Source: Gluconacetobacter tumulicola (GTDB taxonomy: Bacteria; Pseudomonadota; Alphaproteobacteria; Acetobacterales; Acetobacteraceae). From it: a DNA stretch of 64,000 nucleotides. A program made the translations under genes and the position numbers. Position 1 is the stretch's first letter. The number at the start of each line of letters is the position of its first letter. The stretch spans positions 186,001-250,000 of the forward strand of contig NZ_JABEQL010000002.1 in the NCBI RefSeq assembly GCF_014174215.1, read 5' to 3'. Under the pieces are notes generated by a model. It searched no databases and was not told the DNA's origin. It saw only the letters and a program-made list of their open reading frames with translations. Of this stretch, positions 1 through 64,000 are shown one piece after another.

Positions 1-1531
1 GCGCCACGGTCGGCAGGACCTGGCCGGTGACCACCGCGCCGCGGGCCGTCGTCGGGGCATAGAGCGGTTGCTGGTTCAGGTTGGTGGCGCGATGGATGGC
101 CGATTCCAGATGCAGGGTCAGCGTCCAGAGCTGACCCAGCCGGTTGTGGAACGGCCGGTCCCAGTTGGCCGAGAGCTGGGCGCGCTGGTCCGACACGCCG
201 TCATTGCGGTAGACGTAGAAATCGTTGGTATCCAGCGCCAGGCGGCCGCCCCAGGCGTCGGGCTGGCCGAAATAGCTGAAATTATAGTGCGGCAGCACCC
301 AGGGCAGGTCGTTGTTGCGGATGACGCCCTGGTTCAGGCCCTGATAGGCCTGAGCGTCGAGGCGCGAATAGGAACCGGTGCCGAACCCTTCGAGGAAGAC
401 GTTCGACGTCAGCATTTCCTGCCCGTAGCCGGTCACCCGGTAGTCGCGCATATAGTTGGCGGAGGTGGCGAGGTTGATGTTTATCCCCGTTCGCCATTCC
501 CGCGAGAGCGAGGCCTTGCCCTGGGCGAAGATGTAGCCCTGCACCCCGTGCTCGTTGGCCGAGCCGACGGTATTGCCGAACGTGTTGATATACGCGCCCT
601 GGCGGTGGGTGTCGTAGGCCAGGCCGGCCAGGATGTTCAGCGTGCCCCAGTTGAAGATGTTGCGGTACTGGCTGCTGACCTGCGGGCCGGTACGGGTGGA
701 GAACAGGCCCTGGACGGTCAGGTCGGACTGGCCGTCGATCACCCAGTAATAGGGAATGGTGGCGTAGGCGCCCAGATAGCGGTCGTGCGGCGTGATGCCG
801 GGGGTGAGGAAGCCGCTCTGCCGCCGGACCGAGGGGTCCGACATCGAGAAGACCGGCAGGTACATGACCGGAATCCCGAACATGTCGAGATAGGCATCAC
901 GGAATTCGATGCGCTTGTGCTCGGTATCGTCGATCGCATCATAGGCCCGCAACTGCCAGAATGGCGGGCGGGTGGGGTGTTTGGCGCAGATCTCGCAGGC
1001 GGTATAGACGGCGCGGGTCATGTCGTTGACGCGCCCGCCGGTCCGGCGCATGCCGTTGGCGGCAAGCTTGGCGTTGTCGGCCATCAGCGCGTGCAGGCGC
1101 GTCATGATGCCGTCGCGCATGCCGTTGCTGAGTTCGGCATAGTCGCTGAACAGCACGGTGCCGTCCGCCTCGACGATCGCGACATTGCCCCGTGCCGCCG
1201 CGATGCCGGTATTGCGGTCATAGGTGACCGTATCGGCCCGCAGCACATGGTCGTTCTGCCAGATCTGGACGTTGCCCGACCAGGTGACGGTGCCCTGGGC
1301 GTTGTCGTACGACACCTTGTCGGCCTGGAACGTCACCGGGGCGTTCTGGGAAAGCGGTGTGCCGGCGTCGACGTGCAGCGGGTGGACCTGCGCATGGGCA
1401 TGGTGGATCTGGATCGCGGCCCCCAGCAGCGTGCCGCCAAGCATGGTGGCAGCCAGCAGCGTGCCGCGTGCCTGCGCGGATTGGCCCCCCACGGGGCGGA
1501 GTTGGCGGCGAGGCAGGAGAAAGGGCATCAT
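1..1531 (-). CDS. lptD: LPS assembly outer-membrane protein LptD (3' end outside window)
   Basis: LptD is the outer-membrane beta-barrel that, with LptE, inserts lipopolysaccharide into the outer leaflet. About 510 N-terminal residues are visible and the reading frame runs off the left edge. A signal peptide of about 48 residues ends near AHA-Q. It is followed by an OstA/LptA-like beta-jellyroll (VTFQADKVSYDNAQGTV; VTWSGNVQIWQNDHVLRA) and then by barrel strands rich in aromatic residues. A CEIC pair after YTA may form part of the disulfide set known in LptD. The start at 1531 gives an ATGA overlap with the lptG stop; a second ATG follows directly at 1528. The position after lptF-lptG is conserved in alphaproteobacteria. 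Confidence 0.93.
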   Translation of the reverse strand, partial: MMPFLLPRRQLRPVGGQSAQARGTLLAATMLGGTLLGAAIQIHHAHAQVHPLHVDAGTPLSQNAPVTFQADKVSYDNAQGTVTWSGNVQIWQNDHVLRADTVTYDRNTGIAAARGNVAIVEADGTVLFSDYAELSNGMRDGIMTRLHALMADNAKLAANGMRRTGGRVNDMTRAVYTACEICAKHPTRPPFWQLRAYDAIDDTEHKRIEFRDAYLDMFGIPVMYLPVFSMSDPSVRRQSGFLTPGITPHDRYLGAYATIPYYWVIDGQSDLTVQGLFSTRTGPQVSSQYRNIFNWGTLNILAGLAYDTHRQGAYINTFGNTVGSANEHGVQGYIFAQGKASLSREWRTGININLATSANYMRDYRVTGYGQEMLTSNVFLEGFGTGSYSRLDAQAYQGLNQGVIRNNDLPWVLPHYNFSYFGQPDAWGGRLALDTNDFYVYRNDGVSDQRAQLSANWDRPFHNRLGQLWTLTLHLESAIHRATNLNQQPLYAPTTARGAVVTGQVLPTVA

Positions 1532-2637
1532 CCATCTTCTAAATGAAGCAGAAGAGAAACTGCAAGGCAGAGACCGGCCCCGGTCGGAGCCCAGGCGGCC
1601 AGAATCGGGGGCATGGCGCCGGATTCCCCGAATTGTGCCGCCACCTTGGATACCGTGAACAGCGCGAAGCCTGCCGCCACCCCGCCGCCGATCATGCGCG
1701 CCACGCCGCCGCGCCGGGTCGGGCGCATCGAAAACCCGGCCGCGACCAGCGCCATGGTGCCTGCCAGGATCGGCAACGTGAGCAGCGACTGGAAATGCAG
1801 CCGGTGCCGGATGGACGAGAAGCCCGAGCGCTCGAGAAGCGAGATGAAGCCCGGCAATGCCCAGACCGACAGCGTGTCGGGCGAGGCGAAGCTTTCCTGG
1901 ACACGTGCGAGCGTGAGGTCGGTCGGCAGGGTGAAGCGTCCTACCTGGACGGGCAGGCGGTCGGGCCGGATGGTGTGGGTGTCGTCAAGCACCCATTCCC
2001 CGTGGCCCAGATGCCCGCTGGGGGCTTCCACGCGGACGATCATACGGTCGGAATCGTCCAGCCGGAACAGGCTGATGCCGCTGATCCGCAGCACGCCGTC
2101 CTGCAGATGCACGCCACGGGCATGCAGGATCGCCACCCCGTGGGGGGTCAGGGCGTTGTCGGCCTGACGAATCCACAATGCGCCGTCGGCGAGATTCAGC
2201 GGGCCGCCGCTGCGCAGATAGACATGATCCAGCGTTTCCGCCCGCCGGTACATGAGCGAGGACAGCGGCGACAGCGCCCCGGTGGCCAGTGCGCCGATCA
2301 GCAGGGCGCAGGCCAGCGGGCCGGTCAGGAACTGCCATGCCGAAATGCCGGCGGCCCGCGCCACGATCAGCTCGGACGAGCGGGTGAGACGCCAGAAGCA
2401 GACGAGCCCGCCCAGCAGCACGCCGAAGGGCAGGATTTCGATCGTGAAATAGGGGATGTGCAGGAGTGCGATCTCGCTGACCAGGCGGGTGGGCACGTTG
2501 GGACGCGTTGCGACCCGCCGCAGCAGGTCGATGAAATCGAACAGCGAGACCAGCCCGGTCAGCGACAGGATCATCGCCAGGACCGCCAGCGTGAACTGCC
2601 GCGCGATGTAGAAGGAGAGGGTGACCGAGACGGTCAT
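1528..2637 (-). CDS. lptG: LPS export permease LptG
   Basis: This is one of the two transmembrane subunits of the LptB2FG ABC exporter, which extracts LPS from the inner membrane and passes it to the LptC/A bridge. The protein has 369 residues. It starts MTVSVTLSFYIARQF, has a helix pair near residues 12-75 (ILSLTGLVSLFDFIDLLRR), a periplasmic jellyroll in the middle (around WIRQADNALTPHGVAIL) and three C-terminal helices. This is the YjgP/YjgQ family layout and usual length. The start was chosen by homology and by the 4-base ATGA overlap with the end of lptF; the longer in-frame extension upstream is low-complexity shadow of lptF. It also overlaps lptD by ATGA, so the three genes look translationally coupled. 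Confidence 0.95.
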   Translation of the reverse strand: MTVSVTLSFYIARQFTLAVLAMILSLTGLVSLFDFIDLLRRVATRPNVPTRLVSEIALLHIPYFTIEILPFGVLLGGLVCFWRLTRSSELIVARAAGISAWQFLTGPLACALLIGALATGALSPLSSLMYRRAETLDHVYLRSGGPLNLADGALWIRQADNALTPHGVAILHARGVHLQDGVLRISGISLFRLDDSDRMIVRVEAPSGHLGHGEWVLDDTHTIRPDRLPVQVGRFTLPTDLTLARVQESFASPDTLSVWALPGFISLLERSGFSSIRHRLHFQSLLTLPILAGTMALVAAGFSMRPTRRGGVARMIGGGVAAGFALFTVSKVAAQFGESGAMPPILAAWAPTGAGLCLAVSLLLHLEDG

Positions 2638-3779
2638 GGGCGGGGCGCCTGGCCGGACGGGATGGATGCGGGAAGCGGCGGCCCCGCCATCGGCTGCTGC
2701 CGCTGGCGCCATTCGGGCAGGAAGAGCGTGATGGCGCACACGGCGCCTGGCAGGATCGCCTCGACCCACATCAGGGGCACCAGCCCGGGATTGCGGCCGG
2801 CCAGGTTCTGCACCATCAGGCTGAGGGCCAGCAGGCACACCACGCTCATGATCGCGGTGAAGGGCCGCAGGATGTTGCCGTGCCGCGAGAAGGTGCCGCC
2901 CAGCACGCTGACCAGCCCGATCATCGCGAAGGAAAAGGCGGTGAAGGGCGAGGTCAGGCGCCGCCAGGCTTCGACCGCGAACTTGCCGCGATCGCGGTCC
3001 GAGACCTGGTGCGGGTCGGGATGCAGCAATTCGTGCAGTGCCATCTCGCTGGCGTCGCGATAGCGGGTCTGCTCGCCCCGGGGGGTGGTCAGGTCGATGG
3101 TGTTGCGCGCGAAGGTCAGCACGTTCAAGCGGCCGGTCCGGCGGTCGATTTCCTGCCGCGAGCCGTCGAAGAGGACCACGCGGGGCTGGTCGTTGATGAC
3201 CAGCATGGTACCGCGCTCGGCCAGGATGGTCGAGGGACTGTCGGGCTGGCGGCCGTCCTCGACCATGATGCCGTGGAGCGTGCCGTCATGATCGCGGGAG
3301 CGGACATAGACGGTCATGGTGTCCGACAAGGGTGTGAAGACGCCGTCCTGCAGCATGAAGGCCGCAATGCGGTTGCGGATCTGGAATTCGTACTGTTTGA
3401 ACGCGTGAAAGGCCTGCGGGACGATCCACACATTCAGGAGCAGGCAGAGCAGCATCGACGCGCCGGCGCACAGCAGGCCGGGCCGCGCCACGTGGAAGGG
3501 CGACAGGCCCGCCGCGCGCATGACCGTCAGTTCGCGATCGCTGGCCAGGCGCTGATAGATGAACTGCACCACCACGAAGGTCGTGATCGGCAGGATGATG
3601 GCGACGAAGGACGGCACGAGCAGGCTGGTCAGTCCGATGAAGACCCGCAGGGAGAGGCCGCGTTCGACCACCAGGGAGACGAAGCGCAGGGACTGGGTGA
3701 GCCAGATCAGGGCCGCCAGGCCGCCCGTGGTTGCCGCCAGTGCCATGAGGAGCTGCCGCAGCACGTAGCGGTCGAGCAT
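2634..3779 (-). CDS. lptF: LPS export permease LptF
   Basis: This is the partner of LptG in the inner-membrane LPS exporter. From MLDRYVLRQLLMAL it is 381 residues long, typical for LptF. It begins with membrane helices, including the family stretch VPSFVAIILPITTFVVVQF, followed by YQRLASDRELTVMRAAGLSP, which corresponds to the coupling helix that contacts the ATPase LptB. The periplasmic domain is central and three helices close the protein. An in-frame ATG at 3830 would add 17 residues; both candidates have only distant Shine-Dalgarno-like bases (AAGGG or GGGGAG), so the start is uncertain. The gene opens the lptF-lptG-lptD operon. No promoter was recognised in the 278 bases upstream. Confidence 0.93.
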   Translation of the reverse strand: MLDRYVLRQLLMALAATTGGLAALIWLTQSLRFVSLVVERGLSLRVFIGLTSLLVPSFVAIILPITTFVVVQFIYQRLASDRELTVMRAAGLSPFHVARPGLLCAGASMLLCLLLNVWIVPQAFHAFKQYEFQIRNRIAAFMLQDGVFTPLSDTMTVYVRSRDHDGTLHGIMVEDGRQPDSPSTILAERGTMLVINDQPRVVLFDGSRQEIDRRTGRLNVLTFARNTIDLTTPRGEQTRYRDASEMALHELLHPDPHQVSDRDRGKFAVEAWRRLTSPFTAFSFAMIGLVSVLGGTFSRHGNILRPFTAIMSVVCLLALSLMVQNLAGRNPGLVPLMWVEAILPGAVCAITLFLPEWRQRQQPMAGPPLPASIPSGQAPRP

Positions 3780-4057
3780 CGGCAGGCGCGCCCTTGACGG
3801 ACGTCGGATTGCGGATCGGGCGAACGACATAGGCCTGTGTAGCTCCCCGGAGGATGTGGTGAAAAGCCCTGCGTCCAAGGGTGGTGCGACCGTTACGGCT
3901 GGTCGCCCCACCGGTTCCCGGCCGTCATCATGTGCCGGCCGGCTGAAGCAGATCCCGTCCCGATGGTTTTATTGGGGCGGGCAAGGATGCCAGTGGAAAG
4001 TCGAGGAACCGGAAAGATGTCCGTGGGCCGCCCCGCGCGGGACACGCGGACGGTATG

Positions 4058-5506
4058 CTAGCCTGCCGGGGGAAACAGCGTGCCGGGATTCATCAGCCCG
4101 TGCGGATCGATTGCGTCCTTGATCCGGCGCATGGTGGCCAGTTCGGCGCCCCCGCGCCAATCGGGCATCATGTAGGGCTTCAGGCGTCCGACCCCATGTT
4201 CGGCCGAGAAGGAGCCGTCCAGGTCGCGCACGATGGCGGCGACCGTGTCCATGATCCGGTGATCCTGTGCCAGGAATGCGGCCGGGTCCATGCCCTCGGG
4301 CTGCACCAGGTTGAAATGGATGTTGCCGTCGCCGATATGGCCGAACGGCGCGGGGCGGATGCCCGGGATCAGGGCCGCGCAGGCGGCGCTGGCGCGGTCG
4401 ATCAGTTCCGGCACGCGCGAGACGGGGACCGAGACGTCGTTCTTGACGCTGGCGCCGGCGCGGCGCTGGGCCTCGGCATGCTCTTCGCGCAGTTTCCACA
4501 GCGCCAGGCGCTGGCCCTCGCTTTCGGCGATCACGGCGTCGCTGACCGTGCCGGCCTCGAACATGCCGGCCAGGACGTCTTCCAGCACCGTGCGCAGGTC
4601 GGCATCGCGGCGCGGGGTCGCCAGTTCCACCAGCACATAGGCCGGGGCGGGTTCGGCCAGCGGCAGGCTGGTGCCGGGCACCAGCCGCGTGACCAGGTCC
4701 ATCCCGGCGCCCGACATATATTCGAAGGCCTGGATCAGCGCCGGGTCCTGGGCGCGGAAGGCGCTGAACAGCGCCAGCGCCGCGCCGGCGCCGGCGACCG
4801 CGCACAGCGCGGCCTCGACCGCGCGCGGCTGGGGCTGCAATTGCAGGATGGCCGAGGTGATGAAGCCCAGCGTACCCTCGGACCCCACGAAGAGCTGGCG
4901 CAGCGCATAGCCCGTATTGTCCTTGCGCAGCCGGCGCAGCCCGTTGAAGACGCTGCCGTCGGGCAGCACGACCTCCAGCCCCAGCACCAGTTCCCGCGCA
5001 TTGCCGTAGCGCACGGTGTTGTTGCCGCCGGCATTAGTGGCCAGCACGCCGCCGATCTGGGCCGAGCCTTCCGACGAGATCGAGAGCGGCAGCATCAGGC
5101 CGGCTTCGCGCGCCGCATCCTGCGCCGCCTTCAGCGTGACGCCGGCTTCAAGTTCCATCGTGTGGTCCAGCGGGTCGATCCGCCGCACGCGGTTCATCCG
5201 CGACAGGCACACCACGATGTCCCGCCCGCTTTCGTCGGGCGTGGCGCCGCCGACCATGCTGGTATTGCCGCCCTGCGGCACCATCGCGACCCCGGCCGCG
5301 GCGCACAGCGAGACGGCCTGGGCCAGTTCGGCGGTGCTGGCCGGGCGCAGGACGGCTGCCGCGCGCCCGTGATAGAGCGAGCGCCAGTCGGTGCAGTATG
5401 GCGCGACGTCCGAGGTCTCGGTGAGGATGCCCGACGGTCCCAGCAGATCCGCCAGACGGGCCAGCAGGTCGGCGGTCGGGGGAGCGGAGGAGGGGGTGGC
5501 GGTCAT
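4058..5506 (-). CDS. FAD-linked oxidase, D-2-hydroxyacid dehydrogenase (GlcD/D2HGDH type)
   Basis: The 482-residue protein has an FAD_binding_4 domain (about residues 30-215, with the flavin-binding stretch VPQGGNTSMVGGATP and SEGSAQIGGVLATNAGGN) and a FAD_oxidase_C domain (about 220-480). The metal-site histidines of this family are visible in FGHIGDGNIHFN and near SAEHGVG, and the C terminus ends in the familiar DPHGLMNPGTLFP. Members oxidise D-lactate, glycolate or D-2-hydroxyglutarate and pass electrons to quinone or an electron-transfer flavoprotein. Which substrate is used cannot be read from the sequence. No glcE or glcF lies beside it, which favours the single-subunit D-lactate or D-2-hydroxyglutarate type. 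Confidence 0.88.
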   Translation of the reverse strand: MTATPSSAPPTADLLARLADLLGPSGILTETSDVAPYCTDWRSLYHGRAAAVLRPASTAELAQAVSLCAAAGVAMVPQGGNTSMVGGATPDESGRDIVVCLSRMNRVRRIDPLDHTMELEAGVTLKAAQDAAREAGLMLPLSISSEGSAQIGGVLATNAGGNNTVRYGNARELVLGLEVVLPDGSVFNGLRRLRKDNTGYALRQLFVGSEGTLGFITSAILQLQPQPRAVEAALCAVAGAGAALALFSAFRAQDPALIQAFEYMSGAGMDLVTRLVPGTSLPLAEPAPAYVLVELATPRRDADLRTVLEDVLAGMFEAGTVSDAVIAESEGQRLALWKLREEHAEAQRRAGASVKNDVSVPVSRVPELIDRASAACAALIPGIRPAPFGHIGDGNIHFNLVQPEGMDPAAFLAQDHRIMDTVAAIVRDLDGSFSAEHGVGRLKPYMMPDWRGGAELATMRRIKDAIDPHGLMNPGTLFPPAG

Positions 5507-5621
5507 GGCGGGTTTCCGGTGGCGATGGATGATCGGCGCGGGGGACGGCGCCTGTCTTGGGACAGAATGACCGGCAAGGCAATGTCCGGCCCCAGGTCTG
5601 GCCCTGGTGCCGCTGGTTCCG

Positions 5622-6167
5622 TCAGTTGAGGGCCGTCGTTCGGAACGGGACGGAAGGCACGTCCATGGCGCGCACCATGCCCATGCCGATCGCGCCCACC
5701 AGGGCGCCGACGGCGACGGCCAGGGCGACGACCGAGCGGCGGCGCGGCGTGGGGCGCGCCCGCATCACGGACAGGGCGGCCTGCGTTTCGGCGCGGGCCT
5801 GCTGGGTCAGGTAGAGCTGCGACCGCAGTTCCTCATTGCGGGCGCGTGCGCTGCGCAGGTCGAGATCGAGCCGGTTGACGCTTTCGGTCAGCTGCATGAT
5901 CCGCGTGCGCGCGGCCTGCATTTCCTCGGTGGCGGCAGCGCCGGATGCGACGCGGGAGGCGCGGGGGCGGGGCGGGGGGCGCTGCGGCGGGTTCGGCGCG
6001 ATGGCCGTGAACAGATTCTTCAGGGCCCCGCCGGTCATGCCGTTGCGGCGGGCACGGTTGCGGATGGCGTCCAGCGCATTGGCGGACTGTCCCGGATGGT
6101 CCTCCAGGACCAGTGCCAGGATATCCGCCAGAATCTTCAGTTCCTTGGGATCGAGTTTGTCGCTCAT
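5622..6167 (-). CDS. Hypothetical protein with coiled coil and C-terminal membrane helix
   Basis: I do not recognise a named family. The 181-residue protein begins with a helical segment (LDPKELKILADILALVLEDH), then a proline/arginine-rich linker near residues 62-75. A likely coiled coil follows at about residues 80-125 (RIMQLTESVNRLDLDLRSAR), and a single membrane helix near 147-167 (VVALAVAVGALVGAIGMGMV). This suggests a tail-anchored or single-pass membrane protein with the coiled coil in the cytoplasm. It is codirectional with sua5 upstream (49-base gap) and may be cotranscribed. Codon usage matches its neighbours, so it is probably a real gene. Confidence 0.7.
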   Translation of the reverse strand: MSDKLDPKELKILADILALVLEDHPGQSANALDAIRNRARRNGMTGGALKNLFTAIAPNPPQRPPPRPRASRVASGAAATEEMQAARTRIMQLTESVNRLDLDLRSARARNEELRSQLYLTQQARAETQAALSVMRARPTPRRRSVVALAVAVGALVGAIGMGMVRAMDVPSVPFRTTALN

Positions 6168-6216
6168 GGCGGCGGATCACGATGTTCGGGGCAGGCGGTT
6201 GTGGCGGGATGCGGCA

Positions 6217-7188
6217 TCATGCGGGACGGGGGGAGGCCGCGCGGCGCAGGCGGTCGCGGATGGCCAGCCCCAGCCCGGCGCGGGGGATCGGCATGGCGGC
6301 GATACGGGTCAGGCCGCGCCGCGCGCCCTCGCTGTCCAGGAAGCGCAGCCCGGCGAACAGGCGGGCCGCGGCTTCGTCCACCGTGCCGGAGGGGCTGAGA
6401 TTCCAGACCAGCCCGGCCCCCGGCAGTTCCGGCCCGAAGGCCAGCAGGGCCTCGTCGGCGCCGACCTCCTGCGCGTCCAGGCGGACCGGCAGGGAGGGGG
6501 CGTAGTGCGATTCCATCCGGCCGGGCGAGACCGGCAGGGTGTCGGCATAATCGTCGGGATGGGAGATCGGGCCGCAGATCTCGGCGAGGGCCTCGATCGT
6601 GACGCCGCCGGGGCGCAGCAGCATGGGCGCGGTGCCCGTCAGGTCGAGGACCGTGCTTTCCACCCCGACCTGGCACGGGCCGGAATCCAGCACCGCGTCG
6701 ATGCGGCCGTTCAGGCCGCGCATGACGTGATAGGCGTCCGACGGGCTGACCTTGCCGGACAGATTGGCCGACGGGGCCGCGACCGGGCGGCCGGTGGCGC
6801 GCAGCAGGGCCGCCGTGACCGCGCCGCGCGGCACGCGGACCGCCACCGAGGGCAAGCCGGCGGCGGCGAGGTCCGAGATCGTGCCGCCCGGCTGGCGCGG
6901 CAGGACCAGCGTCAGCGGGCCGGGCCAGAACCGCTCGGCCAGGCGCCGCGCGAGCTCGTTGGGCACGGCCTCGGTGAAGGCGGCCTCGGCATCGGGGAAA
7001 TGGCTGATCAGCGGGTTGAAGCGCGGGCGCTCCTTGGCGGCGAAGATGCGGGCCACGGCGGTATCATTGGTCGCGTCGGCGCCAAGCCCGTAGACGGTTT
7101 CCGTCCCGAACGCCACCAGGCCGCCTGCCCGCAGCAGCTCGGCCGCGCGGGCGATGCCCGCGTCGTTTGCTTCCAGGCGTTCCGTCAT
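6217..7188 (-). CDS. tsaC: L-threonylcarbamoyladenylate synthase (Sua5/TsaC)
   Basis: It makes threonylcarbamoyl-AMP from threonine, bicarbonate and ATP, the first step of t6A formation at position 37 of ANN-decoding tRNAs. The YrdC domain covers about residues 10-200 (AFGTETVYGLGADATN; KERPRFNPLISHF; PSANLSGKVSPS). A C-terminal Sua5 domain follows, so this is the longer Sua5 type (323 residues) rather than the short TsaC. The start at 7188 is preceded by AGAGGGGAG, which is very close to the ATG. An in-frame ATG at 7233 would add 15 residues and leave 6 bases after cysQ; that start cannot be excluded. Confidence 0.93.
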   Translation of the reverse strand: MTERLEANDAGIARAAELLRAGGLVAFGTETVYGLGADATNDTAVARIFAAKERPRFNPLISHFPDAEAAFTEAVPNELARRLAERFWPGPLTLVLPRQPGGTISDLAAAGLPSVAVRVPRGAVTAALLRATGRPVAAPSANLSGKVSPSDAYHVMRGLNGRIDAVLDSGPCQVGVESTVLDLTGTAPMLLRPGGVTIEALAEICGPISHPDDYADTLPVSPGRMESHYAPSLPVRLDAQEVGADEALLAFGPELPGAGLVWNLSPSGTVDEAAARLFAGLRFLDSEGARRGLTRIAAMPIPRAGLGLAIRDRLRRAASPRPA

Positions 7189-7239
7189 CTCCCCTCTACC
7201 CGTCCGTTCGTGGCCGATCATGTCGTTGATCATAACGCG

Positions 7240-8040
7240 TCACGCGCCTGATTGCTCCCGCTTTCCGGCGCAGATGAAGTGCGGGTTGCGCCAGTCGGGC
7301 TTGCCGTAGCGCAGGGGTTCGCCATCCATTGTGGTGACGCTGCCGCCGGCGGCCTCGACAATAACCTGCGGGGCGGCGGTATCCCATTCCATCGTCGTGC
7401 CCAGGCGGGGATAGAGGTCGGCCGCGCCTTCGGCCACGCGGATGAATTTCGCGGCGGAGCCGATATTGCCCAGATGGGCGATCTGCCGGCCGCCCAGGAA
7501 CGATGCCAGGCGCGGGTCGTCGGCATAATGGCGCGAGGCCAGCACCGTCAGCCCCTCCGGCGGAACAAGGCGGGCGTGGATGGCATGCGTGCCGGCCGCG
7601 TCGATACGGTGCGCGCCGGTGGCGACATGGCCGGCATAGAGCTGGTGATAGGCCGGCAGGGCGACCGCCCCCAGAACGGCGCTTCCGTCACGGACCAGGC
7701 CGATATTGACGGTGAAATCGTCCCGGCCCGCCGCGAATTCGCGCGTGCCGTCCAGCGGGTCGACCAGCCAGAATGTGTGACCGGCCTCGACGCGCACGCC
7801 GGCGGCGGCTTCTTCCTCGGCGATCACGGGAATTTCGGGCGCGGCGGCGCGCAGCCCGGCCAGGATATGGGCCTCGGCGGCGTGATCGGCCTCGGTCACC
7901 GGGGACGAATCGGATTTCGTCACGGTTTCGAACCCGCGCGCACGGATCGCGCGGATCAGTTCGGCGGCCTCGGAGGCCAGGCGGGTCGCCAGGTCCAGCA
8001 ACGCGTCGTCGCCGGGATGGAGCAGGGAGGAACGATTCAT
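7240..8040 (-). CDS. cysQ: 3'(2'),5'-bisphosphate nucleotidase CysQ
   Basis: It hydrolyses 3'-phosphoadenosine 5'-phosphate, the by-product of sulfate assimilation, to AMP. The 266-residue protein belongs to the lithium-sensitive inositol monophosphatase superfamily. Metal ligands are visible in VTEADHAAE, VIAEEE and the signature WLVDPLDGTREF, with a later WDTAAPQVIVEAAGG box. Length and order fit CysQ better than SuhB. It lies directly upstream of sua5 on the same strand and is divergent from pepA, with a 172-base gap holding both promoters; I could not identify convincing promoter boxes there. Confidence 0.92.
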   Translation of the reverse strand: MNRSSLLHPGDDALLDLATRLASEAAELIRAIRARGFETVTKSDSSPVTEADHAAEAHILAGLRAAAPEIPVIAEEEAAAGVRVEAGHTFWLVDPLDGTREFAAGRDDFTVNIGLVRDGSAVLGAVALPAYHQLYAGHVATGAHRIDAAGTHAIHARLVPPEGLTVLASRHYADDPRLASFLGGRQIAHLGNIGSAAKFIRVAEGAADLYPRLGTTMEWDTAAPQVIVEAAGGSVTTMDGEPLRYGKPDWRNPHFICAGKREQSGA

Positions 8041-8212
8041 GGGTTCATAGGATTAGCTTACTCGCGGCCGCGCGTCATGCGCCTTTCTCGAATCTTCGGG
8101 GTTTCGGCGGGCCGGCTTTGGACAGATGCGCCCGCATGCGGCATGCTGGCGCACCTGTTCCAGGGTCCGGGGCGCGACCCTGACCGACCGATCGTTGCGG
8201 AGTATCAGCGCC

Positions 8213-9682
8213 ATGTTGCAGACCGGTTTTTCCGATGCCGTCCTTCCCGCCGATGGCGTCCTGGCCATTCTGGTGTCCGAGGACGGGCCACGTCCGGCCA
8301 CCTATCTTGCCGCCGACCGGGCGACCGGCGGCGCGCTGGAGCGTGCGGTCGGGGCTGCGTCGTTCACGTTCGGTGCCGGCCGGACCTGCATGTTGCTGGC
8401 TCCCGGCGGCGGGTTCGACCGTATTCTGCTGGTCGGGCTGGGCAAGGTGGCCGAGATCGGTGCCCGCACCGTCGAGAACGCGGCCGGCGCCGCCGTCACG
8501 GCGCTGGGCAAGCTGGCTGCTGCGGCGCGGATCGCGGCCGATGGCGTGCCACCCGCGCTGGTGGCCCATGTCGCCCAGGGTGCGACGCTCGCCGCCTTTC
8601 GCTTTGACAGTTACCATACCCGCCTGCCCGAAGATGCGCGCTGGCGGCTGGCGGAGATCACGATCCTGACCCCGGCCGCCGCCCAGGCGGAGGCGGCGTG
8701 GGCGGACCTGTCCGCCGTGGCGCGGGGTGTCTATCTGGCGCGCGACCTGGTCAGCGAGCCGGCGAACGTCCTGCGTCCGCCCGAATTCGCGACCCGGATC
8801 GAGGCGCTGCGCGAACTGGGGGTGGCGGTCGAGATACTGGATCGGGATACGATGGCCGAGCTGGGCTTCGGCGCGCTGCTGGGGGTGGCGCAGGCCAGCG
8901 ATGCCCCGCCGCGCACGGTGCTGATGCGCTGGAACGGCGCCGGCGACGATTCCGCGCCGCTGGCCTTTATCGGCAAGGGCGTGACCTTCGATTCCGGCGG
9001 GATCTCGATCAAGCCGGCGGCCGGCATGGAGGAGATGAAGACCGACATGGCCGGCGCTGCCGCCGTGGTGGGGCTGATGGCGGCGCTGGCCGGCCGCAAG
9101 GCGCGGGTCAATGTCGTGGGCGCGGTCGGGCTGGTGGAGAACATGCTGGCCGGCAATGCCCAGCGGCCGGGCGACGTGGTGCGGACCTATTCCGGCCAGA
9201 CGGTCGAGGTGATCAATACCGATGCCGAGGGGCGGCTCGTGCTGGCCGACGTGCTGTGGTACGTGCAGGAGCGGTTCAAGCCGCGCCTGATGGTCGATCT
9301 GGCCACGCTGACGGGCGCGATCGTCGTCGGGCTGGGGCATGAATATGCCGGGCTGTTCTCGAACGATGACGCGCTGGCCGGGCGGCTGGCCGCGGCGGGC
9401 GAGGAAACGGGCGAGCTTCTGTGGCGCATGCCGCTGTCCGATGCCTATCGCGACGCGCTGCGCTCGGACATCGCGGATTTCAAGAATGTCGGCGGGCGGC
9501 CGGGCGGGTCGATCACGGCGGCCAAGTTCCTGGAACATTTCGTCAATCAGGTGCCGTGGGCGCATCTGGACATTGCCGGCACCGCCTGGGCCCGGAAGAC
9601 CGTGCATTGCACGCCCAAGGGGGCCACGGGCTTCGGCGTGCGTCTGCTGGAGCGCTTCGTACGGGAAAACCACGAGGGTTGA
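8213..9682 (+). CDS. pepA: Leucyl aminopeptidase PepA (M17)
   Basis: This cytosolic hexameric two-metal aminopeptidase trims N-terminal residues from peptides, including Cys-Gly from glutathione turnover. The start MLQTGFSDAV at 8213 is preceded by CGGAG at a suitable distance; an upstream in-frame extension to 8126 has no family similarity. The protein has 489 residues. The C-terminal catalytic domain carries GKGVTFDSGGISIKPA, DMAGAAAV and the M17 signature NTDAEGRLVLAD, with metal ligands Lys, Asp, Asp and Glu in place. holC follows after 19 bases, the common pepA-holC order. Confidence 0.96.
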   Translation: MLQTGFSDAVLPADGVLAILVSEDGPRPATYLAADRATGGALERAVGAASFTFGAGRTCMLLAPGGGFDRILLVGLGKVAEIGARTVENAAGAAVTALGKLAAAARIAADGVPPALVAHVAQGATLAAFRFDSYHTRLPEDARWRLAEITILTPAAAQAEAAWADLSAVARGVYLARDLVSEPANVLRPPEFATRIEALRELGVAVEILDRDTMAELGFGALLGVAQASDAPPRTVLMRWNGAGDDSAPLAFIGKGVTFDSGGISIKPAAGMEEMKTDMAGAAAVVGLMAALAGRKARVNVVGAVGLVENMLAGNAQRPGDVVRTYSGQTVEVINTDAEGRLVLADVLWYVQERFKPRLMVDLATLTGAIVVGLGHEYAGLFSNDDALAGRLAAAGEETGELLWRMPLSDAYRDALRSDIADFKNVGGRPGGSITAAKFLEHFVNQVPWAHLDIAGTAWARKTVHCTPKGATGFGVRLLERFVRENHEG

Positions 9683-9701
9683 GGCGGGATCGCGGCGCGC
9701 C

Positions 9702-10151
9702 ATGGCGGAAATCGGCTTCTATCACCTGACGCGGACCAGCGTTGACCAGGCGCTGCCGGCCCTGCTGGGCCGGACGTTGGAGGCCGGGCGGCGCGCCGTG
9801 CTGCGCTGTGGCGACGCGCAGCGGGTCAAGGCGATGGACGAGGCCCTGTGGCGTGCCACCGATCCGGTCTGGCTGCCGCATGGCAGTGCCGCGATGGGGC
9901 ACGGGCCGTTGCAGCCCATCTGGCTGACGGCCGGGGACGATGTGCCGAACGGGGCGACCTACCTGTTCCTGATCGACGGGGTGAACTGTCCGGACGTCGC
10001 CGCGTTCGAGCGGGTGTTCGACCTGTTCGATGGGGGCGACCCGGAGGCCGTGGAAGCGGCCCGCCGGCGGTGGACCAGTGCCCGCGAGGCCGGGCACACG
10101 CTTGTCTACTGGCGTCAGCAGGCAAAAGGATGGACCCGAGGGGCGCGCTGA
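9702..10151 (+). CDS. holC: DNA polymerase III chi subunit HolC
   Basis: Chi is a clamp-loader accessory subunit that links the replisome to single-strand binding protein. The 149-residue protein starts MAEIGFYHLT, the standard opening of HolC, and has the family stretches LWRATDPVWLPHG and NGATYLFLIDG, the latter usually forming the core strand. The start was fixed by homology; the open frame continues upstream in the shadow of pepA. It follows pepA by 19 bases and is likely cotranscribed. The downstream gap contains a copy of the dispersed repeat described separately. Confidence 0.92.
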   Translation: MAEIGFYHLTRTSVDQALPALLGRTLEAGRRAVLRCGDAQRVKAMDEALWRATDPVWLPHGSAAMGHGPLQPIWLTAGDDVPNGATYLFLIDGVNCPDVAAFERVFDLFDGGDPEAVEAARRRWTSAREAGHTLVYWRQQAKGWTRGAR

Positions 10152-10161
10152 GCCTGACCGC

Positions 10162-10191
10162 AAATGCGCGCTGGTGGCAATCCAATGCGCG
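10162..10191 (+). repeat. Dispersed GC-rich repeat, short copy A
   Basis: About 30 bases after holC read AAATGCGCGCTGGTGGCAAT and continue with CCAATGCGCG. This matches the hairpin core of longer repeat copies at 50264, 53303 and 58824 (AAATGCGCG, GGTGGCGATCC, then CGCG). Here the right arm is altered, so the hairpin is weakened. It is probably a truncated or decayed copy. Confidence 0.55.
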
Positions 10192-10255
10192 GTCGGACTC
10201 CGTAGGGTGGCTTTCGCGCATGGCAGCACAGAATCTGCGAGGAGGACCGCGCGGC

Positions 10256-11110
10256 ATGGTCAATTCCGTCATGTTTCCGGGGGGTGCGCGCGTGCCGGCG
10301 CTGGGCATGGGGACCTGGGCGCTGGGCGACAGTGCCGAGCGCCGGACGCAGGAGATCGCCAGCCTGCGGCTGGGCCTGGATCTGGGGTTGCGGGTGGTCG
10401 ATACCGCCGAGATGTACGGGGCCGGGCGGTCGGAGCGGCTGGTGGGCGAGGCGATCGCCGGCCGGCGGGATGAGGTCTTTCTGGTCACGAAGGTGCTGCC
10501 GTCCAATGCCTCGCGCGCCGGGGTGGCGGCGAGTTGCCGGGCGTCGCTTCGGCGGCTGGGCACCGATCGGATCGATCTGTACCTGTTGCACTGGCGGGGG
10601 GCCGTGCCGCTGGGCGAGACGATCGGGGCCTTCGAGCGGCTGAAGCGGGAAGGGCTGATCGGCGCTTGGGGTGTATCGAATTTCGATGTCGGGGATCTGG
10701 ATGACCTGGCGCGCGTCGCCTCGCCCGATCCCTGTGCCGCCAACCAGATCCTCTACAGCCTGGATTATCGCGGGGTGGAATTCGATCTGCTGGAGGCGGA
10801 CCGGCGCCGGTCGATCGTGACCATGGCCTATTCCCCGCTGGGACAGGGCGGGGACCTGCTGCACCAGCCGGTGCTGGAGCGGATCGCGGATCGGCACGAG
10901 ACCAGCCTGGGGCCGGCGACGCCCGCCCAGGTGGCGCTGGCCTGGGTGCTGCGGCAGCCGGGCATGCTGGCAATTCCCAAGGCGGGCAGCCCGCAGCACC
11001 AGCGCGAGAACGTGGCGGCCACCGAGCTGGTGCTGACATCGGAGGATCTGGCGGCGATCGACCGGTCGATCCCGCCGCCGCGACGCAAGGTCCCCCTCGC
11101 CATGATCTGA
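10256..11110 (+). CDS. Aldo/keto reductase (AKR, YeaE/MPO1-like)
   Basis: This is an NADPH-dependent carbonyl reductase of the (beta/alpha)8 AKR fold, 284 residues from MVNSVMFPGGARVPALGMG. The catalytic tetrad is visible: Asp and Tyr in VVDTAEMYGAG, Lys in LVTKVLP and His in LYLLHWRG. The coenzyme region is in AIPKAGSPQHQRENVAA. GAGGAGG about 10 bases before the ATG supports this start; an ATG at 10220 would add 12 residues. Substrate is unknown; such enzymes often reduce methylglyoxal or other aldehydes. It stands alone between holC and the hyf-like cluster. Confidence 0.9.
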   Translation: MVNSVMFPGGARVPALGMGTWALGDSAERRTQEIASLRLGLDLGLRVVDTAEMYGAGRSERLVGEAIAGRRDEVFLVTKVLPSNASRAGVAASCRASLRRLGTDRIDLYLLHWRGAVPLGETIGAFERLKREGLIGAWGVSNFDVGDLDDLARVASPDPCAANQILYSLDYRGVEFDLLEADRRRSIVTMAYSPLGQGGDLLHQPVLERIADRHETSLGPATPAQVALAWVLRQPGMLAIPKAGSPQHQRENVAATELVLTSEDLAAIDRSIPPPRRKVPLAMI

Positions 11111-11180
11111 GCGGCGTGGTTTGATGGCGGTTCGATCGGACCCGTGATTCGGGGATGGGGCCATCCTGCCGCTGTTTCTC

Positions 11181-12944
11181 ATGCTTGTGCTGTCGGTGCT
11201 GCTGCTGGACGGCCTGATGCCCCGGTTCGCGGTGCCGCAGGCGGCCCGCGCGGGGTGGGGGCTGGCCCTTGTGCTGGCACTGGCGATGGCCGTCCTTCCT
11301 CCGGGCCCGGTGACGGTTCCTGAAGCGGGGGCGATGGCCCTGTTGCGCGTCGATGCGCTGTCCTTGCCGTTCGTGCTGATCCTGTCGGTGGCCGGCCTGG
11401 CCTCGGGCGAGCGGACGCCGGTGCTGGCCGGCGCGGCGCTGACGGTGGGCACCGGCAATCCCCTCCTGTTTGCGATCGGCGCGGCGGCCTTGTTGCCGTT
11501 TCTGCGGGGCCGGGGCGCCGTGCCGCGTGCCATGGTGGGCTGGGGGAGTGTCGGGGTGGCGACGGCGACTGCCCTGCTGGCGGGGTCGGGCGGCTGGCGG
11601 CTGGTCGTGCTGCCGGTTCCGGCACTGGTGGCGGCCACGGCGCTGATGGGGCTGTCGGTGCGGCCGCTGTCTGGCGCGCGGCATGGCGCGCCTGTCGGGG
11701 TCGCGCATCTGGCGGGGATGGTGGCCGGGCTCTGCCTTGCCGTGCGCATGCTGGTCGATTGGCCCGGGGGGGCGGTCGGCGTCTTCTGGGGGGGCGCGCT
11801 GGTCGTTGTGGGGTTGATGCTGGCCCTGGTGGCGTGTGGACGCGCCCTGGGCGCGCGCGATGCGGGCCGTGTGATGGCCGGCATGCTGGGGGGCTGGGGT
11901 GGCCTGGGGCTACTGCTGGTCGGGCTGGTGGTGACCGGGCGAGCGGATGACCTGCCCTTGCTGGCGCTGGGGGCGTTCCGTGCCCTGATGCTGCTGATGG
12001 GTGGGGTCGGGTTGGCGTTTCTGGCCGCGATCCTGACATTGGCATGGATTGCCGAGGCGGCGGGTTCGCTGGGGCTGATGCGCGCCGGGGGGCTGGCGGC
12101 CCTGATGCCGAAGACGTCGGGCATGCTGGCCCTGGCGCTGGCCGGGGTGTGCGCCCTGCCGCCGTCGGGCGGGTTTGCGGTGGCGTGGCTGCTGGTACAG
12201 TCGTTGCTGGCGCTGCCGCGTGCCGAAGGGCTGGCGGGCGCGATGCCGTTGCTGGCATCGTTGGCCGGGGTCGGGCTGGTATGCGGTCTGTTGATCCTGG
12301 CGGCGGTGCGCCTGTTATCCTGCCTGGTCCTGGGGCGGCCGCGCACGCCGCGTGCTGCCGGGGCGACCGACCCCGCGACGGGAAAGCTGGCGGCGCCGGC
12401 CGTGTGCCTGGGGGGGAGTGCGGTCATGGTGCTCGTGCCCGGAATCTTGCTGTGGCTGACGCGCGGCGCGGGGTGGGACATTGCCGGCCTGCGCGGGACG
12501 ATTCCGTCGGGTGCGCGGCCGGACTGGCTGGCTCTGGCGGCGCCGGGTGGCGGCGGAGTGCTGTATCCGATCGGCATTGTGGTGTTGTTGGGGCTGGCGG
12601 GAGCCGGGGTGCTGGCATTGTCGCGTCTGGCCGGCACGGTGGCGTCGCGCCCGGTGGCGGCCTGGACCGAGGGGGCGCCCCCCTCGCCGCCGTGGATGCC
12701 GTTCGGCGAGCCGGCGGCGCAGGCCGGGCCGGCGCAGTTTGCCGGTGCGCTGGCGTGGGGTCTGGGGGGGGGATGGCCCCTGCGGCGCATCGCATGGCGG
12801 ATGGCGCGCAGGGTACGGGATGCGGGTCGTCGCATGCTGGCGCTGACGGAGGGGGGCGTGGCCTGGGCGTCGCGCCATGCCATGGGGCTGGTGCTGCTGT
12901 GGCTGGCCATGGCGGCGCTGGTCCGGATGTGGGGCCGTTCGTGA
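11181..12944 (+). CDS. hyfB: HyfB-like antiporter subunit of a hydrogenase-4-related membrane complex
   Basis: A very hydrophobic protein of 587 residues with about 14 predicted membrane helices, related to HyfB/HycC and complex I NuoL/M/N. The recognisable core is LALAGVCALPPSGGFAVAWL, matching the family's LPPxxGFxxEW stretch. Usual HyfB proteins are about 670 residues, so this one is short. Family helices normally carry HxxxK and KAGxxPxHxWLP signatures with functional lysines; the matching parts here read LGAFRALMLL and VRPLSGARHGAP, without Lys or the His-Trp pair. The start is uncertain: no Shine-Dalgarno precedes the ATG and a stop lies 36 bases upstream. It overlaps the next gene (TGATG). 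Confidence 0.75.
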   Translation: MLVLSVLLLDGLMPRFAVPQAARAGWGLALVLALAMAVLPPGPVTVPEAGAMALLRVDALSLPFVLILSVAGLASGERTPVLAGAALTVGTGNPLLFAIGAAALLPFLRGRGAVPRAMVGWGSVGVATATALLAGSGGWRLVVLPVPALVAATALMGLSVRPLSGARHGAPVGVAHLAGMVAGLCLAVRMLVDWPGGAVGVFWGGALVVVGLMLALVACGRALGARDAGRVMAGMLGGWGGLGLLLVGLVVTGRADDLPLLALGAFRALMLLMGGVGLAFLAAILTLAWIAEAAGSLGLMRAGGLAALMPKTSGMLALALAGVCALPPSGGFAVAWLLVQSLLALPRAEGLAGAMPLLASLAGVGLVCGLLILAAVRLLSCLVLGRPRTPRAAGATDPATGKLAAPAVCLGGSAVMVLVPGILLWLTRGAGWDIAGLRGTIPSGARPDWLALAAPGGGGVLYPIGIVVLLGLAGAGVLALSRLAGTVASRPVAAWTEGAPPSPPWMPFGEPAAQAGPAQFAGALAWGLGGGWPLRRIAWRMARRVRDAGRRMLALTEGGVAWASRHAMGLVLLWLAMAALVRMWGRS

Positions 12945-13897
12945 TGGTGTCGTGGGCGATGATGTCGGCCGGGATCGTGGGATGCGTGCTGCTGGCGGTG
13001 CATCTGGTGCTGATGGTCGCCTGCGCGCCGCTGGCACGGGGGCTGCTGGCGGCCGGCATGGCCTGGGCGGGCGGTGCCGAGCGTGTCCCTGTGCTGGCGC
13101 GCTGGCGGCTGATCCGGTCCTGCGCGCGCCGGCATGGGGTGCGCGCTGCCGGCGTGGCCGAGATTGCGCCGGCGATGGCGCTGGCGACCGCGCTGGCCGC
13201 CTGTGCGCTGGTGCCGTCCTTCGCGCTCGGTCTGCCGGGAAGCGGGCTTTCGGACCTGCTGACGGTCTCGGGACTGCTGGTGCTGGCGCGCCTGCTGCCA
13301 TTGCTGGCGGCGTTGGCGCCGGGGGGCGCACGGGCCGGATTGGCGTCGGCCGGAGGTGTCGGCGCCCTGGCGGCGATGCAGGCGGTCTTTCCGCTGGCGG
13401 TGGCGGCGGCGGTCATGGCGACCGGGCATGGGGGGATCGATGCCCTGCTGGCGCGGCTGCGCGACCCCGATCCGGGGGGCGGGCGGGTGTCGGCGATGTT
13501 GCTGGCCGTCGCCCTGCTGCTGGCCGGGCCGGATATCGGCCCCGGCGATGATGCGCGCGCGGCGGACATGATGGTCGATCTGGGCGGACGCGGCCGTGCC
13601 GCCATGGAACTGGCGCGGGATCTGGGGCTGATCGCCTGGGTCACGCTGGCGGGGGATCTGGCCTGGCCGGGTGGGCTGGCGATGCCGCGGGACGGGGCGC
13701 TGTTGCCGGCGGCCGCATCGCTGCCGGGCGCCGTGGCGGCATGGCTGGCGCGGATGGGGATGATCTGTGCCGGCATCGTCGCCGCGCGGGTGGTGGTGAT
13801 GGGCTCGGCGCGCGCGGTGCGCGGCCGGCTGGTGCTGGCGCTGCTGTTCGCGGCGCTGGCGGTCGTGGTGCTGTTCGCGGATCAGGAGGTCGCGTGA
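12944..13897 (+). CDS. hyfC: HyfC-like (NuoH-type) membrane subunit
   Basis: The protein has 317 residues, about the length of HyfC/HycD (roughly 310-320), with multiple membrane helices. In the hydrogenase-4 and complex I family this subunit sits between the hydrophilic arm and the proton-translocating arm and forms part of the quinone/E-channel region. An acidic cytoplasmic loop typical of NuoH-type subunits is suggested by DIGPGDDARAADMMVDLGGR followed by GRAAMELARDLGLIAWVTL. The ATG overlaps the stop of the upstream gene and the stop overlaps the next ATG, indicating translational coupling. The assignment rests on length, topology, loop position and gene order. Confidence 0.75.
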   Translation: MVSWAMMSAGIVGCVLLAVHLVLMVACAPLARGLLAAGMAWAGGAERVPVLARWRLIRSCARRHGVRAAGVAEIAPAMALATALAACALVPSFALGLPGSGLSDLLTVSGLLVLARLLPLLAALAPGGARAGLASAGGVGALAAMQAVFPLAVAAAVMATGHGGIDALLARLRDPDPGGGRVSAMLLAVALLLAGPDIGPGDDARAADMMVDLGGRGRAAMELARDLGLIAWVTLAGDLAWPGGLAMPRDGALLPAAASLPGAVAAWLARMGMICAGIVAARVVVMGSARAVRGRLVLALLFAALAVVVLFADQEVA

Positions 13898-14451
13898 TGG
13901 GGTCGCCGCTTCCCGGCCTGCTGATTGCCGCCTCGGTCGTGCTGTCGGGCCTGCGCTGGGCGTTACCCTGGCAGGCCGGGCTGGTGGTGCTGACATTGCT
14001 GGCGGCGGCGCTGGATGTCGAGGCGCCGGTGCGTCCCTGTCTGGCGGCCCTGTTCGTGGTGGCGGGGACGGCGCCGCTGGTATGGGGGCTGGCGCGGCTG
14101 GAGGATCGGCCGCCAGTGCCGACGGAGCGGATATCAGGGGTGGGCGGTGGCCTGATGCTGACGATCCTGGCCGTGCTGGCGGTGCCGCGCGGCCTGATCG
14201 ACGCCGTGACGCGGCCGGACCTGATTGCGGCGCTGGTGGCCATCCTGAGTGGTGTGCTGGCTGCCGCGGTCCGCCGTTCGGTGGTGGGGCAGTGCGCGGG
14301 GCTGGCGGCGGCCCTGAACGGATTGATGCTGCTCGCCGGCCTGGCCGGGCGGGACGCGGTGCTGGCGGGGGCTGTGGCATTGCAGGCGGCGCTGCTGGTG
14401 GTGGCTTTTGTCTGCCTGCGCCGGATCGCCTGGGGGCGGGAACCGACGTGA
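13897..14451 (+). CDS. hyfE: HyfE-like (NuoK-type) small membrane subunit
   Basis: This is a 184-residue hydrophobic protein with about six predicted helices; E. coli HyfE has about 216. The C-terminal part (VVGQCAGLAAALNGLMLLA) resembles the Q-x-x-G-x-x-x-x-x-N-G motif of HyfE and NuoK. The acidic residues that NuoK uses in proton transfer are not obvious here: inside the helices I see few carboxylates. The start MGSPLPGLLIAAS lies on the TGATG junction with the upstream gene, and the stop overlaps the GTG of the next gene. Confidence 0.72.
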   Translation: MGSPLPGLLIAASVVLSGLRWALPWQAGLVVLTLLAAALDVEAPVRPCLAALFVVAGTAPLVWGLARLEDRPPVPTERISGVGGGLMLTILAVLAVPRGLIDAVTRPDLIAALVAILSGVLAAAVRRSVVGQCAGLAAALNGLMLLAGLAGRDAVLAGAVALQAALLVVAFVCLRRIAWGREPT

Positions 14452-15614
14452 GCATTCCGCCTGTTTCGCTGCCGGTGCTGATGCCGCTGGCGCTGTGCTG
14501 GCCGTTCCTGTCGATGGGGGTGCTGGCGGCCTGCTCGCCGGCTTCGGCGCGGGCGGCGGGGGTGGGTCTGTCGGCGGTCGGGCTGGGGCTGGCTGCCCTG
14601 GCGGTGGCGTTGCGGAGCGTCTGGCCGGGGACGCCCTTTGCCGTGCCGCCCGGCGCGTTGGGACTTCTGCTGCCGCTGCCGCTGCTGGCGCTGTTCCTGG
14701 CCTGTCTGTCGGCCGACATGGCGCCGGGACGGCGGGGGACGGGCGTGCTGATGCATGGGCTGGCCGGTGGCGCGGCCGTTGCCACCGCCTGCGCCGATCC
14801 GCTGTCGGGCGCGGTCGCGGTTGGCGGGGTGGCGATGCTGGTGGCGCTGGCGACCGCCGTGACGCGTGGCGCGGCACGGGCGGGGTGGGATCTTTTTCGC
14901 CTCAGCCTGTCCGGCATCCTGCTGGCCGTGCCCGGTGCCGCACTGTTGGCGGCGTCCGACGCGGCGGGGCGGCTGGAAGGGCTGGGGGGGCTGTTGCTGA
15001 CGGTCGGGCTGGGGACTGTCGCGGGGCTGGGGCCAGCCGCCCCGGTCGTGCTGGCGGCAGGGGATGCGGTGGCGCCCATGGCCCTGGCGCCGGTCATGAC
15101 CGCGATCCCGGTGCTGCGTCATCTGGCGCAGGGCCAGGACCGGATAGGGGTGATGGCGCTGGGGCTGGTGACGCTGTGGCTGATGGCGCTTTCCATCCGC
15201 GTGGCGCCCCCGGAGCGGCGGGGCCGGCTGTCGGTCGGGTTGATGATCGGCCTGGCGGCGGTAGCGGCCGGAGCGGGTGGTGGTGCCGGTCTGGCGGGAT
15301 TGGTGGCGTTGCTGCTGTCGGTCGCGCTGATGGGGCCGCTGGCGCGGCAGGCGGGGCCCGACCGGCATGGGCCGTGGGATGGGAGCCTTGCGCCCTTGAT
15401 CCATTCGCCGTTCCTGCCGTTCGGGGGGGTGGTGCTGACGCTGGTTGCGCTGTGCGATGTGGCGCCGATGCTGGTGCTGCCGATGGCGGTCGGGGTGGTG
15501 GTCGGCAGCCCGCTGCCTGTCGGTGGCGCGGTCCGGACGGGCTGGCTGGGACGGGGCGTGACCGCCATGCTGCTGGGCGGTCTGGTGGTGCTGGTGCTGC
15601 GAGGGTGGCGATGA
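14448..15614 (+). CDS. hyfF: HyfF-like antiporter subunit, shortened
   Basis: The protein starts with GTG in a GTGA overlap and has 388 residues, whereas HyfF in E. coli has about 520, so roughly a quarter is missing. It is almost entirely hydrophobic with about ten helices. The segment GPAAPVVLAAGDAVAPMALA occupies the place of the family's KxGxxPxHxWLPxAxxxAP signature. It lacks the lysine, the His-Trp and the LP pair but keeps the AP spacing. It ends with a basic Arg-Gly-Trp-Arg tail whose stop overlaps the next ATG (ATGA). It is probably an evolved structural remnant of an antiporter subunit; active proton pumping by it is doubtful. Confidence 0.68.
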   Translation: MSIPPVSLPVLMPLALCWPFLSMGVLAACSPASARAAGVGLSAVGLGLAALAVALRSVWPGTPFAVPPGALGLLLPLPLLALFLACLSADMAPGRRGTGVLMHGLAGGAAVATACADPLSGAVAVGGVAMLVALATAVTRGAARAGWDLFRLSLSGILLAVPGAALLAASDAAGRLEGLGGLLLTVGLGTVAGLGPAAPVVLAAGDAVAPMALAPVMTAIPVLRHLAQGQDRIGVMALGLVTLWLMALSIRVAPPERRGRLSVGLMIGLAAVAAGAGGGAGLAGLVALLLSVALMGPLARQAGPDRHGPWDGSLAPLIHSPFLPFGGVVLTLVALCDVAPMLVLPMAVGVVVGSPLPVGGAVRTGWLGRGVTAMLLGGLVVLVLRGWR

Positions 15615-17119
15615 TCCGCGCCGAGCCCGATCCGGCCCCGCGTACGGCCGCCGCGCTGATCCGGCGCGGGGAGGCTGAAGCCGGCGGGTGGCGCTTCCGG
15701 CTGGAGGAGGAAGGCTGGCACGATCTGGCCGAGGCGCTGCGGCATGACCCGCTGCCGTTCGTGACCCTGTGGGCCGATGGGCGGGATGTGCATGCCCTGT
15801 TCCTGGAGGGGGGCGAGCGCCCGCTGGTGGCGAGCGTCGAACCCTATGGCGGGCGCTATCTGGGCCTGTCCCCGGCGCGTCCGGCGGCGGCACCGTTCGA
15901 GCGTTGCGTGCAGGATCTGTGGGGGTTTTCGGCGATGGAGGCGCGGGATGTGCGTCCATGGCTGGACCATGGGCTCTGGACCGCGACCTGGCCGCTGAGT
16001 GCGCGTCCGGGGCCGGCCGCCTGGCCGCCCGACCCGCCGGATTTTCGGCCGGTGCCGGGCGAATGCATGATCCTGGGCAGCGGGCCGGCCGATGGCGGGC
16101 ACCATACGCCGGCCCATCTGCGTCTGGCGGTGGATGGCGGGGGCGTGGTCGGGCAGGCCGAATGGCGGTTGGGCTATGCGCATCGTGGGGTGGTGGCCCG
16201 GCTGGTGGGGCTGGATGCCGATGGTGCGGTGCGGTTGGCCGGGCGGGCCGTCGCCGGGGCGTCGGTCGCCCATCAATCGGCGCTGTGCCGGGCGATCGAG
16301 GCGGCGACAGGGCAGGCTGCCGATGCCGCCACCGTGCGCACACGCGTGCTGCTGACGGAAATCGAGCGGGCGGCGACGCATCTGCATGATCTGTCGCGCG
16401 CGGCGCGGGCGGCCGGAGGGGCGGGTCTGGCGGCGGAATGCGAGCGGCTGCGCGAGGCGATCCTGGACCAGTGCGGCCGAATCGGCGGCCACCGGCTGCT
16501 GATGGACCGGGTTTGCCCCGGTGGAGCGGGCGAACCGGCGATGGATGACGCGGCCGTTGCCATCGGCGACCGGGTGGTGGATCTGCTGGAGGCCGGCCGG
16601 GCCGCGCTGGTGCGTTGTCGGGGGTGGCCGGGGCTGGAGGCGCGCATTGCCGGAGTGGGCGTGCTGGACCAGTCGGCGGCGCGGGCGCTGGGCGTGGGGG
16701 GCGTCGTGGGCCGGGCGTCGGCGCGCGAGGAGGATCTGCGGCGGCTGGTGCCGGGCTATCGGCGCGAATGGCTGGATAGCGGCGTGCGGCGCGGTGGTGA
16801 TGTGGCGGCGCGCACCGACCTTCGGCTGACGGAGCTGGGCGGCGTCGCGCGGCTGTTGCGGGCGGCGGCCGGCAGCATGCCGGATGCCGGGTGGAGGCAG
16901 CAGGCTGTCGGTGAGGGAGTTGGCTTTGCCGAGGGACCGCGCGGCGCGGTGTGGTATTGGGTTCGTATGGTCGATGGCCGTGTTGCGGCGGCGCATGCGT
17001 GCGACCCCGCGCTGGCCCAGGCCTGTGCGTTGGAGCATGTGCTGGTTGGGGCGCAGGCCGAGGATGTGGCGATGATCGTGCGTTCGTTCGGCTTCTCGGC
17101 CGCCGGGGCGGACCTGTAG
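15611..17119 (+). CDS. hyfG: HyfG-like large subunit (NuoC-NuoD fusion) without [NiFe] cysteine ligands
   Basis: The 502-residue protein has an N-terminal NuoC-like domain (about 1-130) and a C-terminal NuoD/hydrogenase-large-subunit domain (about 150-500) starting around HHTPAHLRLAVDGGG and RLGYAHRGVVARL. In true group 4 hydrogenases the next motif is RxCGxCSxxH; here it reads RAVAGASVAHQSALCRAIE (residues 212-230). That aligns without gaps and replaces both cysteines by Val214 and Ala217. The C-terminal DPCxxC is replaced by GFSAAG at the very end, resembling NuoD. With all four nickel ligands absent it cannot hold a normal [NiFe] site. It fits the energy-converting hydrogenase-related (Ehr) class. 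The start is an ATGA overlap. Confidence 0.8.
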   Translation: MIRAEPDPAPRTAAALIRRGEAEAGGWRFRLEEEGWHDLAEALRHDPLPFVTLWADGRDVHALFLEGGERPLVASVEPYGGRYLGLSPARPAAAPFERCVQDLWGFSAMEARDVRPWLDHGLWTATWPLSARPGPAAWPPDPPDFRPVPGECMILGSGPADGGHHTPAHLRLAVDGGGVVGQAEWRLGYAHRGVVARLVGLDADGAVRLAGRAVAGASVAHQSALCRAIEAATGQAADAATVRTRVLLTEIERAATHLHDLSRAARAAGGAGLAAECERLREAILDQCGRIGGHRLLMDRVCPGGAGEPAMDDAAVAIGDRVVDLLEAGRAALVRCRGWPGLEARIAGVGVLDQSAARALGVGGVVGRASAREEDLRRLVPGYRREWLDSGVRRGGDVAARTDLRLTELGGVARLLRAAAGSMPDAGWRQQAVGEGVGFAEGPRGAVWYWVRMVDGRVAAAHACDPALAQACALEHVLVGAQAEDVAMIVRSFGFSAAGADL

Positions 17120-17130
17120 GGAGGCGATTC

Positions 17131-17592
17131 TTGGCGCTGTTGCGTGCGATTCTGGCGCGTGGATCTGCCATCCGCCTGCCGGCCGTGGGGCCGATGGCGG
17201 TGTTTCACGTGGATACAGGCGGGTGCGAGGGATGCGCGATGGAGGTCTCGGCGCTGGACGGGGCGGCCTATGCGCTGTCGGCGACGGGCCTGCGTTTCGT
17301 GACGACGCCGCGCCTGGCCGATGTGCTGCTGGTGACCGGGCCGCTGACCCGCGCCATGGCCCCGGTGCTGGAGGCGACATGGCATGCCATGCCCGATCCG
17401 AGGGCGCTGGTGGCGGTTGGGGCCTGCGCGATCGATGGCGGCCCGTTTGGGGAGAATTATGCCGTTCTGGGCGGGCTGGAGGGTCGGGCGCCGCTGGATG
17501 CGTCGATCCCCGGCTGTCCGCCTTCGCCGGCTTCCATCGTCGCCGGGCTGGCGGCGTTGCTGGAGGCCTCCGGATTGTCTTCCTCGGCCTGA
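17131..17592 (+). CDS. hyfI: HyfI-like small Fe-S subunit (NuoB family)
   Basis: The protein has 153 residues. The NuoB/hydrogenase small subunit family carries the [4Fe-4S] cluster nearest the active site. Four cysteines are present in family order: two in DTGGCEGCAMEV, one in AVGACAIDGG and one in SIPGCPPSP, so the cluster appears intact. I chose TTG at 17131 because AGGGAGG stands 5-6 bases before it and no ATG lies near the conserved N terminus; the open frame upstream is shadow of hyfG. The last 136 bases overlap the 3' end of the convergent pssA. No ferredoxin-like hyfA/hyfH gene accompanies it. Confidence 0.8.
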   Translation: MALLRAILARGSAIRLPAVGPMAVFHVDTGGCEGCAMEVSALDGAAYALSATGLRFVTTPRLADVLLVTGPLTRAMAPVLEATWHAMPDPRALVAVGACAIDGGPFGENYAVLGGLEGRAPLDASIPGCPPSPASIVAGLAALLEASGLSSSA

Positions 17593-18431
17593 AGGGCCAG
17601 GGCCTCCTGCTTCAGGCGGTGGAAGCTGCGGCGGCTGAGGGGCAGCAGGGCGATATAGATCACGCCTGCGGCGGCCAGCGCGCCCCACGGGTCGGCGACC
17701 AGGACGGCGGCATAGGCGCCGGTGCCCAGCATCAGCGGTAGCACATAGGCCGACGGGACCTTGAAATTCTTGAACGACCAGACGGGCAGTGTGCAGACCA
17801 GCAGGAACGCGGTGCCGCTGAGCGTCAGCGCCGGCAGGATGGGCAGGCGGGTCAGGGCATAGACCTGATTCCAGCCCAGCTTGTGGGCCTCCAGCCCGAG
17901 GAACAGCGGAAACAGCGCCAGCCCTGCCCCGGCGGGGGCCGGGACGCCGGTGAAGAAATTGCTGGCGTATTTGGGCTTTTCGGTATCGTCCAGGCTGGCG
18001 TTGAAGCGCGCCAGGCGGAGCGCCATGCAGACCGTGAACATGATGCAGGGCAGGTAGCCGTAGCGCCCGGCATCGCGCAGCGCCCACAGATACAGGACGA
18101 AGCCCGGTGCCACGCCGAAACACAGGAAATCGGACAGGCTGTCGAATTCCGCGCCGAAGCGGCTGGTGCCGCGCAGCAGGCGGGCGATGCGCCCGTCCAG
18201 CCCGTCGATGCAGGCGGCGATCAGCAATGCCACCGCCGCGTCGCCGAAGCGTCCGTCGAGCGCGAAGCGCATGCCCGTCAGCCCCGCGCACAGGCCCAGC
18301 ATCGTCATGATGTTGGGGATCAGCCGGTTGAAGGACGGGCCGCGAACGCGGGGCCGTCGCCTGCGAATCAGCCGGCGCCGCCGCCGCGGCGCGGCCGGGG
18401 CGGAGGAGGGGGGCATGTCGGGCAGGGCCAT
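17457..18431 (-). CDS. pssA: CDP-diacylglycerol-serine O-phosphatidyltransferase PssA
   Basis: It forms phosphatidylserine from CDP-diacylglycerol and serine, the step before phosphatidylethanolamine. The CDP-alcohol phosphatidyltransferase motif is complete: DGLDGRIARL, then Gly, then FDSLSD with the metal-binding aspartates (about residues 76-101). An arginine-rich N terminus (residues 16-30) and about eight membrane helices follow. At 324 residues it is longer than usual; an acidic, low-complexity C-terminal tail of about 45 residues (from LQAEEDNPEASS) lies in the stretch that overlaps hyfI. It follows psd by 5 bases in a psd-pssA operon. Confidence 0.93.
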   Translation of the reverse strand: MALPDMPPSSAPAAPRRRRRLIRRRRPRVRGPSFNRLIPNIMTMLGLCAGLTGMRFALDGRFGDAAVALLIAACIDGLDGRIARLLRGTSRFGAEFDSLSDFLCFGVAPGFVLYLWALRDAGRYGYLPCIMFTVCMALRLARFNASLDDTEKPKYASNFFTGVPAPAGAGLALFPLFLGLEAHKLGWNQVYALTRLPILPALTLSGTAFLLVCTLPVWSFKNFKVPSAYVLPLMLGTGAYAAVLVADPWGALAAAGVIYIALLPLSRRSFHRLKQEALALQAEEDNPEASSNAASPATMEAGEGGQPGIDASSGARPSSPPRTA

Positions 18432-18436
18432 CGGGG

Positions 18437-19114
18437 TCAGAGACGCGCCATGACCGTTTCGCCGCCGATCATGGTCTGGCCGGTCGAGACCAGCGGTTCC
18501 ACGCCCGGCGGCAGGTACAGGTCGGTGCGCGAGCCGAAGCGGATCAGGCCGAAGCGCTCGCCGGCCTCATAGGTCATGCCTTCCTCGGCATCGCACAGGA
18601 TGCGCCGGGCGATCAGGCCCGCGATCTGCACCACCGCCAGGTTGCGCCCGTCTTCCAGCGTCAGGCGCAGGGCATTGCGTTCGTTGAGGTCGGACGCCTT
18701 GTCCAGGCTGGCGTTGAGGAACTGGCCGGGGTGATAGGCCACGCGCGTCACGGTTCCGGCGGCGGGCATGCGGTTTACATGCACGTCCAGCACCGACAGG
18801 AAGGTGGCGATGCGCCAGACGGGTGCGTCGCCCATGTCCAGCGATGCGGGGGGGGAGATTTTTTCCACCGACACCACGCGGCCATCGGCGGGGGCCACCG
18901 CCAGATGCGGGTCGGCCGGCGGCACGCGCTCCGGATCGCGGAAGAAATAGAGGCAGAAGCCGAAGAACAGCCCCGCCGCGTTGCTGAGCCAGCGGGCCGG
19001 GCGCCAGGGCAGGAGCCGGCCTGCCAGCGCGGTGGCGCCCGACGCCAGGAGGAAGGGACGGGCGGCCGGATGCGGCCGCGCGAGGACGAGCTTGATGGAC
19101 TGGATCAGGGACAT
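18437..19114 (-). CDS. psd: Phosphatidylserine decarboxylase proenzyme
   Basis: The pyruvoyl enzyme that turns phosphatidylserine into phosphatidylethanolamine. From [16 protein letters not shown] it has 225 residues, typical of the short bacterial (type II) form. A membrane helix near residues 40-58 ([21 protein letters not shown]) is followed by [20 protein letters not shown] and the self-cleavage site in RFGSRTDLY, where Ser becomes the pyruvoyl group. An upstream in-frame ATG at 19183 would add 23 unrelated residues. Located directly before pssA. Confidence 0.95.
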
Positions 19115-19198
19115 GGATCGAGCTTCATGGGGTTTGCGGGGGGATGGGTCAAGCGTGGCGCCGGTGTGACGCCAGTGTGGCATGGATCGGGGGGCCGG

Positions 19199-19924
19199 TC
19201 AGCCGGGTTCGTAGATCCGTCGGGGCGCGCAGATCAGGGCTGGCGCGCTCAGGGCCGGGACGCCGGAATAGACGTCCTTGACCGCTTCGATGACGAAGAC
19301 GCCGCCCAGTTGCGGCAGCAGCATGTGGCCGGCAGTTTCGGCCAGCGCGCCGGCGCGCCGGTGCCCGGCCCCAGGCGGGGGCATGAACAGCGCGCCGTCA
19401 TGCCGTTCGGCGCGCAGGAAGGCCTGTGACAGGCGCCGCGCGATCTGGCGGGCGGAAAAGGGCTCGCCCTGGCCGAAGGGCGTGCCGTCGGAATGCGCCC
19501 ACCAGCCGGCGCGGTTGGGCACGACCAGCAGCAGGCGGCCGTGATCCTTCATGACCTTCCATACCGAGCGGACGAGTGCGTCGGGTCGCTGGGTGATTTC
19601 CAGCGCGTGGACCAGCAGCACCCGGTCGAAGGACAGGTCGGGGAAGGGCAGGCGGTCTTCGGCCACCAGGCAGTCGCGCACGCCCTCCGGCGTGAAGGGG
19701 GGGGCGTCGCGGGTGACGGGCGTGTCCATCCGCGCCGAGATGCAGGGCGTGCCGTCCGGCCGGGCCCAGAGCGGCAGGAAGGGCAGCGTGTAGCCCAGCC
19801 CCAATATCCGGTCGTTGCCGGTGTGAGGCCAGAATGCATGCAGGCGATGCCGCAGCAGCCGGGCGGTGTTCTCGCCCGCGCGGCCGGCATAGAATCTGGC
19901 TGCTGTGCAGATATCGTCTTGCAT
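19199..19924 (-). CDS. SAM-dependent methyltransferase (type 11-like)
   Basis: The 241-residue protein has a class I methyltransferase fold pattern: a first strand at ILGLGYTLPFLPLW (the glycine loop is degenerate), EDRLPFPDLSFDRVLLVHAL as the motif II region and MKDHGRLLLVVPNRAGWWA as motif III. Alphaproteobacteria commonly carry such a gene directly divergent from gloB, as here (gap 72 bases). The methyl acceptor is not known. The glycine-rich motif I is weaker than in canonical enzymes, so activity is inferred from the fold alone. Confidence 0.78.
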   Translation of the reverse strand: MQDDICTAARFYAGRAGENTARLLRHRLHAFWPHTGNDRILGLGYTLPFLPLWARPDGTPCISARMDTPVTRDAPPFTPEGVRDCLVAEDRLPFPDLSFDRVLLVHALEITQRPDALVRSVWKVMKDHGRLLLVVPNRAGWWAHSDGTPFGQGEPFSARQIARRLSQAFLRAERHDGALFMPPPGAGHRRAGALAETAGHMLLPQLGGVFVIEAVKDVYSGVPALSAPALICAPRRIYEPG

Positions 19925-19996
19925 CAGGCCCGATTAGCACAAACTGTTGGAGAATGCCGGGCCGCCCCGGAGCCGCGTACGAGACGGAGAGAGATC

Positions 19997-20725
19997 ATGG
20001 TGCTTGCCATTCACCCGGTGCCGATCCTGGCCGACAATTACGCCTGGCTGCTGCGCGACGAGGAAAGCGGCGCCACGGCGCTGGTCGATCCGGCCGAGGA
20101 GGCGCCCCTGGTCGCGGCGGTGGAGCAGGCCGGCGGCCGGCTGGACCAGATTTTCCTGACGCATCATCATGCCGATCATGTGGCGGCGACCGATGCCCTG
20201 CGCAAGCGCTACGGTGCGATTGTGACCGGGGCGGCGGCCGATGCCTACCGGCTGCCGATGCTGGACCAGGCGGTGAATGACGGCGACGGCGTGACGCTGG
20301 GCGGGGCCATCGGCACCGTGATGGAGACGCCGGGCCATACGCGCGGGCATGTCGCCTACTATTTTCCGCTGACCCCGGCGCTGTTCTGTGGCGACACGCT
20401 GTTCAGCCTGGGCTGCGGGCGGCTGTTCGAAGGCTCGGCGGAGGAGATGTTCCAGTCCCTGCGCCGGATCGCCGCCCTGCCGGATGCGACGCTGGTCTGC
20501 TGCGGGCATGAATATACGCAGTCCAACGCGCGCTTCGCGCTGGCGGTCGATCCCGACAATGGGGCGTTGCGCGAACGCGCGGCCGAGATCGAGAGAATGC
20601 GGGCCGAGGGGCAGCCGACCGTGCCGGTTCGGCTGGGGCTGGAAAAGCGCACCAATCCGTTCCTGCGCGCCCCCGACGCGGCGACGTTCGCGCGGCTGCG
20701 GCGGGAAAAGGATGTCTTTCGTTGA
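19997..20725 (+). CDS. gloB: Hydroxyacylglutathione hydrolase (glyoxalase II)
   Basis: It hydrolyses S-D-lactoylglutathione to D-lactate and glutathione in methylglyoxal detoxification. Metallo-beta-lactamase fold, 242 residues. The binuclear metal site is complete: THHHADH (residues about 54-60), TPGHTRGH (about 110-117), FCGDTLF (about 129-135) and CGHEYT. The C-terminal part has the glutathione-binding residues in GLEKRTNPFLR. The start MVLAIHPVPILADNYAW is preceded by ACGGAGAGAG. The D-lactate dehydrogenase-like flavoprotein and lutABC elsewhere in the window could use its product. Confidence 0.95.
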   Translation: MVLAIHPVPILADNYAWLLRDEESGATALVDPAEEAPLVAAVEQAGGRLDQIFLTHHHADHVAATDALRKRYGAIVTGAAADAYRLPMLDQAVNDGDGVTLGGAIGTVMETPGHTRGHVAYYFPLTPALFCGDTLFSLGCGRLFEGSAEEMFQSLRRIAALPDATLVCCGHEYTQSNARFALAVDPDNGALRERAAEIERMRAEGQPTVPVRLGLEKRTNPFLRAPDAATFARLRREKDVFR

Positions 20726-20773
20726 GAAACGGCGTGCAAAGGCGCGTTGACTATCCGGGCGTGTTGTCCCCTG

Positions 20774-21544
20774 TCACGGGGTGAATGCCGGTTCGATCCG
20801 GCCTTCCGCATCGACGCGGAAGGCCGCCCGCCCCGTACTCAGCAGGACACGGCTGCATTCCACGGCACCCCGGCCGGTGCAGAATGTCACGCGGGTGATG
20901 CTCATCAACGCCGCGTCGGGCACCATGTCCAGCCGCCGGGCGGTTTCGCCGTCGGTCTTCTGCATGCCGATGGTCACGTCGGCGTGGTCGATCGACAGGC
21001 CCAGGTGACGGATCAGGATCATGGCTGACGAGAGGGAGCGCGCGGTGTCCTGCTGGATCTGGCCGATGAATTCCGGCGGGTACCAGACTTCCGTGATGGC
21101 CACCGGCTTGCCGTTGACCACGAATCTGCGCCGCAGGAACAGGGCCCGATCCGTTACGCCAAGGGCCGCGCGCACGTCCGGCGGCGGCGAAACTTCGCCG
21201 AATGCCAGCAATTCCGTTTCCGGTGTCAGCCCCTGTGCCGCCAGGACCTCGCCAAGGGAATAGATCGCGTCCTGTCGTCCCGGCCGCCGGACTTCGCTGA
21301 CGAAGGTGCCGCGCCCGTGGCGCCGCACCACCAGGCCCCGTTCGGCGAGATGCGACAGCGCCTGCCGCACTGTGATGCGGCTGACGTCATACAGGCGGCA
21401 TAGCTCGGCTTCCGACGGCAGGCGATCCATGAAGCGCGGGTCGTGCCCGATCCGCCGGTCGATATCGGCCGCGAGTTGCAGGTACAGCGATGTCGGCGCG
21501 GCGGCGTCGAGCGTCGCGGCAAGCGTGTCTCCCATCCCGGTCAT
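20774..21544 (-). CDS. GntR-family transcriptional regulator (HutC/UTRA type)
   Basis: The 256-residue protein has an N-terminal GntR winged helix (about residues 20-85; LPSEAELCRLYDVSRITVRQ and GLVVRRHGRGTFV) and a C-terminal UTRA ligand-binding domain (about 105-245; RRRFVVNGKPVAITEVWYPP). HutC-type regulators sense small metabolites related to the pathway next to them. It is divergent from the nucleoside/purine uptake operon, and the 162-base gap holds two palindromes. It is therefore the likely local regulator, responding perhaps to a purine, nucleoside or nucleotide; the ligand is inferred. Confidence 0.92.
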   Translation of the reverse strand: MTGMGDTLAATLDAAAPTSLYLQLAADIDRRIGHDPRFMDRLPSEAELCRLYDVSRITVRQALSHLAERGLVVRRHGRGTFVSEVRRPGRQDAIYSLGEVLAAQGLTPETELLAFGEVSPPPDVRAALGVTDRALFLRRRFVVNGKPVAITEVWYPPEFIGQIQQDTARSLSSAMILIRHLGLSIDHADVTIGMQKTDGETARRLDMVPDAALMSITRVTFCTGRGAVECSRVLLSTGRAAFRVDAEGRIEPAFTP

Positions 21545-21571
21545 TTCGCATCATCTCTCGTTACAAAATCG

Positions 21572-21591
21572 CATTGACTCGTCAGTCAATG
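21572..21591. promoter_or_regulatory. Palindrome 1 in the regulator/receptor intergenic region (candidate operator)
   Basis: CATTGAC and GTCAATG form a perfect 7-base inverted repeat around TCGTCA. It includes TTGACT (21574-21579), a possible -35 box for the rightward operon, with TATAGG at 21596-21601 as a -10 after 16 bases. A mirror TTGACT reads leftward toward the regulator gene. A regulator bound here would cover both promoters. Confidence 0.55.
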
Positions 21592-21593
21592 AG

Positions 21594-21613
21594 GTTATAG
21601 GACGACATATAAC
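21594..21613. promoter_or_regulatory. Palindrome 2 in the same region (candidate GntR operator)
   Basis: GTTATA and TATAAC are inverted around eight bases (GGACGACA). The left arm overlaps the proposed -10 box of the rightward promoter. Two-fold symmetry and position between the divergent genes suit a dimeric GntR regulator. Which of the two palindromes is the true operator is unknown. Confidence 0.5.
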
Positions 21614-21706
21614 AACTTAGGACATCCCGTGCCGAGACAGACCGTCCCGGGCGGGGCGTGTCAACACGAAATCCGCAACGCCGCACCATCGTCAAGGAAC
21701 CCGGCC

Positions 21707-24100
21707 ATGAGGCGATCCCTCCTCCTGCTCACGATTCTGTCCAATGGTGTCGTCCTGGCGGGCGCCAGGGGCGCGGAAACGCTGCGTCGTGAGCCGGTCG
21801 CGCAAGGTCACGCCACGGCGGGCGCGTCCGGGGGGCAGTCCACGCGCAACCGGCCGGCCGGCAAGCCGCAGCCGTCCGCCCATGTGGAAGCCAGCCATGC
21901 CGAAATGGTCGCGATCGTCGGGCAATCCTTCGGCGGGGGACATATGGTTCCCCAGAGCGGGACCAGGAGCCGGTCGGAGGTCACGCGGGATTATATCGCC
22001 AAGCAGGCGCCGACCCCCAATGTCTTCCGGCTGCTTTCCACCCTGCCGGGCGCGAACGTGGCCAGCGCCGACCCGTACGGCATGGTGAGCGGCAACATGA
22101 CCGTGCGCGGCATGAACAGCGACCAGATCGGCTTTACCCTGGAAGGCGCGCCGCTCAACGATATCGGGTCCTACATGGCTTTTCCCACCGAATGGGTGGA
22201 TTCGGAAAACCTCGAGGAAGTGACCATGCAGCAGGGGTCGGCGAATCTCGATTCGCCGGTCATCGGCGCATCGGGCGGCATTACCAGCATGCGGCTGATC
22301 GATCCCTCGACACGCTTCGGTGGAACCGCGGCCGCCTCGTACGGCTCGTACCATACCCATCGCGAATTCGCGCGTCTCAACAGCGGCCTGATCGGCAACA
22401 CCGGATTGCGCGCATTCGTCGCCTGGTCGCATCTTGAGGAGCCGCATTTCCGTGGCATGGGCAACGACCACAAGCAGCATGTCGATTTCAAGATGCTGAA
22501 GGACTGGGAGAACGGCAGCCGCAGCAGCTTCGTCCTGACCTTCGACGATTCGATGAAGGTGGCCTATCTGTCGCCGTCGCTGGCGGCCTGGCAGCAATAT
22601 GGGCGGAAGGCGAACTATGCCGAGGACTACCGGCCGAACGATCCGAGCTACTGGAAGCTGCATCAGAGCCCCTATCGCGTAATCGTCATCAGCGCGCCGC
22701 AGAACATCGTCGTCAACGATCGTCTCGGTTTCGACTTCACGCCCTATTTCTACTGGAATTCGGGAACGATCGCGTCCTCGTCGGTCATAAACGAAAGTGC
22801 CGTCTATGCCGGCACGCAGAAATACGCGGTCGACCTGAACCATAACGGCGTGATCGGCGACAAGGTGCTGATGTATACGGGGATCGGCACGCCTTATGTC
22901 TACCGGCCCGGCCTGGTGTCCAAGGTGCATTATGCGATCGGTCATCATACCCTCGTCTTCGGCGACTGGTTCGACTGGTCGCGCGAGCGCAACGTCACGG
23001 CCTATTCCGCGATCGGCGGGAATGGCGGCCCGCAGAACGTATGGGGATACAAGGACGATATCACGCTGTCCGATGGCAAGCGCCTTGCCAATTATGACAA
23101 TCTGACCGTAACGAAGGTCAATTCGCTGTTTTTCGGGGATACCTATTCGGCCATGGACGACCGGCTGCATCTGGAGGCCGGCATCAAGGAAACGATGGTC
23201 AACCGCAAGGCCTACAATTACCTGCCCGGCGCCAGATACCAGACGGGCAACAATGCGACCGTTACGACCCCGAATCTCGGTGGCCGGTATCGCTTCGATT
23301 CCCATCACCAGATCTTTGGCGGCGTCGCGACCAATTTCCGCACGCCGACGCTGAATACGCTTTACGATACCTATAGTGCCAGCACGGGAAAGATCACGAC
23401 CTACGCCAACCCGGCCCAGAAGACCGAATATTCGATCGAAGAGGAAATCGGCTACCGGTACCAGGACGACATGCTGAATGCGTCCGTCACCTTCTTCAAT
23501 TACAATTTCACCAATCGCCAGGTTTCGACCCAGGTCATCATCAACAATGCCCAGGTCACGCAGAACATCAATGCCGGTGGCCAGACGACCCGTGGCGTGG
23601 ATGTCGAACTCGGCACCCGTCCGTGGCATCATGTGCGGTCCTATCTGTCGGCCGAATATCTGAATGCCCGTATCGACAGCAATTACCAGGTCGGCACCGA
23701 CTATCTGCCGACGAAGGGAAAGCAGGCCGTTCGCAGCCCCAACGTGCAGGCATCGGTTGGCGTGGATTATGACGACGGCACTTTTTTCGCCGGTTTCCAG
23801 GTCAAGTATGTCGGACGTCAGTTCTCGACCTTCATGAACGACCAGGCGATGCCGGGCTATGTCAACGCCGACATGAATTTCGGCTATCGTGCTCCGAAAA
23901 TCTGGCGCACACGCCCGGAATTCCGGCTGAACCTGATGAATGTCGGCGACAATAAATATCTGTCCGGCCCGGCCGGGATCGCGGCGTCGTCCCGCGCGAC
24001 CCGAGGGGTACGCGGAACGATGATCGCCGCGACCGGGACGCCGACCTATTATGTTGCCGGCGGATTTGCCGCCATGATCACCGGCAGCGTCGGGTTCTGA
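21707..24100 (+). CDS. TonB-dependent outer-membrane receptor, probably for nucleosides/purines
   Basis: The 797-residue protein starts MRRSLLLLTILSNGVVLAG, a signal peptide cleaved near ARG-AE, with AAGGAA before the ATG. After a linker of about 80 residues comes a plug domain (RLLSTLPGANVASADPYGM; NMTVRGMNSDQIGFTLEGAP), then a 22-strand-type barrel with many aromatic-ended strands and a C-terminal Phe (ITGSVGF), as in outer-membrane proteins. No FecA-like signalling domain is evident. Substrate specificity is inferred only from the next five genes, all concerned with nucleosides or purines. It is the first gene of the operon, with only 4 bases to the permease. Confidence 0.9.
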   Translation: MRRSLLLLTILSNGVVLAGARGAETLRREPVAQGHATAGASGGQSTRNRPAGKPQPSAHVEASHAEMVAIVGQSFGGGHMVPQSGTRSRSEVTRDYIAKQAPTPNVFRLLSTLPGANVASADPYGMVSGNMTVRGMNSDQIGFTLEGAPLNDIGSYMAFPTEWVDSENLEEVTMQQGSANLDSPVIGASGGITSMRLIDPSTRFGGTAAASYGSYHTHREFARLNSGLIGNTGLRAFVAWSHLEEPHFRGMGNDHKQHVDFKMLKDWENGSRSSFVLTFDDSMKVAYLSPSLAAWQQYGRKANYAEDYRPNDPSYWKLHQSPYRVIVISAPQNIVVNDRLGFDFTPYFYWNSGTIASSSVINESAVYAGTQKYAVDLNHNGVIGDKVLMYTGIGTPYVYRPGLVSKVHYAIGHHTLVFGDWFDWSRERNVTAYSAIGGNGGPQNVWGYKDDITLSDGKRLANYDNLTVTKVNSLFFGDTYSAMDDRLHLEAGIKETMVNRKAYNYLPGARYQTGNNATVTTPNLGGRYRFDSHHQIFGGVATNFRTPTLNTLYDTYSASTGKITTYANPAQKTEYSIEEEIGYRYQDDMLNASVTFFNYNFTNRQVSTQVIINNAQVTQNINAGGQTTRGVDVELGTRPWHHVRSYLSAEYLNARIDSNYQVGTDYLPTKGKQAVRSPNVQASVGVDYDDGTFFAGFQVKYVGRQFSTFMNDQAMPGYVNADMNFGYRAPKIWRTRPEFRLNLMNVGDNKYLSGPAGIAASSRATRGVRGTMIAATGTPTYYVAGGFAAMITGSVGF

Positions 24101-24104
24101 CGAG

Positions 24105-25445
24105 ATGAGGGGCGCTTCCGTCTGGCTGGAGCGGTTGTTCGGGTTGCGCCGCGCCGGGACGACGGCGGGGCGGGAGGTCGTTGCCGGCCTGACCACGTTC
24201 GCGGCCATGGTCTATTGCGTTGCGGTCAACCCGATGATCCTGGCCGCGACCGGCATGGACAGGGCCAGCGTCCTGACGGCCACCTGCCTGATCGCCATCC
24301 TCTCGACGGGCATGGTCGGCCTGCTGGCCAACCTGCCGCTCGGCCTGGCGCCGGCCATGGGGTCCAACGTGATCTTCGCATGGGTGTTGGTGGTGCAGAT
24401 GCAGGTGCCCTGGCCGGCGGCGCTGGCCGTCGTTTCGCTGACCGGCATCATTTTTCTGATCCTGACCCTGACCAGGGTACGGGAGCGGATCGCCCATGAA
24501 CTGCCCGACCCGCTGCGTGTCGGCATACAGATCGCCGTCGGGCTGGTGATCATGTTCATCGGCATGCGCAATGCCGGCTTCGTGGTTGCCAGCAAGAATA
24601 CGTTCATCACCATGGGATCGCTCCGCGATCCGGGGGTCGTTCTCACGCTTGTCGGGTTCATCCTGACCCCGGTGCTCGTCGCCCGGCGCGTACCAGGCGC
24701 GCTGATCCTGTCGATCATGGTCATGACCGTTACCGGATTGTTCGTGCCGGACGGCCATGGCGGGACGATCACGCGCTGGCCCACGCGGCTGGCGGCGCTG
24801 CCCGTCTGGCCTCGCGAGACGGCCTTCAGGCTCGATTTCGCCTATGTCGCCCACCATCTGGCCTATCTGTTGCCGATGATCTTCTTTTTTCTCTGCACGG
24901 AGCTTTTCGGCACGCTGGCCAATCTGCTGGGCGTCGTCGGCGCGGCGGGACTGCTGGGGAGAACGGGAGCCATCCCGCGGGCAACGGAGGTTTTCGCGAC
25001 GGATGCGATCGGAACCATCGTCGGGCCGATGCTGGGCACGGCGGTGGTCACGGTTTATTCCGAATCCGTCACCGGCGTGCAGGCCGGCGGCAGGACCGGC
25101 CTGACGGCCCTGGTCATCGCGGCCGGCTTCGTTGTCTCGCTGTTTCTGTGGCCACTCTTCATGATCATTCCGCCGCAGGCGACGGCGCCCGCGCTGCTGA
25201 TGGTGGGCATATTGATGTTCGGCGGTATTGCCCGGCTCGACCTGACGGATCAGACGCAGACCATTCCGGCGGTGCTGACGTTCACGATCGCCCTGCTGAC
25301 CAGCAACCTGATCAACGGCATGGCGCTGGGTACGTTCAGCTATATGCTCATGATGCTGGCCGGCGGTCGGCGGGTTTCGCCCGTGCTGTGGATGCTGGGT
25401 GGCATCTTCATCCTGTTCTTCGTCGTCTCCGCCCATCTTCACTGA
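24105..25445 (+). CDS. NCS2-family purine permease (AzgA type)
   Basis: A 446-residue inner-membrane protein with 12-14 helices. It has the AzgA-type opening TTAGREVVAGLTTFAAM, followed by NPMILAATGMD, LPLGLAPAMGSN and the later GTAVVTVYSESVTGVQAGGR, which corresponds to the substrate-binding helix pair of the family (S-x-x-E-S-x-x-G-x-x-x-G-G-R-T-G). AzgA proteins bring adenine, guanine or hypoxanthine in with protons. It lies between the outer-membrane receptor and an exported nucleoside hydrolase, consistent with uptake of the free base released in the periplasm. Confidence 0.92.
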   Translation: MRGASVWLERLFGLRRAGTTAGREVVAGLTTFAAMVYCVAVNPMILAATGMDRASVLTATCLIAILSTGMVGLLANLPLGLAPAMGSNVIFAWVLVVQMQVPWPAALAVVSLTGIIFLILTLTRVRERIAHELPDPLRVGIQIAVGLVIMFIGMRNAGFVVASKNTFITMGSLRDPGVVLTLVGFILTPVLVARRVPGALILSIMVMTVTGLFVPDGHGGTITRWPTRLAALPVWPRETAFRLDFAYVAHHLAYLLPMIFFFLCTELFGTLANLLGVVGAAGLLGRTGAIPRATEVFATDAIGTIVGPMLGTAVVTVYSESVTGVQAGGRTGLTALVIAAGFVVSLFLWPLFMIIPPQATAPALLMVGILMFGGIARLDLTDQTQTIPAVLTFTIALLTSNLINGMALGTFSYMLMMLAGGRRVSPVLWMLGGIFILFFVVSAHLH

Positions 25446-25455
25446 AGGGATTTCC

Positions 25456-26553
25456 ATGCCCGCCGTCCCTGTCACCGTCCTGCGTCGCCTGTTCGGTTCG
25501 GCATGCCTGGCCTGCGCTCTCGCGGTCGCGCCGTTGACGGGCGCGCGGGCGGCCGCGCCGTCCGGCCAACCGCAATTCGTGATTCTGGACAATGATTTCC
25601 ATGGTCCCGGCGGTTCGAACATACAATCGGTGATTCCGCTGCTCGGCCTGCCGGATGTGACGATTCTCGGTTTTACCGTCACGGTCGGCGATGCGTGGGA
25701 AAATGCCGCCGTCGCGCATCTTCTGCGCTTTCTGGAGATCGCGGGCGTCCGTGACGTGCCGGTGGTGCCCGGCGCGACGCTTCCGCTGGTCAATTCCAGA
25801 CCGCGCTTGCTGGCCTGGGAAAAAGCGAATGGGGCGATGCCGTGGCTGGGGGCATGGCGCAAGGACGCGCCCGATACGCAGCCCGTCGTGCCCCCGTTGA
25901 AGGAGGGCGAGCCGTCGCTTCGGCCCGCCACCGAGACGGCGGCGCTGTTCCTGATCCGGCAGGTTCATGCCCATCCGCACCAGGTGACGATCATCGCCGC
26001 CGGGCCGATGACCAATATCGCCCTGGCCATCCGGCTGGACCCCGCATTCGCCGGCCTGTGCAGGCGGCTTGTCTTCATGGGCGGGATCGTTGACGGCAAT
26101 CTCGGCCAAGTGACGGACAGTGCCGATTACTATACCGATTTCAACCTGATGTTCGATCCCGAGGCGGCCGACATCACCCTGACGGCGCCGTTTCCGTCCA
26201 TCATGTCCATCGGCGGCGTCGCCAATCCGATCCGCATGAACCGGGAGCTGCTGGCGCGCCTGACGGTGGCGGATACGCCGCTTTCCGCCTATCTGAAGCG
26301 GTATTTCAAGGCGCAACCCATGTGGGACGAGCTTGCGGCGGCGATTGCCGTCGATCCCGCGATCGTGAAAAAGACCGTGTCCGCTTACATGGGTGTCGAT
26401 TTGAGCCACGGCCCCAACCGGGGATATGCGCATGTCTGGCCGGAACAGACACGGCCGCATACCGGCGAGCGGGTGGTCGAGATCGTGACGGATGTCGATG
26501 CAGCCCGCTTTTATGACGATCTTGTCCGCGCGGTTGGGAGAGTGAAGCCATGA
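25456..26553 (+). CDS. Exported inosine/uridine-preferring nucleoside hydrolase, variant metal site
   Basis: It would split ribonucleosides into base and ribose. The 365-residue protein starts MPAVPVTVLRRLFG with AAGGG before the ATG. A signal peptide ends near GARA-A, so it acts in the periplasm. The usual first motif DTDxGxDDAxA appears as LDNDFHGPGGSNIQSV: the first Asp pair is kept but the calcium-binding DD is replaced. Later motifs are normal: IIAAGPMTNIALAI, MGGIVDGN, DFNLMFDPEAA and MWDELAAAIAVDP with the catalytic-site Asp. Activity with altered metal binding is possible but unproven. The stop overlaps the next ATG (ATGA). Confidence 0.88.
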   Translation: MPAVPVTVLRRLFGSACLACALAVAPLTGARAAAPSGQPQFVILDNDFHGPGGSNIQSVIPLLGLPDVTILGFTVTVGDAWENAAVAHLLRFLEIAGVRDVPVVPGATLPLVNSRPRLLAWEKANGAMPWLGAWRKDAPDTQPVVPPLKEGEPSLRPATETAALFLIRQVHAHPHQVTIIAAGPMTNIALAIRLDPAFAGLCRRLVFMGGIVDGNLGQVTDSADYYTDFNLMFDPEAADITLTAPFPSIMSIGGVANPIRMNRELLARLTVADTPLSAYLKRYFKAQPMWDELAAAIAVDPAIVKKTVSAYMGVDLSHGPNRGYAHVWPEQTRPHTGERVVEIVTDVDAARFYDDLVRAVGRVKP

Positions 26554-28334
26554 CCGATACCTTTCGCCCCTCCACCGGGACCGACCTGAACGACCGGGCG
26601 CTGCGTGACAGGGCGGTTCTGGCCGCGCGGGGCAAGGCGCCATTCGACATTCTGCTGTCGGGTGGAATGGTGGCCGATGTGGCAACCGGCGAAATGCGCG
26701 CGGCGGATGTCGGCCTGGTGGGGTCCCTGATCGCCAGCGTTCATCCGCGCGGCGCGCGCGGGGATGCCGGCAGGGTTATCGACCTGGCGGGCGCCGTCGT
26801 CGCGCCCGGCCTGATCGACACGCATCTGCATATCGAAAGTTCGATGATGACGCCGCGTTCCTATGCCGGGGTGGTCGTGCCGCAAGGTACCACCACGATC
26901 TGCTGGGACCCGCACGAACTCGGCAACGTCGCCGGCCTTGCCGGCGTGCGCTGGGCGGTGGAGGCGGCGCGCGACCTGCCGCTGCGTATCCTGATCGAAG
27001 CGCCGTCCTGCGTGCCGTCGGCACCGGGGCTGGAACGGTGCGGTGCCGATTTCGACGCCGATGCGATGGCCGAGATGCTGTCCTGGCCGGATATCATCGG
27101 CGTGGCGGAAGTCATGGACATGCGGGGGGTGCTGGAGCGCAGCCCGCGCATGAGCGGCATCGTCCAGGCGGGCCTGGAGTCCGGCAAGCTGGTCTGCGGC
27201 CATGCGCGCGGCCTGGAAGGCCCCGCGCTCCAGGGTTTCGTCGCGGGCGGTATCGAATCCGATCACGAACTGACGGACCGGCAGGATATTCTTGCGAAAC
27301 TGCGCGCCGGCATGACGCTGGAATTGCGCGTCTCGCACGAAACCGTGCTGCCGGAGGCCGTCGCGGCCTTCCGCGAACTGGGGCGGGTGCCGCAGACCGT
27401 CACGCTCTGCACCGACGACGTCTTTCCCGACGACCTGGTCCGGCAGGGGGGCATGGTGCATCTGCTGCGGCGCCTGGTGCATCATGGCATGGACGGGCTG
27501 GAGGCGTTGCGCTGCGCGACGTTGAACGCGGCGCAGCGGATCGGCCGGCGCGACCTCGGGCTCGTTGCGCCGGGCCGGCGCGCCGACCTGGTCGTCTTCG
27601 GGGACCTGGTGACGTTCGGGGTGCGGGAGGTCTTCGTGTCCGGCACGCATGCGGCCCATGATGGCGCCCTGACGATGGCCATGCGGCCGGACAGGGTATC
27701 GCCGCCGGGCGGGACGATGCGCCTTTCGCCTGTCTCGCCGGCCCAGTTCGCCATTCCGGCCGTGGGAATGCGCGCCACGATCCGCACCGTGGAGAAGCCG
27801 CGCTTCACCCGCTGGGGGAAGCGCGAAGTGGATGTCCGGAACGGTCAGGTGGTCATTCCGCCGGACGCCGCGCTGATGGCGGTGTTCAATCGCTACGGTG
27901 CGTCGACCGGGCCGGGGCTGGGCGTGATCGAGGGATGGGGGGCGTGGAATGGCGCGATTGCCACGACCGTCCTGCATGACAGTCATAATCTCGCAGTCTA
28001 TGGCCGCGATCCGGACGACATGGCGTTGGCTGCGAATACGCTCATCGCGTCGGGCGGGGGCATGGTGGTGACGCGGGGGGGGCGCGTTCTGGCCGAACTG
28101 CGCCTGCCGATCTGCGGCCTTCTGTCGGCGGATGCGCCGGAGGCTGTCGGGCGGTGGTTCGTCGCGGTGCGCGACGCGGCGTCCGACGTGTCGACCTGGA
28201 ATGGCTTGCCGGTCATGATCAAGCTGGTCATCGGTGCCAGTCTGGCCTGCAACGCTGGCCCGCATGTGACCGATATCGGCATTACCGACGGCATGAGCGG
28301 CGAGATCGTCACCGACTGCGTAGTGGCCTCGTGA
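26550..28334 (+). CDS. ade: Adenine deaminase
   Basis: It converts adenine to hypoxanthine and ammonia in the cytoplasm. The 594-residue amidohydrolase shows APGLIDTHLHIESSMMTP (metal-binding His pair), GTTTICWDPHELGNV, CGHARGLEGPALQGFV, ESDHELTDRQDI and TLCTDDVFPDD, all characteristic of the Ade family, plus the C-terminal domain with SHDSHN-like LHDSHNLAVYGRDPDDM. Length is typical. With the nucleoside hydrolase and AzgA-type permease upstream it would channel adenosine-derived adenine toward hypoxanthine. Confidence 0.95.
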   Translation: MTDTFRPSTGTDLNDRALRDRAVLAARGKAPFDILLSGGMVADVATGEMRAADVGLVGSLIASVHPRGARGDAGRVIDLAGAVVAPGLIDTHLHIESSMMTPRSYAGVVVPQGTTTICWDPHELGNVAGLAGVRWAVEAARDLPLRILIEAPSCVPSAPGLERCGADFDADAMAEMLSWPDIIGVAEVMDMRGVLERSPRMSGIVQAGLESGKLVCGHARGLEGPALQGFVAGGIESDHELTDRQDILAKLRAGMTLELRVSHETVLPEAVAAFRELGRVPQTVTLCTDDVFPDDLVRQGGMVHLLRRLVHHGMDGLEALRCATLNAAQRIGRRDLGLVAPGRRADLVVFGDLVTFGVREVFVSGTHAAHDGALTMAMRPDRVSPPGGTMRLSPVSPAQFAIPAVGMRATIRTVEKPRFTRWGKREVDVRNGQVVIPPDAALMAVFNRYGASTGPGLGVIEGWGAWNGAIATTVLHDSHNLAVYGRDPDDMALAANTLIASGGGMVVTRGGRVLAELRLPICGLLSADAPEAVGRWFVAVRDAASDVSTWNGLPVMIKLVIGASLACNAGPHVTDIGITDGMSGEIVTDCVVAS

Positions 28335-28335
28335 G

Positions 28336-29613
28336 ATGTTCATGGCCACGGTGAGGGGATTCCCGCACGATGTGATCGGCATGCGGCGTGCCTTGCATCG
28401 CTTTCCCGAATGCGGATTCCTGGAATATCGCACGGCGGCCTGTGTCGCCGAACGACTGGCCGAACTGGGATACGATCTGCGGATCGGGCCCGAAGTCATG
28501 CGGGCGGACGCGATGCTGGCCCCTCCCACGGCGGCGGCAATCGCCCAGGCACAGCAGGCGGCCCTGGACATGGGGGCCGGGCCGGAATGGATCGCTCGCA
28601 TGCCGGAAGGCCAGACCGCCGTCGTCGCCGACATGCGGCGCGGCGCGGGCCCGGTCACGGCGCTGCGTTTCGATATCGATGCCCTGCCTGTTGCCGAGGC
28701 CGAAAGTGACGCCCACCGTCCGTTTCGCGAGGGTTTCGCCTCCATCCGGCCGGGGAGGATGCATGCCTGCGGTCATGACGGCCACACCGCGATCGGCCTG
28801 GCCGTCGCTGCTGCCCTGGCTTCGCCGGAATCCCGCTGGAGGGGGACGCTACGGCTGATTTTCCAGCCCGCCGAAGAAGGAGGACGTGGCGCGCTGCCCC
28901 TCGTCGAGGCTGGCGTCGTCGACGATGTCGACCTGTTCTTCGCCGGCCACCTGGGCTGCCTGCTGCCCTCGGGGCAGGTTGCCACGGCGGCGAATGGCTT
29001 TCTCTGGGCCGTCAAGCAGGATGTGATCTTTCGCGGGGCGCCGGCTCATGCGGCCATGGCACCGCAACTGGGGCGCAATGCGCTGCTCGCGGCTGCCGCG
29101 GCGGCGTTGGGGCTGCATGCCATGCCGCGCGACGGCGACGGTGTCACGCATGTCAATGTCGGGACGGTACGGGCCGGGACGGCCCGCAACGTCATTGCCG
29201 ATCACGCGGTGATCGAAATGGAATATCGCGGGGAAACCGAGGAGATTCTCGCCTCGCTCGCCAAAAGGGTGGACGATATCGTGCAGGGGGCGGCGAGAAT
29301 GCAGGATGTCGCGGTCGAAACCATTCCGTGTGGCCGCAGCATCGGGATTGCCCCGGACCGCGAGGCCATGCGGCGCGTGGCCGAAGCTGCCGGCAGGATC
29401 GGGGTCGGCAGCGTCGTCGAGGAATGGCCGATCGGCGGGGGGGACGATGCGACCTATTTCATGCGGCGCGTCCGCGAACGCGGCGGTCATGCCGGTTACT
29501 GCCTGATCGGCGCGGATCTTTCCGCCGGGCATCATGCCGGGACGTTCGATTTCGACGAGGCGGCGTTGCCTGTCGCGGTCAGGCTGTTCACCGCCCTGGT
29601 CGAAGGCGCATGA
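28336..29613 (+). CDS. M20 amidohydrolase, AbgA-like
   Basis: The 425-residue zinc peptidase-family protein follows AbgA, the A subunit of p-aminobenzoyl-glutamate hydrolase, closely: RRALHRFPECGFLEYRTA, FASIRPGRMHACGHDGHTAI, LIFQPAEEGGRGALPLVEAG and the end region SAGHHAGTFDFDEAALPVAV. Metal ligands (His-x-Cys-Gly-His-Asp, paired Glu) are present. AbgA normally works with AbgB, for which there is no gene here. Relatives in the same family cleave amino-acid conjugates of indole-acetate. In this operon the substrate may be an N-acylated or amide derivative linked to purine, pterin or folate breakdown; that is a guess. The ATG lies 1 base after the ade stop. Confidence 0.85.
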   Translation: MFMATVRGFPHDVIGMRRALHRFPECGFLEYRTAACVAERLAELGYDLRIGPEVMRADAMLAPPTAAAIAQAQQAALDMGAGPEWIARMPEGQTAVVADMRRGAGPVTALRFDIDALPVAEAESDAHRPFREGFASIRPGRMHACGHDGHTAIGLAVAAALASPESRWRGTLRLIFQPAEEGGRGALPLVEAGVVDDVDLFFAGHLGCLLPSGQVATAANGFLWAVKQDVIFRGAPAHAAMAPQLGRNALLAAAAAALGLHAMPRDGDGVTHVNVGTVRAGTARNVIADHAVIEMEYRGETEEILASLAKRVDDIVQGAARMQDVAVETIPCGRSIGIAPDREAMRRVAEAAGRIGVGSVVEEWPIGGGDDATYFMRRVRERGGHAGYCLIGADLSAGHHAGTFDFDEAALPVAVRLFTALVEGA

Positions 29614-30308
29614 GCACGCTTGCGTTCTGGCAGGATTTCGTGGCCGAACGTGCACCCGGCCCGCCCTATCGGTCGCGATACACTGTCGGGGTCGGAGCGC
29701 GCTGGTTCGACCTGCCCCTGCGCCCCTTGCCGGACGGCCAGCATGCGGTTGCGTCCTTTCTTGCGAACCAGGCCTCGTTCACCGTTCTGGATGCGATCGT
29801 CGATGAGATGACGCGGGCCGCGCGGGCGTTCGCGCCGGACGTCATTGTCGCGCTGCCCACGCTCGGCCTGTCGGTCGGCCCCGGTGTCGCCCGGGGATGT
29901 GGGCATGATCGCTTCGTTCCGTTGGGGACGTCGCGGAAATTCTGGTATGACGACGCACTGTCGGTTTCCCTCAGTTCGATCACGAGCCCAGGTGGCGGCA
30001 AACGCCTCTATCTCGATCCCAATATTCTGGATCTGCTCCGGGGACGACGGATTCTGGTCGTCGACGATGTCGTCAGCACCGGAGCCTCTCTCGCGGCGGC
30101 ATTGGCCCTGCTGGATCGTGCGGGGTGTCCGGCCGGGGGCGGGTTGAGCGTCATGTGCCAGACCCGGCGGTGGATGGACGTGATCGGGATACCCGTCGCC
30201 TCGGTCTTCCGTACGCCGTTGTTCGCCCGGGAAGGGGAGGGATGGCGGCCTGTCGACGGCACGATGCCGCCCGATGATGCGGGGGCGGGAGCTTGGACCG
30301 TCCCGTGA
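29610..30308 (+). CDS. Phosphoribosyltransferase (purine salvage type)
   Basis: The 232-residue type I PRTase has a PRPP-binding loop RRILVVDDVVSTGASLAAAL (about residues 142-161) and an upstream substrate region APDVIVALPTLGLSVGPGVA. The long N-terminal segment with SRYTVGVGARWFDLPLRPLP is unlike Apt, Hpt or Xpt from model organisms, so the base used cannot be assigned; hypoxanthine or adenine is most likely from context. It closes the operon through an ATGA overlap with the amidohydrolase gene and completes a path from external nucleoside to nucleotide. Confidence 0.85.
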   Translation: MSTLAFWQDFVAERAPGPPYRSRYTVGVGARWFDLPLRPLPDGQHAVASFLANQASFTVLDAIVDEMTRAARAFAPDVIVALPTLGLSVGPGVARGCGHDRFVPLGTSRKFWYDDALSVSLSSITSPGGGKRLYLDPNILDLLRGRRILVVDDVVSTGASLAAALALLDRAGCPAGGGLSVMCQTRRWMDVIGIPVASVFRTPLFAREGEGWRPVDGTMPPDDAGAGAWTVP

Positions 30309-30392
30309 TGGGGCGGTTTGACGTTTTGCGGCGGATTGCCAATGGTATCGCGAGACCGGATTGGCGAGGGACTGCCGAAGGATGTCGTCTCG

Positions 30393-30989
30393 ATGAAGCT
30401 CTATCACGCCCCGCTCAGCCCCTATGCGCGCAAGGTGCGGGCTGCCGTGATCCTGCTTGGGCTGGAGGCGCGCGTGACCGAAATTGCGGTGCGGGTCTCG
30501 GACTCGCCGCCTGAGGTGCTGGCGGCGAACCCGCTGTGCAAGATCCCGGCCCTGGAGCTGCCGGATGGTGAGGGCGTGTACGACAGCCGGGTGATCGTGG
30601 ATTATCTGGACGGGCTGGCCGGAGGCGGACGGCTGGTCCCTGCCGGGGGCGAGGCGCGCCGGCGGGTGCTGCGGATGCAGGCGCTGGGCGATGGGCTGGC
30701 CGATGCGGCGATCCTGGTCCGGACGCTGATTCCGGCCGGGCTGGCCCATGACCATCCGCTGGTCCAGCGCCAGCTTGCGGCGGTCAGGCGCAGCCTGGAC
30801 CGGCTGGAAAGCGAGCCGCCCGCGTTGGAGCCGATCGATATCGGCGGCCTGTCGGTGGCGTGTGCGCTGGGATATCTGGATGTGCGCTTCGCGGATGATC
30901 CGTGGCGGCTGGACCGTCCGGCACTGGCAGCCTGGTACGAGGCGGCCTGCCGGCTGCCGTGCCTGGCCCGGACGGCGGTCACCTTATAG
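30393..30989 (+). CDS. Glutathione S-transferase family protein
   Basis: The 198-residue protein starts MKLYHAPLSPYARKVRAAVI with AAGGA before the ATG. The thioredoxin-like domain (residues 1-75) has the Ser-Pro-Tyr catalytic region and the glutathione-binding NPLCKIPALEL and YDSRVIVDYLD; the helical domain follows. The size and the SPYxRKVR motif suggest a bacterial beta/zeta-like class. An extended in-frame start at 30318 has no family similarity. Substrate unknown; it is not obviously part of the upstream operon (85-base gap). Confidence 0.88.
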   Translation: MKLYHAPLSPYARKVRAAVILLGLEARVTEIAVRVSDSPPEVLAANPLCKIPALELPDGEGVYDSRVIVDYLDGLAGGGRLVPAGGEARRRVLRMQALGDGLADAAILVRTLIPAGLAHDHPLVQRQLAAVRRSLDRLESEPPALEPIDIGGLSVACALGYLDVRFADDPWRLDRPALAAWYEAACRLPCLARTAVTL

Positions 30990-31198
30990 TCCGATCGGGG
31001 CGGGCACCGCCGGGCCGCCGGCGCGTTAGGCGTTGCGGGGGCGGCCTGTGCATTGGATAGGCGGTCATGCTAGGGTTTTCGACCCTGTTGCCGATATCCG
31101 GGTGGTCGTCCTGCGACTGCCCTGGGTGGATGTCATTTTCGTGTTGTCTCGCCGGAGCTTGCACGGCGGTTCGTTTCATGCCCCGGCCACCCGCCGGC

Positions 31199-31241
31199 CT
31201 AGAGCATTTTCACCGAACACAGGTTCGGTGAAATGCTCTAG
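31199..31241. repeat. Palindromic intergenic element, hairpin 1 (CTAGAGCA family)
   Basis: CTAGAGCATTTTCACCGAAC is followed by ACAG and then the inverse arm GTTCGGTGAAATGCTCTAG, so a stem of about 19 base pairs with one bulged base. The CTAGAGCA/TGCTCTAG ends resemble palindromic dispersed repeats known from rhizobia and Brucella (RIME, Bru-RS). It lies in a 322-base gap before phaR and could act as a terminator-like or RNA-stability structure. Confidence 0.75.
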
Positions 31242-31266
31242 TTTATTGTTTTTACGAGCATCTTCA

Positions 31267-31294
31267 CCTGTTTGAACGCACACGTTCAAACAGG
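31267..31294. repeat. Palindromic intergenic element, hairpin 2
   Basis: CCTGTTTGAACG and CGTTCAAACAGG form a perfect 12-base-pair stem around CACA. A further TGCTCTAG at 31298-31305 repeats the end of hairpin 1, so the two hairpins form one mosaic unit of about 107 bases (31199-31305). The rest of the 30990-31311 gap shows nothing I can name. Confidence 0.75.
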
Positions 31295-31311
31295 ATCTGC
31301 TCTAGCCGTTG

Positions 31312-31938
31312 ATGGAGGGTATATTGCCGGATGCCAGCCGCCCGTGCGCCCCGGTCGTCATCAAGAAATATGCTAACCGACGTTTGTACGACACCGAACG
31401 GTCGATCTATGTTACGCTCGACGCGCTGGCCGACATGGTCCGTTCCGGCAGGGATTTCGTGGTTTTCGATGCCCGTACGGGTGACGATATCACCCGCGCC
31501 GTGCTGACCCAGATCATCATGGAGGAAGAGACCAAGGGGCGCGCCATGCTGCCCGCGAGCTTCCTACGGCAGATCATCCGTTTCTATGGCGACAGCATGC
31601 AGGGGCTGGTGCCGGACTATCTGGACCAGATGATGGAGCGTTTCGCGGCCAACCATCACCCGGTCCGCACCACCATGCAGCGGACGATGGCGGCGTTCCT
31701 GCCGCCGGAAATGGAGAGTCTGGGCCGCCAGGACATCGAGATGATGGACCGGGCGATGTCGGTGTTCGCCTCGTTCCGCGAGCCGGCGGCGTCGCATGAG
31801 GATGGGAACGGTAACGCGGTGGCGGTGGCCGAGGGCGTGGCCGGGAGCGGCGAGAGCATGGAAGGGGAAGTGCTGCGCCTGCGCCGCGAGGTTGCGGCCC
31901 TGCGGGCCGCACTGGCCGCGTCGTCCGGCGCGGGCTGA
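31312..31938 (+). CDS. phaR: Polyhydroxyalkanoate synthesis repressor PhaR
   Basis: PhaR binds DNA and PHB and represses phasin and PHB genes until polymer appears. The N-terminal DNA-binding domain (PHB_acc_N) is clear: VVIKKYANRRLYDTERSIYV and TLDALADMVRSGRDFVVFDA; the accumulation domain follows (MLPASFLRQIIRFYGDSMQG). The C-terminal third is a probable coiled coil (GEVLRLRREVAALRAALAAS). The ATG at 31312 has no ribosome site, whereas TTG at 31324 is preceded by GGAGGG and may be the true start. No phaC or phaZ gene is in the window. Confidence 0.9.
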   Translation: MEGILPDASRPCAPVVIKKYANRRLYDTERSIYVTLDALADMVRSGRDFVVFDARTGDDITRAVLTQIIMEEETKGRAMLPASFLRQIIRFYGDSMQGLVPDYLDQMMERFAANHHPVRTTMQRTMAAFLPPEMESLGRQDIEMMDRAMSVFASFREPAASHEDGNGNAVAVAEGVAGSGESMEGEVLRLRREVAALRAALAASSGAG

Positions 31939-31949
31939 GGCGGATGAGC

Positions 31950-33035
31950 TCAGTTGAGCCAGTCTGTCAGGTGGCCTAGCGGAATTGTGCCGACGAACAG
32001 CGTGCCGGCGCTCAGGTGCAGCGGCAGGCTCAAAGGGCGGTCGGTGGGGGCTGGGGCCTCGGGTGTGGCGGGTATCGTGCCGCCCGGATAGCGGGCGGCC
32101 AGCCGGTCGATCGTCGTGACGGCCCGGGCCAGGTCCGGGGACAATATGCCGGCCTGGTCCAGCGTGCGGACGGTCTGGCCGATCCCTGCCACGGAGAGGG
32201 TGAACGTGCCCTCCGGGCCATTTTGCGCCGAGAGACGGGCGCTTCCTATCACCGACAGGGACAGGTGCGTCCAGCGCGCATGCAGGTCCTGCACCAGCAG
32301 GGCGGGCTCCGTGCCGCCCGGGAGCGCGAGGGTCAGGCCGGCATCCGACAGGCGGTGCGCGTCCGTCGGCGCGGGCGGCAGGGGCAGGGTTGGCGGCAGG
32401 TCGATCGCGGCGGCATGGCTGCTCAGGGCGATGCGGCTGGCGTCGGGGCCGGCGCGGTCGTTCCATAATCCGTGGCCGCGCAGATCGTGCAGTGTCAGAT
32501 CGGTCGTGCGGCCATCCGGTTGCAGAATCTGGAGGGTGAGCGCGCGGGCGCCCCATGCGGCCTGACCGGTCATGGCCCCCGGCGGCAGGCCGAGCGGGAC
32601 GAAGATGCGGGCATTCTCTCCCTGGACCCTGATGGCCCGGATGGTGTCGGGGCCGGTCATGCGGGCGGCCTGCGTGCCGTCGAGGCCGATCCGGATGGTC
32701 AGCGGGTGCAGCAGGGACAGCGACAGCGTGACGCCCTGCGCGCCCCAGGCGATGGTCCGGCCGCCGGCCTGACCGTCCAGGCGAGGGTTGCGCAGGGTGA
32801 GCCGGGCCGTCAGGGGGGAGCCGCCCCTGGTAGGGAGGCCGGGCTGCACGGTCCAGCCCTGCTGGCGCAAGCGGGTGCTCCAGCCTGCCGCCATCCTGTC
32901 CAGCGCGTGCTGCGCGGCCTGCCAGGCGAGGCCGTCGATGGCCGCAACCCCAAGCAGGGTCAGCGCGGCGCGGCGGAGCCACGGGTGGCGGCCGGATGGG
33001 CGATGGCGCACGGGCCGGGGGGGGTGCTGCGGCAT
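31950..33035 (-). CDS. DUF2125 domain protein, membrane-anchored
   Basis: The 361-residue protein has an N-terminal arginine-rich segment and one membrane helix (RAALTLLGVAAIDGLAWQAA). The large remainder is probably periplasmic and beta-rich, with the DUF2125 pattern GWTVQPGLPTRGGSPLTARL and LTLRNPRLDG near the start. This family is found in alphaproteobacteria, has AsmA-like repeats and no known activity; an envelope or lipid-related role is a guess. Its neighbours plsC, ydcF and ftsEX make an envelope link plausible. It is convergent with phaR. Confidence 0.8.
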   Translation of the reverse strand: MPQHPPRPVRHRPSGRHPWLRRAALTLLGVAAIDGLAWQAAQHALDRMAAGWSTRLRQQGWTVQPGLPTRGGSPLTARLTLRNPRLDGQAGGRTIAWGAQGVTLSLSLLHPLTIRIGLDGTQAARMTGPDTIRAIRVQGENARIFVPLGLPPGAMTGQAAWGARALTLQILQPDGRTTDLTLHDLRGHGLWNDRAGPDASRIALSSHAAAIDLPPTLPLPPAPTDAHRLSDAGLTLALPGGTEPALLVQDLHARWTHLSLSVIGSARLSAQNGPEGTFTLSVAGIGQTVRTLDQAGILSPDLARAVTTIDRLAARYPGGTIPATPEAPAPTDRPLSLPLHLSAGTLFVGTIPLGHLTDWLN

Positions 33036-33392
33036 GTCGTTCTTGATAAGGCACCTTGCGGAAGGCCGGGAACAGATTGATTCACAAATCTTTCACATGC
33101 CACGCCCGGCTGGGAAAAAGAGCGGGGGATCGAACTTATCCACAGTTTTGGCGAAAGAGCGGTGTGCGGCGGCCCGCGCGGGGGACGCCGGCAGGCCCGG
33201 TGCCGGGTCTGTCGGGAAAATGCATCAAAAACGGGTGTAAATTTAATATGTTATTGCGCGTTTTTCGAGCGTCCGCCGGATGATGGTGCGGCGTGGAGGC
33301 CGCCGGTAGAGGAGGGGCGCCAGCCTGTGGGCAAACGGACAGTCACAGGCCCGCCGGATGACCGGTCTGACTGCCCACAGAGTTATCCACAG
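33036..33392. other. AT-rich intergenic region with DnaA-box-like sites
   Basis: Between the DUF2125 gene and plsC there is no gene. Two perfect DnaA boxes TTATCCACA occur at 33136-33144 and 33383-33391 (the latter inside the plsC 3' end). A weaker inverted box TGTGGGCAA lies near 33326, and between them is an AT-rich run TGTAAATTTAATATGTTATT at about 33236-33255. A GANTC methylation-type site (GATTC) occurs at about 33079. The arrangement resembles a replication origin or a DnaA-regulated promoter, but the boxes are few. Confidence 0.35.
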
Positions 33393-34146
33393 GCTTCTCC
33401 GCGCCCTCGATTCTGCCGAACCGGCTGGACAATTCCTGCCATCGTGCGGTGATTTCGCTCAGGATGCGGGCCTTGCCCACATCGGCGGGCAGGGCGGGAC
33501 CGATGGCGATGTGAATCGGTCCGGGGTGTTTGACGAAGGCGTTGCGCGACCAGCGCAGGCCGGAATCGGTCGCCACGGGGATGATGGGCAGGCCGGCATG
33601 GGTGGCCATGGCGACGATGCCGGGATGCAGGCGCCTGGTCTCGCCGGCCTGGGTGCGGGTGCCCTCGGGGAAGATGACGATCTGGCGCCCGTCGGCGGCC
33701 GCCTGTCCGGTGGCGGTCAGCAGGGCGCGCAGGGCGCGGGCACCGTCGGCGCGGCGGACCGGGATCATGCCGGCCAGCAGCAGCATCGGGCCGACCAGCG
33801 GGATGCGGGTCAGTTCCTCCTTCATCACATAGGCCGGGCGATCGACCAGGTTCATCCACACCAGCGTGTCGAAGGCCGACTGGTGCTGCGAGGCGAGAAG
33901 GCAGGGCCCCGCGGGCAGGTGTTCGCGGCCCGTCACCACGACCCGGATGCCGCAGATATGGCACAATCCCGCCACCGAAAGCCGGGTCCACAGCTTGGCG
34001 TACGGCAGTGCGAGGTGCCGGGCGAACAGGCGGATGGGCAGTGCGGCGATGCCCATCAAGACCGTCAGCAGGACGAAATAGAGATTGAACAGGCACGCGC
34101 GGACGAAAATCATGACGGGCGGGGGCATTCCGGACAGGTCAGGCAC
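33343..34146 (-). CDS. plsC: 1-acyl-sn-glycerol-3-phosphate acyltransferase PlsC
   Basis: It adds the second acyl chain in phosphatidic acid synthesis. The 267-residue protein has an N-terminal membrane helix (ACLFNLYFVLLTVLMGIAAL). The acyltransferase blocks are QHQSAFDTLVW (HxxxxD catalytic pair), MIPVRR, IVIFPEGTRTQAGE and LPIIPVATDSG. The start may be the later MIFVRACLFN (34113). Its last 16 or so residues are unconserved and overlap one of the DnaA-box-like sites. It lies in the alphaproteobacterial order ftsE-ftsX-ydcF-plsC-DUF2125. Confidence 0.92.
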   Translation of the reverse strand: MPDLSGMPPPVMIFVRACLFNLYFVLLTVLMGIAALPIRLFARHLALPYAKLWTRLSVAGLCHICGIRVVVTGREHLPAGPCLLASQHQSAFDTLVWMNLVDRPAYVMKEELTRIPLVGPMLLLAGMIPVRRADGARALRALLTATGQAAADGRQIVIFPEGTRTQAGETRRLHPGIVAMATHAGLPIIPVATDSGLRWSRNAFVKHPGPIHIAIGPALPADVGKARILSEITARWQELSSRFGRIEGAEKPVDNSVGSQTGHPAGL

Positions 34147-34212
34147 GACTGGCGTGCGACGGGGCGGCGTACATCAGAAAAACGGCCGCGAGACAAGAGC
34201 TGGTCGCGGTCG

Positions 34213-34848
34213 TCAGTTCTGTGTCCGGACCGTCATGTTGCGGGTGAGGCCCAGGCTGGCCATCAGCCATTTGTCGTATTCCATCGCCAGCAGCCGCAGC
34301 GAGGAGCCGCGCAGCGGCGCGCGCAGGGCCGGGGGGCGGACGGCATAGGGATGGAGAGTCACGTCGGGCAGGGTGCGATGGATTTCCATGATCGCGCGGC
34401 GGATATGGTAGCCGGCGGTGACCACGATCAGCGAGCGCAGCCAGTTGGCGCGGGCCCATTGCGCGGTTTCGTCCGCATTGCCGATGGTCGAGGTGGCGTG
34501 GCGGCCCAGCGTGACCTGCCGCCACAGTTCGGGTGGCAGGCTGGCCGCGAGGTCCGGCGGGAGGGCGCCGGCGATGCTGGTGGTGGTGGCGTGGGGGGCG
34601 ACGCCGGAGATGAGCAACTGGTGCGCCTGGCCGCTGGCCAGCAGCCGCAGCGACGCCTCGATCCGGCCCTGGCCGCCGGTGAGGGCCACGATGCCGTCCG
34701 CGACCGGGGGGCGGCCGGGCGATTTCAGTGCGTCGTGGACGAACCAGGCGAAGCCCGTGCCCCACAGGAGCATGCAGCCCAGCAGGCCGGCCAGCGTGCC
34801 GTGGAGGAATCGTCCGGCCGCGCCGCCCCGGTTCATTGCGGGAGTCAT
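34213..34848 (-). CDS. YdcF/ElyC-family membrane protein (DUF218)
   Basis: The 211-residue protein has an N-terminal membrane helix (TLAGLLGCMLLWGTGFAWFV) and a periplasmic DUF218 domain: ADGIVALTGGQGRIEASLRL, HQLLISGVAP, STIGNADETAQWA and LIVVTAGYHIRRAIMEI. Relatives such as ElyC and SanA affect envelope integrity and cell-wall precursors; the exact reaction is not established. The ATG at 34848 overlaps the ftsX stop by one base (TAATG), so the genes are translationally coupled. Confidence 0.85.
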   Translation of the reverse strand: MTPAMNRGGAAGRFLHGTLAGLLGCMLLWGTGFAWFVHDALKSPGRPPVADGIVALTGGQGRIEASLRLLASGQAHQLLISGVAPHATTTSIAGALPPDLAASLPPELWRQVTLGRHATSTIGNADETAQWARANWLRSLIVVTAGYHIRRAIMEIHRTLPDVTLHPYAVRPPALRAPLRGSSLRLLAMEYDKWLMASLGLTRNMTVRTQN

Positions 34849-35820
34849 TACGGCAGGTTTCGCAGCCAAGCGCGCACCGTGGCCTGGGTCGTCAGCCAGC
34901 CGATCAGCGCCGCCGCCGGGGCGAGGGCCAGCAGGGTGGCGACCAGGGGGGTGGGCAATGTGGCGAGCAGCGTGTGGGCCAGCATGGTCCAGTCGGCTGA
35001 AGATGCGGGCGTGGGCGCCGGGGTTGCCGCCGCGAAGGGGGCCGCCACGCGGGACAGCAGCACCAGGATCGGCAGGGCCAGCCCGCTGCCGGCCAGCCCG
35101 CCGATGAAGGCCAGCAGGGCGGTGCGGCGGGCGAAGCGCCCGGCGATATAGCCGTCGGTCGCGCCCATGGCGTGGATCAGTTCGATCGGCAGGCGCCGGG
35201 CCGCCAGCCCGGCGCGGGTGGTGGCCGCGATCAGCACCACCGCGATGCCGGCCACGATCGCCACCGCCAGCAATGCGCAACTGTGCAGGCTGTCGGCCAG
35301 CCGGCCCAGCCGCTCGCCCCATTCGGCATTGCGTTCGACCAATGTGCCGGGGGCGATGGCGGCCAGGCGGCGGGCGAGTGCCGTGGCGTCGGTTTGCGTG
35401 CCGGCTGCCATGTGCAGTTCGATGATGGCGGGCAGGGTCAGGGCGAAATCATGGTCCTGCCCCAGCCAGGGGGCCAGCAGGGCGCCCAGTTCCGCCTTGT
35501 CCAGCCGGTGGACGCGCGAGGCGCCGGGACTGTCGGCCAGGGCGGCCAGGACGGCGTCGGAGCGCGTGAGATGGGTGGTGGTGCCTGCTGTCGTTGTCGG
35601 GGTGTCCGGATCGGGGACCTGGATGGTCAGCATCGATGCGGCGCCGTTCGACCAGCGGGCGGAGAGGATCTGCGCGCCGGTGGCACCCGCCAGCGCCAGT
35701 GCGGCGAGGACCGTCATGGCGGCGACCAGAAGCGGCAGCAGCCGGTCGGGCAGGGCGCGGCGCAGGGCCAGCCCGTCCGCGCGCCTTGCCTGGTTCCAGC
35801 GGGTGAAGAGGCCCGGCCGC

Positions 35821-35828
<8 letters not shown>
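34848..35828 (-). CDS. ftsX: Cell-division protein FtsX
   Basis: FtsX is the membrane partner of the FtsE ATPase and controls cell-wall hydrolases at the septum. The 326-residue protein has a cytoplasmic N terminus, a first helix (LLPLLVAAMTVLAALALAGA) and a periplasmic loop. Three C-terminal helices follow, with the FtsX/MacB-type ELIHAMGATDGYIAGRFARR coupling segment. The start at 35828 overlaps the ftsE stop by 8 bases. The sequence is divergent, as is usual for FtsX. Confidence 0.9.
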
Positions 35829-36501
<673 letters not shown>

Positions 36502-36526
36502 GGGTGAGGGTCGGGCAGTGTGTGCG

Positions 36527-36937
36527 TCACATCTCGCGCGCCGCGACGGCGGCGAGGGTGGCGCAGACCGCCGCCGCCGCCATCATCAGCAGCCCGTCGA
36601 CCACCAGCGAATCGGCCGTCACGACATGAGAGCCGATGACGATCTGGTGCGGGATGGTGCCGGCGACATGCGTGACGATATCGCGGGTCTGCGGATCGGC
36701 GGAGGCGGCGCTGGTGCCGATGGCGCCGACGATATGGGGCAGTGCGCCCCAGCCCACGCCCAGGATCAGGACCAGCGGGGCCAGCAGTTCGGTGACCTGC
36801 TGGACGAAATAGAAAAGCCCGTAGAATACGGCGCAGATCGCCACGCGGGCGATGCGGGCGACGGGAAAGCGCTGCGATCCGCCCGCGCGGGGCGGGAGGA
36901 ACCGGTCGGTGGCGCGGTCCGAATTGAAACTGTCCAT
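36527..36937 (-). CDS. Hypothetical membrane protein
   Basis: No family recognised. From MDSFNSDRATDRFLPP the protein has 136 residues, with a basic N terminus and three probable membrane helices: IARVAICAVFYGLFYFVQQV, LAPLVLILGVGWGALPHIVG, and VVDGLLMMAAAAVCATLAAV near the end, with a short periplasmic loop between. An in-frame upstream ATG at 36991 is possible. It sits 25 bases upstream of ftsE on the same strand and may be cotranscribed with ftsEX. Confidence 0.65.
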   Translation of the reverse strand: MDSFNSDRATDRFLPPRAGGSQRFPVARIARVAICAVFYGLFYFVQQVTELLAPLVLILGVGWGALPHIVGAIGTSAASADPQTRDIVTHVAGTIPHQIVIGSHVVTADSLVVDGLLMMAAAAVCATLAAVAAREM

Positions 36938-37059
36938 GACGGTCGGATCTCCGGCGGCGGCTGCGGCGCGCCCGATCTGCCGGGTACGCATCCCTGCCGG
37001 AGGTAGCCGTCACTTGTCATAAATGCAATCTTCGGGGAGAAAAGCAGGTAGGAAACGCG

Positions 37060-37077
37060 CCGGCAAGCCATTGCCGG
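37060..37077. promoter_or_regulatory. Hairpin before the chemosensory operon
   Basis: CCGGCAA and TTGCCGG form a perfect 7-base-pair stem around GCCA, 10 bases before the GTG at 37088. If translation starts at GTG 37109 (after GGAAGG), the hairpin sits just upstream of the ribosome site and could affect translation of the first CheW gene. Confidence 0.4.
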
Positions 37078-37087
37078 GCCGGCTCGG

Positions 37088-37618
37088 GTGGAAGGCAGCA
37101 AAGCCCCGGTGTCAGTGGCCGTCGTCATCTTCCGTCTTGTGGATACGTGTTACGGCCTGCCCGCGCCCGCGGTGCGGGAATGCATGCCCATGCCGGCGCT
37201 TGTCCGCCCGGCCGGGACGCCCGCGCCGGTGCTGGGATTCTTTCGCCTGGGTGCGGAACGCGTGGTTGCCATCGATCTTGCCGTCCTGCTGGGGCTGCGG
37301 GCGTGGAGCGCGCCGGACGACGATGCGATGCTGTATCGCCCGCTGCTGCTATGCGATCCCGGTGCCGGAATGAAGGTGGCCTTCATGGTCGACAGCGTGC
37401 TGGATGTGCGGCAGAGGACGGGGGCGGTGATGGCGCTGCCCGCCGATGGCATGCCGGCCGGCGGCTGGCTGGCGGGGGAGGTCGAACTGGCCGGAGGAAT
37501 GACCGCGTTGCTGATGGACCCCGACCGGCTGCTGATGGAGCGCGAGCGGCAGCGGATCGAGGCCCTGGCCCTGGATGCGGCGTTGCGCGATGCGCTATGG
37601 GAGCGCGCGGATGGCTGA
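37088..37618 (+). CDS. CheW-like coupling protein, first gene of the chemosensory operon
   Basis: A single CheW domain protein of 176 residues that would couple receptor and CheA kinase. The fold pattern is VAVVIFRLVDTCYGLPAPAV, VLGFFRLGAERVVAIDLAVL and KVAFMVDSVLDVRQRTGAVM. Two GTG starts are possible (37088 or 37109); neither has an ideal ribosome site. It matches the position of WspB in the Pseudomonas Wsp operon. The stop overlaps the cheR start by 8 bases. Confidence 0.82.
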   Translation: MEGSKAPVSVAVVIFRLVDTCYGLPAPAVRECMPMPALVRPAGTPAPVLGFFRLGAERVVAIDLAVLLGLRAWSAPDDDAMLYRPLLLCDPGAGMKVAFMVDSVLDVRQRTGAVMALPADGMPAGGWLAGEVELAGGMTALLMDPDRLLMERERQRIEALALDAALRDALWERADG

Positions 37619-39035
37619 CCGGCAACATGCCCTGGAACGGCTGGCTACCCGGATCGTCGCGCGGACCGGGTTGCATTATTATGCCGACAAGATGGACCTG
37701 CTGGAGATGGTGCTGCGGCGGCGCATGGATGCCTGCGGCTGTGACTGCCCGATGGAGTATCTGTCGCGGCTTTCGGACGATGCGGCGGGCGAGGCCGAAT
37801 GGCGGGCGCTGGAATCGGCCGTGACGATCGGCGAGACGTTCTTCTTCCGCTATGCCGAGCAGTTCCATGCGCTGGAACGCACGATCCTGCCCGACCTGAT
37901 CACCCGGCTGCGCCCGCTGCGGACCATCCGGATCTGGAGTGTCGGGTGCTCCAACGGTGCCGAGCCCTATTCGCTGGCCATTCTGCTGCACCGGCTGCTG
38001 CGGGCGCGGGGCGAGCAGGACTGGACCGTCGATATCCTGGGCACCGACATCAGCGATCTGGCGCTGGAGCGGGCCCGGCGCGCGGAATATGGGGCGTGGT
38101 CGCTGCGCGATGTCAGTGCCTCGGAACGGCGGCAATGGTTCCGCCCCGCCGCCAGCGGGCGGCACTGGGCCCTGCGCGATGTCTATCGGCGCATGGTGCG
38201 CTTCGAATACGGAAACATCATGGACCTGCCGTCGGGCGGGGGGCCGGCCGGGCCGTTCGACCTGATCCTGTGCCGCAATGTGCTGCTGTATTTCGAGCCG
38301 AAGCGGGCGTTGGAGCTGGTGCGGGCGCTGGCGGACCGGCTGTCGCCGCCCGGATGGCTGCTGCTGGGCCATTCCGACCCGATCGGCGAATGCGGCGATT
38401 TTCTCGAGACCGTGACGTTTGCGGGTACGGTGGCGTTTCGCGCCGCGGGCTCGCGCCAGGGGCCGGCCGTGCCGCGCCGGGGCGCGCTGTCCTGCCTGCC
38501 GGATACGCCGCTTGCCGCGCCGCCGCCGTTTCGCCCGGCGCTGGAGCGGGCGCCCGATATCCACGCCCACGCCCACGCCCACGCCCACGCCCACGCCGAT
38601 GCCGGGCTGGCGCGGGCCGAGGCCCGGGCGCTGGCCGATCGCGGTGCGCTGGCCGAGGCGCGGGCCTGCTGCGGCGCGGCGCTGGCCCTGCATCCGCTGG
38701 ATGCCGGGCTGCATTTCCTCTCGGCCGTTCTGGCGGAGGATTCCGTGGCCGCCGAGGACGGGTTCCGGCGCACGCTCTATCTGGATCGCGAGCATGTCAT
38801 GGCGCATGTGCATCTGGCCCGGCTGCTGCGGGATGCCGGAGAGACGGACGATGCCGAACGGATGCTGCGGCAGGCCCGGACCCTGCTGCGCCGGCTGCCC
38901 GTTGACGCGCCGGTCGCGGATGGGGGCGGGCTGACCGTGGCCGGACTGTTGCGGCTGGTTGGCGGGGACGGGGCGGCGGATGCCGATGACGTGCGCGAGG
39001 ATGGTTCGCCGATGCTGGCGCGGAGCGTGTCCTGA
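37611..39035 (+). CDS. CheR methyltransferase with His-Ala repeat linker and TPR-like tail
   Basis: It methylates glutamates of the receptor with S-adenosylmethionine. The 474-residue protein from MADRQHALERL has CheR_N (about 1-55), the catalytic domain (about 65-260: IGETFFFRYAEQFHALE; IWSVGCSNGAEPYSLAI; LGTDISDLALERA; DLILCRNVLLYF) and a linker containing six His-Ala pairs (residues about 318-329). A C-terminal tetratricopeptide-like region follows (LARAEARALADRGALAEARA; HVHLARLLRDAGETDDAERM). CheR plus TPR is the WspC design, where the tail binds receptors. Confidence 0.9.
   Translation: MADRQHALERLATRIVARTGLHYYADKMDLLEMVLRRRMDACGCDCPMEYLSRLSDDAAGEAEWRALESAVTIGETFFFRYAEQFHALERTILPDLITRLRPLRTIRIWSVGCSNGAEPYSLAILLHRLLRARGEQDWTVDILGTDISDLALERARRAEYGAWSLRDVSASERRQWFRPAASGRHWALRDVYRRMVRFEYGNIMDLPSGGGPAGPFDLILCRNVLLYFEPKRALELVRALADRLSPPGWLLLGHSDPIGECGDFLETVTFAGTVAFRAAGSRQGPAVPRRGALSCLPDTPLAAPPPFRPALERAPDIHAHAHAHAHAHADAGLARAEARALADRGALAEARACCGAALALHPLDAGLHFLSAVLAEDSVAAEDGFRRTLYLDREHVMAHVHLARLLRDAGETDDAERMLRQARTLLRRLPVDAPVADGGGLTVAGLLRLVGGDGAADADDVREDGSPMLARSVS
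38562..38597 (+). repeat. Hexanucleotide tandem repeat inside cheR
   Basis: Six perfect copies of CACGCC encode alternating His-Ala. Because the unit is two codons, gain or loss of copies would change linker length without breaking the frame. Confidence 0.9.
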
Positions 39036-39049
39036 CCGGTCAGGGCGGC

Positions 39050-39595
39050 ATGCCGGGGGCGGCGGGGCCGCGCGACGCGCCCGCCGGGGGTGCCGGCGGC
39101 TATGCCCGCCGGGTGATGGCGGAGCGTGCGCGGCAGCTGGCGGCGCGCGGGCAGGCGCCGGCCGATGATGCGGGGCGCCGCGCGGCGGTGATCCTGGACG
39201 TTGGCGGGCAGATCTATGCCATCGACCTGCATCATGTGCTGCGCATGGCCGAGCCGGCCTGGAGCGTCATGCCCCGTCGGCCGGACTGCCCGGCTTCGGT
39301 GCGGGGTGTCTATGGCTATGTCGGCCATCTGTATACGGTGATCGATCTGTCGGTTCTGCTGGGCGGGGCGCCGATGGATCGTGCCGGGGCCATGGCGCTG
39401 CTGCGCCCGGTGGCCGGCCTGCCGGTGGCGCGGATTGCGCTGCTGGCCGGGCGGACGCTGGGTGTGGACGACGTGGTGGTTGCGCCGGCCGCCGCACCGG
39501 TATCGGCCCACCCGATGGCGGCCCTGCCGGATGGGCGGCTGGTCGCGGTGCTGGACCCCGCCCGCCTGTTCGCCGCGCGTCAATTCGGAGTCTGA
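39050..39595 (+). CDS. Second CheW-like protein (WspD position)
   Basis: A 181-residue protein with about 40 extra N-terminal residues rich in Ala/Arg before the CheW domain (AAVILDVGGQIYAIDLHHVL; GVYGYVGHLYTVIDLSVLLG; VARIALLAGRTLGVDDVV). Two CheW proteins flanking cheR is the order wspB-wspC-wspD. It probably joins the receptor array with CheA. The start is uncertain because MAERARQLAARG further in is also possible. Confidence 0.82.
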   Translation: MPGAAGPRDAPAGGAGGYARRVMAERARQLAARGQAPADDAGRRAAVILDVGGQIYAIDLHHVLRMAEPAWSVMPRRPDCPASVRGVYGYVGHLYTVIDLSVLLGGAPMDRAGAMALLRPVAGLPVARIALLAGRTLGVDDVVVAPAAAPVSAHPMAALPDGRLVAVLDPARLFAARQFGV

Positions 39596-39601
39596 CCTGT
39601 C

Positions 39602-41284
39602 GTGACAATTGCCAATCGTCTTCTGTTCGGGTTCCTGGTCGGCGTCATGCTGATGGTGTCGATCGGCGTCTATGCGCTGGGGCAGATCCGCAATGTCCGC
39701 GACGAGATGACGGTGATTGTGACCCGGGACCTGCTGGTCTATCGCCACCTGAACCATCTGCGGGTGCTGGAGAACGACCTGGTGGCGCGGCGGCTGTCGA
39801 TCCTGTCGCATTATTATGCGCGGGATTACCAGAAGGACCCGGCGATGCTGGACGCGGCGGTCACCGACTGGACCGGGGTGGACCGGCAGGCGGAGGATAC
39901 GCTGGTGCAGGCGATGGCCGCCGCCAGCCAGGCCGATGACGAGGCGCGGATCGACGCGCGGCGCGCCATGTTCGCCGCCATTTCGGCCCGCCTGCACGAG
40001 GCGCTGGACCAGGCGCGCCAGAATGCCGAGGCGGCGTCGGACCTGTTCGCGGCCATCCGCCAGGGCGATGATGCGGCGGTACGCCAGCAATCGGTGCGGT
40101 CGGACACGCGCGACCAGACCATCGACCGGCTGATCTCCGACGCCGGGACCACGCTGGATGGCGGGGTGCAGGCGGGCGAGATGCAGAGCAGCGCGCTGTA
40201 TGAATTCAGCCGCCGGTCGCTGATCCTGGGGCTGGCGGTGGCGGTGATCGTCGCGCTGATCGTCACCTTCTGGACCCGGCGGTCGATCCTGGCCCCGCTG
40301 GCGGCGCTGATGCGGGTGATGGAGCGGGTGGGGCAGGGGGACCTGTCGACCCATGTGACGGTCGGCGGCTCGGGCGGCGGACGGGATGAGTTCGAACGCC
40401 TGGCCGACGGGCTGAACCGGATGATCGACGGCCTGCGCGAGATCGCGCAGCAGAGCCGCGAGGCCACACGCAACCTGGATGCGGCGGTGGCCGATATCCG
40501 TGCCTCCGCCCAGCAGCAGGCGGCGAGCGTGGAGGAACAGTTCGCGGCGGTGCAGGAGACGGCGGCGACGGTGGACCAGATCACCCATTCCGGCGCGCAG
40601 ATCAGCAAGCGCGCGCGGGAAGTGATCTCGTCGGCCGAGACCATCGTCCACAGTTCGGCCAGCGGGCTGGAGGCGGTGGAGGAGACCGCGCGGGCCATGG
40701 AGCGCACGCAGGAAGGTGCGGAGGCCGTGGCATCGAACATCGTCGCACTGTCCGAGCGGACGGATGCGATCAGCGAGATCATCACCGCCGTCAACGATCT
40801 GTCGGAGCGTTCGCACCTGCTGGCGCTGAATGCCGCGATCGAGGCCGCCGCCGCCGGCGAGCATGGGCGCTCCTTCGCCGTGGTCGCGGCGGAGATGAAG
40901 ATCCTGGCCGACCAGTCGCGCGATGCCACCCAGCATGTGCGCGCGATCCTGGGCGACATCCAGCGCGGCATCAATACGTCGGTCATGCTGACCGAGGAGG
41001 CGGTGAAGCGCGTCTCGGCCGGCAAGGAGCGGACCGATATCGCCTATCGCACCATCGAGCGCATGACGGGCGGCATCGAGGAGGGGGTGAACGCGTTCCA
41101 GCAGATCGTGGCCTCGACCAACCAGCAGCAGATCGGCATCGAGCAGGTGATGACCGCGTTGCAGAGCATTCGCCAGGCCAGCCAGCAGACGGCGGCGGGG
41201 ACCCGCAATCTGGAGGCCTCGGCCAGCAATCTGGGCAGCCTGTCGCACCAGCTCCTGGCCATTTCCGCGCGTTACCGGACCTGA
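39602..41284 (+). CDS. Methyl-accepting chemotaxis protein
   Basis: A 560-residue receptor beginning at GTG 39602. Helix TM1 (LLFGFLVGVMLMVSIGVYAL) leads into a periplasmic four-helix-bundle sensor of about 175 residues (4HB_MCP type). TM2 (LILGLAVAVIVALIVTFWT) is followed by a HAMP domain and the long cytoplasmic coiled coil. The conserved hairpin tip is present: ERSHLLALNAAIEAAAAGEH, then GRSFAVVAAEMKILADQS. Conserved Gln/Glu pairs for methylation flank it. No C-terminal CheR-docking pentapeptide is present, consistent with docking by the CheR tail instead. The ligand is unknown. Confidence 0.93.
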   Translation: MTIANRLLFGFLVGVMLMVSIGVYALGQIRNVRDEMTVIVTRDLLVYRHLNHLRVLENDLVARRLSILSHYYARDYQKDPAMLDAAVTDWTGVDRQAEDTLVQAMAAASQADDEARIDARRAMFAAISARLHEALDQARQNAEAASDLFAAIRQGDDAAVRQQSVRSDTRDQTIDRLISDAGTTLDGGVQAGEMQSSALYEFSRRSLILGLAVAVIVALIVTFWTRRSILAPLAALMRVMERVGQGDLSTHVTVGGSGGGRDEFERLADGLNRMIDGLREIAQQSREATRNLDAAVADIRASAQQQAASVEEQFAAVQETAATVDQITHSGAQISKRAREVISSAETIVHSSASGLEAVEETARAMERTQEGAEAVASNIVALSERTDAISEIITAVNDLSERSHLLALNAAIEAAAAGEHGRSFAVVAAEMKILADQSRDATQHVRAILGDIQRGINTSVMLTEEAVKRVSAGKERTDIAYRTIERMTGGIEEGVNAFQQIVASTNQQQIGIEQVMTALQSIRQASQQTAAGTRNLEASASNLGSLSHQLLAISARYRT

Positions 41285-41293
41285 CGGCCGGCC

Positions 41294-43393
41294 GTGGAGG
41301 CTCTGCGACAGGAACTGCTGGCGGTCTTCGACGCCGAATATCGCGACCATCTGCGCGTCGTGCGCGACATTCTGGCCGCCGGCCCGGTGGATGGGCGCGG
41401 GATCGGCGAGATCTTCCGGCGCGTTCATTCGCTGAAGGGTGCGGCCCGCGTCGTCGAGCGGGCCGATATCGAGACCATCGCCCATGCGCTGGAGGGGCGG
41501 CTGTTCGGGCTGCTGGACGGGCAGCAGCCCGTGACGGCGGAGGATATCGCCGCCATCGGCACCGCCATGGACCAGATCGACGCCCGCATGCAGGATCTGG
41601 CGGAGGCGCCGGCCGGCCCTGACGGGGGCGAGGCGGGGCCGCCCGGGCGCGAGGAGGCGGCCGACAGCTACGTGCAGGTGCCCGTGTCGCGCCTGGATGC
41701 GCTGGTCGGCGTCATGCACGACATGATGGGCATTGCCGAGCGGCAGGAACGGCTATGGGCCGATCTGGAGGACCTGACCGCCGCCGCGGCGCGGCGGACG
41801 GGGTCGGCCGCCGACCCGGCGGCGGAATTGTCGCGCCTGACCCGCGCCCTGTTTGCCCTGTCGCGCGAGCGCGGGCGGATTGCGGGGCAGGCCGACCGGG
41901 CCATGATGCGGCTGGACGAGGAAGTGCGGGCGGTGACGCTGGTGCCGGCCGGGACGGTCTTTGGCTCGCTGACCGGCATGGTGCGGCAGATCGCGCGCGA
42001 GCATGGCAGCGGCGAGGTGACGGTGCGCCTGCTGGGCATGGATGTGCGGGCCGACCGGCGGGTGATGCAGGCGCTGCGCGACCCGGTGATCCATCTGCTG
42101 CGCAATGCCATCGTCCATGGGCTGGAGAGCCCGGCCCGGCGGCAGGCGGAGGGCAAGCCGGCGGAGCCGGTCCTGACCCTGTCGGTGCGGATGCTGGGCG
42201 TGCGCCTGCTGGTGTCGGTGAGCGATGACGGGCGCGGTCCGGACCTGGAGGCGATCGCCGCGCGCGCCATCCGCCAGGGGCTGATGCAGCCGGATGATCC
42301 GGGCCTGCCCGAAACCCTGCTGAGCCTGGTGTTCGCACCCGGTTTTTCCACGCGGGCCGAGGCCGACCGGCTGTCCGGCCGGGGCATGGGCCTGTCGGTG
42401 GTGGCGGAGGCCGCGCGTGCCCTGCAGGGGTCGGTCCGCATGGAGGCGGGCAGCCCCTGGGGGACGGTGGTGACGATGGCGGTGCCGGTCTCGCGCCGGC
42501 AGCGCACCACGCTGGTGGTCGAGGCCGGCGACATGACCATCGGCCTGCCCGGGCGGGTGATCGAGCGGCTGGCGCGGGTGCGGCAGGCCGATATCCGCAT
42601 GGTCGACGGCCGGGCCTGTTTCGCCCTCGACCGGCGGCGCGCGCCGGAGAGCGGACAGGAGGCGGGGGCCGCCCTGGTGCCGGTGGTGCCGCTGGCCGCC
42701 TTTCTTGGCCGGCCGGATGCGGCGTTGCCGGTCCATGACGGGGCGCTGTCGGTCGTCGTGCTGGGCATGGCGGATGGCGGGTGCTGCGGCTTTGCCGTCG
42801 ACCGGATGCGCGAAGTCCGTATCCTGCATATTTCCGATGCCGAGGCGGCGGGACTGGACAGCGAGCTGATCCCCGGTGTGGGCTGGCCGCGCGGTGACCG
42901 GCCGGTCTTCGTCCTCAATCCCGATACGCTGCTGGAACGGTGGCGGATGGCGGGGGCCACGGGGGGGCATTTCGACGGTGCCGGCGATGCGGGGCCGGAC
43001 GGCGGGGCGCCGGTGGCCCGCCGGGTGCCCGCCGTGCTGGTGGTTGACGATTCGATTACCACACGGACTCTCCAGAAGACGATCCTGCAGACCCACGGCT
43101 ATGATGTGCTGCTGGCGACGGACGGGGTCGAGGCCCTGGCGCTGCTGCACCGGTCGCCACGTCGGATCGACGTGATCGTGACGGACGTGGAGATGCCCCG
43201 GATGGATGGTTTCGCATTGCTCGACGCGGTCAGGTCGGACCCGCGCCTGTCCCGGATTCCGGTGGTGCTGATGACGTCGCGCAACGAGGAAGCCGATATC
43301 AGGCGCGGGCTGGAGGGTGGCGCCCGGGCCTATGTGACCAAGCAGGGGTTCGAACAGGGCGAATTGCTGGACATTATCCGAGGCGTGCTGTGA
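41294..43393 (+). CDS. Hybrid CheA histidine kinase with C-terminal receiver
   Basis: A 699-residue protein beginning at GTG 41294. The HPt domain has the phosphoryl histidine His45 in FRRVHSLKGAARVV. The dimer/ATPase core has HLLRNAIVHGLESPARRQ (N box), SDDGRGPDLEAI and SGRGMGLSVVAE (G boxes), and a CheW-like regulatory domain follows. A C-terminal receiver begins VLVVDDSITTRTLQK with the acceptor Asp in VTDVEMPRMDG and Lys in VTKQG. There is no P2 CheY-binding domain. This CheA-REC arrangement is that of WspE and of CheA3 from cyst-forming alphaproteobacteria. Confidence 0.93.
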   Translation: MEALRQELLAVFDAEYRDHLRVVRDILAAGPVDGRGIGEIFRRVHSLKGAARVVERADIETIAHALEGRLFGLLDGQQPVTAEDIAAIGTAMDQIDARMQDLAEAPAGPDGGEAGPPGREEAADSYVQVPVSRLDALVGVMHDMMGIAERQERLWADLEDLTAAAARRTGSAADPAAELSRLTRALFALSRERGRIAGQADRAMMRLDEEVRAVTLVPAGTVFGSLTGMVRQIAREHGSGEVTVRLLGMDVRADRRVMQALRDPVIHLLRNAIVHGLESPARRQAEGKPAEPVLTLSVRMLGVRLLVSVSDDGRGPDLEAIAARAIRQGLMQPDDPGLPETLLSLVFAPGFSTRAEADRLSGRGMGLSVVAEAARALQGSVRMEAGSPWGTVVTMAVPVSRRQRTTLVVEAGDMTIGLPGRVIERLARVRQADIRMVDGRACFALDRRRAPESGQEAGAALVPVVPLAAFLGRPDAALPVHDGALSVVVLGMADGGCCGFAVDRMREVRILHISDAEAAGLDSELIPGVGWPRGDRPVFVLNPDTLLERWRMAGATGGHFDGAGDAGPDGGAPVARRVPAVLVVDDSITTRTLQKTILQTHGYDVLLATDGVEALALLHRSPRRIDVIVTDVEMPRMDGFALLDAVRSDPRLSRIPVVLMTSRNEEADIRRGLEGGARAYVTKQGFEQGELLDIIRGVL

Positions 43394-44481
43394 CCGGCCT
43401 GGCCGGGCCGCGCGTCCGGGTGCTGGTCGTCGAGGATTCGGCGGTGGTCCGGCATGTGCTGGTGCGGCTGATCCGCGACGACCCGCGGCTGGAACTGCTG
43501 GAGGCGGTGGAAACGGCCGAGGAGGCGCTGCGCCTGGTGCCGATGCTGCGGCCCGACGTGATTTCGATGGATGTGCGGCTGCCCGGCATGGACGGGCTGG
43601 AGGCCACGCGGCGCATCATGGCCGAATGCCCGACGCCGATCGTGATCGTCAGCGACTCCTCGACCGATCCGGCGCTGCGGATCTCGATGAACGCGCTGCG
43701 CTCCGGCGCGCTGTCGGTGGTGCAGAAGCCGGCCGGCTGGCCGGTCGATGCCGCCGGGGGGGCCGCGATCGCGACCCAGCTCTACATCATGAGCCAGGTG
43801 CCGGTGATCCGCCACCGGCTGCATTATGGGGCGGTGCCGGTTCAGGATGTGGGGGCCCCGCCGCCGCCGCGTCTGCGCCCGCGCCTGGTCGGCATGGCGG
43901 CGTCGACCGGCGGGCCGCAGGCCTTTGCGCATATCATGGGGGCGCTGCCCGCCGGCTTTCCGTGGCCGATCCTGCTGGTGCAGCATATGGGCACGGGGTT
44001 CATGGAAGGGTTCGCCGCCTGGCTCGATACCCAGACCCGGCTGCCGGTCGCGCTGGCCCGGCAGGGGGAGATCATGCGGCCGGGGCATGTCTATGTCGCG
44101 CCGGCCGAGGCGCATCTGACCCTCGGGCTGAGTGATGAAATCCGATTGTCGAACGCGCCGCCGCTGGGCGGGCAGCGGCCGTCGGCCACCGCCCTGTTCG
44201 CCTCGATGGCGCGCGTGGGGGCTGGGGCGATCGGCATTCTGCTGACCGGCATGGGCGAGGACGGGGCCGTGGGGCTGCGCGACATGCGCCGGGCGGGCGG
44301 ATACACGATCGTCGAGGACCGGAGCACGTCGATCGTGCATGGGATGCCCGGTGCGGCCGAGCGGATCGGCGGGGCTTCGATCAGCCTGCCCCTGGGACAG
44401 ATCGCGCCGCATCTGGTGGCCGTGGCTTCGGCCGCCGCACCCTTGCCGATGGTGGTCGGGATGGAAGGACGGGGGCCATGA
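43390..44481 (+). CDS. CheB methylesterase (WspF position)
   Basis: The 363-residue protein has a receiver domain (VLVVEDSAVVRHVLVRLI; acceptor Asp61 in SMDVRLPGMDG) and a methylesterase domain with the Ser-His-Asp triad: Ser172 in MAASTGGPQ, His199 in LLVQHMGTGF, and Asp in GMGEDGAVGL. It removes methyl groups from the receptor and counters CheR. It overlaps cheA and the next gene by ATGA, so translation is coupled. Confidence 0.94.
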   Translation: MTGLAGPRVRVLVVEDSAVVRHVLVRLIRDDPRLELLEAVETAEEALRLVPMLRPDVISMDVRLPGMDGLEATRRIMAECPTPIVIVSDSSTDPALRISMNALRSGALSVVQKPAGWPVDAAGGAAIATQLYIMSQVPVIRHRLHYGAVPVQDVGAPPPPRLRPRLVGMAASTGGPQAFAHIMGALPAGFPWPILLVQHMGTGFMEGFAAWLDTQTRLPVALARQGEIMRPGHVYVAPAEAHLTLGLSDEIRLSNAPPLGGQRPSATALFASMARVGAGAIGILLTGMGEDGAVGLRDMRRAGGYTIVEDRSTSIVHGMPGAAERIGGASISLPLGQIAPHLVAVASAAAPLPMVVGMEGRGP

Positions 44482-46379
44482 CCGACGCCTCCGCCGAGGG
44501 GCAGGTGCCGCCGACGCTGCTGCTGGTCGAGGATTCCGACACCCAGGCGCTGCGCATACGCCGGATGCTGGAAAGCCATGGTTTCGCGGTGACGCGGGTG
44601 GCCAGTGGCGAGGCCGCGCTGGATACGCTGGATACGCGGATTCCGGATCTGGTGGTCGCCGACTATCATCTGCCGGGCATGAATGGTGGGCAGATGGCGC
44701 GCCAGCTGCGCATGAGTGCGGCCACCCGCATGATTCCGGTGCTGATGCTGACCGAGGGGGGCGAGCCGGGCCTGGAGCGCGAGGGGCTGGAAAGCGGCGC
44801 CGATGCCTATGTGCCCAAATCGGCCGAACCGGACCTGATCGTCTTTCGCATCCGCGCGCTGCTGCGCGAGGGGGCGGGCACGGGGGCCGGTACCGGGCAG
44901 CGGGATGCCAGCCCGCTGTTCCGCCGGGCGCGAATCCTGATTGTCGGTGGCGAAGGGGCGCGGGAGCATGCGGTGGCGGCCCTGGCGGCCCTGATGCGCA
45001 ATGACGGGCACGACGTGACCGTGATCGGTCATCCCGGTGCGATGGAGCGGACGGATTGGTTCGACCCAGGTCGCGCGCCCGACTGCGTGGTGGTCGACCT
45101 GGTGTCCGACCGGTTCGACGGCATCGCCTTCTGCCAGGAACTGGACGATCTGCGGCAGGATGTCGTGGTGGCGGGCGGAGGGGCGCCCCGTATCCTGGGC
45201 CTGAGCGGGCCGGGTGCGGCGCGCGGTGTCCTTCCCGCTCGGGCGTTCGAGGCCGGTGTGGACGACATGGTGGCCGACGATATCGAGCCCGATGTGCTGG
45301 CCCTGCGGATTCGGGCGCTGGTGCGGCGCAAGCTGCTGCAGGACGATGCGCGGCGCATCGACCTGGACCGGCAGGCGCGCGAGATCGCGGTCGAGGCCGC
45401 GCGGGCCGAGGCGGCGGCGATCGCCTCCAAGGCCTCGCTGGCCGAGGCGCTGGAACAGGCGAATGCTGAGCTGGCCGATGCCAACCGGCGGCTGATCGAG
45501 ACCCAGGGCAAGCTGGTGCAGACCGCCAAGATGGCGTCGCTGGGCGAGCTGGTGGCGGGCATTGCGCATGAGATCAACAATCCGCTGGCCTTCATCCTGG
45601 CCCACAAGGATACGGTGGCCCGCCTGCTGGCGCAGGTGATTGCCGAGGAGGACCCTGGCACGGATGCGGACGGGAGCCGGCACGCGGCGCTGATGAAATG
45701 CCGCGACCGTGTCGAATCGATGAGCCTGGGCCTGCGGCGCATCCAGAACCTGGTCCTGAACCTGCGGAAATTCTCGCGCCTGGACGAGGGGCTGTTCCAG
45801 GTGATCGACGTGCCCGAGGCGCTGGAGACGGTGCTGGCCCTGCTGACGCAGAAATTCGGCAACCAGATCGTGGTGGAGCGGGATTATCGCGCGCCCGAGC
45901 GCCTGTATTGCCAGTCTGCGCTGCTGAACCAGGTGATGATGAACATCATCAGCAATGCCGCCGACGCGATTTATTCCATGCTGGAGGATGCCGGCGAGGG
46001 CGACCCGGCGGGGCCGGCACGCGGGGTGATCAGGATTGCCACCGAATTGCGTGTCAGCGAGGGGTCGGGCGAGCAATCATATGTCTTTATCGTGACGGAT
46101 AACGGTCCGGGCATTCCGCCGGAGATGGCGGAGCGGATCTTCGAGCCGTTCTTTACCACCAAGCCGGTGGGAGCGGGGACGGGGCTGGGGCTGGCCATCG
46201 CCTATAGTGTCGTGCAGGCCCATCATGGCACGATCACGATTGCCGACGCGCCGCGCAGGGCCGGCGGTGCCGGCACCGATGGAGGACGGGGAACGATGTT
46301 TACGATTTCGGTGCCCTGGCAGCCGCATCTGGAAGCGATGGCCGAGCCCGTCCGGGGTGCTGCGGAGATGCGGGCGTGA
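44478..46379 (+). CDS. Hybrid histidine kinase with two N-terminal receivers
   Basis: The 633-residue protein has receiver 1 (about 12-130; acceptor Asp62 in [12 protein letters not shown]; Lys in VPKSAE) and a degenerate receiver-like region (about 148-285) that begins ILIVGGEGA instead of acidic D-D. A coiled coil of about 60 residues follows, then a HisKA domain with the H box [16 protein letters not shown] and a HATPase_c domain ([38 protein letters not shown]). It lacks a membrane helix. The layout resembles CheS3, the kinase partner of CheA3 in Rhodospirillum, so CheA may act on its receiver. Confidence 0.88.
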
Positions 46380-48298
46380 CCGACCGCCCCGTCGTGCTGC
46401 TGGTGGATGACGAACCAGAGATCCTGGTGGCGCTGACCGACCTGCTGGAAGACAGTTTCACCATCCTGTCGACCACCTCGCCGGTCGAAGCGCTGGATAT
46501 TCTGGCCCGGCGCCGCGATGTCGATGTCATCGTCTCCGACCAGCGCATGCCCGAGATGGGGGGCGACGTGATGCTGGCGCGGGCGCGGGGGATGTGCGAC
46601 GCGCAGGCGATCCTGCTGACCGGGTATGCCGATATCGGCGCCGTGGCGGCGGCGCTGAACCAGGGGCGGATTTCCTTCTATTCGCACAAGCCCTGGGATG
46701 GGGATGCCCTGCGCGCGATGGTCGTCCAGGCGGCGCATCGCCACAAGCTGGAAGGCGAGTTGCAGACCGAGCGGATGCTGCTGCGCGGCCTGCTGGGGAA
46801 TCTGCGCGCCGGCCTGGCCTTCAAGGACCCCGATGGGCGCTTTATCCGCATCAACCGCAATGCCGCCGCCTTCTATGGCCGGGACGAGGCCGATTGTCTG
46901 GGGCGGCGGGAGGAGGATTTGTCCGATCCGGCCCTGCTGCCGGCGCTGCATGCGGCCGAGGCGCGGCTGGAGGCCGAGGGCCGGGATGAGGAAGTGCTGC
47001 CGGTGTCCGGCCCCGGCGGCAGTGTGAGCTGGCGGGAGTTCACCCGTGCGCGTCTGGGCGTGAATGCGCGGGGCGAGGCCTATTCGGTGCTGATCAATCG
47101 GGACATCACCCGCCAGCGCGAGATGGAGGCGCGCCTGCGCCAGGCGGAAAAGATGCAGGCGCTGGGCACCATGGCCGGCGGAATCGCGCATGATTTCAAC
47201 AATCTGCTGACGGCGGTGATGGGGTCTCTGGAACTGGCCGTCGATATGGGCGAGGGGCTGGACGACCGCACGACCCATCTGCTGGACAATGCGATGGGCG
47301 CCGCGCGGCGGGGGGCCGACCTGACGCGCCGGCTGCTGAATTTCAGCCGGCCGCGTGATCTGAGCCTGCAGCCGGTCGATGTGAATGCCCTGTTGCGGGG
47401 CATGCATGACCTGCTGGTGCAGGGCGTGACCGCGCGGCGGCGCGAGGGTGCGGCGGGGCGCCGGCCGGTCGAGATCGGGATGGAGACCGCGGACCCGGGC
47501 GGGGAGGTGCCGCTGGTGCGGACCGATGCCGGGCAACTGGAACTGGCGCTGCTGAATCTGTGCCTGAATGCCAGCGACGCCATGCCGGATGGGGGTGGGA
47601 TCATGCTCTCGGCCCATGTGGCGCGGCTGGAGGCGCCGGTGGCTGAAGGGGATTTGCCCCAGGGCGAATATGTCGTGGTGTCGGTGGCCGACCAGGGCAC
47701 GGGCATGGCGCCGGAGACGCTGGCGCGGATCTTCGAGCCGTTCTTCACGACCAAGGATGTCGGGCGGGGGACCGGGCTGGGCCTGTCGATGATCTATGGT
47801 TTCGTGCGCCATGCCGGGGGCGATGTGCGGGTGACCAGCGCGCCGGGGCAGGGGACGCAGGTGGATCTGTATCTGCCGGTCCATCGTTGCCCGGTGGCGG
47901 CCCTCGACCGGCCGGAGGCGCTGGAGCCTCTGCCTGTCCGCAAGGGGCTGCGCATCCTGGTGGTGGACGACGAGGACACGGTCAGGACCGTGACGGCCGG
48001 TTTCCTGCGCGGCATGGGGCATGAGGCGATCGAGGCGCCGGGCGGGGAGGAGGCGCTGGCGCAAATCGATGCGATGACGCCCCATCGGCCCGACCTGGTG
48101 GTGCTGGACGTCATGATGCCGAAAATGGGGGGCGAGGAGGCGGCGCGGCGGATCGGCGCGCTCTATCCCGAAACGCGTATCCTGTTCCTGACCGGCTATG
48201 CCGACAATGCCGTGTTGCCGGAGGATGCGCTGGTGCTGCGCAAGCCCTTCACCCAGGCCGAATTGTCGGGGCATGTCGCCCGCGCGATGGGCGGATGA
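46376..48298 (+). CDS. Hybrid histidine kinase: receiver-PAS-kinase-receiver
   Basis: The 640-residue protein starts with GTG. An RpfG-like receiver (LLVDDEPEILVALTDLL; Asp in IVSDQRMPEMGG) is followed by a coiled coil and a PAS domain (about 140-245; AFKDPDGRFIRINRNAAAFY). HisKA follows (GTMAGGIAHDFNNLLTAVMG), then HATPase_c (NLCLNASDAMPDGGG; EPFFTTKDVGRGTGLGL) and a C-terminal receiver (ILVVDDEDTVRTVTAGFL; Asp in VVLDVMMPKMGG). It is soluble. It closes the operon and probably passes phosphate to a response regulator encoded elsewhere, because no DNA-binding or GGDEF output gene is adjacent. Confidence 0.9.
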   Translation: MTDRPVVLLVDDEPEILVALTDLLEDSFTILSTTSPVEALDILARRRDVDVIVSDQRMPEMGGDVMLARARGMCDAQAILLTGYADIGAVAAALNQGRISFYSHKPWDGDALRAMVVQAAHRHKLEGELQTERMLLRGLLGNLRAGLAFKDPDGRFIRINRNAAAFYGRDEADCLGRREEDLSDPALLPALHAAEARLEAEGRDEEVLPVSGPGGSVSWREFTRARLGVNARGEAYSVLINRDITRQREMEARLRQAEKMQALGTMAGGIAHDFNNLLTAVMGSLELAVDMGEGLDDRTTHLLDNAMGAARRGADLTRRLLNFSRPRDLSLQPVDVNALLRGMHDLLVQGVTARRREGAAGRRPVEIGMETADPGGEVPLVRTDAGQLELALLNLCLNASDAMPDGGGIMLSAHVARLEAPVAEGDLPQGEYVVVSVADQGTGMAPETLARIFEPFFTTKDVGRGTGLGLSMIYGFVRHAGGDVRVTSAPGQGTQVDLYLPVHRCPVAALDRPEALEPLPVRKGLRILVVDDEDTVRTVTAGFLRGMGHEAIEAPGGEEALAQIDAMTPHRPDLVVLDVMMPKMGGEEAARRIGALYPETRILFLTGYADNAVLPEDALVLRKPFTQAELSGHVARAMGG

Positions 48299-48308
48299 GG
48301 GGGCGGCT

Positions 48309-48339
48309 CTTGTCCTGAGGCGCGAACGGCCTATCTCTG
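48309..48339 (+). promoter_or_regulatory. RpoH (heat-shock sigma) type promoter for hslVU
   Basis: CTTG at 48309-48312, 17 bases, then CCTATCTCTG at 48330-48339. This fits the alphaproteobacterial RpoH consensus CTTG-N17-CYTATnTnnG at every fixed base. The transcript would start within a few bases of the hslV ATG at 48346, so the mRNA may be leaderless or nearly so. Confidence 0.7.
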
Positions 48340-48345
48340 TCAGTC

Positions 48346-48936
48346 ATGCAGAACATACACGCGACCCCCCATGATCCAGTCGGCTGGCATGGAACGACGA
48401 TCCTGTGCGTGCGACGTGGCGCAGAGGTGGCAATGGCCGGAGATGGGCAGGTGACGCTGGGCGCCACCGTCATCAAGGGCAATGCGCGCAAGGTCCGGCG
48501 GATCGGGCCGGCCGGCACCATCCTGGCCGGCTTTGCAGGCGCCACCGCGGATGCCTTTACCCTGCTGGAGCGGCTGGAGGCCAAGCTGGAGCGGTTTCCC
48601 AACCAGCTTGAGCGCGCCTGTGTCGAACTGGCCAAGGATTGGCGGACGGACCGCTATCTGCGCCGGCTGGAGGCGATGATGGCGGTGGCCGATCTGGAAC
48701 GCTCCTTCACCCTGACCGGCAATGGCGACGTGCTGGAGCCCGAGGATGGCATCATCGCCATCGGTTCGGGCGGCAATTATGCGCTGTCGGCCGCGCGGGC
48801 GCTGGCGGAAGTGGACGGGATGTCGGCGGCCGAAATCGCGCGGCGGGCGATGCGCATTGCCGGCGAGATCTGTGTTTACACCAACCATTCGGTGATCCTC
48901 GAGACGCTGGGTGAAAAGGGGAGGGAGGACGCGTAA
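48346..48936 (+). CDS. hslV: ATP-dependent protease subunit HslV
   Basis: The proteasome-like threonine peptidase of the HslVU (ClpQY) complex. The 196-residue protein contains the catalytic-Thr region [19 protein letters not shown], where the Thr after HG becomes N-terminal on processing in this family. [32 protein letters not shown] and [16 protein letters not shown] follow. An N-terminal propeptide-like extension of about 15 residues precedes the Thr. The stop overlaps the hslU ATG by one base (TAATG). Expression is probably heat-inducible through the promoter directly upstream. Confidence 0.96.
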
Positions 48937-50252
48937 TGGATATTCCCAACCATTCCCCGCGCGAGATCGTCTCGGAACTCGATCGCTTCATCATCGGCCA
49001 GGGCGATGCGAAGCGCGCGGTGGCCATTGCGCTGCGCAATCGCTGGCGGCGGGCGCAGTTGGCCGATGGCATGCGCGACGAGGTGGTGCCGAAGAACATC
49101 CTGATGATCGGGCCGACCGGCTGCGGCAAGACCGAGATCGCCCGACGGCTGGCGCGGCTGGCGCAGGCGCCGTTCCTGAAGGTCGAAGCCACCAAGTTCA
49201 CCGAGGTCGGCTATGTGGGCCGCGATGTCGAGAGCATCGTGCGCGATCTGGTCGAGGTGTCGCTGAACATGCTGCGCGACCTGCGTCGCCGCGACGTGCA
49301 GGCGCGGGCCGAGCAGGAGGCCGAGAACCGGCTGGTCGATGCGCTGGTGGGCGAGGGGGCCTCGGCCGACACCAAGAACAAGTTCCGCCGCATGCTGCGC
49401 GCGGGCGAGCTGGAGGAGAAGGAGGTCGAGATTTCGGTCGCCGATGCCCAAGGCGGCCCCGGCATGGGCGAGATGCCCAACATGCAGCCCGGCACCGTCA
49501 TCAATTTCTCCGACATGATGAAGGGGCTGATGAACCGCGTGCCCCAGCGCCGGCGCATGACCGTTTCGGCGGCGCGCGAGGCGCTGACCCGCGAGGAAGC
49601 GGACAAGATGCTGGACAATGACGCGCTGGTCGGCGAGGCCGTGGCGCATGCCCAGGATCATGGCATCGTGTTTCTCGACGAGATCGACAAGGTCTGCGCC
49701 CGGTCGTCGGAAAGCGGTTTCCGGGGCGGCGATGTCTCGCGCGAGGGCGTGCAGCGCGACCTGCTGCCGCTGATCGAGGGGACCACGGTTTCGACCAAAT
49801 ACGGGCCGGTGAAGACGGACCATATCCTGTTCATCGCCTCGGGCGCGTTCCATATCGCCAAGCCGTCGGACCTGCTGCCGGAATTGCAGGGGCGGCTGCC
49901 GATCCGCGTCGAACTCTCGCCGCTGACGCGCGAGGATCTGCGGCGCATCCTGACCGAGCCGGAACATTCGCTGCTGAAGCAATATACGGCGCTGCTGGGG
50001 ACCGAGGGGCTGGATCTCGATTTCTCGGACGATGCGGTGGATGCGCTGGCGGAACTGGCCGCCGACATCAACGAGCGGGTCGAGAATATCGGCGCGCGGC
50101 GGCTGGCGACGGTGCTGGAAAGGCTGCTGGAGGATGTGTCCTTCACGGCGGCCGACCGATCGGGCCAGACCGTGCGGATTACCGCCGCCGATGTGCGCGA
50201 CCGGGTGGAGCCGCTGGCCCGGAAGGGCGACCTCAGTCGCTTCATCCTCTGA
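48936..50252 (+). CDS. hslU: ATP-dependent protease ATPase subunit HslU
   Basis: The AAA+ unfoldase that feeds substrates into HslV. The 438-residue protein has [20 protein letters not shown] at the N terminus, Walker [17 protein letters not shown], the pore motif GYVGRD and an inserted I-domain (about 110-215). Walker B is [14 protein letters not shown]; sensor and C-terminal domains include [13 protein letters not shown] and [12 protein letters not shown]. The C-terminal LSRFIL tail is what docks into HslV. Length is typical. Confidence 0.97.
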
Positions 50253-50263
50253 GTTTGTGCCCG

Positions 50264-50399
50264 TAAACGCGCGCTGGTGGCGATCCGGCGCGCGTTTCCT
50301 GTGCTCTGATGCTCATGGCCCGTAAGGCCGCTCCGCTTCGGTGCTCGGAAACACACGACGGCCGTGCCGCTGCGCGGCATTCTCGCTCACCAGCCCACG
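50264..50399 (-). repeat. Dispersed GC-rich repeat, copy B
   Basis: Beginning 11 bases after hslU, this copy is in the opposite direction to copies C and D. AAACGCGCGC and GCGCGCGTTT form a 10-base-pair stem followed by T residues. The rest carries the repeat's GGCCGCTCCGCTTCGGTGCT and CTCGCTCACCAGCCCAC parts. It may terminate hslVU transcription. The remainder of the gap to sufE (50400-50515) shows no gene. Confidence 0.75.
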
Positions 50400-50515
50400 T
50401 TTCCGGCCACAAACTTCGTGTTCGGGGCCCCATCGCGGGTCGCGGGTTTCTGGTGAGTGGGGATGTGGTTTAGTCTTTGCTCGCCCATTTGATTGTTTTT
50501 TGTCAGGTAGCCTTG

Positions 50516-50959
50516 ATGACTGATCCTTTCGTCACGCCCCAGGACGCGACCGCCGCCGCCGCGATTGCCGCGATCGGTGAGGAGCTGGACCTCTTCGATG
50601 ACTGGATGCAGCGTTACCAGTACATCATCGAACTGGGCCGCACGATGCCGCCCTTTCCCGCCGAATGGATGGATGATGCCCATCGCGTGCCCGGCTGCCA
50701 GAGCCAGGTCTGGCTGGAAATGACCGCGCGCGACGGCGTGCTGTTCTTTGCCGGAGCGTCGGACGCCGCCATCGTCTCGGGCCTGGTGGCGCTGCTGCTT
50801 CGGGTCTATTCGGGGCGGAGCGCGGAGGAAATCCTGGCGACCGATTCCGGTTTCCTGCGTGATCTGGGGCTGGTGCAGGCGCTGTCGACCAATCGCGGCA
50901 ACGGGGTCGAGGCGATGGCGCGGGCCATCCGGCATGCGGCCGCCCAGGTCGGCGCGTAG
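50516..50959 (+). CDS. sufE: SufE-family cysteine desulfurase activator
   Basis: SufE accepts sulfur from the SufS desulfurase for Fe-S cluster assembly. The 147-residue protein starts MTDPFVTPQD. It has the family's DDWMQRYQYIIELGRTMPPF and the acceptor cysteine in VPGCQSQVWLE, and ends with GLVQALSTNRGNGVEAMARA, matching the usual LSPxRxNG box. An in-frame upstream ATG at 50477 would add 13 unrelated residues. No other suf genes are adjacent. Confidence 0.93.
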   Translation: MTDPFVTPQDATAAAAIAAIGEELDLFDDWMQRYQYIIELGRTMPPFPAEWMDDAHRVPGCQSQVWLEMTARDGVLFFAGASDAAIVSGLVALLLRVYSGRSAEEILATDSGFLRDLGLVQALSTNRGNGVEAMARAIRHAAAQVGA

Positions 50960-51007
50960 ACACGCGGCTGGCGGCGACCCGGTGCGTGTGCCGGGTCGTG
51001 TCGCGGT

Positions 51008-51925
51008 TCAGTCTTGCCCGGCTGGTTCGGCGTCGGCGTCGTACAGCACCTGCAGCACGACGCACCATGGATAGCGCGGGTCGTAGCTGTGGCCGGTGGC
51101 GTCGGCGAGTTTTCCGTCCGGCCCGACCGGGACGTGGGTCAGGGCCACCGTGTCGTCGACATTGCCGCCGATGATGCTGATCTGGCGGCCGAAGGGCTGT
51201 CCGTTCTGGCCGGTGGCGACCACGATGCCGCAATGGGCCGGGAAACCATATCGCGTCGGCAGGTCGGCGAAGCGGACCGACTTGCTCGCACCTCGGCCGA
51301 CGCAGATCAGGTCGCCCAATGCCGGGGCGTAGGCGGCCGGGTCCTGCGCGCGGACGCCGCTTTCGGTGCCGGAGGCGGCGGCGTTGATATAGGTGGAATG
51401 GTTGGGCGAATAGGCGAAGCGGTCGTTGGCGCCGGCCACCCGCATGACGTAGGAAATGAAGGCCGCCGACCAGGCGAACATCCCGTCATGGACATAGTCG
51501 GTGATCGCGCCTTCGCCATTATGCTTGCCGGTCCAGGCGATCTCGGTTTCGCTCGGGTCCTGGCCGATCCACCAATACTCGCCCACCCGCTGCCACAGGC
51601 CGGGCATGCGTTCCGGCTTGACGCTTGCGCTGGCGGCCTCGGGGCGCTGTTCGGGGTCGTCGTCATCGACCGGCTGGCCGAACATCCGCCATTCCCGCAT
51701 CGCGATCGCGGCCACGTCCTGGCGGGTGAAGGGTTCGAAATTGCGGTTGGCGAAGTCGGGGACATGCTCGTCCACCACCAGCGCGCCCTGGCCGGACGCG
51801 TATTGCGCCGATGGCGTGTGGGCCCGATGCGGGGAGGGATAATGCGGGGCGCAGGCGGCGAGGATCGCCAGGGGGGCCGTGAGGGTAATCGTGCGTGATG
51901 CCGTCATTGCGACCTTGCGCGACAT
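51008..51925 (-). CDS. DUF2272 lipoprotein
   Basis: From MSRKVAMTASRTIT the protein has 305 residues with a lipoprotein signal ending in the lipobox LAAC (ITLTAPLAILAACAPHYPS). The DUF2272 domain fills the C-terminal two-thirds: WWIGQDPSETEIAWTGKHNG, MFAWSAAFISYVMRVAGAND, AHCGIVVATG. This family resembles NlpC/P60-CHAP-type folds, and the residues W-S-A-A-F-I and AHCGIV lie where cysteine/His catalytic residues occur in relatives; here the first position is Ser. Enzymatic activity is therefore uncertain. It is divergent from the aldo/keto reductase. Confidence 0.78.
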   Translation of the reverse strand: MSRKVAMTASRTITLTAPLAILAACAPHYPSPHRAHTPSAQYASGQGALVVDEHVPDFANRNFEPFTRQDVAAIAMREWRMFGQPVDDDDPEQRPEAASASVKPERMPGLWQRVGEYWWIGQDPSETEIAWTGKHNGEGAITDYVHDGMFAWSAAFISYVMRVAGANDRFAYSPNHSTYINAAASGTESGVRAQDPAAYAPALGDLICVGRGASKSVRFADLPTRYGFPAHCGIVVATGQNGQPFGRQISIIGGNVDDTVALTHVPVGPDGKLADATGHSYDPRYPWCVVLQVLYDADAEPAGQD

Positions 51926-52254
51926 TGCTTCGCTTCTCCATTCAGCGCGGGCCGGCTGTGTCGCGCGCACGACGCCGGCCCCTACCCATAGGACGCGACG
52001 CGCGGCGCGAAAAGAGGCGGCGTGGGGAAATGGAGCCATGCGACCGGGACCGTTCACGGAAAAGATAGCAATATGAAATGCTTTTTCATTGTCGCGCGAC
52101 CGGTTCCGGCGCCCGATGTCACCTGACGGCTCGGCCGTCGCTTGCATACGAGGGAAAGACTTGGCCGGGGCGTGCATGCGCTCCGGTCCTTTTTGCGTTC
52201 TTTCCCGATCGCTGAGCCCGCTCCCCAGGGGAGCCGGGCAGGAAGGAGCATTTC
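51926..52254. other. Divergent intergenic region with a strong hairpin
   Basis: No gene was found in these 329 bases. A local AT-rich patch around 52068-52095 (ATGAAATGCTTTTTCAT, itself an inverted repeat) may hold promoters. At 52216-52239 a GC-rich hairpin (GCCCGCTCC, loop, GGAGCCGGGC) ends directly before the ribosome site GGAAGGAG of the next gene. Confidence 0.45.
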
Positions 52255-53238
52255 ATGCCGATGGAAACCATTGCCGTCTCGGGCATTCCCTTTCCGGTCT
52301 CGCGCATTGCGCTGGGCACATGGGCGATCGGTGGCTGGATGTGGGGTGGGGCGGATGACCGCCAGGCCATCGCCACGATCCACGAGGCGCTGGATCTGGG
52401 GATCAGCCTGATCGATACCGCGCCGGTCTATGGGTTCGGCCATTCGGAGGAAGTGGTGGGGCAGGCGCTGGACGGGCGGCGCGACAAGGTGGCCATCGCC
52501 ACCAAGGTCGGGCTGGACTGGAAGGACGGCAAGCCGTTCCGCAACTGCTCCGCCGCGCGCATCCGGCAGGAAATCGAGGACTCGCTGCGTCGGCTGCGCA
52601 CCGACCGGATCGACCTCTACCAGATCCATTGGCCCGACCCGTCGGTGGCGATCGACGAAACGGCACGGGTGCTGGAGGATCTGCATCGCGAGGGCAAGGT
52701 GCTGGCGCTGGGGGTGAGCAATTTCTCGGTCGCGCAGATGGAGCAGTTCAGCGCCGTAGCGCCGCTGGCTGCCGTGCAGCCGCCATACAATCTGTTCGAA
52801 CGTGCGATCGAGGCCGATATCCTGCCGTGGTCGGTCGGGCATGGTCTGGCTGTGCTGGCCTATGGGCCGCTGTGCCGGGGGCTGCTGTCGGGCAAGATGA
52901 AGGCCGACAGTCATTTCGGGAGTGACGATCTGCGCAGTGCCGATCCGAAATTCCAGGCGCCGCGCTTTGCCCAGTATCTGGCGGCGGTTGCGGCGCTGGA
53001 GGCGTTTGCGAAGGAACGGTTCGGGCGGTCGGTACTGGCGCTGGCGATCCGCTGGGTGCTGGACCAGGGGCCGACCATCGCGCTGTGGGGGGCGCGCAAG
53101 CCCGAGCAGATCGCGGGGATTGATCAGGCGTGCGGTTGGACCCTGTCGGCGGAGGACAAGGCGGAGATCGACCGTATTCTGGCGACCCACATCACCGATC
53201 CGGTGGGGCCGGAATTCATGGCGCCACCGGGTGGTTGA
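52255..53238 (+). CDS. Aldo/keto reductase
   Basis: The 327-residue protein starts MPMETIAVSGIPFPVSRIAL after GGAAGGAG. The catalytic tetrad is visible: Asp and Tyr in LIDTAPVYGFGHSEE, Lys in IATKVGLDW and His in YQIHWPDPS. The coenzyme loop is around WGARKPEQIAGIDQA. It resembles the YajO/IolS group of oxidoreductases and the aryl-alcohol dehydrogenase type. Substrate unknown. It shares no operon partner; a repeat copy follows. Confidence 0.9.
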   Translation: MPMETIAVSGIPFPVSRIALGTWAIGGWMWGGADDRQAIATIHEALDLGISLIDTAPVYGFGHSEEVVGQALDGRRDKVAIATKVGLDWKDGKPFRNCSAARIRQEIEDSLRRLRTDRIDLYQIHWPDPSVAIDETARVLEDLHREGKVLALGVSNFSVAQMEQFSAVAPLAAVQPPYNLFERAIEADILPWSVGHGLAVLAYGPLCRGLLSGKMKADSHFGSDDLRSADPKFQAPRFAQYLAAVAALEAFAKERFGRSVLALAIRWVLDQGPTIALWGARKPEQIAGIDQACGWTLSAEDKAEIDRILATHITDPVGPEFMAPPGG

Positions 53239-53302
53239 CAGGGAAACGTGTCAGAAGCACGTCTGCATCCGACATGGTGCGGACCACGCGGCCAGCCGGT
53301 GA

Positions 53303-53375
53303 GAGCGGCCTTGATGGCCGCGAGCATCGAAGCACAGGAAAATGCGCGTTGGATCGCCACCGGCGCGCATTTCCA
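53303..53375 (+). repeat. Dispersed GC-rich repeat, copy C
   Basis: GAGCGGCCTTGATGGCCGCG followed by GAGCATCGAAGCACAG and a hairpin AAATGCGCG ... CGCGCATTT around TTGGATCGCCACCGG. It is about 80% identical by eye to copy D and to the complement of copy B. It lies 64 bases after the aldo/keto reductase stop and just before the AT-rich island. Confidence 0.75.
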
Positions 53376-53957
53376 AACAGGCTCTTAAACGTCGATGCGC
53401 TTTTCGCGCTTCGTAAGCAATCTTGCATAAGATATAAATATGCAAACAGAAAGTGCAATAAATGTGCTCCTGTTGTGGAAAAAATCCTTCCTCAAAAATC
53501 CAGAATAAATTGCATCCGTTAAGAAAGAAATAAATGAAAAATACATACATATTGACAATAATTTGTATTTTGTATTAGCTGACATAGCTAGGTCCTATCT
53601 TCTAAAGATAACTGACGATGTCATATTGTTAACGTTTCCAATCATCTGCCAAATCAAGGCTGGATATTGCGAAACAATACCAGTTTCAGCGGGTTCTAAT
53701 CCCAATACGGACGCCATTCTCCATGAAACATAAGTGCCGTCGTCTAATAATACTACAACCGAAACCTGCGTCTATTTTGTTTTATTTAGCGTAAGTTTTT
53801 TTAGATATTAAGATATATGCACAATGTATTGTAGTAAAAGCAATGAAAATATTGCAACGCCCCAGTGGAATTTCGTAAAAAATTCATACTCCGCGAGGAA
53901 AATCTCCTATCTGTGATAATCTCCTTTATTGGGTGCAGAAGGGATAAAGAGAAGGAA
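53376..53957. other. AT-rich island without convincing genes
   Basis: About 580 bases of roughly 35% GC (estimated by eye) inside a 67% GC region. Frames are short and broken. The longest candidate, a hydrophobic 66-residue frame on the minus strand (53385-53585), has no ribosome site I can see and no recognised family. Features: TTGACA at 53552-53557 and an inverted repeat TATCTT/AAGATA at 53596-53610. It may be a remnant of imported DNA, or a regulatory AT tract. Confidence 0.7.
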
Positions 53958-53986
53958 GCAGGTCTTTCATATAGGGGCAGACCTGC
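53958..53986 (-). terminator. Probable terminator of the lutABC operon
   Basis: GCAGGTCT and AGACCTGC form an 8-base-pair stem with a 13-base loop, 10 bases beyond the lutC stop. Read on the minus strand it is followed by the T-rich TTCCTTCTCTTTATCCC, as expected for Rho-independent termination. Confidence 0.65.
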
Positions 53987-53995
53987 CTGATCTTC

Positions 53996-54586
53996 CTATT
54001 GGGGTGCGAAACAGACGGCGAGGCTTCTGACACCCTGGGCGCCGCGGATGAGGACGCCCTGGATGTCGGCGGTGGCGGAGGGGCCGCTCATGAGGACGCC
54101 GTAGCGGGCGGTGTGGAATTCGGGGCGCAGGTAGGCGGTGTGCATGTTGGCCGTGATCTGCGCCGGGTCCAGCAGGACCACCATGTGCTGGGTCAGGTGG
54201 GCGATGGCGTTGAGGTGGAGCTGGGATTCGCTGAGGAAGATCGAGCCGGTCTCCGCGATGCCGAAGGCGGCGCGGACGATCGTGACGTCGACCGGTTCGG
54301 CGGATTGCGGGGTGGGCAGGTCTTCGATTTGTACGGTGCCGGTGGCTTCGGGTACCAGGGAGCAGATCATCAGGCCGGGTTTGGGGAAACGGCGGGCGAT
54401 GGCCTGGTCGAGCGGTTCGTCGGGGTGGCAGTCCAGCATCGTGCCGCCCATCTGGGTCAGGCTGGCGCTGAACCGTTCCGGACTGGCGTCGGATTCACCC
54501 AGCAGGGCCGGGTCCGGCAGCGGGTGGGCGGCCGGGTCGGGGCTGTTGCGGCGCAGGGTGGCCAGGATGGTGTCGCGGGCGCTCAT
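53996..54586 (-). CDS. lutC: Lactate utilization protein LutC
   Basis: LutC is one of three subunits of the Fe-S-based L-lactate oxidation complex. The 196-residue protein has the LUD domain pattern: VQIEDLPTPQSAEPVDVTIV, FGIAETGSIFLSES, HLTQHMVVLLDPAQIT and GPSATADIQGVLIRGAQGVR, the last being the usual SaTaDIe.v.v.GvHGP stretch. It overlaps lutB by ATGA. The operon order is lutA-lutB-lutC, all on the minus strand. Confidence 0.93.
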   Translation of the reverse strand: MSARDTILATLRRNSPDPAAHPLPDPALLGESDASPERFSASLTQMGGTMLDCHPDEPLDQAIARRFPKPGLMICSLVPEATGTVQIEDLPTPQSAEPVDVTIVRAAFGIAETGSIFLSESQLHLNAIAHLTQHMVVLLDPAQITANMHTAYLRPEFHTARYGVLMSGPSATADIQGVLIRGAQGVRSLAVCFAPQ

Positions 54587-56001
54587 GGCGTGTTCTCCGC
54601 ATTGTCGGTTTGGCCGGGCTTTGCCGCCGGGCGGTTGCGGCGGTACCAGCTATGGAAGGTTTCCTTGACCGGTTCGGGGAGTTCCCGGTTTTTGCCCCAG
54701 GGGTTCAGCCAGTTGTACAGCGCGAAGCGGGGCAGGGTGCCGAGTGCGGTTTCGGTGCCGGCGATGGCGGCGCGGTAGAGTTTGGGCTGGCCCATCAGCT
54801 TGCCGGCCATGTGCATGATCTCGCGCTTCACGAACGGCATCTGGTGGTGTTCGACCAGGACCTGCCGCCATTTGAAAAGCTGTTCGTGGATATTGATCTT
54901 GACCGGGCAGACATTGGTGCAACTGCCGTTGAGCGTCGAGGCGTAGGGCAGCGTGCTGTATTTGCGCTCGTTGAAGGTGGGGTCGATGATCGCGCCGATC
55001 GGGCCGGAATAGACCGCGCCGTAGGACAGGCCGCCCGAGCGGCGGTAGACCGGGCAGGTGTTCATGCACGCGCCGCAGCGGATGCATTTCAGCGAGGTCC
55101 AGAAATCGTCCATGCCCAGCCGGGCGGAGCGGCCGTTATCGACCAGGATGACGTGCATTTCGCCGCCATCCTGCGGGCCGCGGAAATGGCTGGTATATTG
55201 GGTAATGGGCGAGCCCAGGGCGCTGCGCGACAGCAGGCGGATGAACACACCCAGATCGGCCATGCGGGGCACGACGCGTTCGATGCCGATGGTGGCGATA
55301 TGCACGCCCGGCACGGTGGCGCTGAGATCGGCATTGCCCTCGTTGGTGCAGACGACGAACGTGCCAGTTTCGGCCACGAAGAAATTGCCGCCGGTCATGC
55401 CTGCGTCGGCATGCAGGATGACCGGGCGCGCGGCCAGGCGCTGTGCCTCTGCCAGTTGGTGCGGATCGTCGGCGTCGGGATCGGTGCCGTAATGCCGGGC
55501 GAAGATCCGGGCCACGTCCTCGGTCAGTTTGTGGACCGATGGCACGACGATGTGACTGGGCAACTGGTCGTCGAGCTGCTGGATGCGTTCGCCCAGGTCG
55601 GTCTCGGTGACCGTGACGCCGCGCGCCGCCAGATAGGGGCGGAGGTCGCATTCCTCGGTTACCATCGACTTGCTCTTGATGAGCGTCCTGGCGCCGCGTG
55701 CGGCCAGGATTTCGGCGACGATGCGGTTATGCTCCGTGCCGTCGGCGGCCCAGTGGACGTGGATGCCGTTGCGTTTGGCGTTGCGTTCGAATTCTTCCAG
55801 ATAATCGGCGAGGTTCGCCAGCGCGTGTTCCTTGATGGCGGAAGCCCGGCTGCGCAGGTCCTGCCATTCGGGCAGTACATGCATCTGGGCGTCGCGCTTC
55901 TGGCGCATGTCCCACAATCTTGCATCGTGGAAGTCCAGGTGCGGCTTGTCGGCGATGAAGGTGGCGGCGGCGCCCGCGTGGTTGATGGGCTTTTCCTTCA
56001 T
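54583..56001 (-). CDS. lutB: Lactate utilization iron-sulfur protein LutB
   Basis: The 472-residue protein has an N-terminal LUD domain (about 65-300; GADVTEC-like ETGTFVVCTNEGNADLSATV) and a ferredoxin-like domain. The first cluster motif, CIRCGACMNTCPVYRRSGG, is complete. The second, usually CGACxxxCP, reads LNGSCTNVCPVKI, so its first cysteine is Asn. The fourth ligands are therefore shared or altered; I cannot tell whether the second cluster is functional. It transfers electrons from lactate oxidation toward LutA or quinone. It overlaps lutA and lutC by ATGA. Confidence 0.94.
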   Translation of the reverse strand: MKEKPINHAGAAATFIADKPHLDFHDARLWDMRQKRDAQMHVLPEWQDLRSRASAIKEHALANLADYLEEFERNAKRNGIHVHWAADGTEHNRIVAEILAARGARTLIKSKSMVTEECDLRPYLAARGVTVTETDLGERIQQLDDQLPSHIVVPSVHKLTEDVARIFARHYGTDPDADDPHQLAEAQRLAARPVILHADAGMTGGNFFVAETGTFVVCTNEGNADLSATVPGVHIATIGIERVVPRMADLGVFIRLLSRSALGSPITQYTSHFRGPQDGGEMHVILVDNGRSARLGMDDFWTSLKCIRCGACMNTCPVYRRSGGLSYGAVYSGPIGAIIDPTFNERKYSTLPYASTLNGSCTNVCPVKINIHEQLFKWRQVLVEHHQMPFVKREIMHMAGKLMGQPKLYRAAIAGTETALGTLPRFALYNWLNPWGKNRELPEPVKETFHSWYRRNRPAAKPGQTDNAENTP

Positions 56002-56744
56002 TGCCGGGCTCCGTTCAGGATTTCAGCGATGTGGATGAAGCGGATGTTCACGCCGGCGCGCTCGGCGCAGCCGCGCTGGTGCATCATGCAGGAGGAATCG
56101 GCCGACACGATATATTCGGCGCCCGCCTGGTGGTGGTCGCGGACCTTGTCGAGCCCCATGCGGGCGGACACGGCTTCCTCGGAGACGGAGAAGGTGCCGC
56201 CGAAGCCGCAGCATTCGTCGGGCCGGGCGGGGGTGGCGAAGCGGATGCCCTTGACGCCGGACAGCAGGGTCATGGGTTTGGAGAAGGCGGGTTCGCCCAG
56301 TTCCGACATGCTGGCGGTGCGGAGCGCGCGCAGGGACGAGCAGCTATTGTGCAGCCCGACCGTGTGGGGAAATTCCGCCCAGGGGAAATCGCGCACTTTC
56401 AGCACGTCGTGCAGGAATTCGACCAGCTCGTAGGTGTTGGCGCGGACGTGGCGCACGGCGTCGGTCTGTTCGATGGCGTCGAAATGCGCGCGGACGTGAT
56501 GGGTGCAGCTTCCCGAGGGCATCACGATGGCGTCGAAGCCGGCGAACAGCCGCACGAACAGGGCCTCGGCCGCGGCGGAATCCGACACGCAGCCGGCGTT
56601 CGTCATCGGCTGGCCGCAGCAGGTCTGCTCCTGCGGGTAGGTGACGTCCTGGCCCAGCCGTTCCAGCAGTTCGAGCGTCGCGATGCCGACGCCGGGATAG
56701 AAGGCATCGACATAGCAGGGTACGAACAGGCCTATTTTCATTCG
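55998..56744 (-). CDS. lutA: Lactate utilization protein LutA (CCG-domain)
   Basis: The 248-residue protein from MRMKIGLFVPCYVDAFYPGV has two cysteine-rich CCG domains: the first with TCCGQPMTNAG and the second with DECCGFGGTFSVS, as in heterodisulfide reductase subunit B and GlcF. These bind a non-cubane or [4Fe-4S] cluster. Further cysteines are in GSCTHH and HNSCSSLR. The start MKIGLF two codons later is equally possible. It is the first gene of lutABC, which oxidises L-lactate to pyruvate. Confidence 0.93.
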   Translation of the reverse strand, partial: RMKIGLFVPCYVDAFYPGVGIATLELLERLGQDVTYPQEQTCCGQPMTNAGCVSDSAAAEALFVRLFAGFDAIVMPSGSCTHHVRAHFDAIEQTDAVRHVRANTYELVEFLHDVLKVRDFPWAEFPHTVGLHNSCSSLRALRTASMSELGEPAFSKPMTLLSGVKGIRFATPARPDECCGFGGTFSVSEEAVSARMGLDKVRDHHQAGAEYIVSADSSCMMHQRGCAERAGVNIRFIHIAEILNGARQ

Positions 56745-56829
56745 CATCGGGCTTTCCCCCTCGGCGCCGCCGCCCGCGCGGGCCGTCATGATGGGCCGTT
56801 TCCGGCCTTCTCGGTTCTTGGACCGACGA

Positions 56830-56859
56830 TTGTTATAACAAGATGCGGGGGCGACTCAA
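56830..56859 (-). promoter_or_regulatory. Promoter and palindromic operator of lutABC
   Basis: On the minus strand: TTGAGT (56859-56854), 16 bases, TATAAC (56837-56832). The -10 box lies inside the perfect 12-base palindrome TTGTTATAACAA (56830-56841), which has the GTnnnnAC core seen in operators of the FadR/LldR class. No regulator gene is adjacent. Confidence 0.55.
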
Positions 56860-56890
56860 CCGGGGGATTTCTGGGGAGCTTGCCCCGGCG

Positions 56891-57259
56891 TCAGTCATTG
56901 TCGGGTCGGTCGCCGGCTGCGTTGCCGGTGATGCGTATCCAGGCGCCCTGGCTTTCCATGCAGACGGCGTATTGGGTCTTCAGGCGCTTGAACTGATTGC
57001 CGCTCCCGCCGCCGCCGCCGCCGCCGCTCGTCACCGTCGTGGTGCCGCTGGTGGCCGCGTTGACGGAGGCATTGGTCTGGCAGAAGGCGTCCGCGGCGTG
57101 ATAGGCGTCGCTGTTGCGGTCCATGATCGCGCGGTAGCCGGAAACGGAACCGTAGATCGAATGTTCCTTGTGCGGGTGCGCCTGCGCCGGGCTGGCGAGG
57201 CCCATGCCCGTTCCGGCCAGCAGCAGAAGCAGGCGGCTTGCGTCGATGCGGAGGGTCAT
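56891..57259 (-). CDS. Small secreted hypothetical protein with glycine stretch
   Basis: From MTLRIDASRLLLLLAGTGMG the protein has 122 residues with a signal peptide ending near PAQA-H. The mature part has two cysteines (DAFCQTNAS; YAVCMESQG) that may pair, a run of seven glycines near residue 83 and a short C-terminal domain. No family recognised. The open frame continues upstream as a shadow of cbpA; the start was set by the signal peptide. It lies 146 bases from lutA and is probably a separate unit. Confidence 0.65.
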   Translation of the reverse strand: MTLRIDASRLLLLLAGTGMGLASPAQAHPHKEHSIYGSVSGYRAIMDRNSDAYHAADAFCQTNASVNAATSGTTTVTSGGGGGGGSGNQFKRLKTQYAVCMESQGAWIRITGNAAGDRPDND

Positions 57260-57335
57260 GGTCGAAATCCCTGTTTCTGCGGCCTCCGCCGGGAGGGCGC
57301 GCGCGCAGGATAGCAGCCCTGCTCGCCGGCTTACA

Positions 57336-57364
57336 TTGACCGTCCGGCGGGGGCTCCCCATTAT
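57336..57364 (+). promoter_or_regulatory. Candidate housekeeping promoter for cbpAM
   Basis: TTGACC at 57336-57341, 17 bases, CATTAT at 57359-57364, about 100 bases before the cbpA GTG. Spacing is ideal and both boxes are close to the sigma-70 consensus. Confidence 0.5.
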
Positions 57365-57466
57365 TTCGGGTAAGGGGCGCGCCTGCATGACGGGGCGCCG
57401 GGGCGCCGCCGGGCGGCGCGTCCGTTCGTTCGACATCGCGTCCAGCCAGGGAGAAGACGCAGAACC

Positions 57467-58384
57467 GTGAGTACCGATCCGTACGAGATCCTGGGCCTGT
57501 CGCGCACGGCCAGCCAGGACGACATCCGCAAGGCCTATCGCAAGCTGGCCAAGAAATATCATCCCGACCTCAACCCGGGTGACAAGGTGGCCGAGGAGAA
57601 ATTCAAGGCGATCGGCTCGGCTCATGCGTTGCTGTCGGATGCCGACCAGCGTGCGCGTTTCGACCGTGGCGAGATCGATGCGGCGGGCCAGGAGCGTGGC
57701 TGGCCCGGCGGAGGGGGCGGTGGCTATCGCGACCATGCCGAGGGGGCGCAGGGGTTTCGCTATTCCGCCGGCGGGTTCTCCGAGGATGATCTGGGCGATG
57801 TCTTCGGGTCGATGTTCGGGCAGCGGGGTTTTCGCCGCCGGCCGCAGGGGCCGGCGCGGGGCGACGACCGGAATTTCTCGCTGACCGTCAGTTTCGAGGA
57901 TGCGGTCAATGGCGGCACGTCGCGCGTGACCCTGCCGGGCGGCGGGACGCTGGATGTGAAGATCCCGCCCGGGATCGAGGACGGGCAGGTGATGCGCCTG
58001 CGCGGCAAGGGGGGCGAGGGCCATCAGGGCGGGCCGGCCGGTGATGCGCTGATCACCATCAGTGTTGCCCCCAGCCCGACCTATACCCGTGACGGCAACG
58101 ATGTGCGCATGACGCTGCCCGTGGGCGTGAAGACCGCCGTGCTGGGCGGGCCGATCAAGGTGCCGACGCCGAGCGGGTCGGTGTCGATGAACGTTCCGGC
58201 CCATTCCGACAGCGGCAGCGTGCTGCGCCTGCGCGGCAAGGGCGTGAAGGCCCATGGCGGCCAGGAGGCCGGCAACCTGTACGTGACGTTGCAGGTCACG
58301 ATCGGCCCCACGGACGCGGGGCTGGAGGACTTCCTGAAATCCTGGACCCCACCGGGCGAGGCGAAGGGGGGAGGTGCCGCATGA
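57467..58384 (+). CDS. cbpA: DnaJ-class co-chaperone CbpA
   Basis: The 305-residue protein begins at GTG 57467. The J domain (about 3-70) has [20 protein letters not shown] and the HPD tripeptide in [10 protein letters not shown] Gly/Phe-rich linker ([27 protein letters not shown]) leads into two C-terminal substrate domains ([40 protein letters not shown]). There is no zinc finger, which distinguishes CbpA from DnaJ. It works with DnaK and is held in check by the product of the next gene, cbpM, with which it overlaps by ATGA. Confidence 0.95.
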
Positions 58385-58719
58385 TCACGATCGAGACCCT
58401 GTGCGTGCAGGTGGGCAATGTCAGCGCGGTCGATGTCCAGCACTGGATCGACAGCGCGTGGCTGCGGCCGGAGGGCGAGCCGGGGGCCTATGTCTTTCAT
58501 GATATCGACGTGGCCCGGGCGCGGCTGATTGCCGAACTGACGGGGGATCTGGGAATCGGGGACGAGGGGATGCCGGTGGTGCTGTCCCTGCTGGACCAGC
58601 TTTATGATGCGCGGCGCCAGATGCTGCATCTGCGCGCGGTGCTGGACCGCCCCCAGGCGGGCGATCTGCGCACGCGCCTGGCCGCCCTGTTGGGCGTGCC
58701 GGAGGAAGGGCGGGGGTAG
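58381..58719 (+). CDS. cbpM: Chaperone modulator CbpM
   Basis: The 112-residue protein is a MerR-like small regulator: [40 protein letters not shown] and a helical C terminus ([40 protein letters not shown]). In E. coli CbpM binds the CbpA J domain and blocks its co-chaperone activity. The length and coupling to cbpA support the assignment. Confidence 0.92.
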
Positions 58720-58823
58720 CTTCCTTTATCGGCGGACAGAAATTCTGGAGGCGGGGAAAAGAGAAGCTGGGACGGCCTGGTTAGCAATGCCTCAAGGTCG
58801 GCCGAGAGAGCGTGGCTGGACAT

Positions 58824-58961
58824 GTGGGCTGGTGAGCGAGAGTGCCGCGTTAGCGGCACGGCCGGCGTGTGTCCGCGAGCACCGGAGCGGAGCGGCCTTG
58901 ATGGCCGTGAGCACCGGCGCACAGCGGACGCGCGTCGGATCGCCACCAGCGCGCATTTCCA
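58824..58961 (+). repeat. Dispersed GC-rich repeat, copy D
   Basis: The longest copy together with B: GTGGGCTGGTGAGCGAGAGT at one end, GAGCGGCCTTGATGGCCGTG in the middle and GGATCGCCACCAGCGCGCAT at the other end, matching the complement of 50264-50399. It fills most of the gap between cbpM and the convergent secreted-protein gene and contains the short hairpin GGCC-TTGAT-GGCC. Confidence 0.75.
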
Positions 58962-58970
58962 GCCACGCTC

Positions 58971-59318
58971 TCAGTCGTTGCGGCTGAGGGGGAGATTGGC
59001 GACCTGACCGGGCTTGGTGCCCTTGATGGTGAGGTTGGCGCTGTTGGCCGAGACCAGGCGGAATGTCACCAGCGGATCATGGCCGAGCGATTGCAGTTCG
59101 TCCTTGCCGTGGGGGGCCAGCGTGACCTGATGCGGCGCGTAGGTGTGCAGCTCGTCGGGCAGGGTGACCTGGACCTGATGGTGTGCGTCGGGCGCGCCGA
59201 CCACGACCGGGGAGAGGCCCATGGCGGCCCACTGGCCCGTGAGCGGGCTGGCGGCGGCATGGGCCTGTGTCGCGGACAGGGCCAGCAGCGCGGCGGCAAG
59301 GGCGTGAAGGCGGGGCAT
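58971..59318 (-). CDS. Small secreted hypothetical protein
   Basis: From MPRLHALAAALLALSATQAH the protein has 115 residues with a signal peptide ending near AHA-A. The mature part looks beta-rich (HHQVQVTLPDELHTYAPHQV; LVTFRLVSANSANLTIKGT) and has no cysteine. I do not recognise a family. It may follow the efflux genes in one operon: HlyD-type gene stop is 50 bases away on the opposite side, and all read leftward. Confidence 0.65.
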   Translation of the reverse strand: MPRLHALAAALLALSATQAHAAASPLTGQWAAMGLSPVVVGAPDAHHQVQVTLPDELHTYAPHQVTLAPHGKDELQSLGHDPLVTFRLVSANSANLTIKGTKPGQVANLPLSRND

Positions 59319-59368
59319 GGCGTACTCTCCGGGTCTGTCTGTTTGTCTGTCTTGTCTTTCGCCGGACC

Positions 59369-60376
59369 TTACTGTGTCTGGTCGGTGTCCGACAGGGGGG
59401 CGGCCGCGGTGGTGGTGTGCAGCGTGGCGTTGGGCGGTTTGGGGTGGGCCACCAGCCGTTTCAGCCCGTCGAACAGGGTGCGCCATGACAGGCGGGGCCG
59501 GCAGCCGTCGGGGAGGACCATCGAGACGCTGGCCGTCATGCCCGCCGAGAGCGTCAGCCCCGCGGGCAGCGTGTCGATGTGGATGCGCACCGGAATGCGC
59601 TGGGCCAGCCTGACCCAGGTATAGACCGGATTGACCGAGGGCAGGCCCTGGGTCGAGCGCTCGGCATTGGTCGAGGAAATGCCGCGCGTGATGCTTTCCA
59701 CATGGCCCCATAGCGGGGTCGGCACGCCCATCAGGTCGATGCGCATCAGGGCGCCGCGATAGAGGCCGCGCAGCCGCGTTTCCTCGAAATACCCGTCGAC
59801 CCAGAAGGAATCGGCGTCGATCACCTGGATGTCGGACATGCCGGCGGTCGCGAAATCGCCGACACGCATCGTCAGGTTGGTGACGTAGCCGTTGACGGTG
59901 CTGTGGACCTGGGTGCGTTCCAGGTTGATGCGTGCCTGCGACAGGGCGGCCAGGGCTTCGGCATATTGGGCCTTGGCCTGCTCCGCCACGGCTTCGAACT
60001 GCTGCTTTTCCTCGGCCGAGGCGGAGGCCGAGGAGAGTTGCTGGCGGCGCTGATGCTGCGCCAGGCGGAGGGTCATGTCGGCCTGCCGTTCGTTGACGCG
60101 GGCCGTGGCCTGGGCGACCGCGACGCGGAAATCGAACGGGTCGATGGTGTACAGCACGTCGCCGCGATGGACGTACTGGTTGTCGGCGACGTGGATCTCC
60201 ACGATCTGGCCCGATACGCGCGGCGCGATGTTGGCGACCTGGACGCGGACCTGGCCGTTCCGGGTCCAGGGGGCGGCGGTGTAGTATTGCCACAGCCCGA
60301 GCAGGACGATCGTGGCGACGGCCAGGATGGCCAGCGTGGTGGTCATCCGCATGACCATGCGGGCGCGTTCGAACAC
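59369..60376 (-). CDS. HlyD-family periplasmic adaptor (AaeA/EmrA type)
   Basis: The 335-residue membrane-fusion protein has an N-terminal helix (TLAILAVATIVLLGLWQYY) and a lipoyl/barrel-sandwich domain split in two (VRVQVANIAPRVSGQIVEIH; ARINLERTQVHSTVNGYVTN). A long coiled-coil hairpin lies between (about 90-160) and a beta-barrel domain follows (DADSFWVDGYFEETRLRGLY). It links the inner-membrane FUSC transporter to an outer-membrane channel. Related AaeAB exports aromatic carboxylic acids. The outer-membrane partner is not in the window. Confidence 0.92.
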   Translation of the reverse strand: MFERARMVMRMTTTLAILAVATIVLLGLWQYYTAAPWTRNGQVRVQVANIAPRVSGQIVEIHVADNQYVHRGDVLYTIDPFDFRVAVAQATARVNERQADMTLRLAQHQRRQQLSSASASAEEKQQFEAVAEQAKAQYAEALAALSQARINLERTQVHSTVNGYVTNLTMRVGDFATAGMSDIQVIDADSFWVDGYFEETRLRGLYRGALMRIDLMGVPTPLWGHVESITRGISSTNAERSTQGLPSVNPVYTWVRLAQRIPVRIHIDTLPAGLTLSAGMTASVSMVLPDGCRPRLSWRTLFDGLKRLVAHPKPPNATLHTTTAAAPLSDTDQTQ

Positions 60377-60388
60377 TATCGGACCCTT

Positions 60389-60583
60389 TTACAGAAGAAA
60401 CACATACAGCCCGACCAGGCAGATCAGGATGCCGAATTCGACCAGCGGCACGTTCCACACCCGTTTCTGCACCATCCGGCTGGCCAGAAGCGGGCGCAGC
60501 AGCAGCAGGGTCAGGACCGCCAGCCCGGCATCGATCAGGAAGGAGGCGACCTCCACCCCGGCTATCGAGATAGTGGGTGTCAT
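60389..60583 (-). CDS. DUF1656 small membrane protein (AaeX-like)
   Basis: A 64-residue protein with two helices (FLIDAGLAVLTLLLLRPLLA; VEFGILICLVGLYVFLL), which is the DUF1656/AaeX pattern found between the adaptor and FUSC genes of such efflux sets. The function is unknown, probably accessory. It overlaps the FUSC gene by ATGA and is 12 bases from the adaptor gene. Confidence 0.88.
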   Translation of the reverse strand: MTPTISIAGVEVASFLIDAGLAVLTLLLLRPLLASRMVQKRVWNVPLVEFGILICLVGLYVFLL

Positions 60584-62655
60584 CGCGATGCCTCGGGCAC
60601 GGGCAGGATGCCGTAATGGCGCAGGGCCCGGGCGTTGCGGTCCAGCAGGCGGGCCGCGCCGAACAGGCCGGATACTGCGCCGATCAGCGTTTCGCGGTCG
60701 GCCGGGGGCAGGGTGTCGGACGCTGCCAGCAGGTGGGCGGCCTGGTCCAGGATGGGGGTGCCGGCCTCGGCCAGGTTGAGGGTGCGCAGCATGTCCTGGG
60801 TCCGGGCGACCGGCTGGGCCACTGCCGGGATGGTGGCGGCGCGCATCAGGTGGCGGCGGGCCCGCGCCAGCGCGCCGTTGAGGTCGCCCAACGACACGAT
60901 GCGGTCGAACACGCGCAGGGTGATGGGTTTCTGCGGCAGGTGGCCGGTCCAGGTGCGGGCCTGGAGCAGGCGGTCATATTGCCGGCTGATCAGGGCGGGG
61001 CTGGCGATGTCGCCCTGGCCGGTGAATTGGCGCCGCAGCGTCATGGACACCGCCATGGCGATGCGGAACCGCCGCCGCCGGGCCGACGGAGGAGCCAGCG
61101 TGAGCGCGAAGAACAGGATCACCGAAGAGAGCATGTAATAGAGATTGCGGTCGACGAACTGGGTCGGGTCGTAATTATGAAAATTGTCCAAGCCCAGCAC
61201 GATGAAGAAGAAGACCCCGAAATTCAGCCCCACCGGCATCAGGCGCGGATGGATCAGCAGCAGGCAGCTGGCGAAGATGACCGGAGCCAGCATCAGCGAA
61301 AAGAAGATCATGCCCGAGCCATAGGGCAGGATGCGGGTATCGAGCACCAGGGCGCAGACGGTGGATAGCGGCACGCCGATCAGCGCCCCCATGCCGAAGG
61401 CACGGGTGTCGAAGGTGGTGATCGACAGGGTGAGGATGGTGGCGACCTGGAGCAGGGTCGTCGTCGTTCCCGGCAGGCCGCTGAGGATGCAGATCAGGGC
61501 GGCGACGGTGAAGCCGACCATGACCCGTGTGCCGTTCAGCAGGGCCAGCACCGGGTCCTGCTGGCGGGCGATGTGCACGTCCTGGGCGATACGGGGGGCG
61601 GCGCGGCCTTCTTCCAGCGTGTGGATGCCGTCCCGGACCCAGCGCCCGTAGGAGAGCAGGGCCATCGTGCGTTCGATCAGATAGGCTTCGGCCGGGGTCA
61701 GGGGCGGGGCGCCGGGTTCGAGGCGCAGCAGGTCTTCCAGTGCGCGGCTGGCTTCGTCCTCGTCGGCGAAAGGGGTGCCGTCGCCGAAGCGTTGGCGCAC
61801 GCGGGCGAGGATGGTGGGCCGGACTTCCTGATCCATGCGCAGGACGCCGCTGATGGCGCGGCTGCATGAGATCATGTCCAGCATGGCCACCATGGCCGAG
61901 CGTGCGCCCGTCATGCGCAGCGCGCTGTCGGCCAGTTCGGTGCGGGCGAAGGAGACCTGGCTGGTCAGTGCCATGATGCGCCCCGCCAGCGACACCCAGG
62001 TGACGTCGTCGGGGGAAGCCTGCCCGTTGACGGCGTCGCGGGCGATCCGCTGCACCTCGGCGGCGCCGTGGCGCAGGCCGGTGGCCAGCCGGTGCCATGC
62101 GGTGGGCGAGCCCGTCACGTCATTGACGACCGCCACCGAGACGATGCCGATCATGATGGCCGAGACGCGGAAGATGGCGACGGTGAAGACATCCTCCGGG
62201 CGGTCGATGCAGCCGATGCCGATGATGGCGACGGTGTAGCCGGCCAGCAGCGCGCCATAGGCCCGGAAATCGCGCAACAGCGTGCCCACCACCACGCACA
62301 GGCCCAGCCACAGGGCGGCGCCGCCGAGGAACATCATGCGGTCCTGCCCGAAGAGTGCGATCAGCCCGATGGCCACCGTGGCGCCCGCCAGGGTGCCGGC
62401 CATGCGGTACAGCGCCTTGGACAGGATCTGCCCGCGCAGGGGCTGGGTCAGGATCATGACCGTGACGCCTGCGCTGGCGGGGGAGTCGATCTGCAGCCAG
62501 AAGGCCACGCCCAGTGCCAGCATGACGGCGGCCCAACTGCGCAGGCAGAAGGCGATGCTGCCCGGCGGCAGCCAGGCCGGGCGTGTGGCGGGCAGCCAGA
62601 TCCAGCGCGCGAGGGCCGTCGCCATGCCCGTTCCGCCCTGTTCCATCGCCTTCAT
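60580..62655 (-). CDS. FUSC-family inner-membrane efflux transporter (AaeB-like)
   Basis: From MKAMEQGGTGMATALARWIW the protein has 691 residues. It has two sets of about six helices (first: FCLRSWAAVMLALGVAFWLQ; VTVMILTQPLRGQILSKALY; second: DPVLALLNGTRVMVGFTVAA; PGTTTTLLQVATILTLSITT), each followed by a soluble helical region, the FUSC layout. Starts at 62646 and 62625 are also possible. With the adaptor and DUF1656 protein it likely exports aromatic or organic acids; the substrate is inferred from the family. Confidence 0.9.
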   Translation of the reverse strand: MKAMEQGGTGMATALARWIWLPATRPAWLPPGSIAFCLRSWAAVMLALGVAFWLQIDSPASAGVTVMILTQPLRGQILSKALYRMAGTLAGATVAIGLIALFGQDRMMFLGGAALWLGLCVVVGTLLRDFRAYGALLAGYTVAIIGIGCIDRPEDVFTVAIFRVSAIMIGIVSVAVVNDVTGSPTAWHRLATGLRHGAAEVQRIARDAVNGQASPDDVTWVSLAGRIMALTSQVSFARTELADSALRMTGARSAMVAMLDMISCSRAISGVLRMDQEVRPTILARVRQRFGDGTPFADEDEASRALEDLLRLEPGAPPLTPAEAYLIERTMALLSYGRWVRDGIHTLEEGRAAPRIAQDVHIARQQDPVLALLNGTRVMVGFTVAALICILSGLPGTTTTLLQVATILTLSITTFDTRAFGMGALIGVPLSTVCALVLDTRILPYGSGMIFFSLMLAPVIFASCLLLIHPRLMPVGLNFGVFFFIVLGLDNFHNYDPTQFVDRNLYYMLSSVILFFALTLAPPSARRRRFRIAMAVSMTLRRQFTGQGDIASPALISRQYDRLLQARTWTGHLPQKPITLRVFDRIVSLGDLNGALARARRHLMRAATIPAVAQPVARTQDMLRTLNLAEAGTPILDQAAHLLAASDTLPPADRETLIGAVSGLFGAARLLDRNARALRHYGILPVPEASR

Positions 62656-62909
62656 GGTCCTCCGTCTGCTCGCGCGGCGCGGACTATGGCGGTTGCGGAC
62701 GCGCCATATATGTCCAGGTCGCGACAAACCGTATCAGAGGGCGGGTGCGGCGGGGATCGGAAATGTGCGAATGTGAAAAATACATGATGGGTGCATGAGA
62801 AATATCGTTATCGCATGCGCCCTCTGCGGCTTCGGGTGGTGACGATGGCTGGTATGCGCCGGTGGCATGTCCCTCTGGCCGTCCTTGCCGGATCGGGCGA
62901 TAAGGGGGG

Positions 62910-64000
62910 ATGCGCCTGCTTCACACGTCCGACTGGCAGATCGGCAAGGTTTTCCGCTTCGCCGACGATGATATCCTGCCCGTCCTGCAGCAGGAACGGC
63001 TGGAAGCGATCGGCCGGATCGGCCGTCTGGCCCGCGCCCAGGGGGCGGAATGCGTCGTGGTGGCGGGGGATATCTACGACCATCTGCGCCCCTCGGAGCG
63101 CACGCTGCGCCAGCCGGTGGAGCGGATGCGCCAGTTTCCCGACCTGCGCTGGCACCTGATTCCCGGCAACCATGATTTCAACGAGCGGGACGGGCTGTGG
63201 GAACGGCTGGCGCGGACCGGCCTGCCGGATCATATCGTGCCGCATCTGGCCCACGCGCCGGCGGCGCTGGATGCGGCGGGTACGGCGTGGCTGCTGCCCG
63301 CCGGATTGGGGCATCGGCATGTCATCGGCGACCCGACCGTCTGGATGGATGGCGCGGCCACGCCCGAGGGGGCGATCCGGGTCGGGCTGGCGCATGGTTC
63401 GGTGCGGAGTTTCGGGGAGGAGGCGCCGGGGCATAATCTGCTGGCCATCGATCGGGCGCGGCAGGCGGGGCTATCCTATCTCGCGCTTGGCGATTGGCAT
63501 GGCGCCCAGCGGATCGATGCCCGCACCTGGTATTCGGGCACGCCGGAGGTCGATGGGTTCGACCTCGGCGGTGCGGGCGGGGGGCAGGCGCTGCTGGTGA
63601 CGCTGGATGGGCCTCGGGCCGAACCGGTGGTCGAATCCCATGCGGTCGGGCGCTTTCGCTGGGCGCGGGCGCAGGCGGTGCTGACCTGTGCCGACGATAT
63701 CGCGGCGCTGGAGGGGCGGCTGCGCGCGATCGATCCCGATGATCCCAGCCGGGTGCTGGTATGGCTGGCCGTGAGCGGGGCGCTGGGGCTGTCGGAGCTG
63801 GAAGGCTGGCAGGCGCGGATTGTGGACGGGCTGGGCTCGGCGTTGCGGTTGCTGCGAATCGATGGCGCGCCGGGGCTGGCGCCGTCGTCGGACGATCTGG
63901 ATGCGTTCGGGCCGGGCGGCGCCGTGCGGGCCGCCGCCGAGACGCTGGCGCGGCAGGCCGGCGAGGGCGACGAGGCGGCGCGGGCGATCGCGGCGGCGGC
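62910..64000 (+). CDS. DNA repair exonuclease, SbcD/Mre11-like (3' end outside window)
   Basis: About 363 N-terminal residues are visible. A calcineurin-like metallophosphoesterase domain shows MRLLHTSDWQIGKVF, VVVAGDIYDHLRPSERTL, LIPGNHDFNERDG, GLAHGSVRSF and LALGDWHGAQRI, the full set of metal-binding motifs. The C-terminal region (RAEPVVESHAVGRFRWARAQ) is like YhaO/SbcD-type proteins, which pair with an SMC-like ATPase; such a partner would lie to the right of the window. AAGGGGGG directly precedes the ATG. The 254-base gap to the FUSC gene shows nothing I can name. Confidence 0.88.
   Translation, partial: MRLLHTSDWQIGKVFRFADDDILPVLQQERLEAIGRIGRLARAQGAECVVVAGDIYDHLRPSERTLRQPVERMRQFPDLRWHLIPGNHDFNERDGLWERLARTGLPDHIVPHLAHAPAALDAAGTAWLLPAGLGHRHVIGDPTVWMDGAATPEGAIRVGLAHGSVRSFGEEAPGHNLLAIDRARQAGLSYLALGDWHGAQRIDARTWYSGTPEVDGFDLGGAGGGQALLVTLDGPRAEPVVESHAVGRFRWARAQAVLTCADDIAALEGRLRAIDPDDPSRVLVWLAVSGALGLSELEGWQARIVDGLGSALRLLRIDGAPGLAPSSDDLDAFGPGGAVRAAAETLARQAGEGDEAARAIAAA

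What the first reader, a model, noticed from the sequence alone, without database searches (positions are those of the whole stretch)
11181..17592. Hydrogenase-4-like complex that has lost the [NiFe] active site
Seen: six coupled genes in hyfB-C-E-F-G-I order. In the large subunit the first nickel motif RxCGxC aligns without gaps to RAVAGAS (Cys to Val214 and Ala217) and the C-terminal DPCxxC to GFSAAG. The small subunit keeps all four Fe-S cysteines. Known: group 4 hydrogenases need the four cysteines; Ehr complexes lack them. No ferredoxin-like hyfA/hyfH and no hyp maturation genes are nearby. Inference: a membrane redox or ion-linked complex with an unknown electron donor or acceptor, perhaps a quinone. 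The role in an acetic acid bacterium is, as far as I know, undescribed.
Basis: partly seen in the sequence, partly recalled or inferred. Interest (0 to 1): 0.78.

Follow-up and report, generated by a model that had tools for sequence, protein, structure and literature searches.

The report
Respiratory complex stripped of its machinery
Acetic acid bacteria keep a six-protein membrane complex related to respiratory complex I that has lost its nickel site and most of the conserved charged residues thought to move ions, yet its genes still look preserved by selection, so it probably does a different, unknown job.

Summary
In detail: 11181-17592 is a coupled hyfB-C-E-F-G-I operon in a Gluconacetobacter; the large subunit lacks the nickel cysteines, the small subunit keeps four Fe-S cysteines. 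It belongs to the known Ehr (energy-converting-hydrogenase-related) kind. 'Ion-linked, perhaps quinone' is weakly supported for this version: at 15 scored membrane positions, ordinary relatives (64 loci) match at 85-100%, the window at 0 of 15 (all ten HyfB/HyfE/HyfF Lys/Glu gone; two Asp remain in HyfC). Of 118 classified loci 64 are intact, 50 eroded, 4 between. In a tree of 72 Ehr rows erosion arose at least four times inside one Acetobacteraceae lineage (Ehr-B); four of four two-copy genomes read have an intact Ehr-A beside an eroded or partly eroded Ehr-B. 215 of 249 family genomes have a HyfG-type gene, intact or eroded. dN/dS is mostly 0.1-0.5. In one genus (3 of 3 genomes) three of four Fe-S cysteines are lost too, with dN/dS 0.09-0.37. 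Best reading: a non-pumping Ehr derivative, probably a membrane-anchored Fe-S relay or sensor, possibly a cofactor-optional scaffold. HypD is in only 43 of 249. Ten literature searches found no description.

The parts
11181..12944 (+). hyfB/EhrA-like antiporter-like membrane subunit, 587 aa (P0001)
   Evidence: NCBIfam HyfB 2.2e-11, below its cut-off; AF2 pLDDT 82.7, best PDB matches HycC 7z0t_C/7z0s_C, TMq 0.67/0.70; TM5 Glu, TM7 Lys, TM8 Lys, HALFK Lys and TM12 Glu all replaced
12944..13897 (+). hyfC/EhrB-like (NuoH-like) membrane subunit, 317 aa
   Evidence: profile match; acidic loop of intact Ehr shortened and altered, two or three Asp still align by alignment used
13897..14451 (+). hyfE/EhrC-like (NuoK-like) membrane subunit, 184 aa
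   Evidence: profile match; ENG Glu replaced by Leu
14448..15614 (+). hyfF/EhrD-like antiporter-like membrane subunit, 388 aa, GTG start
   Evidence: profile match; four Lys/Glu positions read G, V, G, V; no Lys in the protein
15611..17119 (+). hyfG/EhrL-like large subunit, 502 aa (P0005)
   Evidence: best PDB sequence match HycE 6.1e-20; AF2 pLDDT 85.6, pTM 0.89, Foldseek 7z0s_E TMq 0.83; no Ni cysteines
17131..17592 (+). hyfI/EhrS-like small subunit, 153 aa from TTG; four [4Fe-4S] cysteines kept
   Evidence: Oxidored_q6 5.7e-27; HycG 1.5e-28; GGAGG at 17120-17124
10256..11110 (+). aldo/keto reductase directly upstream, often syntenic; not shown to be part of the complex
   Evidence: Pfam Aldo_ket_red 1.4e-53; next to the hyfB place in many eroded loci, in L031, and beside an intact copy in L070; not found there in the small-genome loci L064, L071, L072, L074, L075

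Best explanation
The operon encodes a six-subunit Ehr-type complex (HyfB, C, E, F, G, I) of an Acetobacteraceae lineage, here called Ehr-B, that has been disconnected from ion pumping. Shown by sequence: predicted folds of HyfB and HyfG and the gene order of a formate-hydrogenlyase / complex I relative are kept; nickel ligands, the large-subunit H-E-H loop and the conserved membrane Lys/Glu of HyfB, HyfE and HyfF are lost; the HyfC acidic loop is cut down; one [4Fe-4S] site in HyfI is kept in most lineages; dN/dS is below 1 in all six genes. Inferred: the four membrane subunits now act as a hydrophobic anchor, and HyfG-HyfI form a membrane-docked one-cluster electron relay or redox sensor for an unidentified partner, without ion translocation and without complex I-type quinone chemistry. 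Likelihood by step: Ehr derivative about 0.95; no canonical ion pumping about 0.75; Fe-S relay or sensor rather than non-redox scaffold about 0.5.
For: Match to 15 conserved membrane residues is bimodal: 64 loci at 0.85-1.0, 50 at 0.34 or less, 4 between (groups are defined by this score). In the 50 eroded loci no Lys is left at the three HyfB and two HyfF Lys positions (0 of 37, 0 of 43), TM5 Glu in 1 of 37 and 2 of 43, HyfE Glu in 0 of 41. The loop and Fe-S positions were not used for grouping: H-E-H in 64 of 64 intact and 0 of 50 eroded; HyfI CCCC in 59 of 59 intact and 42 of 46 eroded. Hydropathy segments hardly change (HyfB 14.1 vs 14.3, HyfF 11.7 vs 11.3, HyfC 7.9 vs 7.2, HyfE 6.2 vs 6.4). 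Models match FHL subunits. dN/dS of the six genes against 11 Gluconacetobacter loci is 0.10-0.58 apart from one poorly aligned HyfC (0.83); HyfI is the lowest of the six in 7 of 11. Relocated hyfI genes (G014, G021, G035, G074, G082, G226, G261) are still open.
Against: No partner, substrate or phenotype is known. In genus g124 (3 of 3 genomes) HyfI has lost three of four cysteines yet dN/dS is 0.09-0.37 in the five subunits measured, so there the role cannot need the cluster; G014 lost Cys1 and L117 Cys4. Total charged residues in hydropathy segments of HyfB and HyfF are not lower in eroded loci (6.5 vs 6.1 and 3.7 vs 3.8 counting Arg and His; Asp+Glu+Lys fall from 3.5 to 2.1 and 2.8 to 1.3). 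In HyfC an acid stays in 20 and 23 of 50 eroded loci at two of five positions. His2 of the loop stays in 26 of 50. Eroded pairs have higher dN/dS than intact pairs outside the family (0.03-0.19), though like intact Acetobacteraceae pairs (0.06-0.53); one eroded pair reaches 0.65 in HyfE at small dS.
Confidence: 0.5

Rival explanations
1. Cofactor-optional scaffold: the complex no longer does redox chemistry; it organises the membrane or holds another protein, and the Fe-S cluster is at most structural.
For: Genus g124 lacks three of four HyfI cysteines in 3 of 3 genomes with dN/dS 0.09-0.37; other active-site features already lost; eroded copies occur in genomes of about 2 Mb.
Against: 42 of 46 eroded HyfI sequences keep CCCC and HyfI has the lowest dN/dS of the six in 7 of 11 comparisons, which a pure scaffold would not require.
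Confidence: 0.33
2. Still an ion-translocating or quinone-linked Ehr, with compensating residues (for example arginines) that the alignment does not recognise.
For: Predicted HyfB fold and segment count are kept; total membrane charge including Arg is unchanged in HyfB and HyfF; HyfC keeps some Asp; Arg residues occur in several predicted HyfB helices.
Against: Replacements differ between eroded loci; the gene in the hyfB place is only about 440-470 aa and unrecognised by the profile in several genera; the window's HyfC, HyfE and HyfF have no lysine and HyfB has two, at 311 and 402.
Confidence: 0.15
3. Plain decay: a non-functional operon on its way out.
For: High divergence; G012, apparently close to G. 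diazotrophicus, has hyfG and hyfC split into two frames; no match in 34 of 249 family genomes.
Against: Open genes in most loci read, dN/dS below 1, survival of relocated hyfI, presence in small genomes.
Confidence: 0.05

Closest known systems
Ehr (Ech-hydrogenase-related complex; e.g. Geobacter sulfurreducens GSU0739-45)
   Same: NuoL-like, HyfE-like, large and small subunits named in passages of PMC7894505; absent Ni cysteines; Fe-S small subunit; nested among intact Ehr-like clusters in trees.
   Different: The window's version has also lost the HyfB/HyfE/HyfF Lys/Glu set and the H-E-H loop that intact relatives keep. No Geobacter sequence was compared here; the full published subunit list is recalled.
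E. coli hydrogenase-4 (Hyf) and formate hydrogenlyase (Hyc)
   Same: Gene order B-C-E-F-G-I and subunit folds.
   Different: No HyfA, HyfD, HyfH or HyfJ in the operon; no [NiFe] cysteines; membrane Lys/Glu replaced.
Respiratory complex I (Nuo)
   Same: NuoD, NuoB and NuoM-type homology.
   Different: No NADH module genes in the operon; the tyrosine of the NuoD RLDY motif is Gly or Ala in 15 of 15 Ehr rows aligned, and the GPxH histidine is Asp in the window (roles recalled).

Membership tests
Ehr complex | NuoL-like and HyfE-like membrane subunits with large and small subunits | tested here: met
   subunits named in PMC7894505 passages, which list four of them and seven loci
Ehr complex | Lacks the CxxC nickel ligands | tested here: met
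   definition from passages of PMC10284858 and PMC10432482
Ehr complex | Phylogenetic position among Ehr | tested here: inconclusive
   nested in Cys-less relatives with E. coli Hyf/Hyc as outgroup; no published Ehr reference sequence was included
Ehr complex | Antiporter-like membrane arm with proton-path residues (suspected charge translocation, PMC6349859) | tested here: not met
   HyfB/HyfE/HyfF residues lost, HyfC loop cut down; HyfB fold kept. A derived, probably uncoupled Ehr rather than a typical one
Group 4 [NiFe]-hydrogenase / hydrogenase-4 | Two CxxC pairs in the large subunit | tested here: not met
Group 4 [NiFe]-hydrogenase / hydrogenase-4 | hyp maturation co-occurs | tested here: not met
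   HypD in 43 of 249 vs HyfG in 215 of 249; the window's own genome does have hypD
Complex I | Quinone-binding His/Tyr in NuoD | tested here: not met
   (residue roles recalled; one of the genome's two NuoD genes was aligned)
Ehr complex | Electron donor/acceptor activity | not testable with these tools
   needs biochemistry

The most novel reading that the evidence does not exclude
A complete complex-I-superfamily assembly has become a cofactor-optional, non-pumping membrane protein: one of two Ehr lineages lost its catalytic and coupling features stepwise and more than once, but was kept as a widespread component with a new structural or regulatory role; in one genus even the last Fe-S cluster is gone.
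Probability: 0.33. Interest if true: 0.87.

Novelty: new variant of a known kind. Interest (0 to 1): 0.72.

Why it matters
Which residues of complex I relatives carry protons, and what the peripheral arm does without them, is a long-standing question. Here nature has removed such residues in a graded series: intact, partly eroded and fully eroded clusters, with intact and eroded copies in one genome. Swapping subunits or residues between them would test coupling models directly. It also points to an undescribed component, common in acetic acid bacteria used for vinegar and cellulose, that hydrogenase or NADH dehydrogenase names would mislead about.

Tried and rejected
Considered and rejected: cysteine ligands elsewhere in HyfG (nine Cys in P0005, none at the four ligand positions); strict hyp co-occurrence; aldo/keto reductase as obligate partner (not found beside the cluster in L064, L071, L072, L074, L075); conserved TRAP-transporter or HTH neighbours (each in three loci; names recalled). 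The hyfI-nrtR link may be a trace of gene order rather than function.

Weak points. The gene in the hyfB place in several genera is not recognised by the profile and is left out of the HyfB tally (37 of 50 eroded loci counted). Intact and eroded groups are defined by the membrane score itself (>= 0.85, <= 0.34); the bimodal histogram is the evidence, not the near-invariance inside a group. Of 165 loci scored, 20 hand-listed duplicates and 27 with fewer than five readable positions were dropped, leaving 118; related species still count separately. HyfC letters depend on the alignment: three aligned Asp in the window (six positions), two (five positions). Trees were quick searches with SH-aLRT only; the first (113 rows) flagged long branches, the second used a mixture model on 74 rows that I chose. 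dN/dS is Nei-Gojobori; several values were saturated (nan). The 215 of 249 counts any HyfG-type match at E <= 1e-12, intact or eroded, and includes at least one probable real hydrogenase (G066). Outside the family a match of 6.9e-16 (G056) was not identified. Two-copy genomes were picked from the list; others with several matches (for example G119, G186, G130, and genus g120) were not read for membrane genes. each drew 249 family genomes with coinciding handles; I take them as one set.

Literature: searches gave no description of this complex in Acetobacteraceae; the library lacks most subscription journals and supplements could not be read. Papers seen as passages only: PMC6349859, PMC10284858, PMC7894505, PMC10432482, PMC9368920 (the last had no hydrogenase term). 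The 2013 paper by Marreiros and co-workers was seen only as a reference-list entry.
Full report
What is there. The window lies in a Gluconacetobacter genome: its HyfG is 97% identical to that of G. aggeris and 95% to G. asukensis. Between an aldo/keto reductase gene (10256-11110; Pfam 1.4e-53) and convergent pssA/psd genes lie six genes on the + strand, hyfB-C-E-F-G-I, with overlapping stop and start codons at four of five junctions and an 11-bp gap before hyfI, which I start at TTG 17131 after a GGAGG site.

What it belongs to. HyfG and HyfI match the E. coli formate hydrogenlyase large and small subunits best among solved structures. AlphaFold models of HyfG (pLDDT 85.6, pTM 0.89) and HyfB (82.7, 0.84) match HycE (TMq 0.83) and HycC (TMq 0.67-0.70) best. 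The gene set resembles that of Ehr complexes as named in passages of PMC7894505, and lack of the CxxC nickel ligands is the published mark of Ehr (passages of PMC10284858, PMC10432482, PMC6349859). Those passages call the function unknown or suspected. Loss of nickel is therefore not the novelty.

How widespread it is. A HyfG-type gene, intact or eroded, is found in 215 of 249 family genomes and 87 of 102 genera at E <= 1e-12; inside the family the strongest match that I read as NuoD has 7.7e-10. At least one of the 215 (G066) looks like a real hydrogenase. Genomes of about 2 Mb are among the positives. Profiles find all six genes in 88 of 134 loci, many of the rest being contig ends, displaced genes or very divergent copies. 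Flanks are unrelated among most intact loci, while many acetic acid bacteria share one flank (pepA, holC, aldo/keto reductase; pssA, psd). HypD occurs in only 43 of 249 family genomes, so hyp genes do not track the cluster, although the window genome has hypD and a [NiFe]-hydrogenase large subunit on contig C6.

What it has lost. I scored 15 membrane positions (16), three loop positions, four nickel positions and four Fe-S positions, taken from E. coli Hyf proteins. Of 118 loci with at least five readable membrane positions, 64 match at 85% or more, 50 at 34% or less, four lie between (L120, L204, L206, L208). The intact ones come from Acetobacteraceae, other Alpha-, Beta- and Gammaproteobacteria, Nitrospirae and others: HyfB TM7 Lys 55 of 55, HALFK Lys 57 of 57, TM12 Glu 58 of 58, TM5 Glu 54 of 54, TM8 Lys 48 of 55 (Asn in 7); HyfF Lys 64 of 64 at both positions; HyfE Glu 64 of 64. 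Grouping uses these positions, so the independent check is the loop: H-E-H in 64 of 64 intact and in 0 of 50 eroded loci. In eroded loci no Lys remains at the three HyfB and two HyfF Lys positions (37 and 43 loci); TM5 Glu is kept in 1 of 37 HyfB and 2 of 43 HyfF; HyfE Glu in 0 of 41. HyfC is less clear-cut: two positions are gapped in 44 and 46 of 50, but an acid remains in 20 and 23 of 50 at two others. The window scores 0 of 15 identical, with Asp at two HyfC positions. Segment counts hardly change, and total membrane charge including Arg does not fall in HyfB and HyfF. Against one NuoD of the same genome, the RLDY tyrosine is Gly or Ala in 15 of 15 Ehr rows and the GPxH histidine is Asp in the window (roles recalled). 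In G021 and G035 the loop is deleted.

What it keeps. HyfI reads CCCC in 129 of 136 loci, in 42 of 46 eroded ones. The exceptions are three genomes of one genus (GCGS), G014 (SCCC), L117 (CCCS) and two incomplete ends. dN/dS between the window and 11 Gluconacetobacter loci lies between 0.10 and 0.58 for the six genes, apart from one poorly aligned HyfC (0.83); HyfI is lowest in 7 of 11, HyfE in 4. The control pepA gave 0.00-0.27 and the aldo/keto reductase 0.13-0.57. Nine further eroded pairs, two of them Gluconacetobacter, gave 0.08-0.42 where dS was not saturated; six intact pairs gave 0.03-0.53, lowest outside the family. The three cysteine-poor genomes gave 0.09-0.37 in five subunits (HyfE was not recognised there); two other pairs with eroded or intermediate copies gave 0.15-0.65.

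How it evolved. In a tree of 111 HyfG+HyfI rows plus two of E. coli, 46 of 47 loop-eroded rows form one clade (SH-aLRT 99) inside intact Acetobacteraceae rows; L120 stands apart. A 74-row tree with a mixture model and some second copies shows two lineages in the family: Ehr-A, grouped (support 81) with Bradyrhizobium, Pinisolibacter and Acidisoma, and Ehr-B, a clade of 48 rows (SH-aLRT 100) from Acetobacteraceae, Roseomonadaceae and unplaced Rhodospirillales MAGs. In this sample erosion is confined to Ehr-B and needs four changes of state (main clade of 29 rows, SH-aLRT 99; L208; L206; L120). In four of four two-copy genomes that I read (G225, G112, G149, G135) the Ehr-A copy is intact at every readable position and the Ehr-B copy is partly or fully eroded. 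The window genome has a single copy, the eroded one.

How it most likely works. Without nickel, without the intact loop and without the HyfB/HyfE/HyfF Lys/Glu set, canonical coupling is unlikely. What is conserved is a hydrophobic membrane platform, the HyfG-HyfI pair and, in most lineages, one Fe-S site. I favour a membrane-docked electron relay or redox sensor for an unidentified partner. The three cysteine-poor genomes show that in at least one lineage the complex is kept without its cluster, which favours a scaffold; I give that reading one third. A lead, not evidence: in seven loci (L046, L048, L189-L193) hyfI overlaps by four bases a gene with an NrtR winged-helix domain (for L046), followed by nadA-nadB-nadC in five of the seven.

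Novelty. A new variant of a known kind. I found no paper describing it in ten searches of an open-access library.

Noticed in passing
window 11181-17592 and L079-L088: The complex is almost free of lysine: 2 in 2,148 residues in the window, 0 in G. aggeris, G. sacchari, G. diazotrophicus, G. johannae and Novacetimonas cocois, against 1.33% in 51 other window genes (five of which, 112-361 aa, also have none) and 0.8-1.81% in six intact Ehr.
   Followed up: partly
L046, L048, L189-L193: hyfI overlaps a gene of an NrtR-like regulator by 4 bases; in five of these seven loci nadA-nadB-nadC follow.
   Followed up: partly
L073, L195, L196 (G234, G136, G192): HyfI lacks three of four Fe-S cysteines in 3 of 3 genomes of one genus while dN/dS stays low.
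   Followed up: yes
L204-L211: Four genomes carry two Ehr clusters, one intact and one partly or fully eroded.
   Followed up: yes
window 10256-11110: An aldo/keto reductase gene stands before hyfB in many acetic acid bacteria, overlaps it by one base in L031 (starts from my gene caller), and also stands before an intact Ehr-B in L070.
   Followed up: partly
L026 (G012): hyfG and hyfC are each split into two frames in a genome apparently close to G. diazotrophicus; sequencing error or real break not resolved.
   Followed up: no
L165 (G066): A 1.9 Mb family member has a large subunit that keeps the C-terminal nickel cysteines, with hypD about 8 kb away: possibly a real group 4 hydrogenase.
   Followed up: no
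L099, L110: MAGs titled Terriglobia and Asaia bogorensis carry Ehr-B copies that group with other Acetobacteraceae rows; the titles may be wrong.
   Followed up: no
G000 C1 136681 and C6 79496: The window genome has two NuoD genes (open frames of 438 and 597 aa), suggesting two complex I copies.
   Followed up: no
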